From the NCBI GenBank assembly GCA_030737835.1, contig JAUJYN010000024.1, positions 25,438 through 89,437 of the forward strand: 64,000 nt of DNA, written 5' to 3'. Position 1 is the stretch's first letter. Each line of letters opens with the position of its first letter. The translations under genes and the position numbers were made by a program. Below, one piece after another: positions 1 to 64,000 of the stretch. The notes below the pieces were generated by a model that was not told where the DNA came from, searched no databases, and saw only the letters and a program-made list of their open reading frames with translations. The stretch comes from Acorus gramineus (taxonomy: Eukaryota > Streptophyta > Magnoliopsida > Acorales > Acoraceae).

Positions 1-590
1 TTTTTAGCAGTGTTTTAAGAAGTGGCTTCACGTTCCGGTACGTGCACCATACATACTGGATGAACTCTTGTAGTTTACTGAATTAACAATGGCCAGCTTT
101 ACCACGATACTCCCAAACAGCTAAGTATGATTTTTAACTGTTTAAGATATAAAATCACTCAAGTATCAGCCATTAGCGTACGCTCTTGAATGATATGCAC
201 TATGCTCTGTATCCACAAAAATAAGCAGCAACATTATATTAAATCCCTATCCTTTCGTACTCATCCCAACTAATATTGGTCGAAAATACATTTTTCCCTA
301 CAAACAGATTAAAGTTAAACCCATTGCTGGATGTCTCTCAGCCTTCACTGACATTCTATTTTTTTTTTTTAAATCAGTACTACATTCCTTGAGTAAGCAA
401 ATATTTAAGAAATTTATTTTCATGTTCTTTTTCAGTGTTCTGTTTCGGGATTTATTGATAATAAAATTAATTGATAAGCATTTTTTTGTTGAGTAATAAA
501 ATTTGATAAGCATCTTGATTTCATCAAATTAAATGCTTCCTTTTTATTTGTTTCTTGGTGCTAACGTCTTCAGATATGTGCCACTTTCAG
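1..590. other. Intronic sequence upstream of first SCD1-like exon
   Basis: AT-rich sequence without a recognisable exon. The SCD1-like exon at 591 starts in the middle of the expected protein and follows a splice acceptor (ccactttcag), so this stretch is best read as intron. The 5' exons of that gene should lie beyond the window. No repeat family recognised. Confidence 0.5.
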
Positions 591-1484
591 TAGGCAGTTG
601 TGGGATATTATAGCATTTCTGGTGTTGAATGTTCCTTTTCCCACTCCCGGAAGGGATCGTGCCTTATTTTCAATTGAAAGCTGCCTCCTACCAGTGGAGA
701 CTCCACCGAAAGTAGGTCTTCCTCATGCTGATGTATGTGCCCTTTTGCATTATTGAGTTTTCCAAACTTTTTCATTCAATTTGGTTTTGTTCTATGGGGC
801 TGCATTTCAAACAAATCATGAAAAAACTATCTTCTGCTTCATCAAATGCAGATATCATTTCAACCATTGGTGCAATGCTTGGATGTGGACAACTTGCTTA
901 GGTTATTTACGGCTGTCTTGCTGGAAAGAAGAATTTTACTTCGGTCAAACAAGTACTTCTCTTACACATCATTTCTTAAACCTAGAACTTGATTGTATGT
1001 CTTTTTAAAAAGTAGAAAGGTTTGAAGAACCTTAAAGTGTAGCTCTCATCTTAGTTATGCTAGTGCTTTTTATTGCCTTCAGGTCTTTTTTCAATGCATT
1101 ATAAATTGGTTTGTCAAAGTAATAAGAAGGCCATCCCCCATTGTGGTCCTGCATATAACATGATGTTGGGAAAGGAGAAACTGGATGCTATCGTGGCATA
1201 TGCCATTTTTTTTGACAAAGTGTCCGCTTTCAAGACTTGAACCTAGAATTTGCCCTGTTAGCTAGCTTGAACACTCTGCCATTGCTCCATGCAATGACCC
1301 ATGGTAATTTGTTACATTATTTTTGCTTATCATTGAAAGGTGGTATTAGTGTTACAAGTTTGGAATTTGAAAATAATTCAACATGGACAAAAATTCACAA
1401 TTCAATGCAATTCGAGGGTAGCTTGGGAAAAGTTTGAGGAAAATTCACAATTGAACAAGGAAAAACTTAAGTATCCTGGAAGAG

Positions 1485-2270
1485 GTGCAAGGGACTTCTA
1501 TGGTCCCAGGGGCGAGAGATTTTGTTGTGTGGAAGCCTAAATTCAGAGAGGGATTCTCTAGTTTCTATGACTGGTTGAGGAGGGAGAGGCAGTCTACCAT
1601 GATCACCACTATGAAGCACAAGGAGTTGTGGTTGTTTAAGTTCCCTCTAAAAATTGAAGCGTTCTTATGGACAATGTATCTCCACAAGATCCTAACTAAG
1701 TCCTACAAAGCTCGATGTGCACTAGAGGAGGATTTCCTATGTGTGTTGTGTAGAGATTGAGGAGAGGGTGGAACATCTATTTATCCTTTGCCTGATGGCG
1801 AGGTGTTTGGGTGGTTGAGTGTGGCTACGGGTATGGATTGTGTCTTCTTAAAGCTAGAGGAAATTTAGGAGGCGGGATAGGAGCATTCGGGAGAAGTTTC
1901 TCAATTATTTGTCCTGACTGTGAATTGGTCTATTTGGTTTACTCGCAATTGCTCCCTGTTCAAAAGAGGAACCCCAAATGCAGAGAATATTTTGGATTCA
2001 AGATGGCCAGAAGCATTTGGGGTTGGGAAGATTTTCCATAGGGTCAAGGCCCATTATGTACTCGGGAGGGCAGCTTATGTTTGTGGAGTCGATTTGAAGT
2101 ATGTGACTTGAACGATCCCTTAGTAGAACACTCGTCTATTGGAGATTCTTTCAAGGTCTCCCTTTTTTTTTTTTGCTATAATGTTTTTCTTTTTTTGGTC
2201 ACTTTCCCTTAATTTAATAAAATAAGGGCAATTGCCTTCCATTTTCTTCAAAAGGAAAAGTTCGAGTAAA
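1485..2270 (+). mobile_element. LINE fragment (zf-RVT region and 3' end)
   Basis: Frame-broken coding remnant ending a plant L1-like LINE. It reads FPLKIEAFLWTMYLHKILTK, then CALEEDFLCVLC, and in other frames VNWSIWFTRNCSLFKRG. This is the zf-RVT pattern (x-K-x-x-FLW, CxxC, W-x-IW-x-x-RN) found after the reverse transcriptase of plant LINEs. At least two frame changes are needed to read it. The end near 2220 (aatttaataaaataagggc) resembles a LINE tail. It lies in an SCD1-like intron in the sense direction. No target duplication seen. Confidence 0.65.
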
Positions 2271-2417
2271 ATTAAAAAAAATAAAAATATACAATGCAAA
2301 GTTACCTGTCACATGCAAAATCAACTATATTTAACTTAAATCCATAGTCTCTTAGAAATGCCATAATGTTTTTCCAAAGCATTACAAAATGTGTGACTTT
2401 AAGTTATAACATTTGTG

Positions 2418-2605
2418 ATCCAAAACCCACCAGGTCTTGGTGAGTTGACTAGCACCATGGGTTTGCTCCCCATTGGCGCGTGTTCAATTCCCCCCCTCGA
2501 CTAACCAAAAGTGTCGATAGGGAAACTTCCGAGTGGGTCGGTGTGGACACCCGGAGGATTAGTCCTTGCCTCGAAGGGTTTTGGATACGTCCAATAGAAA
2601 AAAAA
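2418..2605 (+). mobile_element. tRNA-derived SINE with target site duplication
   Basis: A 188-bp element with a tRNA-like head: an A-box-like stretch (tggtgagttgactagcacc), then a B-box-like gtgttcaattcc near 2480-2492. It ends in an A-run at 2598-2606. Flanking near-identical 16-mers, 2402-2417 (agttataacatttgtg) and 2606-2621 (agttaaaacatttgag), differ at two positions and form a typical LINE-mobilised target duplication. The SCD1-like intron contains it. Family name not assigned. Confidence 0.75.
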
Positions 2606-2621
2606 AGTTAAAACATTTGAG

Positions 2622-5088
2622 TCAAGCAATTGCTCAAATTGAAATCTAGTAGTGAACCTAATCAAGCATTTTTTTTTCTTTTTCCATTTATTGTCATTGT
2701 ACAAGTAAATTATATATTGTGTGTTTAATTCTTCATTTAAGATTCAAATTATTGAATAAGATATGTATTGTTTAATTTGACTTTTTTTAAGAAACACTTA
2801 AAACTTTTAACGAAGAATGCTTATATAATATGAGAATTAATCAATACTTCAGAGGATCATGTAACAAGGCCTAAAATTACCATTTTATTATTGCCTTAGA
2901 ATATAAGAAAATCAATATGAAACTCTGAACCCGCCCACCGAAATAACCATAACTTAGGTACTCTGTCTCATTAAAGTAATAAATCGTATATTTAACACCT
3001 TCATGCATCCTTCAATATTCATCTCCATCATATTCTCTCTGCAAATCTGCATTCTGTGACATAGTCTTAGTTTTGTGACATAGTATCTATGCTGGAAGTT
3101 TGAGTAATGTTGAGCAAGATTTAGTATCTCCTTCCTCTTGTTTGTCCCCCGTTTCACTTTCTCCCATGTTATTTTAAGTTGAAATGGTTGGTGCTCATTG
3201 TGGATATTGACAACATATTTTCTCTACTTGATTATTGATGTATTTTGATGAGTTATTTCATTTTTTCTTTTGTTTGGATATTTGCATTATCAATTATGTT
3301 TTCACACTTTATGATATTAATTCATTTGTAAAAAACATGCGGTTTATGCTTCATCTCATAAGGTTGTCCGCCACACGTCTAGTGTTTGCCTTATAAATCA
3401 TTGTCCTTCACCAGGGAAAGTGGAAATGCCTTACTTTTCTTGCAAAACGGGAAATAATCACATTTTTATGATTTATATGAAACATGGAATAGCAACCTGT
3501 ATGTAAATTGCTTGTCCCTTAGAATATTGATGAAGGTCATGAAAGATACAGGCCCATGTAAAAACATAGAGGAATTTGTATATACCTGTCTAGTGTTTGT
3601 CACTCTTTAAATTTAATGATACTTATCATAACTTATCTTCTTGATTTAATTGAAAACAATCAAATATTGATCAAAAGGAATGCACGGTTTGTTAGTATTA
3701 CCCTCCATGGTGAAGGATTTACATGGTGTTTAGTTCTCTCACAAATTGAGTGATATTTGTTTTAAAAGTGATGCAATGACATTCTGCTCAAGGATCATTT
3801 TCGTTGAAATAGAAGAAATAAATGGAATAATTTTGTATTGAGTAATGGAGGCCAAAAGGTCCCTTATATAGTTACAAGATATACAAACCCTAAAACAGAA
3901 AAAGACCAAAATACCCATGACAAAAATTCGAGTCGGGGGGGGCCTGCGGCCCGGGGGGGGCCTGCGGCCCATGGGGGGCGTTGCCCCCCAACCCCCGGGC
4001 CTCCGGGAATAGGCCCAACAACAGGCCTATCCAATAACTCCAATAGAAATCATGTGCAGGTATACCCTTTTGACTCTTGTATCAGAGGCCATCTGCCATT
4101 TAATATATCCATTCAGGTGGCAAGTAAATTTCTGTCTCAATCGTATACCGTCACCTCTGGTTTTATAAGAAAAAGCTTGCTTGCTGAAGATTCATGTAGG
4201 TTGCAAGTGGGGTTGAGCAGTTTGGTACATATTATAGTCAACCTCTAACATGAACAAATCAAAATGAGACCTTTGTTGTTCATTTTCAGTTTCTTTTATC
4301 AGGTTCTTTTACCCACAATTTGGTTCTTGGTCAAGGGATCGTAAACTTGAACTGAACCAATTAAATTTTTTTTTCCCATTTCAGTAATTGTCTCCTAGTT
4401 GTTTAGCATAAATCGAAATGAACGGAATGATCTCATGAGAACAGAGAAGGCCTATGTTTCACATCTCAGACTTTTTTTACTGAAACATTTATAACTCAAA
4501 CACTCAATTCAAGTAGTTACATCTCAGGAAATTAATGAAATTATGTTGGTTGACCTCCACCTTTGATTAAGAAAAAACTCACTTCAGCCCATTTGGTTTT
4601 CAATTGAATCTTTGCATTTATAAATTTGTCAACAGAATTTTTTTTCCCTACTTTAGGTTGTAGGTCGTATACCCATCTTGAGGGGGTGCCAAGAGAAGAA
4701 AAGATAAAAGAAAATTTATTTTTCACTTGAGCAATGTGCTTAATAAGGTTGTTGGTGGGAACCGATATGAAAGCATACAAACAGATCCAATGAACCAAAG
4801 GCTCTGAGACGCAAAACAAACTTGACCTTTTTAGCTGGATCAGGATTGGACAAAATTTGGCAGTGTCTTCATGTGGAACAAATATTTTATCATGCAGAAG
4901 CTGAACCAAATGAAACTGTCTATGCAATCTCAGTTCCTGCATTAGTAGCTATGTTCATCTCATAAGCACTGAATTTAACTTTTTTTTTTTTTTCATTCAA
5001 AGTTTCATATGGGCATAAATGTTTCACCAGTCCATTAGTTTGCTTTTTCATAATCTTCTTTCTGAATGCTGCTTTTGTTTCTCCGTAG
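2622..5088. other. SCD1-like intron, no gene recognised
   Basis: AT-rich intronic sequence between a SINE and the exon at 5089. The only notable stretch is 3930-4010, a G/C-rich block with repeated gggggcctgcggccc-type units. The open frames at 3739-4248 and 4541-4942 have no family match I recognise and lie in noncoding-looking sequence. The 3830-4040 part (cccttatatagttacaaga followed by GC-rich tracts) resembles LTR flanks seen in plants, but I cannot define ends. Confidence 0.4.
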
Positions 5089-5203
5089 CATGTTTATATT
5101 CCACTACTATTTTTTAGTGGAGTTGATTATATCGATGCTCCTACTCCATACATGATGGGACTTTCATTCTGCTGTTGACACATTTGGTCTGACGATGGAT
5201 GGT

Positions 5204-6300
5204 GTAAGTTACCCACTATTTTGGCTTGTTTTCTTATCAGCAATAATGTCTACCATCTAACAAAATATATATTGTAGTAACTTATGAAAAAAACAGTATA
5301 TGTTTACTTAATCTGTTATTTTAAGTGATTTTTTTTTATCAGATGATGATTTATGTGTTCGTTATTACATGTTACCTATTTTAAATCGACATTCATGTCC
5401 TTTTTACTTGGCAATGCATGTGAGAGGGAGGGGCGGAGGGCGGGAGGGATACTTGAAATGCCCCTACACAACTGATTATTTTTCCAAGACTTGGGGGGGG
5501 GGGGGGGGGGAGGTGAGTGTGTGTACAAGACCGTCTAGCTAAATACCAGTTTCTGCTGATTGACACTATATTATTTTCATGATAGGTGTCATGACATATT
5601 ATCCAGTCAAAGAAAGTATCTATAGGGATCATGCAGTCTGTTTTACAACTTGATGTCAAAATAAATATTTTTATATTGTTGATACCTTGAGTTGTACCCA
5701 GTAGATATTTAAAAAACTACTGCTGTTTCCATTATTTCCTTCATATCATCAGTTTGTCCCCTTGAATCTACTTGTCCATTTGACAAGGTGTTGCCTTTGT
5801 TTATGATCCTCAATCGTGTGCTTTACTTGGCAGTATATGATTTTCGTAGGATCAATCTTCATATTGTGTGCTATGAGAACCATTGCAATCTGACAAAATC
5901 TCTACTTCCAAGGCTGATGGAGAGAGATGAGGGAAGAGTGCAGTATCTACATGGTCTTAGTTTGATGTTATCACAGTTGCAGGATACTCATAGGTTCTGT
6001 GTCAGAACTGGTTCCCACATTTGCTCCGCAATATTTTCCCGGCTCCTGCTTTTTTCCTTTTTTTTTTGGTTTGAAATTATATCATATATAGAAGGGTGTA
6101 GAATTTTGATCAACAAATAAGAAAATTAGAAAAGCAGAAGAATAAACAGATAGAGCAACAGAAGGGAAACACACAACAGCTAGTAGATTAGAAATTTACC
6201 ACAACCAGAAGGCATAATACTCCGACTCCTACTCTCTAACCAACAGGTTACTATCCATCAAACCCCCACGATGCCCCGGCACAAAACAAGGACCAGTATT
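5204..6300. other. Intron of SCD1-like copy
   Basis: No exon recognised. A G-run of about 18 sits at 5494-5511. The expected next SCD1 exon is at 8963. Confidence 0.4.
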
Positions 6301-7140
6301 TTTTTTGGTGGGTAAGAATAATTATATTAACTATCAAAAAGAACAATGTACAAACTCTCAAGTTCAGGTTAGAGGAAGAAGCCAGGCTGATATTTACCTG
6401 CCCAGATGCATCCCTTTATCCATGAGTTGAGGATCTGTGAGTGCCTGTACAAGTTAGAAAACAAAATTTACAATTCAAAGCATTCGTTTAATCCATTCCA
6501 GCATTTGCTGCAATCCTTGCTTGTCTTGATGTAACATTGGAGAGATTTAATATGTCTTCTCCAAACTCTTAGAAGAAGTTGACTGAAGTGTTTGCTTTCC
6601 GTGTAGGAGGTGCCTCTGAGGCTTTTGTTGTTCATAGTCAACCATAACACCCAACACACTGCATGAGGGATGGTTCGTGCACATGCGGTGTGTTGAAGCA
6701 TATGGATCAAGCGAAATGATTGTATCTACTATCTTCCAACATAACACAAGAGATTCTATATAGAGATTGGATGACGATTATCTCACTTCTTAAAAGTTGG
6801 GTCAAGATGATTGAAGGTTTGGATACACCATCTATCGTTATGGGGAAATACTGACTCAATCTCTGCATTAGATATTTTACATGTAAAGTTCCCATCTCTA
6901 GCCCACTTCTCCTATTTTTCTTTGGTTAATTTAAGGGGTGATTTTCTTTGGTTGGGGTGATTTAGGACCCAAATTTGTTTTGGCTTGCTTACTCTATATA
7001 GCTCGATAAGTTTATTCTCCACAAACGCTTCACTCGAAGCCCAATTTTCCAGCAACCTAACCAGTCCTCGACATTTGGGGGTTTGAATCCAATGAAACAT
7101 AATCAGCACGTCCTGAGACTTGACATCTCTCCAACATTAA
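6301..7140 (-). mobile_element. LINE fragment, antisense in SCD1-like intron
   Basis: Read on the - strand, the sequence ends at 6301 in an A-run preceded by a typical L1-like tail (gatagttaatataattattc then ttacccacc). Upstream, near 6600-6710, a frame encodes IPHAVCWVLWLTMNNKSLRG, resembling the W-x-x-WL-x-x-N part of the LINE zf-RVT region. The coding remnant is broken in several frames and the 5' limit is uncertain. No target duplication found. Confidence 0.5.
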
Positions 7141-8962
7141 GATTTCTTCTCAACCTAGAATCCAAGATACCCTTCCATCAACAAATTGGCAAGCTTTTAC
7201 AATATGCCATTTTTATTGCTTGCCACATTATCTAGCCTTGGAATTAAGTAACCAGCCATCCTTCTAGAAGCAAAGAAGCCTTCCATCATCCACCTCCCTT
7301 GTTAACTCTTACATGAAAATGATAACCTTTAAAAGGCCCTTCAAGCTCTACTACTGGGTCGTCGTTTTGCCTCCTTTGTTTGCAGCATAGTTCTCTACTT
7401 TGCAGTAGTGGGATGATTGTGCTCTGGTGTAGAAAGCAAAACCTTGTCATCCGTACTGACTATTGTGCTGCTAAACTATATATTAATTTCAGTGGAAACT
7501 TTTGAGGCAGATCTAAATTGGTGATATTAAATAGTTATAAAGTCAATGAACTATAGATTGCTTTTCATGAATTTAATTGTATTCAGTCATGTTATAAAGT
7601 CAATGGGTTTCATGCTAGAATATCAACTGTGGAATTCAATTCCCTGGATCTGATAACTAATGGAGAACAATAGAGTTGAACTTTTGCATTAATAGATTTG
7701 GCGTTGCCACCCATATTTTGAGTCTTATGATGGTGTCTATGGATTTGTTTTCCCTATAGATATCTAGTTAGTGAGTATTCTGGAAGATACCATAGAGGGG
7801 ATAAGATTTGGGCCTTTTGTTAGTCAGGTTTTCTGGCTGATTAATTGCCTCAGATATGGATGCAGATTAAGTGTACCTTCATCCATCCTTGAGTGGGTTC
7901 TTTCCAAGTCTAGCAAGTTAGAGAATTGCTCCTTGGTTGCAGGGGCTTAAACTGCATGACACATAGGGTAGGCTTTCCTATGTGCAAGTGGCCAGACTAA
8001 CAGCGAAGGCCTGACTTCTCTCCAGCTCAACTGGCTTCCCAAAAATTATACACAATTGATATGAGGGTTTGTGCCAGATTTAGAGCCTGCTGTAAAAAGT
8101 AATTTCTGAATCATGATGATCATACTGCAAGTAAAAATTTCACCGTCGATGGGATAGATCTTGTTGGTTTGTTTCGGTATCTTATAGGAACCTTTGAGCA
8201 GCTTTTGGCAACTCCAATGAAGGCAAGCATATATGGAGTTGTAATGTGTCTTAGCTAGGCTGCAGCTTGAGTTCTTATAAGTGTGCACTGTTATAATGGG
8301 ATAACTATTATAATTGAACTTGCTATTCTTACACTGCCAGCTGAGATGAGGACGTGGAGGAATGCCATTCATATTTAGAAGACTTAGAATTATGGTTAGG
8401 TGCATTCAGGAATATTTATTACATGGGAAACAGGCTTCTGTAAGAACCTAGAAAGATATGCCTTTATGCTGTTCTTCAGTAGTGTGGTAAGTTAGGAAGG
8501 TGCTGAAATTACCTTGATCAAGTAGTATCTGGCTGGAAGTGAAGTATTGGTGTGGTTTGGAGTCATCGCTTTTTGCCAGTTTTATGTTATAGCAAATTTC
8601 TCTATGTTTGGTTAAAAAAACATAAAGTAACTAGGCTGGAAATATGGATGTTGGGGAGTTGACCAGTGGCATGCTAACTATATTAACTAGTGAAAATTGT
8701 TTGAATTGGTATGGTAGGGAATTCAGCACAGAAGAAGATCACAGAGGGTGAGTACTGAGGACAGATGGTTGAAAAACAGAAAAACACTTTGACAGACCTA
8801 AAATGATAAGAATGGGAAGCAGAATGGCTAGAGTAATAAAATGATTGTACATCCATCAATTCTGTTATTCCTTGAATTTTTTTATTGATTATAATGTCGT
8901 TAACAATTTGAATTATATCTTATCCTTTATCTTTGTATTTGGCATTTACTTTTTTCATTTAG
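7141..8962. other. Intron of SCD1-like copy
   Basis: No gene, repeat or RNA recognised. The 119-codon open frame on the - strand at 8046-8405 has no recognisable domain. Confidence 0.4.
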
Positions 8963-9404
8963 GTAGTTGTCGTGGATCTTGAATACAATCGTATCACTAC
9001 CTCTGAGGAAATACCACAGCCAGAATATACTACTTTAAGAAATGAGATAATTAAGTTGTTGCATCCAAAAGTTGTTGAGATAGATCAATTGAAAGTCAAT
9101 CTTGGTGGCATGCTTGGTGGAAGAAAATCTTGGGGAGAGGAGAATGACACGGAGTTGAGGTGAGAATATTTTTCGTTGATTTACTTGCTAAAAATATTGA
9201 TGAAAATCCTTTTTTTTTGTGCATGCAAGAAATTATTCTTTTTCTATTAAAATTTATAAGAAATGAATTTTTTTGTTAAATGCTTATTTAGATTAGAATA
9301 TATAAGGGGGGTTACCTCTTTGGTAGTTAATTGATGCATCATGTCTAACTTTAGCATTACTCTATCACAGTACTCTATCATAGATATCACATTTCTATTC
9401 TCAC

Positions 9405-9440
9405 ACTTGTGTGTATGTTTGTGTGTGTGTGTGTGTGTTG
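9405..9440. repeat. (GT)n microsatellite
   Basis: Run of GT dinucleotides interrupted by TATG/TTTG, in the intron after the 8963-9159 exon. Confidence 0.8.
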
Positions 9441-9957
9441 ATTGAAAAGATTGTTCTCTCATATATTGAGATATGATTTTTTATTCTTAAGCATGCTTTA
9501 CTCAAGAAAAATATTTAAATATAACTTTACTAGAGGTCTCCACTCCCTTGATTAGTTTTGCACAACAATATATAAAAATGGACATAAAATATATATATCA
9601 AGTATGGGCTTCATATACAATTTGAGGGCTTCATGTAGAATTTGACTCATTCTTAAATTGTTTTATTGGAGGTATCTTTTTCTATGTCAATGAGAAATAA
9701 ATAGTCAAAATCATGTTCCTGAGTTTTGTTATATTCCTGTTTGAATATATCTTGAAAAATTATGAAATTTGATTAGTTAACTTGGAAAAAGGGCAAAACT
9801 ATAATATAAAACTATTTTACTTAACGGGAAAGTGGGTTTGCTAAAATTTATGCTCATATGCATTGTAACACGTGGTTTTCTTTTTGAGAAGGCAAAAAAA
9901 AATCGTGGTGGCAGTTACCTTATGATTTTGATTTTTGATTTCTCTCTTTCTCTCTCT

Positions 9958-11060
9958 GTTTTTTTTGAAATGAAATGTGGCATATACTAGGTGGGGAACA
10001 AGAAGTACAAAGCCATGAAGAACTGAAACAGGAAATAAAAAGAACCAAAAAAGGAAAAAACCAGAAGATAAGCCGTCTTCCGGATCATCCAAAGAAAACA
10101 AAATCTATTCCTCAATTACAAGTTTTTCCCACTAAGAAGCGAACCGAAGGACCCCCTACGCAATATCAATCCCAATCAAAGATAGATCTTTCCACTGAAT
10201 CCCACACATTTTCAAAACAAAAAATGCCCCTTTGGAACACCACCTGATTCCTCGCAAGCCATATTGCCCAAGCTGCTGTTGAAATCAAAATTTTGAAAAT
10301 CTTTGCCTTTTTATTTCTATCCCCTTTTTGCTTGAGACTCTTGCCCGCCATCCGCATTCGCTCAAGGGATGAGAAGTTGTGGTTGAGCCCTTCGTCACCC
10401 CAAGGGCCCTCCAAACTTATTTATCCACCAGATAAAACAAGAACATATGCGTAGTTGTTTCCTCCTGGGCACCACATACACCACACTCGGAAGAATCCTC
10501 CAGGGCCCATCTAGCTCAGTAGGCTTTGGTGAGAAGAATCTCTTGGTACAAAAATCACATGAATGCCTTGACTTTTAGGGAAACTTTGATACCCCCGATT
10601 TCTTTGCTCTTTATAATGCTAAAGCAGTATTATACTCCCCCTATTCCTTCTCCGCCGATCATAACCTCTTCTGATCGAGTAGCCATCCCTTGGGTGCAAC
10701 ACCCAAATCGCCGTGTCTGATTCCTTTGGCATCTGAAGACCTCTAAGAAAGAAATGTACTCCTTAGCCTCATCGTCTCGATGCTTGTGCCGCAAGGCCAC
10801 ATCCCAATGCCCATTTCCAATCCCTTCAAAACAAGCCTCATCAGGTCCTACTCTCTGTCACTCCACAATCAAATCATCCAGCCAAAGAATTATTTCCCTA
10901 AAAAAGAGAAAAACAACAAGTCATTCAAAACCCTCTCTAATGGGGCTTCCTTAAATTCTCTGGACATCATCATTGTTTCACCACTCAATAGAGTAATCTA
11001 TCCACCTATTCTCAGCTTTCCATAAAGGGCCTAGTTTTTGCTGTAACTTTTCAACTAAGT
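9958..11060 (-). mobile_element. LINE fragment, antisense, with zf-RVT remnant
   Basis: On the - strand a frame at 10166-10414 encodes ILISTAAWAIWLARNQVVFQ, the W-x-IW-x-x-RN-x-x-x-F signature following the reverse transcriptase in plant LINEs. Further upstream (10420-10520, another frame) reads LEDSSECGVCGAQEETTTHM, matching the CxxCG...EET-x-H part of zf-RVT. The 3' end is an A-run complementary to the T-run at 9960-9967. At least one frameshift separates the two parts, so it is dead. It occupies the interval where central SCD1 exons are missing. Confidence 0.65.
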
Positions 11061-12099
11061 TCTATTCAATCTAAGGATTGCTTTTCACTAGGTCTCTCAT
11101 TTCATTCCAAATTTAGTTCTGTTCAATACAAGAGAGCAGCCACTTCTGCGGAAATTACAACAACAGTGCATTAGAGGCAATATCCCAACAAAATGCTTCA
11201 AATAATCCAAGGCTGCCTTCATTTCTAATTCTGCGGACAGCTAAACCAGTTTTAAGTGGGGGCAAGATCCCACTTGTGTAGATAAAAATGAAGCAGATTA
11301 GAAAAGATGAAGCACCTTTCTCTTTCAGAACAACGAGGTCTAATCACAAGTGGTGAAGAGAATATGAAAGCAACAATGAACAAGAAAGTAATCAGAAAGA
11401 AATAAACAAACATGGACAGGTGAAATATGCCACACTAATTGCATTCCAAATCATATCATATGAGAAAAAAACTAGTCTGTTACATGACTCAACTATAGGG
11501 CTATCCCATTCCCACCTGAATCATCCATAATTGGCACTATTCCAAACAGGTCTATATGAACAAACAAAACATTTTTTTTTTAATATCTCACTGCAAGTTA
11601 AACCCTTCAGGAAGAAGTGTAAGAGAAAGCCAGCCATGCATGATTACCATATTTTTGAGGGTTGGAGGGTTGTCATTGTTTATGTAGCAGGAATGTTTGT
11701 GTATATTTGGATCTTTCATTGTTTTGATGAAAACAATGATGATGATCGTGTTCAACTTATTCATGGTTTTATTTAAATAATGACAACAGTGTATTTATTA
11801 CATTCAATAGAATATGAGATAAATCTGAACATACCTATATGTAAAATAAAGTTTACTCTAAACAGAAGACCGAGACAAAAAACATAGTATTTTTAGATTC
11901 TATTCAAAAAAATAAAAAATAGTTGATTGACGAAAAGATGTAAATTTTATTTTTTTGTTAAAAGAGGTTTATTATAAAAACATAGATATATATGTTTTGG
12001 GAATTTTGTTTTATAAATTGATTGGATAAATGAATTTTAGCACAAGAATTGGCAGGTTTGTGAGGGAAACCAGAGACACAATTTAGCATCATAAAAGTA
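11061..12099. other. No gene recognised
   Basis: AT-rich sequence between a LINE fragment and a Harbinger-like end. No SCD1 exon, RNA gene or repeat end could be supported. Confidence 0.35.
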
Positions 12100-12757
12100 G
12101 AAAAAAACACACATTTCAGCCGATGCAACATATACATTCATCTACATTCATCTCCATGAAACCCTAAACAGTTTTTCATCTACAGATATGAGGAAATATC
12201 ACAAACGGAGGAGATGTGGTGGGTTTTTACCTAGATCGTTGGTTGGGGAGGAGATCCAAAGAGGAGGAAGCAGATCAGAGAGACTCTTGCCTATTGTTGG
12301 AGACGGTGAGAGGGACGATAGAGTGTAAGCTCGCGTTTCGTGAGGAGGATCAGTCGAAGAACCATTTAATAAGGAGATCGGCGAAGAACCTTGACGGAGA
12401 TCGGCGCAGGAGGTGATAGCAGGTCGAAGCTCATCTTTTAGGGTTCGAAGAGGGTTTTTGGTTCAGCAGACAAATAGCTAGGAGTGAGAAGGGTTGAGAG
12501 GTTGAAAGAGGGTTTAAATACCCCATGTAAATTCTAAACATAGACAGGGCCATTAAGGACTTTTCACAATGCCCAGAAATTGCTGAACACTTTACCCGGA
12601 TATTTTAAGTAAAGATTTTGGGCTGAAAAAAAGTTGCCCAAAACGACTGAATGAGGTAAATAAAAAGGGCTTATTTGACATCCAACCAAACACTCATAAA
12701 GCTTTTTTCAGTTTTAAGCTGAATAAGCACCGATAATAAGCTGAACCAAACAGCCCC
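12100..12757 (-). mobile_element. One end of a Tourist/PIF-Harbinger-like element
   Basis: The right end on the + strand reads accaaacagcccc followed by TTA (12758-12760). Its reverse complement GGGGCTGTTTGGTTCAGC is a classic Tourist/Harbinger-type terminus, for which a TTA target duplication is expected. Reading inward on the - strand there is a TATTTAAACC-like promoter near 12515 and a pyrimidine-rich leader, as if a transcription unit once began here. The opposite end was not found, so the element is truncated or rearranged. The inner limit is approximate. Confidence 0.5.
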
Positions 12758-12760
12758 TTA

Positions 12761-14627
12761 GATTCCCCTTAACAGAGGAGATGAGGAATCTCTATACAAA
12801 GCATTGAAAGAAGAAAGAGAGGAAAGGGATTAAGAAGATCAATAGGAAAGGGGAGCCCCTACCACAATTTCTGAGGCTTCAACTCCCAAACCATAGATTG
12901 CCCATAATGGTTGGAGGAATGTCAACTCCTAAAATCATAATAACCCAATCTATAAAATTTGAGGATGTTGCTGCCCATGTGTTTTCCAAGTAGTTTTTTT
13001 TTTTGGGAATAAACACTCGTTTCGAGTGATCCATATACTCCAACATGAATGCTGACACCATTTATGTGTTGTGATGAGCTTATGCTGTATTTCGTCATGA
13101 CTAAGCATCCATCCAACATTAGCATTGTTTGTGAAGCATAAATTGAATTGTTTTTTAGCACTTTTTCATATGATAGTATCTCTACTTTGTTTTTACGGTA
13201 CCCATGTAAGTGTCATTATGTTTGTTTTAGCAAATCCCTATAAAAAAATATTGAGTTACATGTAACTAAAAATATGTGAGTGGGTTTATTGAAGTTTGAA
13301 GATTCAAAATGGTGAGCAACAGAAGACAAATTTCTAGGATCAACTCAGAACAATCGAATAATGATTAATTCATTTGAAAAGTATCAAGTCACAAAAGAAT
13401 TTAATGGAAAGGCTTTTTTGGCAAAAATTTAACTCATGTAATTCACCTAAGACTTGGTTCATATATGCTAATGGTCAATCTAATGCTGTTACCTCTAGGG
13501 TTCTTGCAAAGAGAAAACCATATCCTCCAAGAAAATTGAAAATGGTTGACAATCTTTATTTTCATAGAATACTCTCACATGTTTCTGGTTTCTAGTATCG
13601 TAGAAAATGACATGAAGCATAGGTTTCCAGATGGTAGGAATTTCAAGAAAAAAAGTGCAGAATCAATTTTTTCGAGTGTTTTTTAAATTCTAGATGTTTT
13701 GGGGAAAACATTTGGACGAATTATAATTCCTCTAGACATTTCAAGTCTGTGGAATTGGTAGCCTTTTTTTTAGTGGATTTTCTAATGGTTCAAACGAAGC
13801 GTAAAATACCCGGATGGTTTGGGATCAAATCTATATCTGTTGTACAAAATTCTACTGCCCTATATAAACAATGTTGGACAAAAATTAGGGCAGGATTTAT
13901 CTAAGTCTGTAATCTTCAATTGTCTTTGATTGTTGGCTGTGTTCCATGCTTTTTTCACTTGTTTTCATGTAAAGTTCATGTCTTGTATTTACCCGTTCAA
14001 ATCCCTTCTAGGCCGTGCATTTACATGTAGAGGAATTTCGGTTTACACTTACAATTGTAATTTAGTAATTCTATTGACTGGTCCACATTTTTTTTTTACT
14101 AATATTTTGTATTTTAACGAACTATTCTAAAATCATGTACAGAAAACCGCATAATGTTCTTCTTTTGGGTAAAAGTTGCTCTATATGAATGCAACATAGG
14201 ATAATGTTAATCTTAAATGGGGATTTAAAAGTTTATTTACATGAAGTGATTTGTTATTGCCTTATGTGACCTTCGTTGTCGGAGTTTCTCTTGACATATT
14301 CACCAAGTTATAAGATGTATAATCTTAAGTATGTCCTCTAGTTCTTCTACAGGTTATTTTCTTACACCTCTGTGAAATTTGGACTGTGTTTACTTGCATG
14401 AATTAGTTGCTTCTTTTTGCTTTATTAGCACATGTTGCTTACAGTGCCAAATTCTATTTGTAGGTTGGCTAATTATGTGACTTTGGTTACTGCCCAACTA
14501 ATTATCATTGCATCACACATGGTATGGTGATAACATCATTGTGTTTCTCAAGCTTTCAGCTACTGAATGATCATCTGTTTTAAATTTCTGTTTTTAGGGT
14601 ATTAATCTATTTCTTTTTTCTTTTCAG
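12761..14627. other. No gene recognised (missing SCD1 exon interval)
   Basis: No match to the expected SCD1 segment between the DENN part and AGLGLPD. The open frame 13374-13595 (contains CNSPKTWFIYANGQSN) has no recognised family. Confidence 0.35.
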
Positions 14628-16751
14628 GCGGGACTAGGACTTCCTGATATCGAGGCTTGGTACATAATTGAGACGATTGAAGAGAAGAACAATATAGGAT
14701 ACAAGCAATTTGTAAGTTATTACCATTCGGTTTTTGTGCTTTTGGACAATAAAAGAAACATGAACATAAACATTAAACTGTGTCCCGTTAATGGGTTGGG
14801 CTTGGTCTGCTGAATATTTTAGAAATAATAAATACCACATGAGATTGATTTACATTTTTATAAATGATCCAGCCATCAAAGTTATGTAAGTTGTGTTACC
14901 CCTGCACTGTTTATACTGGTGCCATTCTATGCAACAATGCTCATGCTAATGCTGGTGAGGTGAAGCAACTTTCATATCCATGAGCACTATCAGTTTGTGT
15001 CTGCATTATGATGTCGATAAAAACCAATGTGTCTATATTTGAGGATGATATATATCTTAAACTGCTAGTTCTTATTTTCCAGATAAACCTTAGGGGATTG
15101 CTGTCACATATCCAGCAATTACGGGTTGGTTACTGGGGAATATCTTCTGGCAAAGTGACCTCTGCATCACCATATGGATTACCATCTCCACGCTCGCATG
15201 AGGCAGCAGATGATGGCCAGCAACCTGCAGAGGCTTCTGGTGTGGGACGGAGTTGGGTCCAGAGCATGTTTTAGCCGGGACATAACATCAAGAACAAATT
15301 CTTTCAGTCGTGGTCGTAAGTGGACATCTGACAGCAGTTCTGCAGGTATATCCCTATTACGAATTGGTCACCACCATGATAAGTTCCCCATTTTCTAAAC
15401 AATCGGGCTTTTAGAAGTGCTAATTAAATTCTATTGGCTTATCTTAGCAGCAAATGAGAATGTAAAAAATTCTGCAACTCCTCGCAAACCAGACCTGCCA
15501 CCTGCTGGACAGAGGAAAGTTCAATCAAGTGTTTGAATTATTAGGGGTCATACTGGTGCTATTACTGCTCTCCACTGTGTGACACAAAGAGAGGTGTGGG
15601 ATCTTGTGGGTGATCGTGAAGATGCAGGTCTTTTTATAAATGGGGCACTGATTGCATGGTAAATTTAAACATTCCTCCAAATTTTCTTCTAAATTATTTC
15701 CACCTTATTGCATTTGTTTTGCTTAAATATCTTGATGCTTAGATCTCTACCCACATCCTTGACTTTTTATAAAATGCATTTTTATGATAGTCTTGGATGC
15801 TTTAGATGTTAGGTGGGTCTTAAGATTAACATAAAAATTTATGAAGAAAAACACGCTGAATTACAAATGAGCTCATTAATTTCTGTCGATATGATAACAA
15901 TGAATGGAAAATATACGTGAACAACATATTCAAAAGTAGGACCACCATTTGATTTAAAAGCAAACCTCTCCTTGAGGAACACAGATTGCATGACTATCAT
16001 TTTTACCTAAGCAATTCTCATAAATTTTCTATCCTCTTGAAATCCTTCATTCTACTAAATTTATATTTAAAATCATTTTCCTTGGTGATGATGGGGCTTC
16101 ACTTTTTATACTTCCAGGTTAAAGTATGGGATCCAAGCTTTCGTGGTTCTGAACTTCGAGCTACACTGAAGTGACATACAAGGTAATACGATGGTGTAAC
16201 GCTTTTCAAAACATATTCTTCATATATATGTAATAAGTAAAAAGAGGTCAATGGGCTGGACCCATAGTTCAATTTTTGACAGTAGAATTTGCAATCACGA
16301 GGTCTTGGCGTCATGCCCCATTGCTTACCTATAAAAGAAAAGGGGCCTTTCCATTGTGCTCCATTTGTTAAAACAGTCTAAAAATGTGTACTGAATTAGA
16401 TGAATGAGAATAAATATGCAACCTTGAAATTTTTGCTTTTTTAGTCTTAGCATTGAACAAAGAATTGTATCATAGTCACATAATATGATTATAATTATCA
16501 TAATTTGACACAAACTTTCTTTGTTTCTTTTTTATCAATTTTTTTTGCCCAAATTCGTTTCTTGTAGTTTTGGTGGGGGGGTGGGGGGTAAGATTTGTAG
16601 ATTTGGTTACTAGAGAAAATTTGTACGAGTATGATTTCTGCACGTGAAGATTTACAAGGGTTTAAAAAATATCATATATAAAATTTGGTTTAAATGCATC
16701 TAACTCCCTAGCCTATGAAGCACGAGCAGCACCACCACCACCACTACTACT

Positions 16752-16830
16752 ATGAAGTTGATTCTCCTTTTGGTTTATTTTGGCTGTTAAATGGCTATGA
16801 AGTTGATGCTCCTTTTGGTTTATTTTGCAG
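16752..16830 (+). repeat. Tandem duplication of a splice acceptor region
   Basis: The stretch tatgaagttgat-ctccttttggtttatttt occurs twice, about 45 bp apart, just before the acceptor of the exon at 16831. The second copy ends in tttgcag, which fits the exon boundary. The first ends in tttgg. Confidence 0.7.
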
Positions 16831-17659
16831 ACCCATTCATGCAATTAACTCTGATCGTGGTAAAGTGGTCTCAGGATCTAATGATCAGTCTGTAATAGTC
16901 TGGGATAAACAAACATTTCAAATTCTGGAAGAATTAAAGGGTCATGATGCACAGGTCTGAGAAATTCTTCAATTGTAATATGAAGTGCCATGTTTCTTTT
17001 CTGTAATAGTTCATCATTGAGAAGCAGTCTCATGCTTACAATTTTGATGTTTACAACTCAAGTTAATCATTAGAATTTAGGATCAATAGAGAAGGATTTG
17101 TGTCCATGCTAGATGGCAGTAATATAGGGCTTTAATTTGGGTTCTTTACTAGTTACATGATACAATTAGTATCATAACAATAATTTGGAAATCGTCAACT
17201 CTGATTTGCATAGCATTTCACTTAATGTATTTCTTTTCTTATTTTAGGTCAGTTCTGTAAAAATGCTATCAGGCGAGAGAGTCCTCACTGCTTCCCATGA
17301 TGGTACTGTAAAGATGTGGGATGTGAGAACTTATACTTGTGTGGCTACTGTTGGTCGTTGCTTGGGTGCCGTTCTGTGTATGGAGTATGATGATTCTACA
17401 GGGATCTTGGCAGCTGCTGGAAGGGGTGCGTATGTATATTAAAACTTATGAACATGTTTTTTTTAATGATTGTGCATATTGTATGTGCTTCGGTTTGATT
17501 ATAGCAGCTCTTGCATTTCAGGGTTGCAAATGTATGGGATATCCGTGCTAGTAGGCAGGTGCACAAACTTCTGGGGCATACTAAAGGGATTCAGTAGGAT
17601 TAAACATGCAGTGAATCAGTGCATTTGCTCTATGTCATTAGATATCCTCAACGTTTCAC

Positions 17660-18884
17660 TAATGCATGGTATACCAATTTAGGGGTTATATTCAAATGTG
17701 AAACTCCACCATATAACTCAATCAATATTGACGTTAGTCAAATACTAATCGGAAATTAAATATTTAAAATCATATTAATTATTTCATAAAATGATCTATC
17801 TCCCTTCCCTTTATAAAATCTACCAACTCAATATTCAACTTGTTAAGAAGAGCATAAAATATCAGAGAACCTAATCAAAACATATTTTATCAAATCAAAT
17901 ACAAGAGATTTTTGAAGAAGGTAATAAGAAATTCACATGAAAGGTTTCAAAAGAGAATTGAAGGAGAGATTGATATTCAATAAAGCAAACAATATGGAGA
18001 ATTCAGATCTAAATATAAAATCCTAAACTAGCATTGCATGGTTTCATCTTCAACCCTAGTTGAAGATTTAGCTACTAGAAAACATGATCAAATTAAATAA
18101 AAATAAAAAAAAAAATACATCATATTATTGAAAAATTCTTGAAAATAAAAATACTAAAGTAATATTAAAATTCAGATCTAAATATATACAAACATCCAAA
18201 GATATGAGAAGAAAATAAAAACAAAAACAAAGCAAAACTCTTCAATCTTTCTTCTCCTTTGGTTGTCCTTTTCCTCCTTCTTTCATGTTTTTTCTTGGCT
18301 TCGTATGTGTTCTTTTTATAGCCTCCAGTCTTGAATCTTGACCATTGATTTGCAATGAATTGGATGGTTAAGATTGGCCATCAACCTTCCTCATATGAAT
18401 ATTTGACAATTTTAGCGGATAAAATCTTTCATTCCCGTCATTAATTTTCTGTAAAATCTTCGGATGAATTTTTTACCCCTAATAAGGTGGAATTACAAAA
18501 TATTCATGAAACATTGATTTGTAGATCTTGAAAATATATTTTCAACGCCATATTTTGGGCCAAAATATGATATTTGAGGCAAAAGTTATGGTCAAAATAG
18601 TGGGACGGTTTTAACATTGATTTGAAGAATATTTGATTGGATTTTGATTTTTGATTCTCTCTTCACCAAATCTTTATCTAGCATAATTTTGGATCTTCAA
18701 GAATCCTCTTGATTCTCCTTCATATCTTTAAATGCTTTATAGAATATTTTGCATTGATAATCATCATTTATCTCAATTACCTGCAATAACAAATAAATTC
18801 TGAATATTAGTCATTATTACACATAAAATTAGGAAATAGAAAACTAAATTAAGGGGATTAAATGTGCAAATAATACGCTTATCA
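17660..18884 (-). mobile_element. LTR-like retrotransposon fossil (probable Ty3/gypsy-type LTR)
   Basis: Read on the - strand the sequence begins TGATAAGC at 18884, a start often seen in long plant Ty3/gypsy (Tat/Ogre-type) LTRs. It contains a TATA box (gctataaaaag) near 18320 and is AT-rich. The other end is not sharply defined and no target duplication was found. It looks like an old, broken LTR in the interval where a WD40 exon of the SCD1-like copy is missing. Family assignment is from sequence style only. Confidence 0.4.
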
Positions 18885-20191
18885 AGTATCATACTAATTG
18901 CAGTAATGTTCTTATCTTCTTGTGATGCGTTTGATCTTCAAATTTTCCAATGTCTAGAGTTGACGAGTAAACTAGATGAGGTTTAGTATCAAGAGTATGG
19001 TGGCTAGAGATGCAACTTATAATTTAATACTGTGATTTATACTAGTTGATTTAGTTTTATTTTGCCTACCATGTCTATCTTTTTTTGGGTGCGTTTGAAA
19101 AACATACGTAATATTATTAAGAAAATATCTGAAGATCAATATTGGACGATGGTCATATCATTATTTAATGAGTACATACCATATTGATTTGTGGACTGCG
19201 AGTACATCCATGTAGTCCTAATGGCAATGCCATCTGAGAAAGGACAATGTTTAATGTGGATGAGTGCCTCTTACATTTCCATTACAAAATGTGGGACGAT
19301 AAAAGTATTCAGTGTTCGTACCCTTTACAGATTTTCTGCGTCAGATGGAATGTCAAAATGGGTTCACGAGATGTATCGCAACCCTATTATTTGTTTCATC
19401 CATGTATTATAAATTCTTTTTTATATTTAGTTTTTGTTATGTATCCTCCATTTATTTTATCCCTTAATATCTGTGCACAAGAGTCATAATGAACCTTTTC
19501 ACTTAAATATTGTTTTGCATTCTGTTCTGGTAGACCTCAATTTGAAGACTGTGATACCACCTATTTTACAGCTAGATTGCACTGTCTATGTGACCTGTAG
19601 CTTCCCTACCAAGCCATCAATATATATAAATCGGATGATCTCAACTTACCTAACAAAAAAAAAGGGTGATCACTAATTATGGTCGTATAACTTGAAATGT
19701 AAAACCATCTCCCTTTTTTTTCTAATCTCACCTGCACCAAAATGCTAAATGTCGATTACTAACAAATCAATTAACCAAAGACTTAAAAACTTAAAACATT
19801 ATTGTAAAATTGCGAACTGACATATATGGTGAGATAGCTTTAACAGATCTCAAGCTTTCATCCATTTGATTAATATAAGGATTGCTGCTTCTATTTTTGT
19901 TTCCATCTCTTAATGCCTTCGAAAAAATTAGTACATTAATTTTTTAGTGATGCCTCCATTTTCCTTGGCATTTGTTATTGTTATTTATGTGACCAAAAGT
20001 TAATATCTGGACCACGAAAATGCTCATGTGCATATATTTTATGCACAAATAAATGTGCAATAAATTGTGTTATCCATATTTGATGCATATTTATGACTCA
20101 GTTGTAGCACAAAAAGTGTTAATATAACTTATGGATCCTACAGTATGTTAAGTTTTTTCATCGCGTCTTCTTTTACTTGTGTGTTGTGCAG
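18885..20191. other. Intron of SCD1-like copy
   Basis: AT-rich, no exon recognised. The expected SCD1 block between HTKGI and GGIRCVKN (roughly 65 residues) is absent. Confidence 0.4.
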
Positions 20192-21017
20192 GAGGGATAA
20201 GATGTGTGAAAAATGTAACTATTCATTCTGCACCTATCTTGTCCATCAATGCTGGAGGACACTGGTTGGGAATTGGTGCAGGAGATAATTCAATGTCTCT
20301 TTTCCATCGATCTCAAGAGAGACTCGGCAGTTTCTCCAGCACAGGATCAAAATCAGCAGGATGGCAGCTATACAGGACTCCACAAAGAACAGCTGCAATG
20401 GTATCTATATTTCCATTATATATATGGATATAAGAATCCTCTGTTCTTGCTTCTAATTCAAGTTGAAATTATTTTGCAAGGACTAACAGAGCAATGCAGT
20501 ATGGTTACAAGTCATACAAACACACAAAACATAGCTTTACATGTCAACCAAAAGATACAGAAATCAGTTAAAAGGGTAGCAAAGTAGAATTTGGGTTCCT
20601 GCATAGGGCTATGCTTCTATATCCACTATATATTTGGTTTCTGTACAGTGTGTTAAGCTAGATTAACAGACATCACTGATAGCCATCTCCACTATAATCT
20701 TTGTAATTGAATGTGTATATTTTTGTTTGTTAAGAAGCCTAGATTCATCGTTGGGAGGGAGAAATTGGCAGGCAACACAAATCTTTAGAGAAATCCATAC
20801 TAGTGAGACTACCAATGCATTTTCACATCCACCCAATCAATAGTCTAACAGTGTAGTCATGTAAAATTTAAACATGCTTTGATATTGAGAACTAAAACTT
20901 TACTATTCTTTGAATTCCAAGGTGCGGTGTGTGGCATCTGATCTTGACAGGAAGAGGATTTGCAGTGGTGGTCGAAATGGCCTTCTTTGAATTTGCAAAG
21001 CCACCATCAATATATGA

Positions 21018-21694
21018 TCTATGATTACCATGTTGAATATGGTATATTGTTGTGTATTGGAACTATTTTTTGAATGTTTGGATGAATTGTTCTCATTGTT
21101 ATTGAGCCACATGATCTCCGCGGAAGAAACAGAAACAGGTATTTTCTTAATTATAAGATGTGAGGGAGAATACACGTCGTTTGATATGCATAATTAATGG
21201 CAAATTTCATTCACTTTTACAAACTTCTGTTACAATCTCTTACAATAGGAATGGAAAATAACATTGTTAGGGGTGTGCAAACAAAAACAACTAGGGTTTT
21301 GAATCCATGGGTTATATAAATTTGATATTCAAAACATGTTGGGTGTGCATGCAATGGTTTATTGTTCATAAAAAAGCACATGCGTGCAAACGTGGGGTGT
21401 GCAAACAAATTCAAGTGATGAAAATAAAGGCACCCGATTGGTGACAAGTTTTGTTACAATTCCATTACACTGCGTTTAATAATTAGGTGATTTTTATTTA
21501 GGAAAATGATATATCCAATTGCCATTTGCAATCCACACTTATTTTTTTTTTTTAAATCATACTCTAAAATACATTAGTATATTTTTGTTCCTTAAAAAAT
21601 AAATCTTTTTTTTACTTCCCACTGTGATAGAACCCCATGTATGAGAATATAAAATGGAGTATAAAATAGATTGAGTGTATCAACGCGTTGCAGT
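21018..21694. other. 3' flank of SCD1-like copy
   Basis: AT-rich sequence after the last SCD1-like exon. No gene or repeat recognised apart from the first half of the hAT target duplication at 21687-21694. Confidence 0.4.
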
Positions 21695-22484
21695 TAGGCT
21701 TGTTAACGGGTCGGGTCAAAACCCGGACTTGACCCGACCCGGATCCGATTACACGTGTAATATACCCGACCCGATTTGGACCTGACCCGAGTTGGACCCG
21801 ACCCGGCGGACCCGAACAAACAAACGGGTCGGGTCCGGGTCCACCCCGCCCCGACCCGTTGGACCCGACTGTTTTTTTTTATATGGTCATAATTATAAGA
21901 CCATTAGTATTAGTTGATACATAATTTTATTTCTTACTTAACTTATTTTTGTATCTACAAGTTCATAAATCATAATCATAACAAGCCTATAAATCGATTT
22001 GTTTTGGACAATTAACTTATTAGCTTTTTAATTTGTATGATTAATTAGTTTGTTGCATGATTTATGTTTATTATTTAGGTTAATATGTTAGTGTTTATTG
22101 TTTTGAATGTTGTTTAGGTTAGTTATGTTTATTATTTAGGTTAATATGTTTTTTATGTTAGTGATTATTGTTTTGGATGTTGTTTAATAATTCATTTACT
22201 TCTTTTGAATTGTATAAAATTATATTCAAACATAGTCTCATTAACAATAATGTTTTATTACAAAAAATTTCAAATAGAATGATAAGGTAAACAAATATAT
22301 GAGCTCTTTTTTTTTACCCAATCATCCGGGTCGGGTCGGACCCGGACCCGACCCGGGTCCGACGGGTCCGGGTCCGGGTCCACATTTCCCCAGACCCGCC
22401 GGGTCTTGGGTTGGACCCGGACCCGCCGGGTCCTGTCACAGGTCGGGTCCGGGTCCACCCCGACCCGACCCGTTGACAGGCCTA
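21695..22484. mobile_element. Non-autonomous hAT element (790 bp)
   Basis: Terminal inverted repeats begin TAGGCTTGTTAACGGGTCGG on the left and, as reverse complement, TAGGCCTGTCAACGGGTCGG on the right. Perfect 8-bp direct repeats GTTGCAGT flank it (21687-21694 and 22485-22492), the size expected for hAT. Both ends are built of irregular tandem gggtcgggtcc units. The middle (21870-22310) is AT-rich and codes nothing. No transposase, so it depends on a partner elsewhere. Frames predicted in the ends are artefacts of the repeats. Confidence 0.9.
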
Positions 22485-22492
22485 GTTGCAGT

Positions 22493-23521
22493 ACTGATTA
22501 TAGTTGCAACCTCGTTGTGAAACACCTAATGTGTTTAAACGTTTCCTTTGCGTACCCTTTGCGTACCCTTACCCGATTGGAAGAACTATATGATTTCTAG
22601 AGCTTGTGTTACTTATAAAGCTTTTTTTCAGTTATGTATTTTAGATTCATTCAATCCATTTTATAGCCCTATACACTATAATAGTATACCATATATGAGG
22701 TTCTAATAATGTATGGATTAAATTTTTTTTTATTTTTTCAATGTGAAAAAAATATACTTATTTCATATAAGAACATGTACTTCAATAAAAAAAAATATTT
22801 AATTTAAAAAAAAATAACGCGAACTACAATTGAGACTTAAATGGGGGATGACCGTATTATTTTTCTATGTTGTTATATAGAATGACACGGATATCCCCGA
22901 TACCTCGTTGTGAGGGAGAGTCAAAATATGTACAAACATGCAATTACACTGATGGCATTTTTGTCTAAGCAAAATGTGGAATAAAGGTACTAAGCTTTAT
23001 AATATCTGTTTGTTAGTGATGAAAAAATTAGTATAATTATTTAAAAATTTATTGGATAAATTGATATTGATAATCAAGATCATTCGAGAAATTATGTTAT
23101 TCCATGTATTCACTAATATAAGGAGGACCGTGTTAAACCATCTATATCATCTCAAGATGACTACATGTGATTTTTTTTAAAAAATTCTTATGCATATCTT
23201 ATACACTTTTTATTAATGTCATTATTATATTTCATAACGAGAATAATTAAAAATAAAATGAAACAAAAAAGTAGCTACCAGTATTGCTATATATATTGGA
23301 ACAATTATTTATCATAGAACAACTTATGTCGTGACAAATGTAGACGTAAAAGTTCTGATTGTTTAAGTAACAAACGGTGAAATAAAAGTAGATTTGCAGT
23401 CGTTTCATTTTTATTTTTATTTTTTGGATTGGATTGAGTAATCCAGTACTTTGACAGATCCTTCTATTCTCTATTTGACGGAGTGAGAATAACCAGTAAG
23501 TAAAGTAGAGTAATTAATTAA
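22493..23521. other. AT-rich intergenic sequence
   Basis: No gene, RNA or repeat boundary seen. It ends with the 9-bp MULE target duplication ATTAATTAA at 23513-23521. Confidence 0.45.
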
Positions 23522-23590
23522 GGGAAAATTTAATTAGGGGTCCCTGACCCTATATTCATAATAACAATAAGTCCCTGGACTGTTTTACAA
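23522..23590 (+). repeat. MULE left terminal inverted repeat
   Basis: Begins GGGAAAATTTAATTAGGGG and matches the inverted 35850-35916 with only a few differences over about 66 bp, up to ccctggactgtttt. Weaker similarity (gggtccctca) continues inward to about 23640. Confidence 0.9.
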
Positions 23591-23782
23591 TAATGATAAG
23601 TTCCTAAACTCAAAATCTATTATCTTTGGGTCCCTCAAACTAACAGAGTTACTAACAGTCATTGGAAATCCCCTTTATACCCCTCCCACTTAAAACCCTC
23701 TTCCCCCAAAATCTTTCTTCCCCTGTGTAAACCCTAGTCCCACCCCCTCCCCCCATCTCCACTCTCCTCCCCTATTTTACCT

Positions 23783-23958
23783 GGTGTCGGACGGTGTTCG
23801 GGGAGGTCGAATCGGGATCTCGAAGGGAGGTGTCGGACGGTGTTCGGGGAGGTCGAATCGGGATCTCGAAGGGAGGTGTCGGACGGTGTTCGGGGAGGTC
23901 GAATCGGCGGTGAAGAAACCCGTTTGTCGGACGGAGTTCGGGGAGGTCGAATCGGCGG
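23783..23958 (+). repeat. 46-bp tandem repeats in MULE left arm
   Basis: Three units of exactly 46 bp start at 23783, 23829 and 23875 (ggtgtcggacggtgttcggg...), with a fourth diverged unit from about 23923. All are GC-rich and rich in CpG. The position just inside the terminal repeat and ahead of the Ulp1-like gene suggests a promoter or leader region of the element. The predicted frames across it are repeat artefacts. Confidence 0.85.
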
Positions 23959-24207
23959 CGATTTAACTTGAGCGAGGGTTTGGATCATAGGAAGGAGAGA
24001 AGGTCAAGATTAAGGTCAAGATTTTCTTCTTCTTCTTCAAAAGCTCCACTACTCTTTGAAGGTCCTCTCCCTATCTCCCTTACTTTCCTGGTTTTCTCTC
24101 TATATGAGGGTTTGATTAATATCTGCCACTCTGTATTGTTGGGTTTCTTTGTTATGATTTTTTTAAAAATATTTTTTTAATATTGGTGGAACTTGATTTT
24201 TTTTTTT

Positions 24208-25833
24208 GTGCCAATGCGGTATTAACATTATCAATTGTGGTATATTTCTTATCTACATCTACCTGATTCCATTGATGTTTTGTGTTGAAAAATGTCTTAC
24301 CCTTGCTAGAAGTGTTTGGAAACAAGCTTCACATCTTGCAAACTAAGTTACACTTTTGGAGCTCCAATATATTTTTCATACTTTTCTACATCTCTGTGAT
24401 ATTATCTCAACTTCATATGATTTGGTAAATTTTTTTCTATTGGATGTTATCCATGTTTTTAACTATCAAATAACTACTACATTTCAGTAACTCTATAAAG
24501 GGATAGCATGTGGCCAACACTGTTACTTTATTTAATGTCTGTTCTATGGTCTTTATTATAGTCTGGCTTCAATATTCATTTACTGAATTAAATGCCAAGT
24601 GTTTTTTTGGTTTAATCATTATTTAAAACAGTATGATGTCATATCAGATATGAGATATCCAACCATGCCCATTGTCTGCGATACACAATTAATTGAAGGA
24701 AAACATGATGTATCTCTTTGCTGTTTCTACCCTCCTTTTTCTCTCATAATTATGTGATTGAGGCTGATCAATTGTCTGTAATCTAGATAGTATTAGAGTA
24801 ATGAACAGTGATGAGGAGACTGTCAATCCTGTTTGATAGTATAAGAGATGCCAAACATTTTTTCTTCCCATACATAAAAGAACTTTTGAAGTTGCCTTTT
24901 TGGGGATCTTATGGTAGAACCAATAGGGAAGCAGACTGCCTTATCTCACAAGTGATATCTCCTTTCATCTTTTTCCTGTTGTCTAGTAGTCTTAACAATA
25001 TGGTTAATAGATACTCTCTTATATCTATTCAGGAAAAAAAGAAAAAGAAAAATTCTTTCAATCTTTCATGTGTTGGTGCATAAATAGGATAGAGGATTGT
25101 AATCCTTGGAAATCATGCACTCTGAATGGTGTTGGCATCCCTAATGTCAATGCTCGGAACATCAAATTTGTTATTCTAGCTTCTCATTTCTCTTGTTATT
25201 TGTTGAAGGGGCTTAAGTATGAATTTTCTAGGTGATACTGTAGCTTATGAAGAAGCATTTTTTTTTTTTTTTGGATAAACAAGTGGTGGGATTGAACGCA
25301 AGATCTCATGGTTGCAAATTCTATTGTCAACCCTAGAAAAGGCAACATTGTTTTTGTTGGTGTGTCCCTTCATTATCGATCATAAGCTTTTTTTAGACCA
25401 CATTCATAAATGATTCCATATTCAGTCTCAGAATGTTTTGATCTGGCCGTATGTGATGTTTAGGTAGTGAAGTTACCTGCTTTCACTGAGTTGTACCAGT
25501 TGGTCAAGTTTTAATAATAATAATAAATTATACATATGTAATTAAATTGCTGTGGCTAACATTATCTTTTATCTTTTCTCTCATTTAGGATGTGCAGAGC
25601 TTTAATGCCCGGAGATGAAGAAAACATGAGCGATGAAGCTATTTGGGAGACATTACCTTTGAGTTTGTATATTTTATCATTTTATCCTAGTTTTATTTTA
25701 GGATGAGGGATTACATATCTTCACTATTTGCTTGTCCTTAAAAAGTTGTTTGACATACTTAGTGGCATTCATATTTGCTTTGCTTTCCAATGCTGGTGTT
25801 ATACAATTGATAATGTTAATACCGCATTGGCAC
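24208..25833. repeat. Perfect 31-bp inverted repeat bounding 1.6 kb inside the MULE
   Basis: 24208-24238 (starts GTGCCAATGCGGTATTAAC) is the exact reverse complement of 25803-25833. The enclosed 1.6 kb holds an open frame at 24808-25083 with a weak RNase H-like stretch (GRTNREADCLISQ) and a possible exon after an AG acceptor near 25590 encoding ALMPGDEENMSDEAIWETLP, whose family I do not recognise. Either an inserted element with short ends or the trace of a rearrangement. No clear target duplication. Confidence 0.6.
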
Positions 25834-25955
25834 ATATGAGGGTTTGATTAATATCTTCCTCATTGTTTGGTGGGTCTTTTTCAAAATCTCTATATGAGGG
25901 TTTGATTAATATCTGCCTCAAACTAACAGAGTTACTAACAGTCATTGGAAATCTA
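25834..25955 (+). repeat. Re-used segments of the MULE left arm
   Basis: atgagggtttgattaatatc occurs at about 24104, again at about 25837 and again at about 25895. Right after the last copy, actaacagagttactaacag, also found at 23637-23656, appears at 25921-25940. So this stretch is a patchwork of copies of two separate left-arm segments. Confidence 0.75.
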
Positions 25956-26316
25956 TTATTTTTTTGTACACTGTTATTCTCTTCCTGTACATTGTTATGC
26001 TTCTTTGATACACTGTTATCAAAAAGAAAAACAGTTAATGACTCCATGCTAATTCTTTAAACATTTATCATCAAAGATCTCTGTTATATTTTCAAATATT
26101 TGGCTTATGTTTTGTATTTCTTTTTCAAATTTGTTATTTCCCAAATTCCTTTTTTTTGTACACCGTTATTCTCTTCTTGTACATTATTATGCTTCTTTGA
26201 TACACTGTTATGCTCTATATGTACATTGATAAATCATTATTCTAATTATGTAGTATGACGGACTGTTCACCACTTTTTCTAACATTTTTTTTTTCATGTT
26301 GTTAGGTTGAAACATA

Positions 26317-28064
26317 ATGGCTCGTCCGCAGAAAATCACACCACGACGAAGTCCTCGAAACCAAAAAGCACTAGTCTCTAAAGAGGATGATCCTTTTACC
26401 TCCACTAGAAAGACTCGGGCATCATCATCAAGAGATCCTCAAAATCCCAAGAAGACTCGGGAAAAGTCCAAACCCAAGTCAGCCACTAATACGAAGTCCA
26501 AATCGAAGCCATCCACCATGAGGAATAAAAAGGAACAAGGTAAACTCTTATTACATGCACTGCACAAGATTAAAACACGTGTACACTGTTAAAATGATCT
26601 CTGCACACCATTGAAGTGGCTTTGTACACTCTTAACATACTTTTGTACACTATTAACTCTTTGGTACTATCTTATAATAGGGACGGTGAAACCCTTTCTA
26701 CCCAAATCGATGCTGGTGCAGCATAGGTGCTTCCCAATCTATTACATAACTGCCATGGATGGGATGGAAGTCAGAGAATGCCACAGAAGATTGATGAAGA
26801 AGACACCATTCAATATTTTGGTTAATATTCCGAGGATACAGTTCCAGTCAGAGTTACTTGATGTCATCGTTAGCAGCTACAAATCTGATGGAGATTTCTT
26901 CGAGATAGGTGGGCAGCCGATATCTTTGACTGCCGAAGATGTTGCCCTGATCATAGGGCTGCCAGCCTTTGGGGAGACCCCTAACTTGAACTCATCATCT
27001 ACAAAGTCCAAAATCAAGAAGCGGTTCTTCAGTGATACTTCCATCATCACCAGGGCAGCCTTGAAGGAAAGTATGTCTTACTTGATGAACTCTGACGACC
27101 CTAAAGACATCCAAGATTTTGTGAGACTTTGGATAGCTTTCATATTTGCGTCGTTTCTGTTTCCGATTGGACACTACAATTGCCCAATACCTCTTTTAAG
27201 TTTTTAGAAGTTTTCATAATTCATTGTCCTATTATAAGTTTTTAGACAATACATGCGTCTTACACCGACATCTTTATTTTTTTGTCATGATGTGTAGAAG
27301 ACACTTAAGGACAGTCATCCCCTTTTAGAAGACGCTGCGTCGGCAGAAGCTTACATGAATGCTTTGACTGGATTCTTCAGGGGTTGCACCACAGCAACAT
27401 TGATGGACCTTGACATGGTTCTTATGCCCGTCCACTCTGATTTCAAAGGGTGCCAACATTGGCATCTATTGATGGTGGATTTGAAAGGCCATCGATTCGT
27501 AGAGTACAACTCTATGAGAAATGTTGCTGGATTTGAACAATCGACAGACAGATTGGTGAGTATTAAATTTTAACATTAGTAGACTATTACATTTTATTTA
27601 TACATTGTTAAAGTCCTCATGTACACTGTTAAAATTCCTCAAGTACACTATTATAAGTATATGTACACTGATAGTGTGAGATTACAATGTGCAGGTTCAA
27701 TGGCTGAAGATGTATCTCCAACTTAATCATTTCATCTACAATGTTGAAGACTGGCCAATCATAAGGGATGATCAATGTCCACAACAATCTAATGGGTCAG
27801 TGTTATTGATATAATTTCATTATTAATTTATGCAAGAACGTGATAAGATAATATGCTTATGTTGTTTGTAGGGTTGATTGTGGCATGTTTGTGCTTAAAT
27901 ACGGTGAGCACCTCATAAACGGAACAAACATGGATTTTCAACAAAATGACATTCCAAGGTTCCGAGGGGAGTACGCAGTCAAAGTCATTCGAAAAGCTAA
28001 AGAGAGTGAAAATCGGATAAAAAAAATACAAGAAGAGTGTGAAACATATAAACAGCAGATGTAA
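26317..28064 (+). CDS. Ulp1-like C48 protease gene of the MULE (five exons)
   Basis: Inferred exons: 26317-26539, 26681 to about 27200, 27298-27555, 27695-27795, 27872-28064. Exon 1 gives a Lys/Arg/Ser-rich basic tail. Exon 2 gives a PMD-like (plant mobile domain-like) segment with LTAEDVALIIGLP. Exons 3-5 hold the Ulp1 (SUMO protease, C48) core: His in CQHWHLLMVDL (27457), Gln in CPQQSNG and Cys in VDCGMFVLKYGEHL (27879). The usual catalytic Asp after the His strand (Y-D-S) reads Asn here (VEYNSM, 27508). Exons 1/2, 3/4 and 4/5 join in frame at GT/AG borders. The exon 2/3 join is unclear: exon 2 is open to a stop at 27205-27207, and the in-phase GTGAG at 27121 would drop the LWIAFIFASFLFP segment. 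The family carries plant MULE passengers. Substrate unknown. Confidence 0.82.
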
Positions 28065-28189
28065 TGTGTTTGTAATATAATTTGGTGGTGTTGTAATGTG
28101 GTATACTGTTTTACATCGGTGGTGGTGAAGTTTAATATGGTGCTGATGTTTTATATATTTTGAACAATGTAATGTGGAATAAATCTTAC

Positions 28190-29077
28190 AGGTTTTATCT
28201 GTTACTGTTATAAATGTTACAGGTCATATCTATTGCACGATGTACACTATTATGCAGCATGTGTACACTGTTATAAATGCTACAGGTTCTGTGTTTTACA
28301 CTGTGCACACTGATATGCAGCATGTGTACATTGTTATAAATCTTACAGGTTTTATCTGTTACTGTTATAAATCTTACATGTTTTATTTGTTACTATTATA
28401 AATCTTACAGGTTATATAGCTGTTGCATGATGTACACTGTTATGCAGCATGTGTACACTGTTATAAATGCTACAGGTTATGTGTTTTACATTGTGCACAC
28501 TCATATGCAGCATGTGTACATTGTTATAAATCTTACAGGTTTTATCTGTTACTGTTATAAATCTTACAGGTTATATCTGTTGCACGATGTACACTATTAT
28601 GCAGCATGTGTACACTGTTATAAATGCTACAGGTTCTGTTTGTTACTGTTATAAATGTTACAGAATGTGTCTGTTACACGTGTACATTGTTATGCAACAT
28701 GTGTACTCTGTTATAAATGAGTCAGGTTCTGTGTTTTACAATGTGTACACTGTTATAAATGCTACAGGTTATGTGTTTTACATTGTGCACACTCATATGC
28801 AGCATGTGTACATTGTTATAAATCTTACAGGTTTTATCTGTTACTGTTATAAATCTTACAGGTTATATCTGTTGCACGATGTACACTATTATGCAGCATG
28901 TGTACACTGTTATAAATGCTACAGATTCTGGTTGTTACTGTTATAAATGTTACAGAATGTGTCTGTTACACGTGTACATTGTTATGCAACATGTGTATTC
29001 TGTTATAAATGCTACAGGTTCTGTGTTTTACAATGTGTACACTGATATATAGCATGTGTACACTGTTATAATCTTAC
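28190..29077 (+). repeat. Tandem array of TGTACACTGTTATAAAT-type units in the MULE
   Basis: Short units (gtgtacactgttataaatgc, cttacaggttttatctgtta and relatives) alternate and form longer blocks that recur about 300-350 bp apart (for example atgtacactattatgcagca at 28240, 28588 and 28880). It lies downstream of the Ulp1-like gene stop. The solo LTR at 29078 cuts it and it resumes at 32311. Predicted frames here are repeat artefacts. Confidence 0.85.
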
Positions 29078-29907
29078 TGTCACGCCCCGGGCGTCCCCGA
29101 GACGCAGCAAGTGTATATAAAATATCAGAATCTACACAGGAGGTCAATAATATATCATACACAAGCAATCATGACACACAGACAATAAAAGCAGGGCTGA
29201 CATGATATATACACCAAATGCGGAAGTTAAGACTGAATCTGTAATCAAAACACACTACAGATTCCATACATAATCACATGTCCTGTGAGAGCCAATATAC
29301 ATACAAAGACATCCAAATACAACCAAACGCGTGCCCAAGCACGGAAAATAATACATACTGGCACAAGGGATGCTGATAGTCTCTGCAACTCGCGGGACGT
29401 GGCGCTACTCCGCTACTGATGAAGTCCCTCGGGGAGCTCCTCCTCCAGATCCGACTCAGATGACACTGAAGAAAAATATTGTGCGAGGGGTGAGCCACAC
29501 GCTCAGTGAACGGCACAACCCATGCATCACAGACAATATTGACCACAACCAGATAATTCTTAACATCCACAACCACATTACCATAACCACAATTAACAAC
29601 AATTCCTCAACTAGTGGGTCGCTAACGCCAACCCACTACACCCTCACCCTCACCCTCAATGGGTGACGAAGGATATTGGGACTAATCAACACAAAACCAG
29701 CGGATCGCTTCCGCCAACCCGCTACACCCTCACCCTCACCCCTCAAGGGGTGACCAAGGATATTGGGACTAACTACAACAATCCAGCAGGTTGCTATCGC
29801 CAACCTACTACACCCTCACCCTCACCCCTCAACAGGAGTGACATAGGATATTGGGACTGATAATCACCCATAGACAAATCCAGCGGGTCGCTCATCGCCA
29901 ACCCACT

Positions 29908-29938
<31 letters not shown>

Positions 29939-32305
29939 ACCACGGGTGACATAGGATTTTGGGACTGACTAGGCTGTTGGTCACCCTTGGTCCACCGATA
30001 GTTTCTCCTCACTCCGTAGGTCGTTTGGCCACTCCCACGTTCAGCACAGTCCTTTACCAAAATCAGGAGGCACCTACTAATGGGAGCCCCTGCACTAGAC
30101 AACCTGTCTAACGCTGAGGTAGTCTCTACACGGATCCAACGAAGGGAACAGAACAGCCTACCCATCGCATATGATCCACTCGGATCCGCAGACAACACAT
30201 CATAACAACACTACTGTTCTGAATTCCTCAGAACCCACCAGGGCGCATAAGTACGATGCGGGGAACATGCATAAAGTTATAACAGGGTGGAATATCGTTG
30301 GGGAAAGAAACTCGGGAGGGCAGCGTGAGTTCCCGTTATAGGACACCCCGACAACCAAACAAGGAACACGGTGTACCCTAACCCGGGTCTCACCGCTGTC
30401 CTCGCAAGGCCCCTCCCCTATAATATTCACTATAACATGCAATTTGACAAGTACTAGCATTTAATTTAATAAATAAACTAGTAGGGCACATGCATCGATC
30501 GGGCTTCTTAGCATGGAACCAGGGGACATGCTGCATGGCTCATACACATTTCCTAAGGGTGCAAGTCCCTAACATGCAAAGTCTAGGGTAACATGCATTC
30601 TACAATTAAATCATGCTCGCATGATATACATATTACACATGTCAATATCTATCCATGGAGCCCTAGGAGAGGTCGGTACACGCCCAAACGCGTATAACAC
30701 CTCTCTACTGGGTTGGATTGTCCCACTCACCGGGTATCTGGGTCGTCGCGCGACCGTCCGTCTAGATCTGCAAGACAGACATTCAATATGGTGAGAACAA
30801 TGCATAAAATACCCAAAAATACATCTAAAATACCCAACACTAGGATAAACGTACATACGGCCCGTACGCACGTGTATCCGAGCATCCCGACTCACTCCCG
30901 AACCCACCGGGCAGCCGCACGCACGGCCACCCGCCTCGGGCGCACAGCCGAGCCCCGGCCCGCGCGCCAAGGCGCACTGCCGAGCCCAGCCCGCACACCC
31001 GGACACCACCGGCGCACTGTCGCACGCCGGCCCGCGCGCCCCGACGCACCGCCGCATGCACGCGCACGCTCGCGCGCGCCCGCGCGCACCGTGCGTCCAG
31101 CCCAGCGCGCCCCCGCGCGCACTGCACGCACGCGCATGCACTGGCCCCCAGCACCGCACGCACTGGCCCCCAGCACCGCGCCCAGGCGCATGCCCAGGCG
31201 CCCTGCCCAGCACCCAGGCACAGTGCCCAGGCGCCCTGCCCGCGCGCACGCACGCTTGCGCGCACGCCCACGCGCGCCCGCGCGCACCCGCGCGCACTCC
31301 CGCGCACACCCCCGCTCGCGCCAGCACCCGTGCGACCACTCCGCGCGCACCCGCGCACCCGCGCGCACGCACCCGACTGCGCCCGCCAGCGCCCAGCGCC
31401 CAACACCCGCGCCCAGAGCCCAGCACCCAGCGCCCAACGCCCGTGCCCAGTGCCCAGCACCCAGCGCCCAGCGCCACCCGCGCGCACGCCCGCACGCACG
31501 CACGCGCGCGCCCTACCAGTGGCCCTGCCTGCTGCGCCTGTGCTACCTGTGCTGCTGCCTGCCTGCCAGCCCGAGCTCCCTTACCACCCACCTCCGGCCA
31601 CCAATGGCCTCCGACCACGACTTCGATGGCCACCCACAGCCACCCACAGCCACCCAACCCCAAATCCATCCCCCTAGCATACATCTATGCAAGAAAAGAG
31701 AGGAAAAGAGGCTTACCAAGGGGAGGAAGCGAAGTCCGGTTGCTCTCCACGCACCGAAACCTCCCTCAAAAGGCTTCTAACGCCCGGATCTACCTCCACC
31801 ACCGAAATGGTTCAAATCAGGGAAGAAGAGAGGGGGGACGGAGGGGCAAATCTCGCCGGAATTCGAATTTGAAAGCACCGGGGTGTAGATCGGGACCCGA
31901 TCTACACTTCCTATGCTTTAGGTTTTAAGCTTTGAGGGCTCTAGGGGGGTCAAAAGTGAGAAAAAGAGAGAGGGGAGAGAGAAAAACTCATTTGGTAGGG
32001 ATGATGAATAGTACCTCGAAAATTAGATCCCATCCTTATATAGTGTGCGACTTAAAAACCCAGATACGCCCCGGAACTGCGAAATTTCGGAAACGTTACC
32101 GGAATTCAACGAAATTTTTGTGAGAGGTCTAAAACGGCACCAGGACACCAAATATGCAGTTAGATTTTCAATCGGAGTCCTCTAACTCAGGACGATAGCT
32201 AACAGTCCAAAAATTAGCGGTTCCGATCGAAAACCGAAAAAAACGAAAAACTGCCAGAACGCTCCAACGGTTACCAGCAGGCTAAAAAGTGACACATATA
32301 TAACA
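29078..32305 (-). mobile_element. Solo LTR A (3.2 kb) inserted in the MULE
   Basis: On the - strand it begins TGTTATATATGTGTCAC and ends GGGGCGTGACA, with TG...CA ends. Flanks cttac (29073-29077) and gttac (32306-32310) form a near-perfect 5-bp duplication. It carries a TATA box (actatataagg near 32040), a very GC-rich tract (about 30880-31560), and four ctcaccctcaccctc-bearing repeats (29600-29945). Only one LTR is present, with no internal region, so it is a solo LTR left by recombination. Length and style suggest a Ty3/gypsy family with long LTRs, not proven. It matches copy B closely, so it is probably fairly young. Confidence 0.85.
29600..29950 (-). repeat. Telomere-like G-rich repeats in solo LTR A
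   Basis: Four units of roughly 85-110 bp, each with ccaacccactacaccctcac and then ccctc repeats followed by gggtgac-aaggatattggga. The other strand carries (gggtga)n runs able in principle to form G-quadruplexes. The same block is in copies B and C. Confidence 0.8.
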
Positions 32306-32310
32306 GTTAC

Positions 32311-32465
32311 TGTTATAAATCTTACAGGTTATATCTGTTACACAGTGTACACTGTTATGTGGAATATGTACATTGCTATGCGGAATATGTACACTGTTAT
32401 GTGGCATATGTACACTGTTATATATGTTACATGTTCTTTAGTACGATATGTTATACAGTATGTGT
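32311..32465 (+). repeat. Continuation of the MULE TGTACACTGTTA array
   Basis: After the solo LTR the array resumes with tactgttataaatcttacag and gtgtacactgttatgtggaa repeated three times (32344, 32365 and 32386 region), ending near 32465. Confidence 0.8.
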
Positions 32466-32578
32466 AAACTGATAATGTTCTAAATGACATAAGCATAGGT
32501 ATAAATTCAAACATACATGAATATATCATTAATGTTATACATCATAAAGTTCTCAAATACTAGATTGTGAAAGATACA

Positions 32579-34872
32579 TCATTCTTCAACGGCCACAGGA
32601 TTCCTGCATGTCTTCTTGTTGTGTCCAAATCCCTTACATCTCGAACATCGATTGTGAGTTATCGCATCTGGATCTGCCTGTGACTCTATTCTCTTTTTCT
32701 TCTTCCTCCCTGGCCTGATCTTTGTAAACGGAGGTTTGATGAATATGCTTCCTTCCTCCTCCTCAGCCGGTCTTTGAACGCCCACCACAGGTAGGATTGC
32801 ACCTGCATATGCTTGGCGAAAAGTATCCGATAGAAAATACGACGAACAATAATCATAGATGGAGCGGTTTATTTTCCATACTGCAGCACAAGCATGGATA
32901 CAGGGTAACCCAAACACTTGCCAGCCTCTACATGTGCACATGCGATCATTGAGGTTGACTGCTTCACCTCGTCGCCCACAGATCTCGAAATGATTTCCAT
33001 CTGAACACAACACTTGCAAACCACGACACCCTACTTGATGCTTCTCCATTTTTTCCATTATTGATGGGCATAAGTAAGTCTCCCACTCGCTAGCCTCATT
33101 ACGTCTTTTGTACATCATCTCCATCATTTGAACCCTTATATGATCAATCATCTGAACTATTGGGAGATTGCGGGCTTCAAGTATCCATGAATTGAAAGAC
33201 TCAGCACAGTTAGAGTACAATTCTCCATATCTTTCCCCTGGAAATAGGGCATTTGCCCAATGGTCTGGATCAGAATCTTCAACCCACTTTGCGGCTTGTT
33301 GAGAGAAACACCGCATTTCGGCTATGGCTTTTCTGTAATCTTCAATTCTCAATCCATAAGCTGCAGCATCTAGTAGTTGAAGCAATTTCCTTCTAACAGA
33401 AATATTGAATTTCCCAGTGATCGTCTCTTTAAAATTCATCTTCAAATGTCGTAAACAATGAGAATGATATGAGTCTGGAAAGACTGAAGGGACAGCTGAC
33501 ATTAAACCCTTACCCCTATCAGAAATGAATGTGATTCTTCGATCTGAAGATATGATCCCTCGTAAGCATGTTAATGTCCATGCCCAATTATCTTCTGTCT
33601 CTTGATCCACAACTGAAAATGCTAATGGAAAAAAACCGTCATTCCCATTCTTAGCAATGATCGCAAGCAAAATACCTTGGTACTTAGATTTTAAAAATGT
33701 TCCATCTAAAAACAACATGGGCCTACACCCAGTCTCAAAGCCAGCAATTACAGCACCAAAACTTACAAATACTCTTCGAAATCTATGATCTTCAGGAGTG
33801 CATTCCAACTCCACGTAGCTTCCAGGATTCGTATTCATTACCGCTGTAGCATACCATCGGAGATGATCAAATGAAAGTGCTTCATCTCCATGCAAATCCT
33901 TACAAGCTATCTCTTTTCCATGCCATGCCTTGTGGTAAGGTAAATTGATGCCATAATCTCTAAATACGTCCTTTACTATATCGCGAGGTCGATATAACGG
34001 AGAATCTATAAACTTCTTTCTTGTAATCTCACCCACCCATCTTCGTGATGCTCTAGGATGACCGTTTGTTGATATTCCTCCACCACATGAGTGAACGTTG
34101 TTCATCGTCTTGATTTGAAAGTAAGGACCCAACCCCACTCTAGAGCAATGTACACGCCATCCACATGAAGGAATCTTACACTTAACTGTCACCCTTACTC
34201 TGTCATTCTTCACGTACTCAAAATCAAATGAATGTGCTATGGCATAATTGGTCAGCTGAATTCGAAATTCTTCGACATCTTCAAACTGTTGATTGATTGA
34301 ATGAATGCAGTTATCCCAAAAACTTGTGAGCATCCCACTTGACGTACTCCCGCAAATGGCTTCCCCTTGGGTGACCATACTACAAGATGTAGGTGCAGTA
34401 TTTGTCATGTTCATTTGGACTGTGTTGGACATCCTGCAATTCATTTCAATTATGGGATGCATTAGGTATAATAATATATACAAAATTTTATCACTGTCTA
34501 TGTACACTATTAGTAATCTGTGTACACTAATAAAATTCTTACGAAATGACTATGAAAGAGTATAACATATTTTTACCTTATTCCTTCATCTCCGTCACAA
34601 GTTTGTCCATCATTGAGGGTAACATAGATTTCGACTACCATAGCCCCACACATCTTATGGATGTCGTACATCTTCTCTACGGCCTTATCGTTCCCAATAG
34701 TGGGTTTAATCATTGTTTTCCCTGGAATTTCATACTTCATAATAACTTTGGCCGCATCGAACCCCCATCTTTCCACTAATTCATTGACAATGTAAGCATA
34801 CGTTGTTGTTCTACATATACTAACTACCTCGGCATCTCCCATATATGTACAAGCAGCCATGATTGGTTCCAT
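32579..34872 (-). CDS. MULE transposase (two exons)
   Basis: Exon 1 is 34872-34577 and exon 2 is 34433-32579. The join at AAG|GTAAAA and TTGCAG|G keeps frame and gives about 716 aa. Exon 1 is a PB1-like N-terminal part (YIVNELVERWGFDAAKVIMK). Exon 2 has a MuDR-type DNA-binding region with a Cys/His cluster (about 175-220), then the RNase H-like DDE core: Asp342 (FLDGTFLKSKYQG), Asp404 (FISDRGKGL), the C-x2-H motif HCLRHL (425-428) and Glu510 (NCAESFNSW). A SWIM zinc finger CTC-x9-CIH (598-612) and a C-terminal CCHC knuckle CSRCKGFGHNKKTC (695-708) follow. It would bind the terminal repeats and cut and insert the element. No internal stop, all catalytic residues present, so it looks functional. 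It is transcribed inward from the right terminus, convergent with the Ulp1-like gene. Confidence 0.93.
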
Positions 34873-35849
34873 TCTTCAAAAATGATAAATTAATCTGCAA
34901 ATTAAAAGGCAATTAACATGAATTTCATGTTAGTAACTTATTATAACATGCAATTACATTCAACCATTTTTCACACATAAACTGACAATAATCTCTTGTT
35001 ATAAAGAACATATTTTTTGTTTTCATCATATTGTAACATGCATACACATTGCCTAATAAACATAGAAAACACACAATGTAGTCAATGTACATTGTTAGGT
35101 TCACTGTGCACACTATTAATATTCACACTTTGAGAATCTCTTAGTTCAAAAATATATACAATTATATAAAGAGTGAAACTTTAAAAATTTCATAATTTCA
35201 GAACATGCATGACTACATAAAACTGAAAATCATCGCACATTATGTCATGTACTGTATTTGTACACTGATAAGCGAACTGTGTACACCCTTACACTTTCAT
35301 ATTTCTAAAAACTCTTCAGTACATTTATACAAACATCTAAGATGCATAAAATCAACACTACAACATTGAATACTATAAAAAAGAATAAAATATTGCTTTG
35401 AACATTTAATAAAAACATACATTGGTGATGAAGGAATGAGAACCAATCGATCCGGGTCCGGGGCAACATCCGTGGTCAAGATTGGGTGTGGGGGGAGGTC
35501 GGGGTCGCGGGAGGGGATGGGGGTGGCGGATGGTCGTCGGAGGGGGTGGGGATCTCGGATGGGGTCGTCGGAGGGGGTGGGAGGCGCGGACGGGGTCGCG
35601 GGATGGGGTGGGAGGCGGTTGGGGGACGCAATGTGGGGCGGGAGGCACGGTAGAGGGGGTTGGTGGAGGTGGTATCACATTCCCACCTTATGTTGAGTTT
35701 TGGGAGAGAAAGAGAGATGTTGGAGAAGAAGGAGAAAGCACATTAGGTTGAGTTGAGGGTAAAAGAGGAATAAAAACAATAGATTGGATGGAAAAAAGAT
35801 GGAAGGACCTAAAGAAAATACAACCACTAACTGAGGGACCTAAAGAAAA
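34873..35849. promoter_or_regulatory. MULE right arm: leader/promoter region of the transposase gene
   Basis: AT-rich at 34873-35400 with TGTACACT-type motifs at about 35082, 35104, 35258 and 35279. Then comes a very G-rich tract at 35440-35680 (ggggtggcggatggtcgtcgg-like, irregular), the counterpart of the GC-rich repeats in the left arm. Frames predicted through the G-rich part are not genes. Confidence 0.55.
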
Positions 35850-35916
35850 CTTAAAACAGTCCAGGGACTTATTGTTATTATGAATATAGGGTCAGGGACC
35901 CCTAATTAATTTCCCC
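35850..35916 (-). repeat. MULE right terminal inverted repeat
   Basis: Reverse complement starts GGGGAAATTAATTAGGGG and pairs with 23522-23590. It is followed at once by the target duplication ATTAATTAA at 35917-35925. Confidence 0.92.
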
Positions 35917-35925
35917 ATTAATTAA

Positions 35926-38878
35926 TGATACCTTTATTTCACCTTATTTTATTACCCCTGATTGATATATACGTATTAAAAGTGAGAAACAAGACATCAT
36001 GAGATATAATATCCAAAAAAAAAAAAACAACATTTTTTTTTTTTTGGGGTATAACTCATGGTTATGTTTTGATACAACGAATTATGGAAGCTAGTTTTAT
36101 AATAATTTATTCAAATTTCTGTCATTAAATTTTTTTATATATCAATATCTTATCCACCAATAACCATCTATAATAAAACAAATATAAAAGTTTAAAACAT
36201 TGATCTCTTACATTAAAAAAATGAAAAAAAACCCACAAATCCATGAAAATTAACTATATCCATAGGTATTCTAAAAATTAAATTTTGAACCAATTTGATA
36301 ATTAGAAGGGATTAATTATCTCCAATTCTTTGTTTGGGCTAATAATCATGCGGTAGTGAAGATGGATAAGATTGTATAATTGTATCATCTTATCTTGTTT
36401 TTAAGTGTAAATATATACACAAGTGATATTGTGCGGATGGCGTGGGAAGGGTTACATCGTGCAGGATTCAATCTGGGTCGTTCGATCGGTGGTCTCTCGA
36501 TCGAACGGTCAATGTTTTAAAAAAAAAATTTAAAATCGGACAACTCAATACCCATCTGATTTTTTACCCCATCGAAAACCCTCTCTTCTCTCTCTCTTCT
36601 CTTTCATTTTCTCTGTTTTCTCACCCTCCCCAAAAACTTCATCTCCTCTTGAAAACTCTCTTCTCTTTCTCTTCCATTTCATTTTCTTTGCTTTTTCACC
36701 CACCCCAAAAACACCAACTCCTCCTCCCCTTGAAGGCACCCCCTTCTGGCATCACTTCCAGCATCCCCGTCCCGGCATCCCCTTCCGACATCCCTTTCCG
36801 ACATCCCTTCCGCCATCCCCTTCCCTTTCGGCAAGAATTTCTTTAATCTTTTTCTATTAACCTGATTATTTAGGGTTTTGATTTCTTTGTTGTTTTGTTT
36901 GATTACTTAGGGTTTTATTCTTAAAATGAGTCTTTTAGTTGTGTGATTCTTTTTCTTTGAGGGTTCGTATGGTTTGTTAGGTTTTTTTCAAGGGTTTCTA
37001 AGGTGTGTTTTATGTTTTCTTTCTCAGATTCTAAGGAATTCTTGATAGAATGAAATCAATAAGAAAACTTCTAAATAAAAACTTCACCAAAATGACCTAT
37101 GAAATGTCACGGATAACAAAATTGGATAACAAAATTACACTGTGCACACCAAGAAATAAATGAAATGAATTGATTTGAAATGGATATTTAAATAGCACAA
37201 TGCACTTCCTAGATATCTTGCCTAGTTGCTTCAAATGTTTAAATTAACTTTTTAACATAGGAAAATTGAAGCACAACATTACATGGAAAAGGTGAGTAAA
37301 GAGACTACCACACTAGCAAAAGACTCACGTTTGAATTTGGTCCTGATGGGTTTATTTTTTGTTTTTGGATTTGTGTAGATGTTTGATTAATCTAGCATGA
37401 GACAATGAGTTTATGAGCAACAATACTAATCAATTGTGTGTGCATATATTTTGTCTAATACTACTACTACTACTGGTGGTGATAAGAATGCAAGCATTGC
37501 TTCTGATCTCACACAGTGAGTGTTGAATGTGTTTGTTAGTGGAGATTGAAAATTTTTCTCTAGGATTGGGTTTTATTTGGTTTGGACTTGTGTGTTCATC
37601 TCGGATTATTATTGAAATTTTCTTTTGTATGTGTTTTTGTTCTAAAGTTCTCTCTTCTAGATGGTCACATGAATCTCTATCTTATTTACATCATGCACCA
37701 TCTAACTAAATATTGAATTGTTTTAATGACATCTGGTATTGGTTTTGCAGATTTTGAAATTTGACCCTGAAAACATTGGAGTATGCAGTTAGGGGAGGAG
37801 ATGAATTGAAAGTCTACAGGATCTGGATCTACACTGTAGGAACAACCCAAAGACAAGCATTGTACACTTTCAAATTCAACAGTGATAGCCAGTTTAGGTG
37901 CCACATGAAAGAAACGCTTGCCCAAAGTTTAAAGTTTTTTTTGTTTAGTTGGAAAACTAAATGTATGCATCACTCAATGGATATGAACCATTTTAATTTC
38001 TTGTATATATGTCATATAAATGAATTAAACCTGTTGTTGTTGTTTGATCACATCCCATCTTTTGTGTTTTGCATTGTTTGTGTTTCTGACTCACATTGTT
38101 AGATTAAGCTACTGGTCTAAACAAATTATTAATGATTATTTAATGGGTTGTTTGTTAAATCTTTTGTGTAAGCATAATGTTGTTTTTGAAGGCATGTGAT
38201 GTTGAAACATGTTTATGGTACTTGTATGTTAAACAGGATTATGTTGAAAGTTAAAACTGTTTTGTGGTTCAAATATGTTTGTGAATCGGGTTTATGTTTG
38301 TGGTTCAAACATGTTTATGTTATACAGGGTTATGTTTAAACAGGGTCATGAAACATGTTTTTTTTTTTTTGTCCTTGAAGTGTTTAGTTCTTAGATGACA
38401 TTGAAATTTGGTTGAAAGCTGCTATTTTTGCTTAACAGTGTTGAGCAAGAGAACTGCAATATCATTGTAATATTAACAAGTTTATATTCTGAGCTTTGAC
38501 ATCAAGAAAACCAAGTGAAAAAGAGACGGTTATTTTCAAGACAGATTTTATATAGTACTGAATGGGTTTGGTAAGATCTCATTCAAAGTCTGCTCTAAAA
38601 TTTGAGCACACACTTTTAGTTATTATATGCTCTAGACCACTTAGGTGTGGTTATCAAGGATATTTTGTAGTAGTAGCAATAGGATGCCCCATCATGGAGT
38701 ATGTGTTGCGGAGGTCTGCAAACTTGCAGAGTTTCAGGGGACTTCATAAGATGAGGTATAGGATAATGATACTTTGTCTTCAATGCATTTCAACATACAT
38801 GTCTTGACATTTATTGTTTTATATGTAATGCAGATCATGGGAGTTCAAATATCAAATAGTAGATGAAAAAGTCCAGAA
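35926..38878. other. Intergenic sequence with a leader-like pyrimidine tract and a possible exon
   Basis: 36570-36840 is C/T-rich (tctcttctctttcattttct repeated with a duplicate about 75 bp on), like the leader of a plant gene. At 37751-37930, after a ttttgcag acceptor, one frame reads TLKTLEYAVRGGDELKVYRI and then IWIYTVGTTQRQALYTFKF. I do not recognise the family. No continuous gene can be built. The rest is AT-rich. Confidence 0.35.
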
Positions 38879-38883
38879 CAACG

Positions 38884-41800
38884 TTTTATACTTGTGTCAC
38901 TTTTACCTGCAGGTAACCGTTAGAGCGTCCTGGCAGTTTTAAAAATTTTTAGGGTTTTCGATCGGAACCGATTATTTTTGGACTGTTAGCTATCGTCCTG
39001 AGCTAGAGGACTCCGATTGGAAATCTAACTGCATATTTGGTGTCCTGGTGCCATTTTAGACCTCTCACGAAAATTTCATCGAATTCCGGCATCGTCTCCA
39101 AAAATTTCGCAGTTCCGAGGCGTATTCGGGTTTTTAAGTCGCGCACTATATAAATGGAATCTAAAATTCACCCCTGCACTATTCATCATCCCTACGACTT
39201 GCTCTCTCTCTCTCTCCTCCGTTTTTCTTCCGTTTGAGCCCCCTACACCCCTCAAAACCAAAAACCTAAAGCACGGGAAGTGTAGATCGGGTCCCAATCT
39301 ACGCTCCGGTGTCTTCAAATCCGAGTTCCGACGATCCTAGCCTCCCCGACCTCCCCTTTTCGTCCTCTGATTTGGCCCATTTCGAAGGCCAAGCTAGATC
39401 GGGGCGTGAGAAGGCTTTTGGGAAGGGTTTCGGCGCGTGGAGAGCCACCGGACGCCTCTTCCTCCCCTCGGTAAGCCTCCTTTCCCTCCTTTTTCTTGTC
39501 TAGATGATTGCTAGGGGGGGGGGGGGGTTTGTGTTTGGGAGGTGGTCGGTGGCAGTGGGGGTCGTCGGAGGGTGGTCGGAGGTGGTTGGAGGTGGTCGGC
39601 GGCAGTGGGAGGGGTGGTTGGAGGTGCTCGGCAGGCAGGGCCACTGTCCCGGGCAGCAGGCAGCAGCGGCAACGGCCCAGGTAGCGCATAGGCGGAGCGA
39701 GCATGCGGGCGTGCTAGTCGTGCAGGCGCGCGGGCGAGCTGATCGTGCGGGCATGCGGACGTGCTGGGCGGAGCGCACGGGTATGCTGGTGCGCGAGGAG
39801 CTGGTCCCGAGGGGTGCTAGCAGGCGGACAGTGGTGATGCTCGTGCAGATGTGGCGAGGCAGGGACTGGGGCGCGCGCGGAGGAGGCGCGAGGCGAGGAG
39901 CTGAACGCGAGGCGCGGCGGGGCAGGAAGGTGTGCGCGGGGGCGAGGCGCCACGCGCGGGGGCGTGCGGGGTGCTCGCGGGCCAGTGCACGGCGTGCGGG
40001 GCGCGTGCGGGCTGCCGCGGCTGGGCGCGGTGGACGCGCGGTGCCCCGGGCGGTGCGCGGAGTGCGTGGGCTGAGGCGCGGCGGCGCGTCCGGGCGGTCG
40101 GGTGGCCGTGCAGGTGGTGGCCGGCCGTGCGGATGGCTGCCGGGGGTGTTGGGTGTTGATTTGGGATCTTTGGGTGTTATTTGTGTGTGTTATGTATTTT
40201 TGGGGTCATTGTGGATTTATTCTAACCAGTTAATACCCTGTCTTGCAGATCTCGACGGACGGTCGCGCGTCGACCCGATTCCCGGTGAGTGGGACAATCC
40301 AACCCAGTAGAGAGGTGTTATACACACTTGGGCGTATACCGACCTCTCCTGGGGCACCGTGGATTATATTAACCTGTAATAATATGTATTGCATGTGAGC
40401 ATGATGAAAAATGTAGAATGCATGCTACCCTAGGCTTTTATGTTAGGGACTTGCACCCATAGGATAGGTGTAAGAGCCATGCACCATGCCTCCTGTTTCT
40501 TGTTAGGAAACCTCGACCTATGTATGCGTCCTACTAGTTTATTTATTAAATTAAGTACTAGTGTATGTTAAATCGCATGCCTTAGGATAATATTATAGGG
40601 AGGAGCCTTGCGAGGTCAACGCTGAGACCCGTGTTAGGGTGCTCCGTGTTCCTTGTTTGGTTGTCGGGATGTCCTGTATCGGGACCTCAGGCTGCCCTCC
40701 CAAGGTCCTAGTCCCAATAATATTATAAGTAATGTTGTATGTTTGGTATGATTATTAGCATGAGTAGTGAATATTATAGGGGAGGGACCTTGCGAGGACA
40801 GCGGTGAGACCCGGGTTAGGGTACTCCGTGTTCCTTGTTTGGTTGTCGGGGTATCCTATATCGGGAACTCACGCCGCCCTCCCGTGTTTCTTTCCCCCAG
40901 TGATATTCCAACACTGCTTTTGATTGTACTATTTCCCCGCATCTTGGATATGCGCCCTGGAGGAACTCTGAAGAGTTCATGACATTTGAGTTGGAGAGAT
41001 GTGTTGTCTGCGGATCCAAGTGGATCATATGCGATGGATAGGTTGTTCTGTTCCCTTCGTTGGATCCGGTAGAGACTACCCCCAGCGTTAGACAGGCCTT
41101 CCTAACAGAGGGCTCCCATCAGTAGGCACCTCCTGATTTAGGACGGACTGTGCTGAATGTGGGAGTAGACCAGGCGGCCTACGGAGTGGAGGAGAGACTA
41201 TCGGTGGATCAAGGGTGACCAACAGCCTAGTCAGTCCCAAAATCCTATGTCACCCATTGAAGGGTGAGGGTGAGGGTGTAGTGGGTTGGCGATGAACGAC
41301 CCACTGGAGTTGTGATTGGATGCTTGTAAGTCCCAAAATCCTATGTCACCCATTAAAGGGTGAGGGTGAGGGTGTGGCGGGTTGGCGGAAGCGACCCGCT
41401 GGTTTTGTGTAGCCAATCCCAATATCCTTTGTCGCCCATTGAAGGGTGAGGGTGAGGGTGTAGTGGGTTGGCGACTGAGCAACCCACGGCTTTGAGTTGT
41501 GCTATCATTTGTGGATTAAGTAATATGAATTGTGGATTATAAGGATATCTGGTTGTGGTCAATATTGTCTGTGATGCATGGGTTGTGCCGTTCACTGAGC
41601 ATGTGGCTCACCCCTCGCACAATATTTTTCTTCAGTGTCATCTGAGTCGGATCCGAAGGAGGAGCTCCCCGAGGGACTTCATCAGTAGCGGAGTAGCGCC
41701 ACGTCCCGCGAGTTGCAGAGACTATCAGCATCCCTTGTACCAGTATGTATTATTTTCCGTGCTTGGGCACGCGTTTGTGTTGTATTTGGACGTCTTTGTA

Positions 41801-42029
41801 TGTATATTGGCTCTCACAGGACATGTGATTATGTATGGAGTCTGTAGTGTGTTTTGATTACAGATTCAGTCTTTAGTTATCCGCATTTGGTGTATATATC
41901 ATGTCAGCCCTGCTTTTGTTGTCTGTATGTCATTCTAGTAGCTTGTGTATGATATATTATTGACCTCCTGTGTAGATTCTGATATTTTATATACACTTGC
42001 CGCGTCTCGGGGACGCCCGGGGCGTGACA
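38884..42029 (+). mobile_element. Solo LTR B (3.1 kb), inverted relative to A
   Basis: Ends are collinear with LTR A (near the start tgtcacttttacctgcaggt, end GGGGCGTGACA). Perfect 5-bp duplications CAACG flank it at 38879-38883 and 42030-42034. It contains a TATA box (cactatataaatgg near 39145), a GC-rich tract (39540-40150), a duplicated block of about 180 bp (gttccttgtttggttgtcgg at about 40648 and 40829), and three ggtgagggtgagggtg repeats (41255-41470). No internal retrotransposon region on either side. Same family as A and C. Confidence 0.9.
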
Positions 42030-42034
42030 CAACG

Positions 42035-42300
42035 TGAAAAGGAGATGTCTCTTTTGTGAATTGATGTATATGAAATCATGTAATTATTTTGGTTGACGTA
42101 ATATATATCCTTTTGTAATTATGCAGAACAATACTTTAATTTATTCACTGTCTAAATGTAACAATCTTTGAAGTTTTTATTGGATTTAATTGAACCGGTT
42201 CCACCAGAGAGAGAGGGAATTCTCTCTTCCCTTGTTCTTCCCCCAAAAATCAAATCTCCCCCCAAAACCTCCTCCCCTCGAAACTCTTCCGACGGACCAA
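42035..42300. other. Short spacer between solo LTR B and the 135-bp array
   Basis: AT-rich, then a purine/pyrimidine-skewed stretch (agagagagagggaattctct, ccccccaaaacctcctcccc). No gene. Confidence 0.4.
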
Positions 42301-43270
42301 TTAGTTTTATGTGGGTAACTGTGTTTTAAAATACATCCAAAGATATTGATAGCTTCGGACAGTGAGTAAATTCAAGCGTGTATGTATGTAATTTCAGCCT
42401 ATAGGTGATTAAGCCACTTCACCAATATATGTAACATATTAATTGTATGTAGGTAACTACATCTGAAAACACATCCAGAGATATTGGTAGCTTAGGATAT
42501 TTATATAATTTACGCCTACAGGTGATTAAGCCACTTCACCAATATATGTAACCTGTTAAATATATGTAGGTAAGTGTGTCTTAAAACACATCCTGAGATA
42601 TTTTAGCTTCAAATAGTGAGTGTATGTATGCAATTTATTCCCATAGGTAGTCAAGTCACTTTACCAATATATGTAACCACTGAATTGTATATTGGTAACT
42701 GCTTTTTAAAACACATCCAGAGATATTGATAGCTTCAGACATTGATTAAATTGGTGGGTGTATATATGTAATTTCAGCCTACAGGTAGTTAAGTCACTTC
42801 ACCAATATATGTAACCGGTGAGTTGTATGTAGGTAACTACGTCTGAAGCCACATCTAGTGAGATTGGTAGCTTCGGCCAGTGAGTGAATTCAGTTTTATA
42901 TGTATATAATTTAAGCCTACAGCTAGTTAAGTCACTTTACAAATATAAGTAATCTCTGATAGCTTCAGACATTGAATAAATTGGTACATGAATTGTATAT
43001 CGGTAACTGCTTTTTAAAACACATCCAGAGATATTGATAGCTTCAGACATTGATTAAATTGGTGGGTGTATATATGTAATTTCAGCCTATAGGTAGTTAA
43101 GTCATTTTACCAATATATGTAATCGGTGAATTATATGTAGGTTACTACGTCTGAAGCCACATCCAGTGAGATTGGTTGCTTCGGCCAGTGAGTGAAGTTA
43201 GGGTAATATGAATGTAATTTAAGCTCACAGCTAGTTAAGTCATTTTACAAATATAAGTACACAACTAGTC
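42301..43270 (+). repeat. Diverged tandem repeat, unit about 115-140 bp
   Basis: About seven to eight units, each with acacatccagagatattgat-agcttc, an attcagtgagt-like part, gtaatttcagcctacaggt and acttcaccaatatatgtaac. Anchor positions of the gagatattg element: 42340, 42477, 42593, 42718, 42857, 43026, 43163. Units vary in length and are clearly diverged, so the array is old. No coding content. Confidence 0.8.
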
Positions 43271-43949
43271 ATGTGTGTAATTTAAGCCCACATCCAATTA
43301 CATATATTTGTGTTGGAAATTTTATCTTGTTATGTGCACCATAACTGGTGTTGGAAATTTCCAAGTCCATGCAGCTTCCTTATCTTTCTGGTTGGCCCAG
43401 ATCTAGGCTGAACTGCTAAAAAATATGAGATAATAGTATAAATAATGCATATAGTGTTCAAATATATTTGAAGTATGATTATGAATTTCAAGAAAAAAAA
43501 CATAGACTGCTTAAATGAATGTACATGATTTATTTCATATCATCTAAAAAGAAAGAACATGCCAATAAAAAAAACTGGATCATATTAAACACCAGATTCA
43601 AAAAAAAAAAAAAAGTGGAATAACAATTCATTGTGGAATAACAGGGGGCTACACACAATTACACAAATAGAAAAAAATGTCACTGTGAAAAAAAATATCG
43701 AAAGGATTACTTACATAAACAGACTGTGAAAAAAACATGGGAATCATGTTTCAATTTACTGTTTCATGTTTACCAATTAAATGGATTTTTTTTTTTAGAA
43801 AAAAAGAAAAATGAGCAGAGCTTGAACGTGTCAAAGTTCGACTCGTTTACCATCCCTAATCCTGAGATCATAGACAATCAACTGATCAATCCGTGATTTC
43901 AGTGTTTCTTTTTGTGAATTTCATCTTCTAGCCTTACAAATTGTTTAAA

Positions 43950-44224
43950 GGGTTTTTTTATTTTTAAGTCCCCATAAATTATATGATTTAGTGATCGATC
44001 CCTCACTTCTTCATATTTTAGTTTAGGTTCCCAAATTTAAATGATATGTTCTTTTTAGTATTTTCTAGGGACTAAAAAGAAAATCAAATAATTTAGTGAT
44101 AGGTCCCTTCTATGGATAATAAGAAATATATCATTTAAATCTCGGGACTTAAACTGAAATAGGAAGAAGTGAAGGATCGATCACTGAATCATATAGTTTA
44201 CAGGGACTAAAAAATAAAAAATCC
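43950..44224. mobile_element. Mutator-type MITE (275 bp)
   Basis: Inverted repeats: left GGGTTTTTTTATTTTTAAGT, right reverse complement GGATTTTTTATTTTTTAGTC, with similarity reaching about 65 bp (gtgatcgatccctcacttct). Perfect 9-bp target duplications TTGTTTAAA flank it at 43941-43949 and 44225-44233. The duplicate block has the empty site at 49037-49045. No coding capacity. Confidence 0.9.
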
Positions 44225-44781
44225 TTGTTTAAAATGTGTAAAACCCTCTGTAAATAACGATTTTGCTCCTCCTGATAGATGATATGATCATCATTTATGA
44301 AATATTTTCTATATTTTAAATACATTATGGAGGGTTTTGATATATTATGTTTTCAGCAAGGGTTAATCAGACATATTATTCGTAGAAAAATTTAAATTTA
44401 TCAACAAAAATTTAACTCTGGGGTTATTTAGATTTACATCGGTGTTTTAAGGAGTAATATGGATTTTAGATTGTTTACAGGGGACTATATGGATTTTTCC
44501 CATATTTTATTTTATTTCTAATTTGGTTTTTATGGAGGATGCACTGAATGGATGGATTGAATTGATTCTTAGGCACTTTTTTCAATTAGATAATCGGATT
44601 AATAAAATAACTGTATGTGAGCTTTCAATAATAAAAAAAAAAAGGTTGATGGAAGAAAAGGCGCACCGGATCGACGGACGGAAAAATCTGGAAATACATT
44701 GTTACGTGCATCACCAAGGGTAATAGGCAACGTGTAATGCGGAATAATTCGGTTGATTAGTGGTTATTAATTAATCCATTT

Positions 44782-44825
44782 GTCCCACATCGATAAATAA
44801 TGATTTAATTAATTACTTTATATAA
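44782..44825 (+). promoter_or_regulatory. snRNA-type promoter (USE + TATA), copy 1
   Basis: GTCCCACATCG at 44782-44792 is an exact match to the plant snRNA upstream sequence element (RTCCCACATCG). TATATAA starts at 44819, leaving 26 bp between (24 to TTTATATAA). In plants a spacing near 24 bp goes with RNA polymerase III snRNA genes, and about 33 bp with polymerase II. Copies: 50362 and 51712. Confidence 0.5.
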
Positions 44826-44849
44826 CATTAGGTTGCTAGTTATATTGGT

Positions 44850-44979
44850 GAGTCCCATGAGGCATTGAAATGGTTGTATGGTTTATGGTGTTGCTTGTTA
44901 GGCCTGGTGCCTTAGATAATATTGTTGAAAAGCTTATGCCATAAACATACTTCCATTTCTTTTATATCTTTTTTTTTTT
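44850..44979 (+). ncRNA. Possible Pol III-transcribed structured RNA, copy 1
   Basis: About 130 nt from roughly 25-30 nt past the TATA box to a run of 11 T's at 44969-44979. 44876-44894 (gtatggtttatggtgttgc) can pair with 44932-44950 (gcttatgccataaacatac), closing a loop that includes the small hairpin aggc-ctggt-gcct. No match to U6, U3, 7SL or other RNAs I know. The start point and the RNA itself are inferred. A repeat with a chance promoter is the alternative. Confidence 0.35.
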
Positions 44980-45267
44980 CTGTTATGTTTTATTAAGTTT
45001 TTGGACTTTTTCTAAAAATCGTCTTTAACTCCATGAATTTTTCTAAAAATCGATGTGATTATCTAAAAATATATACTGATTTATTTAAATTTTATGGTTG
45101 CTTATGCCATAAACATACTTCAATTTCTTTTATATCTTTTTTTTTCTATTATGTTTTATTAAGTTTTTGGACTTTTTCTAAAAATCGTCTTTTAACTTCA
45201 TGAATTTTTCTAAAAATCGATGTGATTATCTAAAAATATATACTGATTTATTTAAATTTTATTAAAC
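44932..45267 (+). repeat. 168-bp tandem duplication
   Basis: gcttatgccataaacatact at 44932 recurs at 45100 and the two 168-bp units run side by side to about 45267, with few differences. The second unit is followed by the part also found at 45905-46130. Confidence 0.85.
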
Positions 45268-45504
45268 AAATTATGGTTTTATAGTCAAGGTATTATGCTT
45301 TTTATTGCTACTAATTTTGAGTTAAGAATGTATTATAGAATTTTGATTGGATTTTTAAATTGTTTTCTCTACTGATTTTGTAATGGAGTTGATGAAGCTA
45401 TAATTTTTTTTATTCAATCTCTGTAATGAGATTAAGGAGGTGAAAATGTTAGAAAATGACTAAATTTTATAGATTAAATGAGGTCTGATCGATATATTTT
45501 TTTA

Positions 45505-46365
45505 GGGAAAAATCTTCTTAAATCCCTGAAATCTTCTTGAAATCACAAAAAGTCCCCTTAAAATCAGAAAATTATCCTAAATCCCTGTAAAGTGTATATG
45601 GTTAACGAATTTAGTCACTCTATATAACATTAGGTTGCTAGTTATATTGGTGAGTCCCATGAGGCATTGAAATGGTTGTATGATTTATGGTGTTGCTTTT
45701 TTAGGCCTGGTGCCTTAGATAATGTTGTTCAAAAGCTTATGCCATAAACATACTTCCATTTCTTTTATATCTTTTTTTTTCCTGTTATGTTTTATTAAGT
45801 TTTTGGACTTTTTCTAAAAATCGTCTTAACTCCTTGGATTTTTCTAAAAATCATAAAAAATCGATGTGATTATCTAAAAATATATACTGATTTATTTAAA
45901 TTTTATTAAACAAATTATGGTTTTATAGTCAAGGTGTTATGCTTTTTATTGCTACTAATTTTGAGTTAAGAATGTATTATAGAATTTTGATTGGATTTTT
46001 AAATTGTTTTCTCTACTGATTTTGTAATGGAGTTGATGAAGTTATAATTTTTTTTATTCAGTCTCTGTAATGAGATTAAGGAGGTGAAAATATTGGAAAA
46101 TGACTCAATTTTATAGATCAAAGGGGGTGTTAAAAAATGACGGGGATATTCTGTTTTATAAAAGAACTAAATCTGATTTAATAAAGTTTGCATGGACTAA
46201 ATCCAATTTTAGTAAATTTCTGAGGACTTTTTTCAATATACTCTTGACTGAGGGACTAAATTCGTTAACCATATACATTTTATGGGGACCTAGGATGATT
46301 TTCTGACTTTAGAGGAATTTTTTGTGATTTGAAGAAGATTTCAAAGAGCTAAGAAAATTTTTCCC
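45505..46365. mobile_element. Inverted-repeat element enclosing a copy of the neighbouring block
   Basis: Left arm 45505-45614 (gggaaaaatcttcttaaatc ... ggttaacgaatttagtcact) pairs with right arm 46255-46365, about 110 bp at roughly 85 percent by eye. The inside, about 45617-46135, is a copy of 44819-45480, including the TATA box and RNA-like segment but not the USE. The T-rich flanks give no clean target duplication. It is either a MITE that picked up host sequence or a MITE pair flanking a duplicated block. Confidence 0.6.
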
Positions 46366-46392
46366 TATTTTTATTTATATATAACACATAAT

Positions 46393-46695
46393 CGCTACAA
46401 AAAAAAAATGGTCTTTTGCGATGGACCCAAACCATCGCACAAGATAGTCTAAACTGCCGCAAATAGTGTTTGCGGCTGTTGTGCGGCGGTTTTAACGGGA
46501 CCTCAACAACTTGCGTTGTAAAAAATTAGCTGCATTTATTTACCCGCCCCAAAAGGCTTTTTAGGGTGGTCTTTATAGTACCGTTCGCAAATATTTTTAT
46601 TTTCAACGGATTACTTGCCATCTCAAAAACGTTTTAAGGCAATTTTTGTCCGCCACAAAAGATGTCACCCAATTTGTTGGGTTATTTAATTGGTT
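46393..46695 (+). mobile_element. CACTA-like left end with subterminal repeats
   Basis: Starts CGCTACAAAAAAAAAATGG, close to the CACTACAA start of CACTA elements, followed by ctgccgcaaatagtgtttgc and ttgtgcggcggttttaacgg, the style of CACTA subterminal repeats. Interrupted at 46696 by another inverted-repeat element. attgccgcaaataattctg at 47988 looks like more of it. The far end was not found. Confidence 0.5.
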
Positions 46696-47969
46696 GGCTC
46701 TATTTGAGTCCCTCAAAATTGTAAGTAAACCTCTCTTAAATGAATTTTGTTGTCAAAGATTCATTTAGATTTTTTTAATAAGTATAAGTCCACCTAATTT
46801 TTTGCTAAAATATTTAGTTAAGATTCTTTTAATAAGCATACCCCCCATCTCATTTGAATTTATTTATTTATTTATAAAAGAAGAGAATTATACTTGGACA
46901 TTAATCTGGCCTCAATTTTGGGCATCAATGTACGCTCCAATTGAAATTTAATAGATATATATAAATGTGGATTTCAATTTTTTTTTGTATATGATCAATT
47001 TAAAATTTCTTATAATTTTTTATTTCCATTTTCACCAAAAAATAAAAAAAATTATATGTTTGATTGGCTAAATATTAATAAAAAAATCTATTTTTGTATG
47101 TGGATGAAAACTTTTTTTGTTGTTACGCCGAATTGATTTTTTATGCATGAAAACTTTTTTTTTTGGTGTTGAATATTATCTCTATGAATTCTATTTGACA
47201 ATTTTTAGGGATTTGATTTAAAAAAAAATTAATATCACATATTTCACAATATAATGAATCATATACTCTATATAAATAAATGCCCAATGTGAAATATTGG
47301 TATGAATGTCTTGCGGAAAGAAAAAAAAAAAAGCATTAGTATGAAGGGGATGTAATACATATATTAGAAATGACCAAATCACATAAACCATGTTTTTTTA
47401 AAATGAAATTTCAAATTTTTTTGATGTGATATAGAGAGAAAACCTTACCACCATTACAGAGATTTATAACTATCATATATCTTTCACATCTCCATATTCA
47501 AATAAATTCACGCTATAAGAAAAAGAAAAAAAAATGACAATCCTGAATAACACCCGAAATATAAATCCCTAAATTCTAATCAGCTATGGAAAAAAATATT
47601 TAAATATGGCTTGAATTGATCTTATCCCTTTTGAATTGGTCAAAACTAATTTAAGGTTTGAATAGAATGTGGTTCGATTGGATATGCATGTTAACAACTA
47701 ACAAATACACTTTAGATGTGTGGGGAAGTCGAACCGGTGAGGGCCAACAAATACACTTCAGATCTGTGGGGAAATCGAACTGGTGAGGGAGATCGAGTTT
47801 TTGGGGGAGTAGTCGAAGGGTAAGAGATAGGGTTTGACGTGAGAGGGGCTTACTTATTGTTTAAATATGGGGTTAATATATGGGGGGCTTATAAATTAAG
47901 TTATGAAAATGTGAGAGGCTTATTAATAAGAGGGGCTTACTTACAATTTTGAGGGGCTCAAATAGAACC
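46696..47969. mobile_element. Inverted-repeat element nested in the CACTA remnant (1.27 kb)
   Basis: Left end GGCTCTATTTGAGTCCCTCA pairs with the right end, whose reverse complement is GGTTCTATTTGAGCCCCTCA, continuing through aaaattgtaagtaa-cctct. Includes a short tandem duplication (47697-47790, tgtggggaa-tcgaac-ggtgagg). No transposase frame and no clear target duplication. Confidence 0.6.
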
Positions 47970-48904
47970 ACATTTGTGACAATCCCAAATTGCCGCAAAT
48001 AATTCTGAAAACAATTCACCGCTCAAATTAATATTTATTCAAATTCCTCCATAACATTCAAGTTATCATCCAATAAAATAATTCCAATTCCCTTAAGTTC
48101 TATTACGATCTTCATTCACAAGAAAAATAGATTATCACAAGTGAAATAAATATTTTGATTCAACAACTATGTTTACAATAGTGTGGATGAATATTAGTTC
48201 TTGAGTATGTATACAACAAATGTAACAAAATATCATTTTCTAAAAATGCACACACACTTATTCAATCAACGATTTGAAGATTTCACCTCAACATGTGAAC
48301 CAGGTAGCGCAGTGTCGTCCATTCTATTGGTAAGCAACTTTCAGGTGTGAAGGTTAGTGGAGTACATCCTTCGCTATGATATGATCTTCCATTGTAATAT
48401 ATACCTCGTTAGATGATGTATATACCTTATTAAATTTTTTCTTGCACTTATGGAAAATGGGCTCATTCAATTCGAAATGGAGCGAAGTGCACTTTTCATC
48501 AAAGCATATACCTCATTAAATGATGTTTACTATTTTAAAAAAAATGAAAACACTTGAAGTTTGAGTTTTTTATGGTAAATGTGACTGAGTGTATCATTTT
48601 CTATACATTAACATCAGTCAAGGAGACTAAAACTAAAAACAAATGACATGCTTGGATATTGCTAAGGTTCAATGAGAAAAATCCACTACAACACACATTG
48701 CCTAAGGTAACCTAAAACAAAATACCTGTTGATTTTGAATGACAAATGCTTCCTCGAGAGATGGACACAATAACTCCATCATCTGTGTATCAGAGAAATC
48801 ATAGTACTCGTGCACGCTTGGGCCAGGGACCAGGGATTATAGTGCACGCTCGCGATCATTGAAGCTCGGTCCCGAGCTCGAGTCGAACTTGAAACTAAAT
48901 GAGT
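47970..48904. other. AT-rich sequence, no gene
   Basis: Begins with a probable CACTA leftover and contains nothing else recognisable up to the hAT-like end near 48840-48955. Confidence 0.4.
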
Positions 48905-48955
48905 CAAGTTTGAACAGGTCAAAACTTGGCTCGTTCGACTCATTTACCACCCCTA
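48840..48955. mobile_element. hAT-like terminus
   Basis: The right end reads actcatttaccacccctaat. Its reverse complement starts TAGGGGTGGTAAATGAGTCG, typical of plant hAT ends, with gagctcgg-type subterminal units (gaagctcggtcccgagctcg). The matching left end was not found. A shorter equivalent is at 43805-43858 in block copy 1. Confidence 0.5.
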
Positions 48956-49351
48956 ATCTTGAGATCATAGACAATCAAATGACCAATCCATGATTTCAGT
49001 GTTTCTTTTTGTGAATTTCATCTTCAATCTTACAAATTGTTTAAAATGTGTAAAACGCTATGTAAATAACGATTTTACCCCTCCTCGTAGATTATAAACT
49101 TTATCTGGAGGGTAAAATCATTATTATAGAAGATTTTTCACATTTTAATACATTATGAAGGGTTTTGATATATTATGTTTTCAGTTAGGGTTAACTAAAC
49201 AGAATATTCACAGAATAATTGAAATTTGTCTAGGAAAATTTAACTTAGGGGGTTATTTAGATTTACATAGGTGTTTCCAGGGGTTATATGGATTTTAGAT
49301 TGTCTACAGGGGGCTATATGAATTTTTCCCTTAATGTTTTTTTATTTTTAA

Positions 49352-50090
49352 GGGCTTTTTGTATATATACCACCAAAAATATATTATTTATTTGTATACT
49401 ACCACAAAGAACGTATTTATTTGTATATCATTATAATTTTTCTTAATGTAAAAATATGCCACTCTTTTATTGTTTTTTTAACTAAAATGAACCTTAACTA
49501 TAGTTAGTCTTTTAATCAAGAAGTAAAAATGACAAAAATAACATTAACATATAATATTTGTCATAATGTAAATAATTAACATAATAACCTAAATAATCTC
49601 ATGTTCTTTCCAAATATACCATGAGCCATTCAACCTTACCCCTTCTTTCTTTATCTTCCAATCAAGTTCCAGATTTTTTTTTTAATTTATCATTTTGTAA
49701 TATATATAATTAAATATTCTCAAATTAGTTTTATTTCATTTTTACTAATGTAATTTTTAATAATTATTGTCTTTGCTAATAAATAATTTGTATGTTTAAT
49801 TTTTATGATTTTGGATTTTAGATTAAATTTATCATTTTCATATTAAAATTAATATTTTTAGTTTTATAAATATTGTATTTGGTAAGACAAAATATGCAAA
49901 ATAAAAAAATAAGGGTACTTTGGTCATTTTCCCATGACTTTAACAGTTTTAATAGAGATTTGAATAAAATTAACTAGGATGGTAAATATGCATAATATTT
50001 ATAAATTCCAATAGTATAAAAATAAATAGATTATTTAGAGTGGTATAAAAATAAATAGGATATTTTTGAATGGTATACATGAAAAAGCCC
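49352..50090. mobile_element. Mutator-type MITE (739 bp)
   Basis: Left end GGGCTTTTTGTATATATACC and right end (reverse complement) GGGCTTTTTCATGTATACCA, with similarity running about 50 bp. Perfect 9-bp duplications TATTTTTAA at 49343-49351 and 50091-50099. The empty site in block copy 1 is TATTTCTAA at 44513-44521. No coding frame. A diverged relative lies at about 52285-52540. Confidence 0.9.
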
Positions 50091-50361
50091 TATTTTTAAT
50101 TTGGTTTTTATGGAGGATGCACTGAATGGATGGATTGAATTGATTCTTAGACAATTTTTTCAATTAGATAATTGGATTAATAAAATAACTGTATGTGAGC
50201 TTTCAATATAAAAAAAAAAAAAAAGTTGATGGAAGAAAAGGCGCACCGGATCGACGGACGGAAAAATCTGGAAATACATTGTTACGTGCATCACCAAGGG
50301 TAATAGGCAACGTGTAATGCGGAATAATTCGGTTGATTAGTGGTTATTAATTAATCCATTT

Positions 50362-50405
50362 GTCCCACATCGAGAAATAATGATTTAATTAATTACTTTA
50401 TATAA
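50362..50405 (+). promoter_or_regulatory. snRNA-type promoter (USE + TATA), copy 2
   Basis: GTCCCACATCG at 50362-50372, TATATAA at 50399-50405, with the same 26-bp gap as copy 1 and one base different in the spacer. Confidence 0.5.
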
Positions 50406-50429
50406 CATTAGGTTGCTAGTTATATTGGT

Positions 50430-50558
50430 GAGTCCCATGAGGCATTGAAATGGTTGTATGGTTTATGGTGTTGCTTGTTAGGCCTGGTGCCTTAGATAAT
50501 ATTGTTGAAAAGCTTATGCCATAAACATACTTCCATTTCTTTTACATCTTTTTTTTTT
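50430..50558 (+). ncRNA. Possible Pol III-transcribed structured RNA, copy 2
   Basis: Same as copy 1: the pairing arms gtatggtttatggtgttgc and gcttatgccataaacatac are identical, and a T-run at about 50549-50558 follows. Start point inferred from TATA position. Confidence 0.35.
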
Positions 50559-50590
50559 CTGTTATGTTTTATTAAGTTTTTGGACTTTTC

Positions 50591-51589
50591 GGGCTTTATA
50601 TGCATCAAAATCAACATAGATGAATAAATCCTGAGCTATAGCCATGTTAGTAATCAGATTTTCATTTCTTTTACTTTTTTTTTTAGTTTTATCATCAGGT
50701 GATCTATGTTTATGAATCTTGAAAAAAAATATCCATTATGCGTTTATAAAAATATAAAAAAATTTATATCAAAGCATATATCTCGTTAATGTGAATATAT
50801 ATAGCTACCAAAGCATACAAGGTTGAAATTCGCCAATTGAGGCCATAAAAATGATTGAGATGTTAATATCAACTTATCAAACAAACAATTTTTTCATGAA
50901 TAAATTCCTTTCTACTCTTAGACAAGGGATCATAATTAATTGACTCAAATCATGATTAAATCTTGATGTCTGTTCTGATTTATTAGTTGGATAATGTTAC
51001 ATACAATCCCAATTTCAGTCGACAGAATTTTGATTTTTTTAAAAATAATATACTTCATACAATGAGGTATATGCTTTTATAAAATTGAAGCATATACCAC
51101 AATAATTTGCATAAATGCATTTATAGAAAATATAAAAAAATTTCTATCAAAGCATATACTTCGTTAATATGAGTATATAGAGCTACCAAATCATACAAGG
51201 TTGGAATTGGTCAATTGGGCCAGAAAAAGGATTGTGTGTAACAATACTTTAGTTTGTTAAAGAAAATATCTCCACAATTAAAAATAAATTTTTTATAAAA
51301 TCATAATAAAATATGAAACAAACAAATAAATAAATATAAAATTTTAAAAAGGGAGGATAAAAATAAAAAAAAAACATAGAAGTCTCTATAAAGAATAATT
51401 AAATTGAACAAGGAATTTCCAATCAAAGGCATTTTTTTAGGTTATCTAAGAAACAAACAAAAAAAAAAAAATCTACAAAAGAAATTTTTAAAAAACCAAT
51501 GGGAGATTAGGATAATTCTTTTTTGAAAAAACTGAAGGTTAATATAAAAATCATCCAACGCCAACTTTTATAAAGCATGTGTACAAAAA
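50591..51589. repeat. AT-rich sequence with a diverged dispersed repeat
   Basis: The piece caaagcatatatctcgttaa-tgtgaatatata with nearby caaagcatacaaggttg occurs at about 50770-50830 and, changed, at 51150-51210 and 52977-53010. No coding content and no clear ends. Confidence 0.5.
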
Positions 51590-51800
51590 TAAAATAACTG
51601 TACGAGTTGGTTCAATGTAAAAAAAAGTTGATAGAAGAAAAGGCGGAAAAAATCTGGAAATACATTGTTACATGCATCAAGGGTTATAGGCAACGCGTAA
51701 TTAACGCATTTGTCCCACATCGATTAATAATTATTTTATTAATGGCTTTATATGACAATAGGTTGATGGATTATTCACCGAGTCCTAACCCCTAAAATAA
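51590..51800 (+). repeat. Diverged third copy of the promoter-like block
   Basis: Shares gttgatagaagaaaaggcg, tctggaaatacattgttaca, taggcaacgcgtaat and then GTCCCACATCG (51712-51722) and TATATGA (51749-51755) with the blocks at 44640-44830 and 50220-50410. The spacing between promoter elements is kept although the spacer has changed and a stretch (cggaataattcggttgatta) is missing. Downstream similarity fades after about 51770. Confidence 0.6.
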
Positions 51801-53805
51801 TATTGATTTATTATAATACCACAATCAGACAAGGATATCATGAATCCTTTCATGAGATTTATTTTTCTCCTCACCTCAAGAGGGACGTATACACAAAATG
51901 GTGGGTTCAGGACGTGGAATGAAGCTCCAAGACAAATAGTTATTTTTGACCTAATAAAATCTGATAGTTATTTTTTGTATAAGCCCTTATCATATGCATT
52001 GATAGGGTTGGGTGGTGGGGGACTACTGGATGAGATGGTGTCTTTGAGGAGGTTTAGGAAAGCAAAGGTTTGTGTCTTTATTAGAAGACAACTTTGTTGT
52101 TCTTTTTTTACTATTCTTCATGACAAGCATATCCAGATAGTTAACATAACTATCAGATTTTATTAGGTCAAAATAAATAGTTTTTTTTTACTATTCTTCT
52201 TTATTCTGGGTTAACCCTGACATATTATCTTCCATAATAATATTAGACAGAATAACATTTAGCACTTTTTGTTTTTTTTTATGCTATAAAAAGAAATATA
52301 ATTTTTCGATGATATCAAAATAAATGTTGTAGTATGTAATGGTAAATATAAAAAATTAAGGATATTTTAGTAATTTATCCATGACGTTAATGGTATTAAT
52401 AAAAAATTTGACGAAAATTAAAGATGATAAAAATGCATAATTTTTAAATATTTTAATGATGTGTAAATAAATAGACTATTTGTGATGACAAAAAATTAAA
52501 TACCATATTTTTGAACGGTATATACGTAGACCCCAAAAAAAAACTGAGTGTTACCGCCCCTTAGGTTTTGTATAAGCCCACGTGTTATGATGTTATCCTA
52601 TTTCTTTTAACAAGATAATTAATAATATATATTTAGATAAAACATGATAATTTTTGTATTTAGAAAAATATAATGTTACATATATTTCTGAGAATCCATC
52701 ATACGATCGTCATGTATGTTCATACATTTTTGTATTGTTTTTTTTTCCTTGGTGGGTTATTTTTTTCCTTAAAATCTTCCTTAACTCAAATCCCATCCTA
52801 TCAAGAGAACTATATATATAGATAATATTACGTACAATCCCATTTCTAGCCTACACATGCATGTGTTTTTTAAAAATAGTATATATTATTTAATAAGGTA
52901 TATGTTTTATAAAAAATGAATCATATATCCTAATAAATTATATAAATGCATTTATAAAAAATATAAAATTTATATCGAAGCATATATCTCGTTAATATGC
53001 GTATATATATTCCGTTAATTTTTTTTATCGACGAATGAGACTGGAATTGAGGTTGGAAAAAAATCATATGTAACAACACACTCTCTCTCTATATATAATA
53101 TTAATTATTTACATAAAAAATAAAAAAAATGCATAATTCATTTAATAACAAATATAAGTGACTATACGATATACCAGAGCCTGAAAATAATGCCTGCATG
53201 TAATAATCGTATTCTATTTTGAAGAATGTCGAGTCACTACGACCCAAAAAAAACAGACTTCGCCAACTATTGTAACACAAATGATTGTCATTCATATTTT
53301 GCCTTAACATGCCTAACGCAGCACAAAATTAGAACAAAGATTTAATCAGCATTGAGATCCTTCAACAAACCATAATTATTAACAAAAAAATAAAATTAAA
53401 AAATATATTAATAAAAACTGCCAATCTTAAATTACAAATCTCCCTTTTATATCAAAAGTTACAAAAAATAGTAAAAAACAGAAATTTGTTATAAGTAACT
53501 CTAGAGGATCCTAGAAGATCTCTGGATTTGATTTCATTCAAATTCGAGTTATTTTGAAGGAGATATTCTCAATCTAAAAAGTTACTAAAAATAACAAAAA
53601 TGCCATTTTGAGGGCCGAAAAATGAAAAAATAAACGCCCATGGCGTAACACAACATTTGAAGATCCCCTCGATATCTACCTACAATAAAAATTTTAGGCG
53701 ATTCTGAGTTCGGGGCGCCATTTATTTCTATTAGCCAGTTTTTCTATAAATATTTAAAAATCTCAAAATAGACCCTTTCAGGTTCATCGCTCCCCGAACG
53801 TGTCG
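51801..53805. other. AT-rich intergenic sequence
   Basis: No gene recognised. The 108-codon frame at 51840-52166 has no known domain and starts in repeat sequence. 52285-52540 resembles the right part of the 739-bp MITE. 52820-53010 resembles 51000-51190. Confidence 0.4.
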
Positions 53806-53813
53806 ACCACCCG

Positions 53814-54376
53814 TAGGGGTGCAACTCGGGCGGGTTGGGTCGGATTCAGGTCGGGTTCTGCTTTAACCCACAATCCACATTGCACAGAGCCCAACCTGAA
53901 CCCGAGCCCGAACCCGGCCTCAACCCGAAGGGTTCAACCCGAACCCGAACCCGACCTCAACCCACGGGTTCGGGTTGAATTCGGGCTCGGGTTGGGCTCG
54001 GGTCAGGCTCGGGTTTAATACTTAAAAGATCATAAAAATTATTTAATAAACAACATAATAAACTCTAATTAATTAAATGTATATTCACCACAAAAAAAAA
54101 CTTACAAAATCCAAATAGTTTATGAATACATATTCTAAATTTTAATTAAACTAAACATAACTTCATCGCTTTTCAACAAAAATATAAAAAAAACATTTAC
54201 CAATTCGGGTTCGGGTTGAACCCGCATAACCCGACCCCCCAACCCAAACCCGACCCAAATTGGGTTCGGGTTAGTTCGGGTTCGGGTCTGATTGAACCCA
54301 ACAGAGAAAAACCTCAACCCAAATCAGTCCATAAACCGGGTTGGGTCGGGTTCAACCCGCCCAAGTTGCACCCCTA
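53814..54376. mobile_element. Non-autonomous hAT element (563 bp)
   Basis: Perfect 13-bp terminal inverted repeat TAGGGGTGCAACT apart from the next base, with longer similarity (gggcgggttgggtcgg). Perfect 8-bp target duplications ACCACCCG at 53806-53813 and 54377-54384. Ends made of cccgaacccgaac-type tandem units, middle AT-rich. No transposase. Same design as the element at 21695, with different terminal sequence. Confidence 0.93.
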
Positions 54377-54515
54377 ACCACCCGTTCAGCATCATGCCCC
54401 CAATAGAGAGGAACAATAATAATAAAAATGACTAGTCTTACTGCCCATCACCAACAAATTATTAAAATAATAATAATAATAAACCCGAACAAATTAAAAA
54501 ATGGATAACCGTAAC

Positions 54516-54720
54516 TCAAGCTGTCGGCGTAGGTGCTGTCCCACTCTGAGCAACACAAAATGCTTTGAGAAATGGATCGAAGCTGATGTCAAGGACGGAG
54601 AGAATCTTAGAGAAGCAGTTGTCGTTGATGCGGCCCTCTATAGCCGTATAACATTGTGGACTGAGTCTGATCTTTCCGTAAATCCGAAAGCATATGTGGA
54701 TGATACACATACTCCGTAAA
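54516..54720 (-). pseudogene. ECA1/prolamin-like gene fragment (C-terminal half)
   Basis: The - strand frame reads GKIRLSPQCYTAIEGRINDN then CFSKILSVLDISFDPFLKAF and CVAQSGTAPTPTA, parallel to the C-terminal half of the intact gene at 57310. One cysteine of the CC pair reads Tyr, and the N-terminal half with signal peptide is missing. So it is a truncated tandem duplicate. Confidence 0.75.
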
Positions 54721-55138
54721 ATAAAAATAACATTAAATAAAATACTGTAATTACAAGCAGTATGTGTATAATTTTATTTACAAATCTTATTTAATTAAGT
54801 AATAATTCATTGACAAAATATTTTTTATGAAATTCAATAAATGGACCCACGCTTCATAAGGCATCTATCAATCTAACATGCATACATGATTAAACAAAGT
54901 GGGAGAAAAAAAGCAGATTGAATATCTAATATCAGAAAACATTATTCAACTTTCATAATACAGCCCATTTAATTCAAATAATTCATAGATGAAAAAAGGT
55001 CAACGTTATAATCCATCTGATATTAACACTACATGCCCCAACCAAGCGACAAAACAATAAAAATGACTAAATTAAACTGTCTCCTCATCACCGATAACTT
55101 ATTTATGAAAAATAAGAAAGAGACCCCAAACAAAATAT

Positions 55139-55510
55139 GATAACCTCAACTCAGGCTGTTGGTGGAGTCGTCGTCCCCACTCTAAGTAACGTAGAAGCCC
55201 TTAAGCAAGGAATTAAAGGCGACGTCAAGGAAGAGGAAAATCTTAGCGAAGCAGTTGTTGCTGATGCCTTCTACCGCTGGACAGCACTGTGGGCTGTGAG
55301 TACATTTATGAATGTACATGTACTGTATCGGATATGATACTTGCTGAATATTTGCTGTACACAAACTTTGTTCCTATATATGACTGAGACTGATCCTTCC
55401 AGTAAAAAATGAGTTGAACACATCTTGCATACACCCTGACGTGCCTATCCCTGCCGCCCAGGATTTCTCGATGTCGTCCACAACCGTCTTGCTCTAATTC
55501 ACAACCGGGC
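55139..55510 (-). pseudogene. ECA1/prolamin-like gene, broken
   Basis: The N-terminal part reads SGCMQDVFNSFFTGRISLS (55395-55470 region), and the C-terminal part reads HSPQCCPAVEGISNNCFAKI then FLFLDVAFNSLLKGFYVT (55182-55310). About 77 bp of foreign-looking sequence separates them and puts in a stop. The first and last of the six cysteines are lost (Ser and Tyr), and a stop follows FYVT. The signal peptide was not found. Derived from a duplicate of the gene at 57310. Confidence 0.75.
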
Positions 55511-56302
55511 GTTCCTCACTTTTGTTTGTGTTGGTGGGTGACGTTTTTTCCGTTCGTTTTGTTTGTGTAAACGAGTAACTTAAGATTTCAATGAGCTTTA
55601 TATGACATTTACAAGGTAACCATTGCCAACCGAAGATCTATGTGAAGGGAAATTTTTTGAATTAACTTTATAATTAATGTTAAAAGTAACTTTTTATACA
55701 AATTATTAACATAATAAATAACCTTCTACCCCCATTTGGCTGTTTGACAATATTCAGCCGATTTTATAATCTTATTTACAATTTCATCTATTTTGATAGT
55801 TTCTTAGATTTTTTGTAATGAGATATATATCTCATTAAAATTATTTTTTAATAAAAATATATATCTTATTAAATTAAATATACTATTTTTTAGAAAAATG
55901 AACAAGGGTGAGGACGCGTTTGGGGCTGGAAGCTTAGTCTAACATTTTCACAAAAAAATAAAAAAAAATGTGATAATGGTTTCTTCAGGTTAGTTCATGT
56001 GCTTCCAATTTACCTTCTAGAATAACTGTCAACGAATAATATCAATTTGAAGGCCAATTAATTCTTCCCTTCCAGAATGATAACCCCTTTCAATTTTTCC
56101 ATTGTAATTAACTTGTAATATATTGTCTTTCATTTCCTTTCACGAAATTAAAAAAAACAGTTCATCTAATGCAAGACTACAAATGGTTTCAAAATAATGA
56201 CAATAACAACTTTTTCATTGTCTTGATAGTTAAATAGTCGACTTGCCATACTGCACAATACATCAAGAAATGAACATTGAAGACAAACTTTGATTTGTCT
56301 CT
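55511..56302. other. AT-rich intergenic sequence
   Basis: No gene or repeat boundary recognised. Confidence 0.4.
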
Positions 56303-56390
56303 AGTGGCCATAGCATAATGGCTCAGGGTTTATCAATGTTAAGGTATGTCTTGAGTTCGAGTCTTAAAATTGACTTACCCACCTATTTGA
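56303..56390 (+). mobile_element. Possible tRNA-derived SINE head
   Basis: ccatagcataatggctcagg resembles an A box and gagttcgagtctt (about 56353-56365) a B box. No A-tail or target duplication seen, and the following sequence belongs to the 329-bp repeat. Confidence 0.35.
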
Positions 56391-56809
56391 AGACAAAAAT
56401 CAAATTTAAAGCATTTCGATTGAGCACAAAATAAAATAACCATCACATGCGCATCTGGATCGAAAAGGGCTATTGAGACATGAGAGAGAGAGAGAGAGAG
56501 AGAGAGCATTTAGTAGCATCAATAATTGTTCAAACTTTCAATCATAACAGATATTATCCATCCATTACATACCCAACAGAGGTATAAAGAGAGCATTTAG
56601 TGGCATCCATTATCCGTCTACCTATTTATTGACGATTATTCGAAAGAATTTTCCATGCAACAGAAAAGTCAATCATAGGAATCCCTCCTATACAAAAAAA
56701 AAAAAAAAGACACATTGAAGACAAAAAAATCAAATTTAAAGCATCTCGATTGAGCACAAAATAAAATAACCATCACATGTGCATCTGGATCGAAAAGGGC
56801 TATTGAGAC

Positions 56810-56845
<36 letters not shown>

Positions 56846-57215
56846 ATTTAGTAGCATCAATAATTGTTCAAACTTTCAATCATAACAGATATTATCCATC
56901 CATTACATACCCAACAGAGGTATAAAGAGAGCATTTAGTGGCATCCATTATCCGTCTACCTATTTATTGACGATTATTCGAAAGAATTTTTCATGCGACG
57001 AAAAAGTAACCATGGGAATCCCTCCGATACAAAAAAAAAAAAGACACTGAAGACAAAAAAATCAAATTTAGAACATCTCGATTGAGCACAAAATAAAATA
57101 ACCATCACACGCGCATTTGGATCGAAAATGGCTATTGAGAGAGAGCATTTAATGGCATCAATAATTGTTCAAACTTTCAATCATAACAGATATTATCCAT
57201 CCATTACATACCCAA
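56385..57215 (+). repeat. Tandem repeat, unit about 329 bp, 2.5 copies
   Basis: aaaataaaataaccatcaca recurs at about 56430, 56758 and 57088. Units contain a (GA)n microsatellite (56483-56506, 56814-56844, shortened in the third), tagcatcaataattgttcaa and ccgtctacctatttattgac. High similarity between units suggests recent duplication. Confidence 0.85.
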
Positions 57216-57309
57216 CTAAGATGCAAAATGGCTCAAACTGCATGTTTATCTTTCTAATGAAATTAACCTCCGCCTACCAACTATTTATTCAAAGCCAAAT
57301 ATCACCAAC

Positions 57310-57657
57310 TCAGGCTTTTGGAGATGGTGCTGCGCTCTGGGTGGAGCAAAAGGACTTGAGGAGGGGATTGAAGGCGGTGTTGAAGAAGGGAAAAAATTGG
57401 AGGAAACAATCTTCGCTGATGTTCTCTATCGCATGGCAGCATTGAGGGCTGAGGTTGATTCTCCCAGTGAAAAATGAGCTGAATATATCCTGAATGCACC
57501 CCTCTGCGCTTATTAAAGCCTGCCAACACGCAAACGTCTTACTCTCTTCCACCCCATTAGTCACCGGACTGGCCAACACTGCCGTGCATGAGAGCACCAA
57601 CAACAGAACAACCATAGAACTCGCTCCGGTCTTCGTCATATTTGACAAGATTATCAA
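57310..57657 (-). CDS. Secreted ECA1/EC1-type prolamin-like cysteine-rich protein
   Basis: 115 aa if the first ATG (57657) is used, 109 aa from Met7. Residues about 7-29 form a signal peptide (hydrophobic MVVLLLVLSCTAVLA, likely cut before SPVTNG). The mature part has six cysteines, C44, C54, C73, C74, C84 and C104 (ACWQAL, EGCIQD, PQCC, EDCF, KSFC), the pattern of the plant prolamin-like domain in ECA1 and egg-cell-secreted EC1 proteins, with the typical SFFTGRI-x-LSPQCC and NPLLKSFC. EC1 members act at gamete fusion; for other members the role is unknown, so a reproductive role is only suggested. It lacks introns, as expected, and has a TATA box upstream. Two broken relatives lie 2-3 kb away on the same strand, showing a small tandem cluster. 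Confidence 0.85.
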   Translation of the reverse strand: MIILSNMTKTGASSMVVLLLVLSCTAVLASPVTNGVEESKTFACWQALISAEGCIQDIFSSFFTGRINLSPQCCHAIENISEDCFLQFFPFFNTAFNPLLKSFCSTQSAAPSPKA

Positions 57658-57728
57658 ATTAGATGAGCTAATGCTGTTATTGGTTTTTCCTTTGCAGATG
57701 GAGTTTGGTTGGGGGATGTGATGGGTGA

Positions 57729-57738
57729 TTTATATAAG
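57729..57738 (-). promoter_or_regulatory. TATA box of the ECA1-like gene
   Basis: CTTATATAAA on the - strand, about 72 bp before the first ATG at 57657 and 90 bp before the second. This supports transcription of the intact member. Confidence 0.6.
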
Positions 57739-57739
57739 G

Positions 57740-58051
57740 GTTGGTGTAGGAAGGCTTTATGTAACGATTTTCAGTTTTTAATCGCTCATTAATTTAGGAT
57801 GCAATTGCATGGTAGGGGGTTTTGTATAGATAGTATTTATTAGCAGTTAATGGCATGTAAGTTACTACAATGTTTGAAAGGAAAAAAGGTTTCATAGATC
57901 TCTCAAAAAATATCATTTTGTAAAAATACCCCTCATCAAATACCATTACTAACTATACCTCTCAAAATTTGAGAAGTATTCTTACAAAAGTAAAAATAAT
58001 TATATTATGAAGAAATACTTTTAAAATGGCATGTGCATGTACTTTTATAAG

Positions 58052-58088
<37 letters not shown>

Positions 58089-58600
58089 GATATATGGAAC
58101 TCGACATCCCCTAATTGAGTATTGACATATACTTGTGTCTTGATTGAGGCGTTGAATATGCATTCATACACAGTTACTAAGCAGTCTTCATTCAATAGGC
58201 GAACTATCAATCCATCCTATTACATGAATTTTGTTTCATCGTTCCGCTTTATGCTTTAGACGCAAATGCTATACATATGGAAAATGATTGAAATGTTCGT
58301 AAGCCTCTCGTAAATTTCATGACATGACATAGATTAGATTATCCAAAATACCCTTGAAGTGTGTGTTTTAATTTTAAACGTGATTAATGGGGAGGTTTGT
58401 TAATGGGAGAGTAATTAATTCCTAGAATCACGTGTCTTGGCATTTATTTTTGTTTTTTTCCTTTTTTGAATTTCAGCATTTGAATTATGTATTCGTTTTT
58501 ATGGTAAAATTTGAGATTTTTTTTTCAGGCCATTCAGAATTAGATTTCTTCTTTAGATGACTATATAAACTTTTTATCTTATCGAAAAAATATCATTGAA
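57740..58600. other. AT-rich intergenic sequence with (TA)n
   Basis: A (TA)n microsatellite lies at 58057-58085. Nothing else recognised. Confidence 0.5.
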
Positions 58601-58849
58601 TTCATATTGCTACAATTTGGAATGTCTGCCGATTCAGGTTTGGTGCATGTTTATTGTATGTTTTTTCAATTATTTCATTTTTTTTCATTTTTACATGTTA
58701 ATTATGGTTGTTTTTATGTAAAACGTGGTTTTGAACATCATACATCAGTTGTTTAACATTTGAATGTCGATTACATAGTTATTCCCTTGTTGGACTTTTT
58801 TTGCGGTTTTTTGTGATTTGGATACATTTTTGTAAATGTAACTAATGTA

Positions 58850-59790
58850 TTAAATTTTTTTGTAAATAATACTAGTTACATTGACAAATGTAACTAACTT
58901 TAGAGCAATATAATTGTGAAACAATGTTTCATTTCAAAATATCAACGACTCTTAATATGATCTTAGTGGATCTATGAATCATATTATTTTATTTTTAGTT
59001 TTTTATGTTTATCTGATTTTTAGTGATTACAACAGTACATTAATTTTATTGATACTTTTTTGCATTTGAATATAGGAAATTCAATGGACTCAGTTACATT
59101 TTCTGTAGAAGGCAGTCCGCAGAAAGATTTCATTGTTGAAGTTCAGCAGCAATATGTTGGAATGACATTTGATACAGAAGATGTGTGATTGTTGTTTACA
59201 TAGACACAAAACTAAATAACTTTTCAGGATAAAGTGACATTATCAATCATGTTACATTCAAGATGACATTATTATTAAACAAACTGAATACACATATTCA
59301 TTTTTGTTATTTACATTCTTTTAATAGTTAGTTACATTTTCTGTGCAGATATTCTCAATTAGTTACATTTTGATGATAGTTACCTTCAACATAGCAGTAA
59401 CATGAAACAAACTGAAAATACATATTTAATTAAAAAAATGAATACAAAGAAATTTACATTAACATAATATAATTACTATGAAGGGATGCTAGCTACATTG
59501 TGCATATCAATATGAACAAAAAAACATATAATGATGAAGAAAAATAAATCATGACATGCATACATACAAAAATAATAAACTATTAGAGTCATTGAAGAAA
59601 AGTTGGTTGCATTATTAAAAAAGTTACATTTAACAATACATTCTAATAGCTAGTTACATTTTCTGAGCACTTATATACACCAATATCTATTTACAGTTTG
59701 TTACATTTAATACATGGTTACATTGCACATCGCAGTAACATTAAACAAACTGAAATACATGTAACTTAAATCTGGTTACATTCTTTTGAT
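58850..59790. repeat. Scattered GTTACATT motifs
   Basis: gttacatt and close variants occur about ten or more times in under 1 kb (for example near 58869, 59093, 59250, 59332, 59362, 59629, 59654, 59700, 59728), often as agttacattttctg. No regular period. They surround the FAR1-like fragment. Confidence 0.6.
59076..59188 (+). pseudogene. FAR1/FRS-like fragment (Mutator-transposase-derived family)
   Basis: After an AG acceptor at 59074-59075 a frame with ATG at 59084 reads MDSVTFSVEGSPQKDFIVEV then QQQYVGMTFDTEDV, ending in TGA at 59186-59188. VGMTFDTED resembles the start of the FAR1 DNA-binding domain (typically P-x-VGM-x-F-x-S-x-x-x-A-x-x-FY), but the domain is cut off at once. A GT at 59183 could be a donor, with no following exon found. 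Likely a remnant of a FAR1 gene or related MULE. Confidence 0.5.
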
Positions 59791-60098
59791 TGTCAGCCAC
59801 ATTTTCATAAAAAATAAAAATAGAAATTGGACATACATTTTAGTTTTCTGTAAAAAAAAAAAAGAAGTGAGTTACTTTTTGTAACTATTCGGAAAAAAAA
59901 ACCCTAGAAAAAAAAATCATATTCATGAGATCATAAGATCTTCAAAAATAACAAAGAGGTTTTCTGAAATACCAAAAAAGGGTTCTGTACCCATTTTTTG
60001 GCTGGTGTTGAAACCTCGAGAAGAACAATTTTTTTCTTCAAATCGATTCTTCAAAGAAATCTTAGGTTTTCTTCGCTGTTTTAGAAAAAAAAGGGTTT
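59189..60098. other. AT-rich intergenic sequence
   Basis: Apart from the GTTACATT motifs, no gene recognised. 59880-60090 is A/T-homopolymer rich. The first half of the solo LTR C target duplication is at 60099-60103. Confidence 0.4.
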
Positions 60099-60103
60099 CT
60101 TTG

Positions 60104-63100
60104 TGTTGTGCCTGTGTCATAAAAGAGCCATTTTGGTTAAGCTAGTGTCCTTTGGAGCATTTTTTTTATCGGAGTCGCTAAAATTTTAGTTTTTAGCTGT
60201 CTGCGTGAGTTGGGGTACTCTGATTGAAAATCTAATTGCATATTATGGGTCTTGGTACCGTTTTGTACTACCCATAAAACTTTCATCGAATTCTGATATC
60301 GTTTGGGAAAAATATACAGTTTTGAATCGTATCCGCGTTTTCATTTACTAGGTCTTGGTAAGTGAATTAGTGGCCGACTATGGTGCACGTGGACTTGGTG
60401 TGCAAGTCACCCTCCCTTAAATATCTTGGTGTGAGTGGGTGAGAGAGCTTAAGCTCACCCCTCTCCTTCCATAGCCCACCAACCCAACTTTTTTTCATTA
60501 AATGTCTCCTCTCTCTCACTCGAAAACACTCTCTCTCCCTCTCAATTAGCTCTAGCTCTCCCTCCCATTTTCACTCTCTTGGCAGCCACACGTGAAAATA
60601 GAAGAAAGTGAGAAGGAGTGAAGGAAAGAAGAGGTGGATGTGTGTATGTGCTTTGCTTGGCCTCCCTCTCCTCCTCCCTCTCATGGTATTCCTTTACACC
60701 CCCTTTTTTAGCATGTTAGGTGGCTGGTTTGGGGTGCTTTTGGTGGCTGCTGTGTGTGAGTAGGGGGGCGGGGGGCGGGGTGTGAGTAGGTGTGAGAGAT
60801 CCTTGAATGCCTCTTCTTCTTCTCCTCCTTATGGTTTTCCTCACACCCCTTTTGTGCTTGTGTCTATGTGCTAAAGGGACGTAGGGTTGACGAACCGGTA
60901 CGCTTGAGATCGCATGAACGGCTTGCGGGGCTGCGGGTGTATGCTCGGCGTGCTCGCATGCGTGCGGAGAGCATGGACATCGTGCATGGGGTGCTCGAGC
61001 ACATGCTTGGCGTTCTTGGATGCATGCGGAGCACGTGGACATGATGCATGGGGTGCTCGAGCGCATGCTTGGTGTTCTTGGATGCGTGCGAAGCGCGTGG
61101 ACAACATGCACGGGGTGCTCGAGCGCATGCTTGGTGTTCTTGGATGTGTGCGAAGCGCGTGGACAACATGCACGGGGTGCTCAGGGCATGCACGGGGTGT
61201 CCGGGGGCGTTCTTGGAGTACTCGGGTCTGCTCGGAGCGCGCGGTGTGCATGCGAGGAGTACTCGCCTATGCTTGGCAGTGCGTGTCGTGTATGCATGTT
61301 CGAGTCTAGGTGAGTGTGTAATGGTGAGTCAATTGTGAGAGGTGGTGACTTTCGTTATATGAGAGCCCATGCAGACGTGTTCATGTTCATGGGGTAGGCA
61401 CGCATGCACTTGAGGTCACGCGAGTGGGGATGTACTGAGTGACGCACGAGGACTCATGTTATTGCGCGTGAGGGTGTGCCGCGGGTGCACATGGTGTTCG
61501 CATGGGAGTATTTTTACACGCCACTTGGTTTTCCCCGGGCCACGCGCTCGCTAGGTGAGTGGTTCGATCCAACACTTCGGGAAGCGCTCGATCCACGTAG
61601 TCGTGCATCGCGCATCCATGGGGGCTTCTTGGCACCCTAAATATGCTAGATATCATGCATGCTAGGCTTGTATAACTCGTATATTGTGTAGAACCTCCCT
61701 TTTCTATCATATACTTGCCTATGTATTGTATTCATGTTTGAATATTTGTGTTTTGCATGCGCCCTTCTTGTATGTGCATGTGTTCTGTGTGGTTATATGG
61801 ATGTACAGAATATGGCATGACTTAGTTAGTCTTTGTTTGAAACACTACCCCTATATTAATAATATCTAGCATGATTAATCCTGGGTTAATAACTGAGTGT
61901 ATACTTAATATTTCCTAGTCATAAGACTTGAGGGCGTTGTATAGTTATTGTACCCATATTGTTGGGGGCAAAGTTATGACCAGCTTCTAGAGATGATGAG
62001 CTCTCTCTCGCCCTCTCTCTCCATGCGAACTAAGTAGGTAGATGCGGTTCCTACTTGACTCAGGTTCGCTTGGGAATATCGGCATGCAGCTGTTAGTGCG
62101 CGAGGTCGCGCTTGACCCTTCCCTTCTAAGTTGGTGATATCCAACGCATGTTAGGGTATATTTTGTATGCATGTATGATTAATGGCTTTGTATGCATGTT
62201 TAATCAGGCCATACCTTGTATGCATGATATGTTGTTTATGCTTTTTGTGCATGTTAGGGAGAACCCTCATAATTAAATCACTATGTTGTCATACATGTGG
62301 TGCATGTACTTAACTGCGATAGAATTCTCCTATTATAATTGCGCATGTTAGACTAATCGTGCCTACCTATGCTAGGCGTGGGTATGACCCGTTGTCGGGT
62401 TATACCATAGTTAGTTAGAGCGCAAGCGATGCAATCATCACCCTGCATCAGTTTGATGCACTTGTTGGAATTCAGGAGAATTCGATGTTATACCGGTGTT
62501 TCAAACAGGTTGTTATGGTGTTTAAGCTTGGATTACCCGTGCTAGGCGCGTGTATGAACCACCCATTGGGTTATGCCTTGGGCTTATTTTTGGTGCGAGA
62601 GCCAAGGTAACTCCCTGCGTCCGAGCAACACATCTGTGTGGGAGTTCATATGTATTCGATAGCATCGGTAGGAGATTATCAAGAGTAGTTGTTTTTCCAT
62701 TGGGTTCGCTTTGTGAACATGGAGTGTTTCCTCCCAATATCGTCCGTGTTGAAGCGGCCCGGGTTGTAGCTGTCCTGACAGAGGGCCCCCACCTGTAGGT
62801 ACTATCGATGCATGCGGCAAGATGTACTGATCATGGGAGTATACCAGGTAGAGGCTACCTGGGAGAGGGCTAAGGAATGATATTGCGAGTATGGAATCGT
62901 TCTCCCCTTCGTCGGATCCGTGTCGATGTTGTCCGGCGTTGTAGCTGTCCTGACAGAGGGCCCCCACCTGTAGGTACTATCGATGCATGCGGCAAGATGT
63001 ACTGATCATGGGAGTATACCAGGTAGAGGCTACCCGGGAGAGGGTTACCGGATGATGAAGGGTGTAGAGCAAGCAGTTTTATCCCAAAAGTCCCTAGGAT

Positions 63101-63884
63101 CACTCATGCTGGGGTGAGGGTGAGGATAAGTTGAAGTCACGTCGTCACGTGACTATTTTACCCATCTAGTATACTCTGGGCGAGCAGTTCCTAATGCTTG
63201 AGGTATCGAAGTATATTTCTAGTTCGTAGCGGATGGGCTCGTTGTAATTGTTATCCAGTAACACCAAGTGTTATGGTTAACAGTTGTTCCTCCCCGAGAG
63301 TCCCAAAAGCCTCCCTCCGGAGAGTGAGGGCGAAGGCGAGGTTTGGTCACGCCGCCATGTGACCTTGTTATCCTTTGGGTTTCTACCCATGTTTTTCTTA
63401 AGAAAATTGCCTTGACATTAATTATTGTATTGGTGTTTGGCTTCTTGCCACTCAATGAGCTTGTAGCTCACCCCTCGCGTACTGTTTCTTTTTCAGCGAC
63501 AGTGTTGGGCGTGGAGCTGGAGCTTCCCTGTGGCGGGGTTCGAGTGCGTGGAGTGTCCCGTCTGGCGGTTGGCGAGTGCGAGGGTGTCAGCAGTCCTAGT
63601 GTCATTTATGTATTTAAAATCGTGCGTGTTGCACTGGTTGTACTTTATTTGGACTAGACTTGGCTCTCACAGGACAGTGATTGTGTATTCGAGTTTGTAA
63701 TAATGTTTTTGGTTTACAGACTTATTGATATTTTTATGCTTGCGCATTTTAGTTGAACTATCAGTTATCATTGTTTTGCCAGCTTTGTGTGTTATTTATT
63801 GGAGTCGTTGCTGACCTCTTGTACCTGATAGCTGATACTTTTTATATTGCCACGTCTCGGGGACGGCTGCCCTGGGGCGTGACA
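60104..63884 (+). mobile_element. Solo LTR C (3.8 kb), divergent member of the same family
   Basis: Starts TGTTGTGCCTGTGTCAT and ends GGGGCGTGACA. Perfect 5-bp duplications CTTTG at 60099-60103 and 63885-63889. Shares with A and B the order of parts: a start block (tctaattgcatatt-gggtcttgg), a GC-rich repetitive tract (60890-61300), gctcacccctcgc-actg-ttctttttcag near 63470, ggctctcacaggaca near 63662, and cgtctcggggacg at the end. It has its own tandem duplication (ctgtcctgacagagggcccc at 62770 and 62946). More divergent than A and B are from each other, so an older or separate subfamily. No internal region. Confidence 0.85.
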
Positions 63885-63889
63885 CTTTG

Positions 63890-64000
63890 TTTATGTGATT
63901 TCGATTCACATTTGAGTTTCTGAAAACCCTAAATATTTTTGAATGGGTTTGAATGGCTGAGAGGGACGGAAGAAGAGTGGAAAAAAAAAGAAATGAAGAA
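63890..64000. other. Window end, no feature
   Basis: AT-rich flank after solo LTR C. Confidence 0.4.

Follow-up and report, generated by a model that had tools for sequence, protein, structure and literature searches.

A small local repeat family in Acorus gramineus combines U6-type promoter geometry with a miRNA-precursor-like hairpin

Interface-induced MIRNA loci of the dodder Cuscuta campestris are described as carrying a USE upstream of a miRNA-like hairpin and a poly-T end, with a reported distance of 54–55 bp to the transcription start (Hudzik et al. 2023, Plant Cell, as relayed in PMC10226582, PMC10745700 and PMC12506650). A 2025 Cuscuta genome paper presents Pol III primary miRNA transcripts, as far as its authors are aware, as a feature of Cuscuta alone (PMC12506650). 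In fungi, Pol III transcription of miRNA-like precursors, as proposed below, is described for Neurospora milRNAs (PMC3547838), and the USE consensus of plant snRNA genes is given as RTCCCACATCG (PMC9845283). Here, we analysed a window of 64,000 nt from Acorus gramineus (contig JAUJYN010000024.1, positions 25,438–89,437), in which the arrangement known from dodder, USE and TATA box together with a miRNA-like hairpin, recurs in a small local repeat family. The element resembles the C. campestris loci in its USE, Pol III-type distance (the predicted start lies 55 bp past the final base of the USE), hairpin and poly-T end, whereas the 146 to 156 loci reported for Cuscuta contrast with a single local family of few copies in our case. 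Loss of ndh is recorded for Cuscuta (PMC12784084), whereas the present genome keeps NdhM (two exon-sized matches, in two open stretches), although this comparison is indirect.

The exact 11-mer USE, GTCCCACATCG, occurs three times in the window, on the plus strand like all features of the window named below: at 44782–44792 (copy a), 50362–50372 (copy b) and 51712–51722 (a third copy). All three sites fit the consensus at 11 of 11 positions, and the only single-mismatch match elsewhere in the window lies at 17312; with one mismatch allowed, shuffled sequences held a mean of 0.99 matches and reached four in 2 of 100 cases. As the initial annotation had claimed, an exact plant USE and a TATA box stand at constant spacing, 24 nt separating the last USE base from TTTATATAAC in copies a and b (44817–44826 and 50397–50406) and from the TATA-like TTTATATGAC in the third copy (51747–51756). 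The third copy was also correctly described as diverged around its promoter: with USE, TATA box and spacing kept, its spacer differs from that of the first copy at 5 of 24 positions, and no hairpin homolog follows downstream. An upstream block common to the promoter-bearing copies (44601–44781 in copy a, 50179–50361 in copy b and, diverged, 51588–51711 in the third copy) was found by genome search only beside promoter copies.

The six best U6 loci of the same genome share the gap of copies a and b to the nucleotide (24 nt from USE to TTTATTAA, the TTTAT box), likewise carry a T-run, and have a body unrelated to that of the element. Their transcripts begin 29 nt downstream of the initial TTTATTAA base, a geometry that would place the start of copy a at GGTGAGTCCC, position 44847 (44846–44848), and that of copy b at 50427. 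A search of the 398-Mb genome for USE-N20-28-TATAW returned 364 matches (double registers included) vs. 2 for the reversed pattern, so that the pairing of USE and TATA box is not due to chance. Pol II snRNA genes form a separate class: by our own count, 28 of 36 distinct longer-gap places have 32–34 nt to TATAW, vs. 26 nt in the element, and of eight longer-gap places sampled, five were U1, U4 or U5 above the Rfam gathering score and one further place a U4atac match below it.

The U6-type geometry recurs outside snRNA genes. All 36 other sampled places that have it fall within repeat families, in a sample that was not random (27 of 30 loci, the first listed from the USE-N20-28-TATAW search, with three second TATA registers dropped; 12 chosen by hand from the USE-TATAW and T6-run search lists; and the window) and in which one place was counted twice (L022 and L100). 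Geometry alone is therefore no proof of Pol III transcription. These places comprise five other sequence families with copies on several contigs (e.g. the L023 family), none of which clusters with the element; the largest, unlike the element, has an LTR-like end, followed in some members by the primer-binding-site-like TGGTATCAGAG. When a T6 run was sought 117–147 nt after the TATA box, 24 distinct places emerged (own count), seven of them this element and 17 with spacers that by eye resemble those of the same-geometry repeat families. The proposal of an snRNA-type Pol III promoter thus stands as far as the U6-identical gap goes and is tempered by the five families that share it. These families and the hairpin-less third copy also weaken the suggestion that kept spacing beside a changing spacer indicates use, although the copies do keep the gap. 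Both observations suit a rival account that we rate as a serious, if doubtful, contender: untranscribed repeat debris, in which local duplication copied a promoter block like those of the LTR-like families, the hairpin came from a template-switch-like event within a degenerate repeat, and neither is used. Against this, the upstream block is not a piece of the same-geometry families, since the genome search returned it nowhere else.

Downstream of the promoter in copy a, 44867–44896 pairs with 44930–44959 in a stem of 26 bp with small internal loops and an inner AGGC/GCCT hairpin, longer even than the pairing of 44876–44894 with 44932–44950 first noted. Copy b carries an identical hairpin at 50447–50539. 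The fold (44867–44959; z-score –4.95, MFEI 0.93) was equalled by none of 1000 shuffles and, among 93-nt windows with a GC content of up to 45%, by 3 of 3280; among windows of any GC content, 167 of 4124 reached its energy and 27 of 4124 its MFEI, and with flanks included the z-scores were only –2.5 and –2.2. Plant MIRNA duplexes measure 20–24 nt and have at most five mismatched positions, three of them in asymmetric bulges; 44876–44896 paired with 44930–44950 leaves two positions unpaired on the 5′ side and two on the 3′ side, within these bounds. For any target of a putative product, one guessed 3p guide had 15 three-mismatch sites outside the family vs. 20 in a reversed-pattern control, i.e. 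no excess.

A U6-type promoter with a stable hairpin beginning 20 nt past the predicted start would also suit a Pol III transcript that acts directly as a structured RNA, for instance a lineage-specific nuclear RNA, instead of serving as a miRNA precursor. We consider this unlikely: a single hairpin dominates, its loop and arms both vary between copies, and no C/D or H/ACA box layout was seen by eye. Nor did Rfam covariance models match anywhere in the window at gathering score or, within 44600–46200, overlap the hairpins up to E = 10, in agreement with the initial statement that the sequence matches no known RNA. A tRNA, snRNA or snoRNA identity was rejected accordingly, for want of a match.

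Candidate Pol III terminators follow the hairpins, T11 in copy a (44969–44979) and T10 in copy b (50549–50558), with no strong earlier T-run in the body; the longest run within the seven promoter-bearing bodies of the genome is 3 or 4, and a T4 lies at 44960–44963, ahead of the T11. Similar T-rich tails are also present behind promoterless copies and behind some of the distant relatives, which makes the T-run weak evidence by itself. A promoterless copy at 45621–45780 retains the TATA box, lacks the USE and, as reported initially, has both arms (hairpin 45669–45762). Its hairpin loop contains a T6, as do those of all three USE-less copies, which are possibly one locus on three contigs; this run would stop Pol III early.

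Across the 398-Mb genome, we found the element with its promoter seven times, the hairpin lacking a USE three times and the promoter by itself twice, with most of these copies in a single neighbourhood. Every one of the seven promoter-bearing copies keeps USE, TATA box, 24-nt gap, hairpin and T-run, a completeness that counts against unused debris. The few copies lie on C62, C2 and C33, and a dispersed element was accordingly rejected. Copies a and b form 500-nt direct repeats 5.58 kb apart (44513–45010 vs. 50091–50589, 97.8% identity). These repeats, together with the LTR-like family that shares the USE-TATA geometry and in some members carries the primer-binding-site-like motif, raised the question of an LTR or TRIM origin, which the initial annotation had itself named as a refuting case. 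For this block it was not found: collinear homology between the two copies persists further upstream at 80–84% (43809–43949 and 44225–44521), the pattern of a tandem duplication rather than of paired LTRs; the extra 739 nt of copy b are an insertion; the block lacks TG...CA termini; and exact TGGTATCAGAG, the one primer-binding-site motif searched, is absent from the window. No frame contained entirely within 44500–51800 reaches 110 residues, and Pol II snRNA genes of this genome are spaced differently. A Pol II promoter driving a longer, unrecognised transcript, or retrotransposon LTRs, with an incidental USE likeness, seems improbable.

The six distinct hairpins of the family differ by five stem substitutions, including one compensatory pair, and no pair is broken (null P = 0.0026, or 0.009 counting four substitutions). 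This preserved pairing again speaks against debris, although the observed values were reached in 73 of 500 shuffles of a covariation control. Conservation was assessed in six pairwise comparisons. In the far copy, differences are denser within the element than across its flanks (11 of 176 vs. 18 of 718 positions, p = 0.0175; hairpin 8 of 91), so that plain sequence constraint is not seen, and in the C2a, C33a and C33b comparisons the element changed less than the flanks, not significantly (p = 0.147, 0.384 and 0.087). The p-values for C62b and C2b (0.001 and 0.0001) were set aside, as they rest on downstream flank beyond the end of homology. In favour of debris are USE-less relatives on C61 and on C2 at 16.24 Mb and 4.04 Mb, and also the self-complementary 3′ arm, which looks derived since relatives covering the tail hold different sequence in its place. 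The body relatives on C61 and C2 (16.24 Mb) carry a short open frame. A protein-coding origin or function of the element was rejected, because the 68-residue C61 peptide had no Pfam match and a 30-residue part of it no PDB match, and because a TGA interrupts the corresponding frame both in the far copy and in the promoterless copy of the window.

Taken together, we tentatively favour, as the best explanation of the sequence, a young local cluster of U6-type (type 3) Pol III units making a miRNA-like hairpin. Local duplication would have generated the family; USE and TATA box at Pol III spacing would set the start at about 44847; and Pol III would transcribe the imperfect hairpin and terminate within the T-run, yielding an RNA of roughly 113–130 nt. 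A Dicer-like enzyme would then most likely release a small-RNA duplex from 44876–44896 (possible 5p product) and 44930–44951 (possible 3p product). We favour such Pol III units because of the U6-identical gap, the separate Pol II snRNA spacing, the strong hairpin with its kept pairing, the seven complete copies, their bodies with no T-run over 4 and the non-dispersed block. The same reading is weakened by the repeat families that share its geometry, the divergence of the far copy, the covariation control and the flanked folds, by USE-less copies that keep the hairpin and a third copy that keeps the promoter alone, and by the any-GC windows and the guide test.

If it is true, a U6-type hairpin gene in an NdhM-keeping plant would mean that the formation of new miRNAs through Pol III does not depend on parasitism. 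It is conceivable, though rather unlikely, that U6-type-promoter Pol III MIRNA genes exist outside Cuscuta in such a plant, that they arise when a U6-type promoter block is placed before a young self-complementary repeat, and that their arms diverge fast while pairing is kept. In this genome, USE-TATA spacing falls into two classes, with LTR-like families sharing that of U6, and this division could be used to ask whether spacing decides the polymerase in plants.

Further traces of the family lie in the window: a lone second copy of the 3′ arm with its tail at 45102–45150, and a relative of the tail without the self-complementary 3′ arm at 50632–50700. In the arms of the far copy, changes follow a period-3 pattern, resting on five changes.

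A small local family here combines a miRNA-like hairpin with a U6-type promoter, in an arrangement that is real and non-random. The plant snRNA-type upstream promoter element (USE), GTCCCACATCG, is present at all three positions named in the initial annotation (44782, 50362 and 51712; contig C62 of a 398.6-Mb genome in 137 contigs), and its distance to the TATA box, described there as constant, is 24 nt in each case (box TTTATATAAC in the first two, TTTATATGAC in the third). The third and first spacers differ at 5 of 24 positions at the same length, bearing out the claim of a changed spacer with kept spacing. The genome's own snRNA genes served as reference for this geometry: an Rfam U6 search gave 48 matches, 30 of them given as loci, and the six best of these 30 (including two pairs nearly identical upstream) carry a USE, which is exact in four and reads CATATCG instead of CACATCG in two, followed by the same 24 nt and TTTATTAA; the start lies 29 nt beyond the box's first T. 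Applied to copy a, the unit with its USE at 44782, this rule predicts a start at 44846–44848, the TGG within TGGTGAGTCCC. 3′ of the third promoter, which has no homologous hairpin, lies an unrelated 7-bp hairpin (51838–51862) with T5 a few bases on.

Genome-wide, 364 USE–TATA matches were spaced at 20–28 nt (double registers counted) vs. 2 for the reversed pattern, and 43 matches at 36 distinct places at 29–40 nt, 28 of the 36 (hand count) at 32–34 nt. Of eight places sampled from the latter class, five reach the Rfam gathering score (U1 in three, U4 and U5 in one each), one is a sub-threshold U4atac (E = 0.00025), and two contain withheld stretches. From these genes and counts, the pairs fall mostly into two spacing classes, matching the rule given in PMC9845283 that USE–TATA spacing differs between snRNA genes of Pol III and those of Pol II; the element (USE, TATA box, hairpin and T-run) belongs to the Pol III class. 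Kept spacing had been proposed to indicate use. While U6-type spacing is indeed non-random, the same geometry is common in repeats of this genome and thus cannot by itself prove Pol III use. In a non-random sample of 40 U6-type segments, three were the element itself (copy a, a promoter-bearing 'far copy' outside the window, and a third copy), and the other 37 (36 places) formed five similarity groups of 16, 15, 2, 2 and 2, each group of two lying on two contigs and one pair possibly being two haplotypes. Across the 40, the gap to TATAW measured 26 nt in 26 segments, 24 in ten, 25 in three and 27 in one. Some members of the largest group show an LTR-like end such as GGGCGTTACA, followed by TGGTATCAGAGC, presumably an initiator-tRNA-Met primer-binding site. 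No Rfam match at gathering score was found in the 12 loci of this spacing class examined. The repeat families (e.g. L014–L040 and L097–L108), the largest being LTR-like, carry USE and TATA at U6-type spacing, 24–27 nt to TATAW, not at the 32–34 nt typical of Pol II snRNA genes.

Folded alone, the hairpin of copy a (44867–44959; GC 36.6%) reached –31.6 kcal/mol and an MFEI of 0.93, equaled by 0 of 1000 dinucleotide shuffles; with flanks, z was –2.47 and –2.19. Among 93-nt windows covering both strands of the 64-kb stretch, taken at a 31-nt step that skipped over the element, 3 of 3280 with GC ≤45% folded as well, the element not being among them; at any GC, its energy was reached by 167 and its MFEI by 27 of 4124. 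The six distinct hairpin sequences show five stem substitutions (columns 38, 98, 44, 109 and 114), with 180 of 180 cells still paired; columns 38 and 98 form a compensatory U-A to G-U change. The chance of zero broken pairs under random substitution is 0.0026 for five changes and 0.009 for four (column 114 adjoins the T-run and could be left out of the count); the covariation tool's shuffle control was less favourable (73/500), as only six related sequences exist. Compared with the far copy, plain sequence is not conserved: 11 of 176 positions differ across the element, including 8 of 91 within the hairpin, vs. 18 of 718 flanking positions (p = 0.0175). The loop holds T6 in the three USE-less copies (in the window at 45621–45780), which may stand for one event, and at most TT in 7/7 promoter-bearing copies; T6 would stop Pol III, a pattern consistent with the promoter-bearing copies being in use.

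The element is not dispersed in the genome. A 204-nt query identified seven promoter-bearing copies (two on C62, three on contig C2, two on C33), three USE-less hairpin copies (one on each of these contigs), two promoter-only third copies (C62 and C2), three short 3′-part pieces and a partial match on C61, and the upstream 211 nt matched only adjoining promoter-bearing and third copies. The C2 layout mirrors that of C62, so the two sets probably represent haplotypes or recent duplicates; the copy at C2:1943875 is more distant, at 93%. Copy a (44513–45010) and copy b (50091–50589; USE at 50362) are 97.8% identical, and collinear homology of 80–84% continues upstream (43809–43949 with 48897–49045; 44225–44521 with 49037–49351). 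An LTR or TRIM had been raised as the alternative identity of the block; this continuation speaks against an LTR pair and in favour of tandem duplication. Conversion, recent copying or selection may underlie the 97.8% block beside its 80–84% upstream side. Copy b carries an extra ~739 nt (49352–50090) with the 9-mer TATTTTTAA at both sides and imperfect inverted ends (49374–49439 and 50003–50068), which has the look of a MITE flanked by a 9-nt target-site duplication.

USE-less relatives occur on C61 (84% over 44847–44941) and at C2:16.24 Mb (80% over 44859–44942), and one at C2:4.04 Mb covers the tail only, also without a USE. The first base of the C61 match coincides exactly with the predicted start of copy a; this may be coincidence or the mark of a transcript reverse-copied into DNA, and is given no weight. 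A covariance model from the hairpins, run on the window and 14 loci, gave 20 matches, comprising the hairpin copies, the C61 (57 bits) and C2 16-Mb relatives (42 bits), and the hairpins' opposite strand (15–23 bits). Both body relatives (L084, 1494–1590, on C61; L088, 225–357, on C2) have a common short open frame, ExVxWFxxLxVRPxALxxxxQKL, whose parent gene was not found, and the 4.04-Mb locus (L089) holds two AT-rich units akin to the element's tail, without a hairpin arm. Tail-covering relatives read about CTTATGCCATGTTAGTTATCAGACTTCC, with variations, and hairpin copies CTTATGCCATAAACATACTTCC (two changes in the far copy), the AAACATA stretch of the 3′ arm being the part that pairs with the 5′ arm. 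The 3′ arm thus looks derived, and a template switch could have produced it in a single step. A solitary tandem copy of 3′ arm and tail, 3′ of copy a (45095–45160), could pair with the 5′ arm.

We tentatively regard a putative Pol III hairpin precursor as the likeliest use of the element, with untranscribed debris close behind. One guessed 21-nt product of the 3′ arm, of several possible, had 13 sites within the family and 15 outside, all with three mismatches, vs. 20 for the reversed-pattern control, i.e. no excess of targets for this guess. Among known systems, the nearest are the miRNA genes that Cuscuta campestris induces at the parasite–host interface, described with a USE, ~55 bp from USE to start, uncapped transcripts and poly-T ends (PMC10745700 and PMC10226582). 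Pol III primary transcripts of these miRNAs are called unique, to its authors' knowledge, in a 2025 Cuscuta genome paper (PMC12506650); titles and abstract openings among the matches listed revealed no plant miRNAs made by Pol III outside Cuscuta, and included Neurospora milRNAs made by Pol III. For Cuscuta, as for most parasitic lineages, PMC12784084 reports loss of plastid ndh genes, usually accompanied by nuclear loss. NdhM matches two open stretches of the genome studied here, which is therefore probably not that of a Cuscuta.

Elsewhere in the window, a frame encoding a Prolamin-like domain (PF05617; 57310–57729) lies on the minus strand, as does a long frame (32579–34549) that encodes MULE transposase, MuDR DNA-binding and SWIM domains. 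At 30611–31928 and 39315–40310, several long frames overlap on both strands, with an abundance of codons for Ala, Arg, Pro and Gly.
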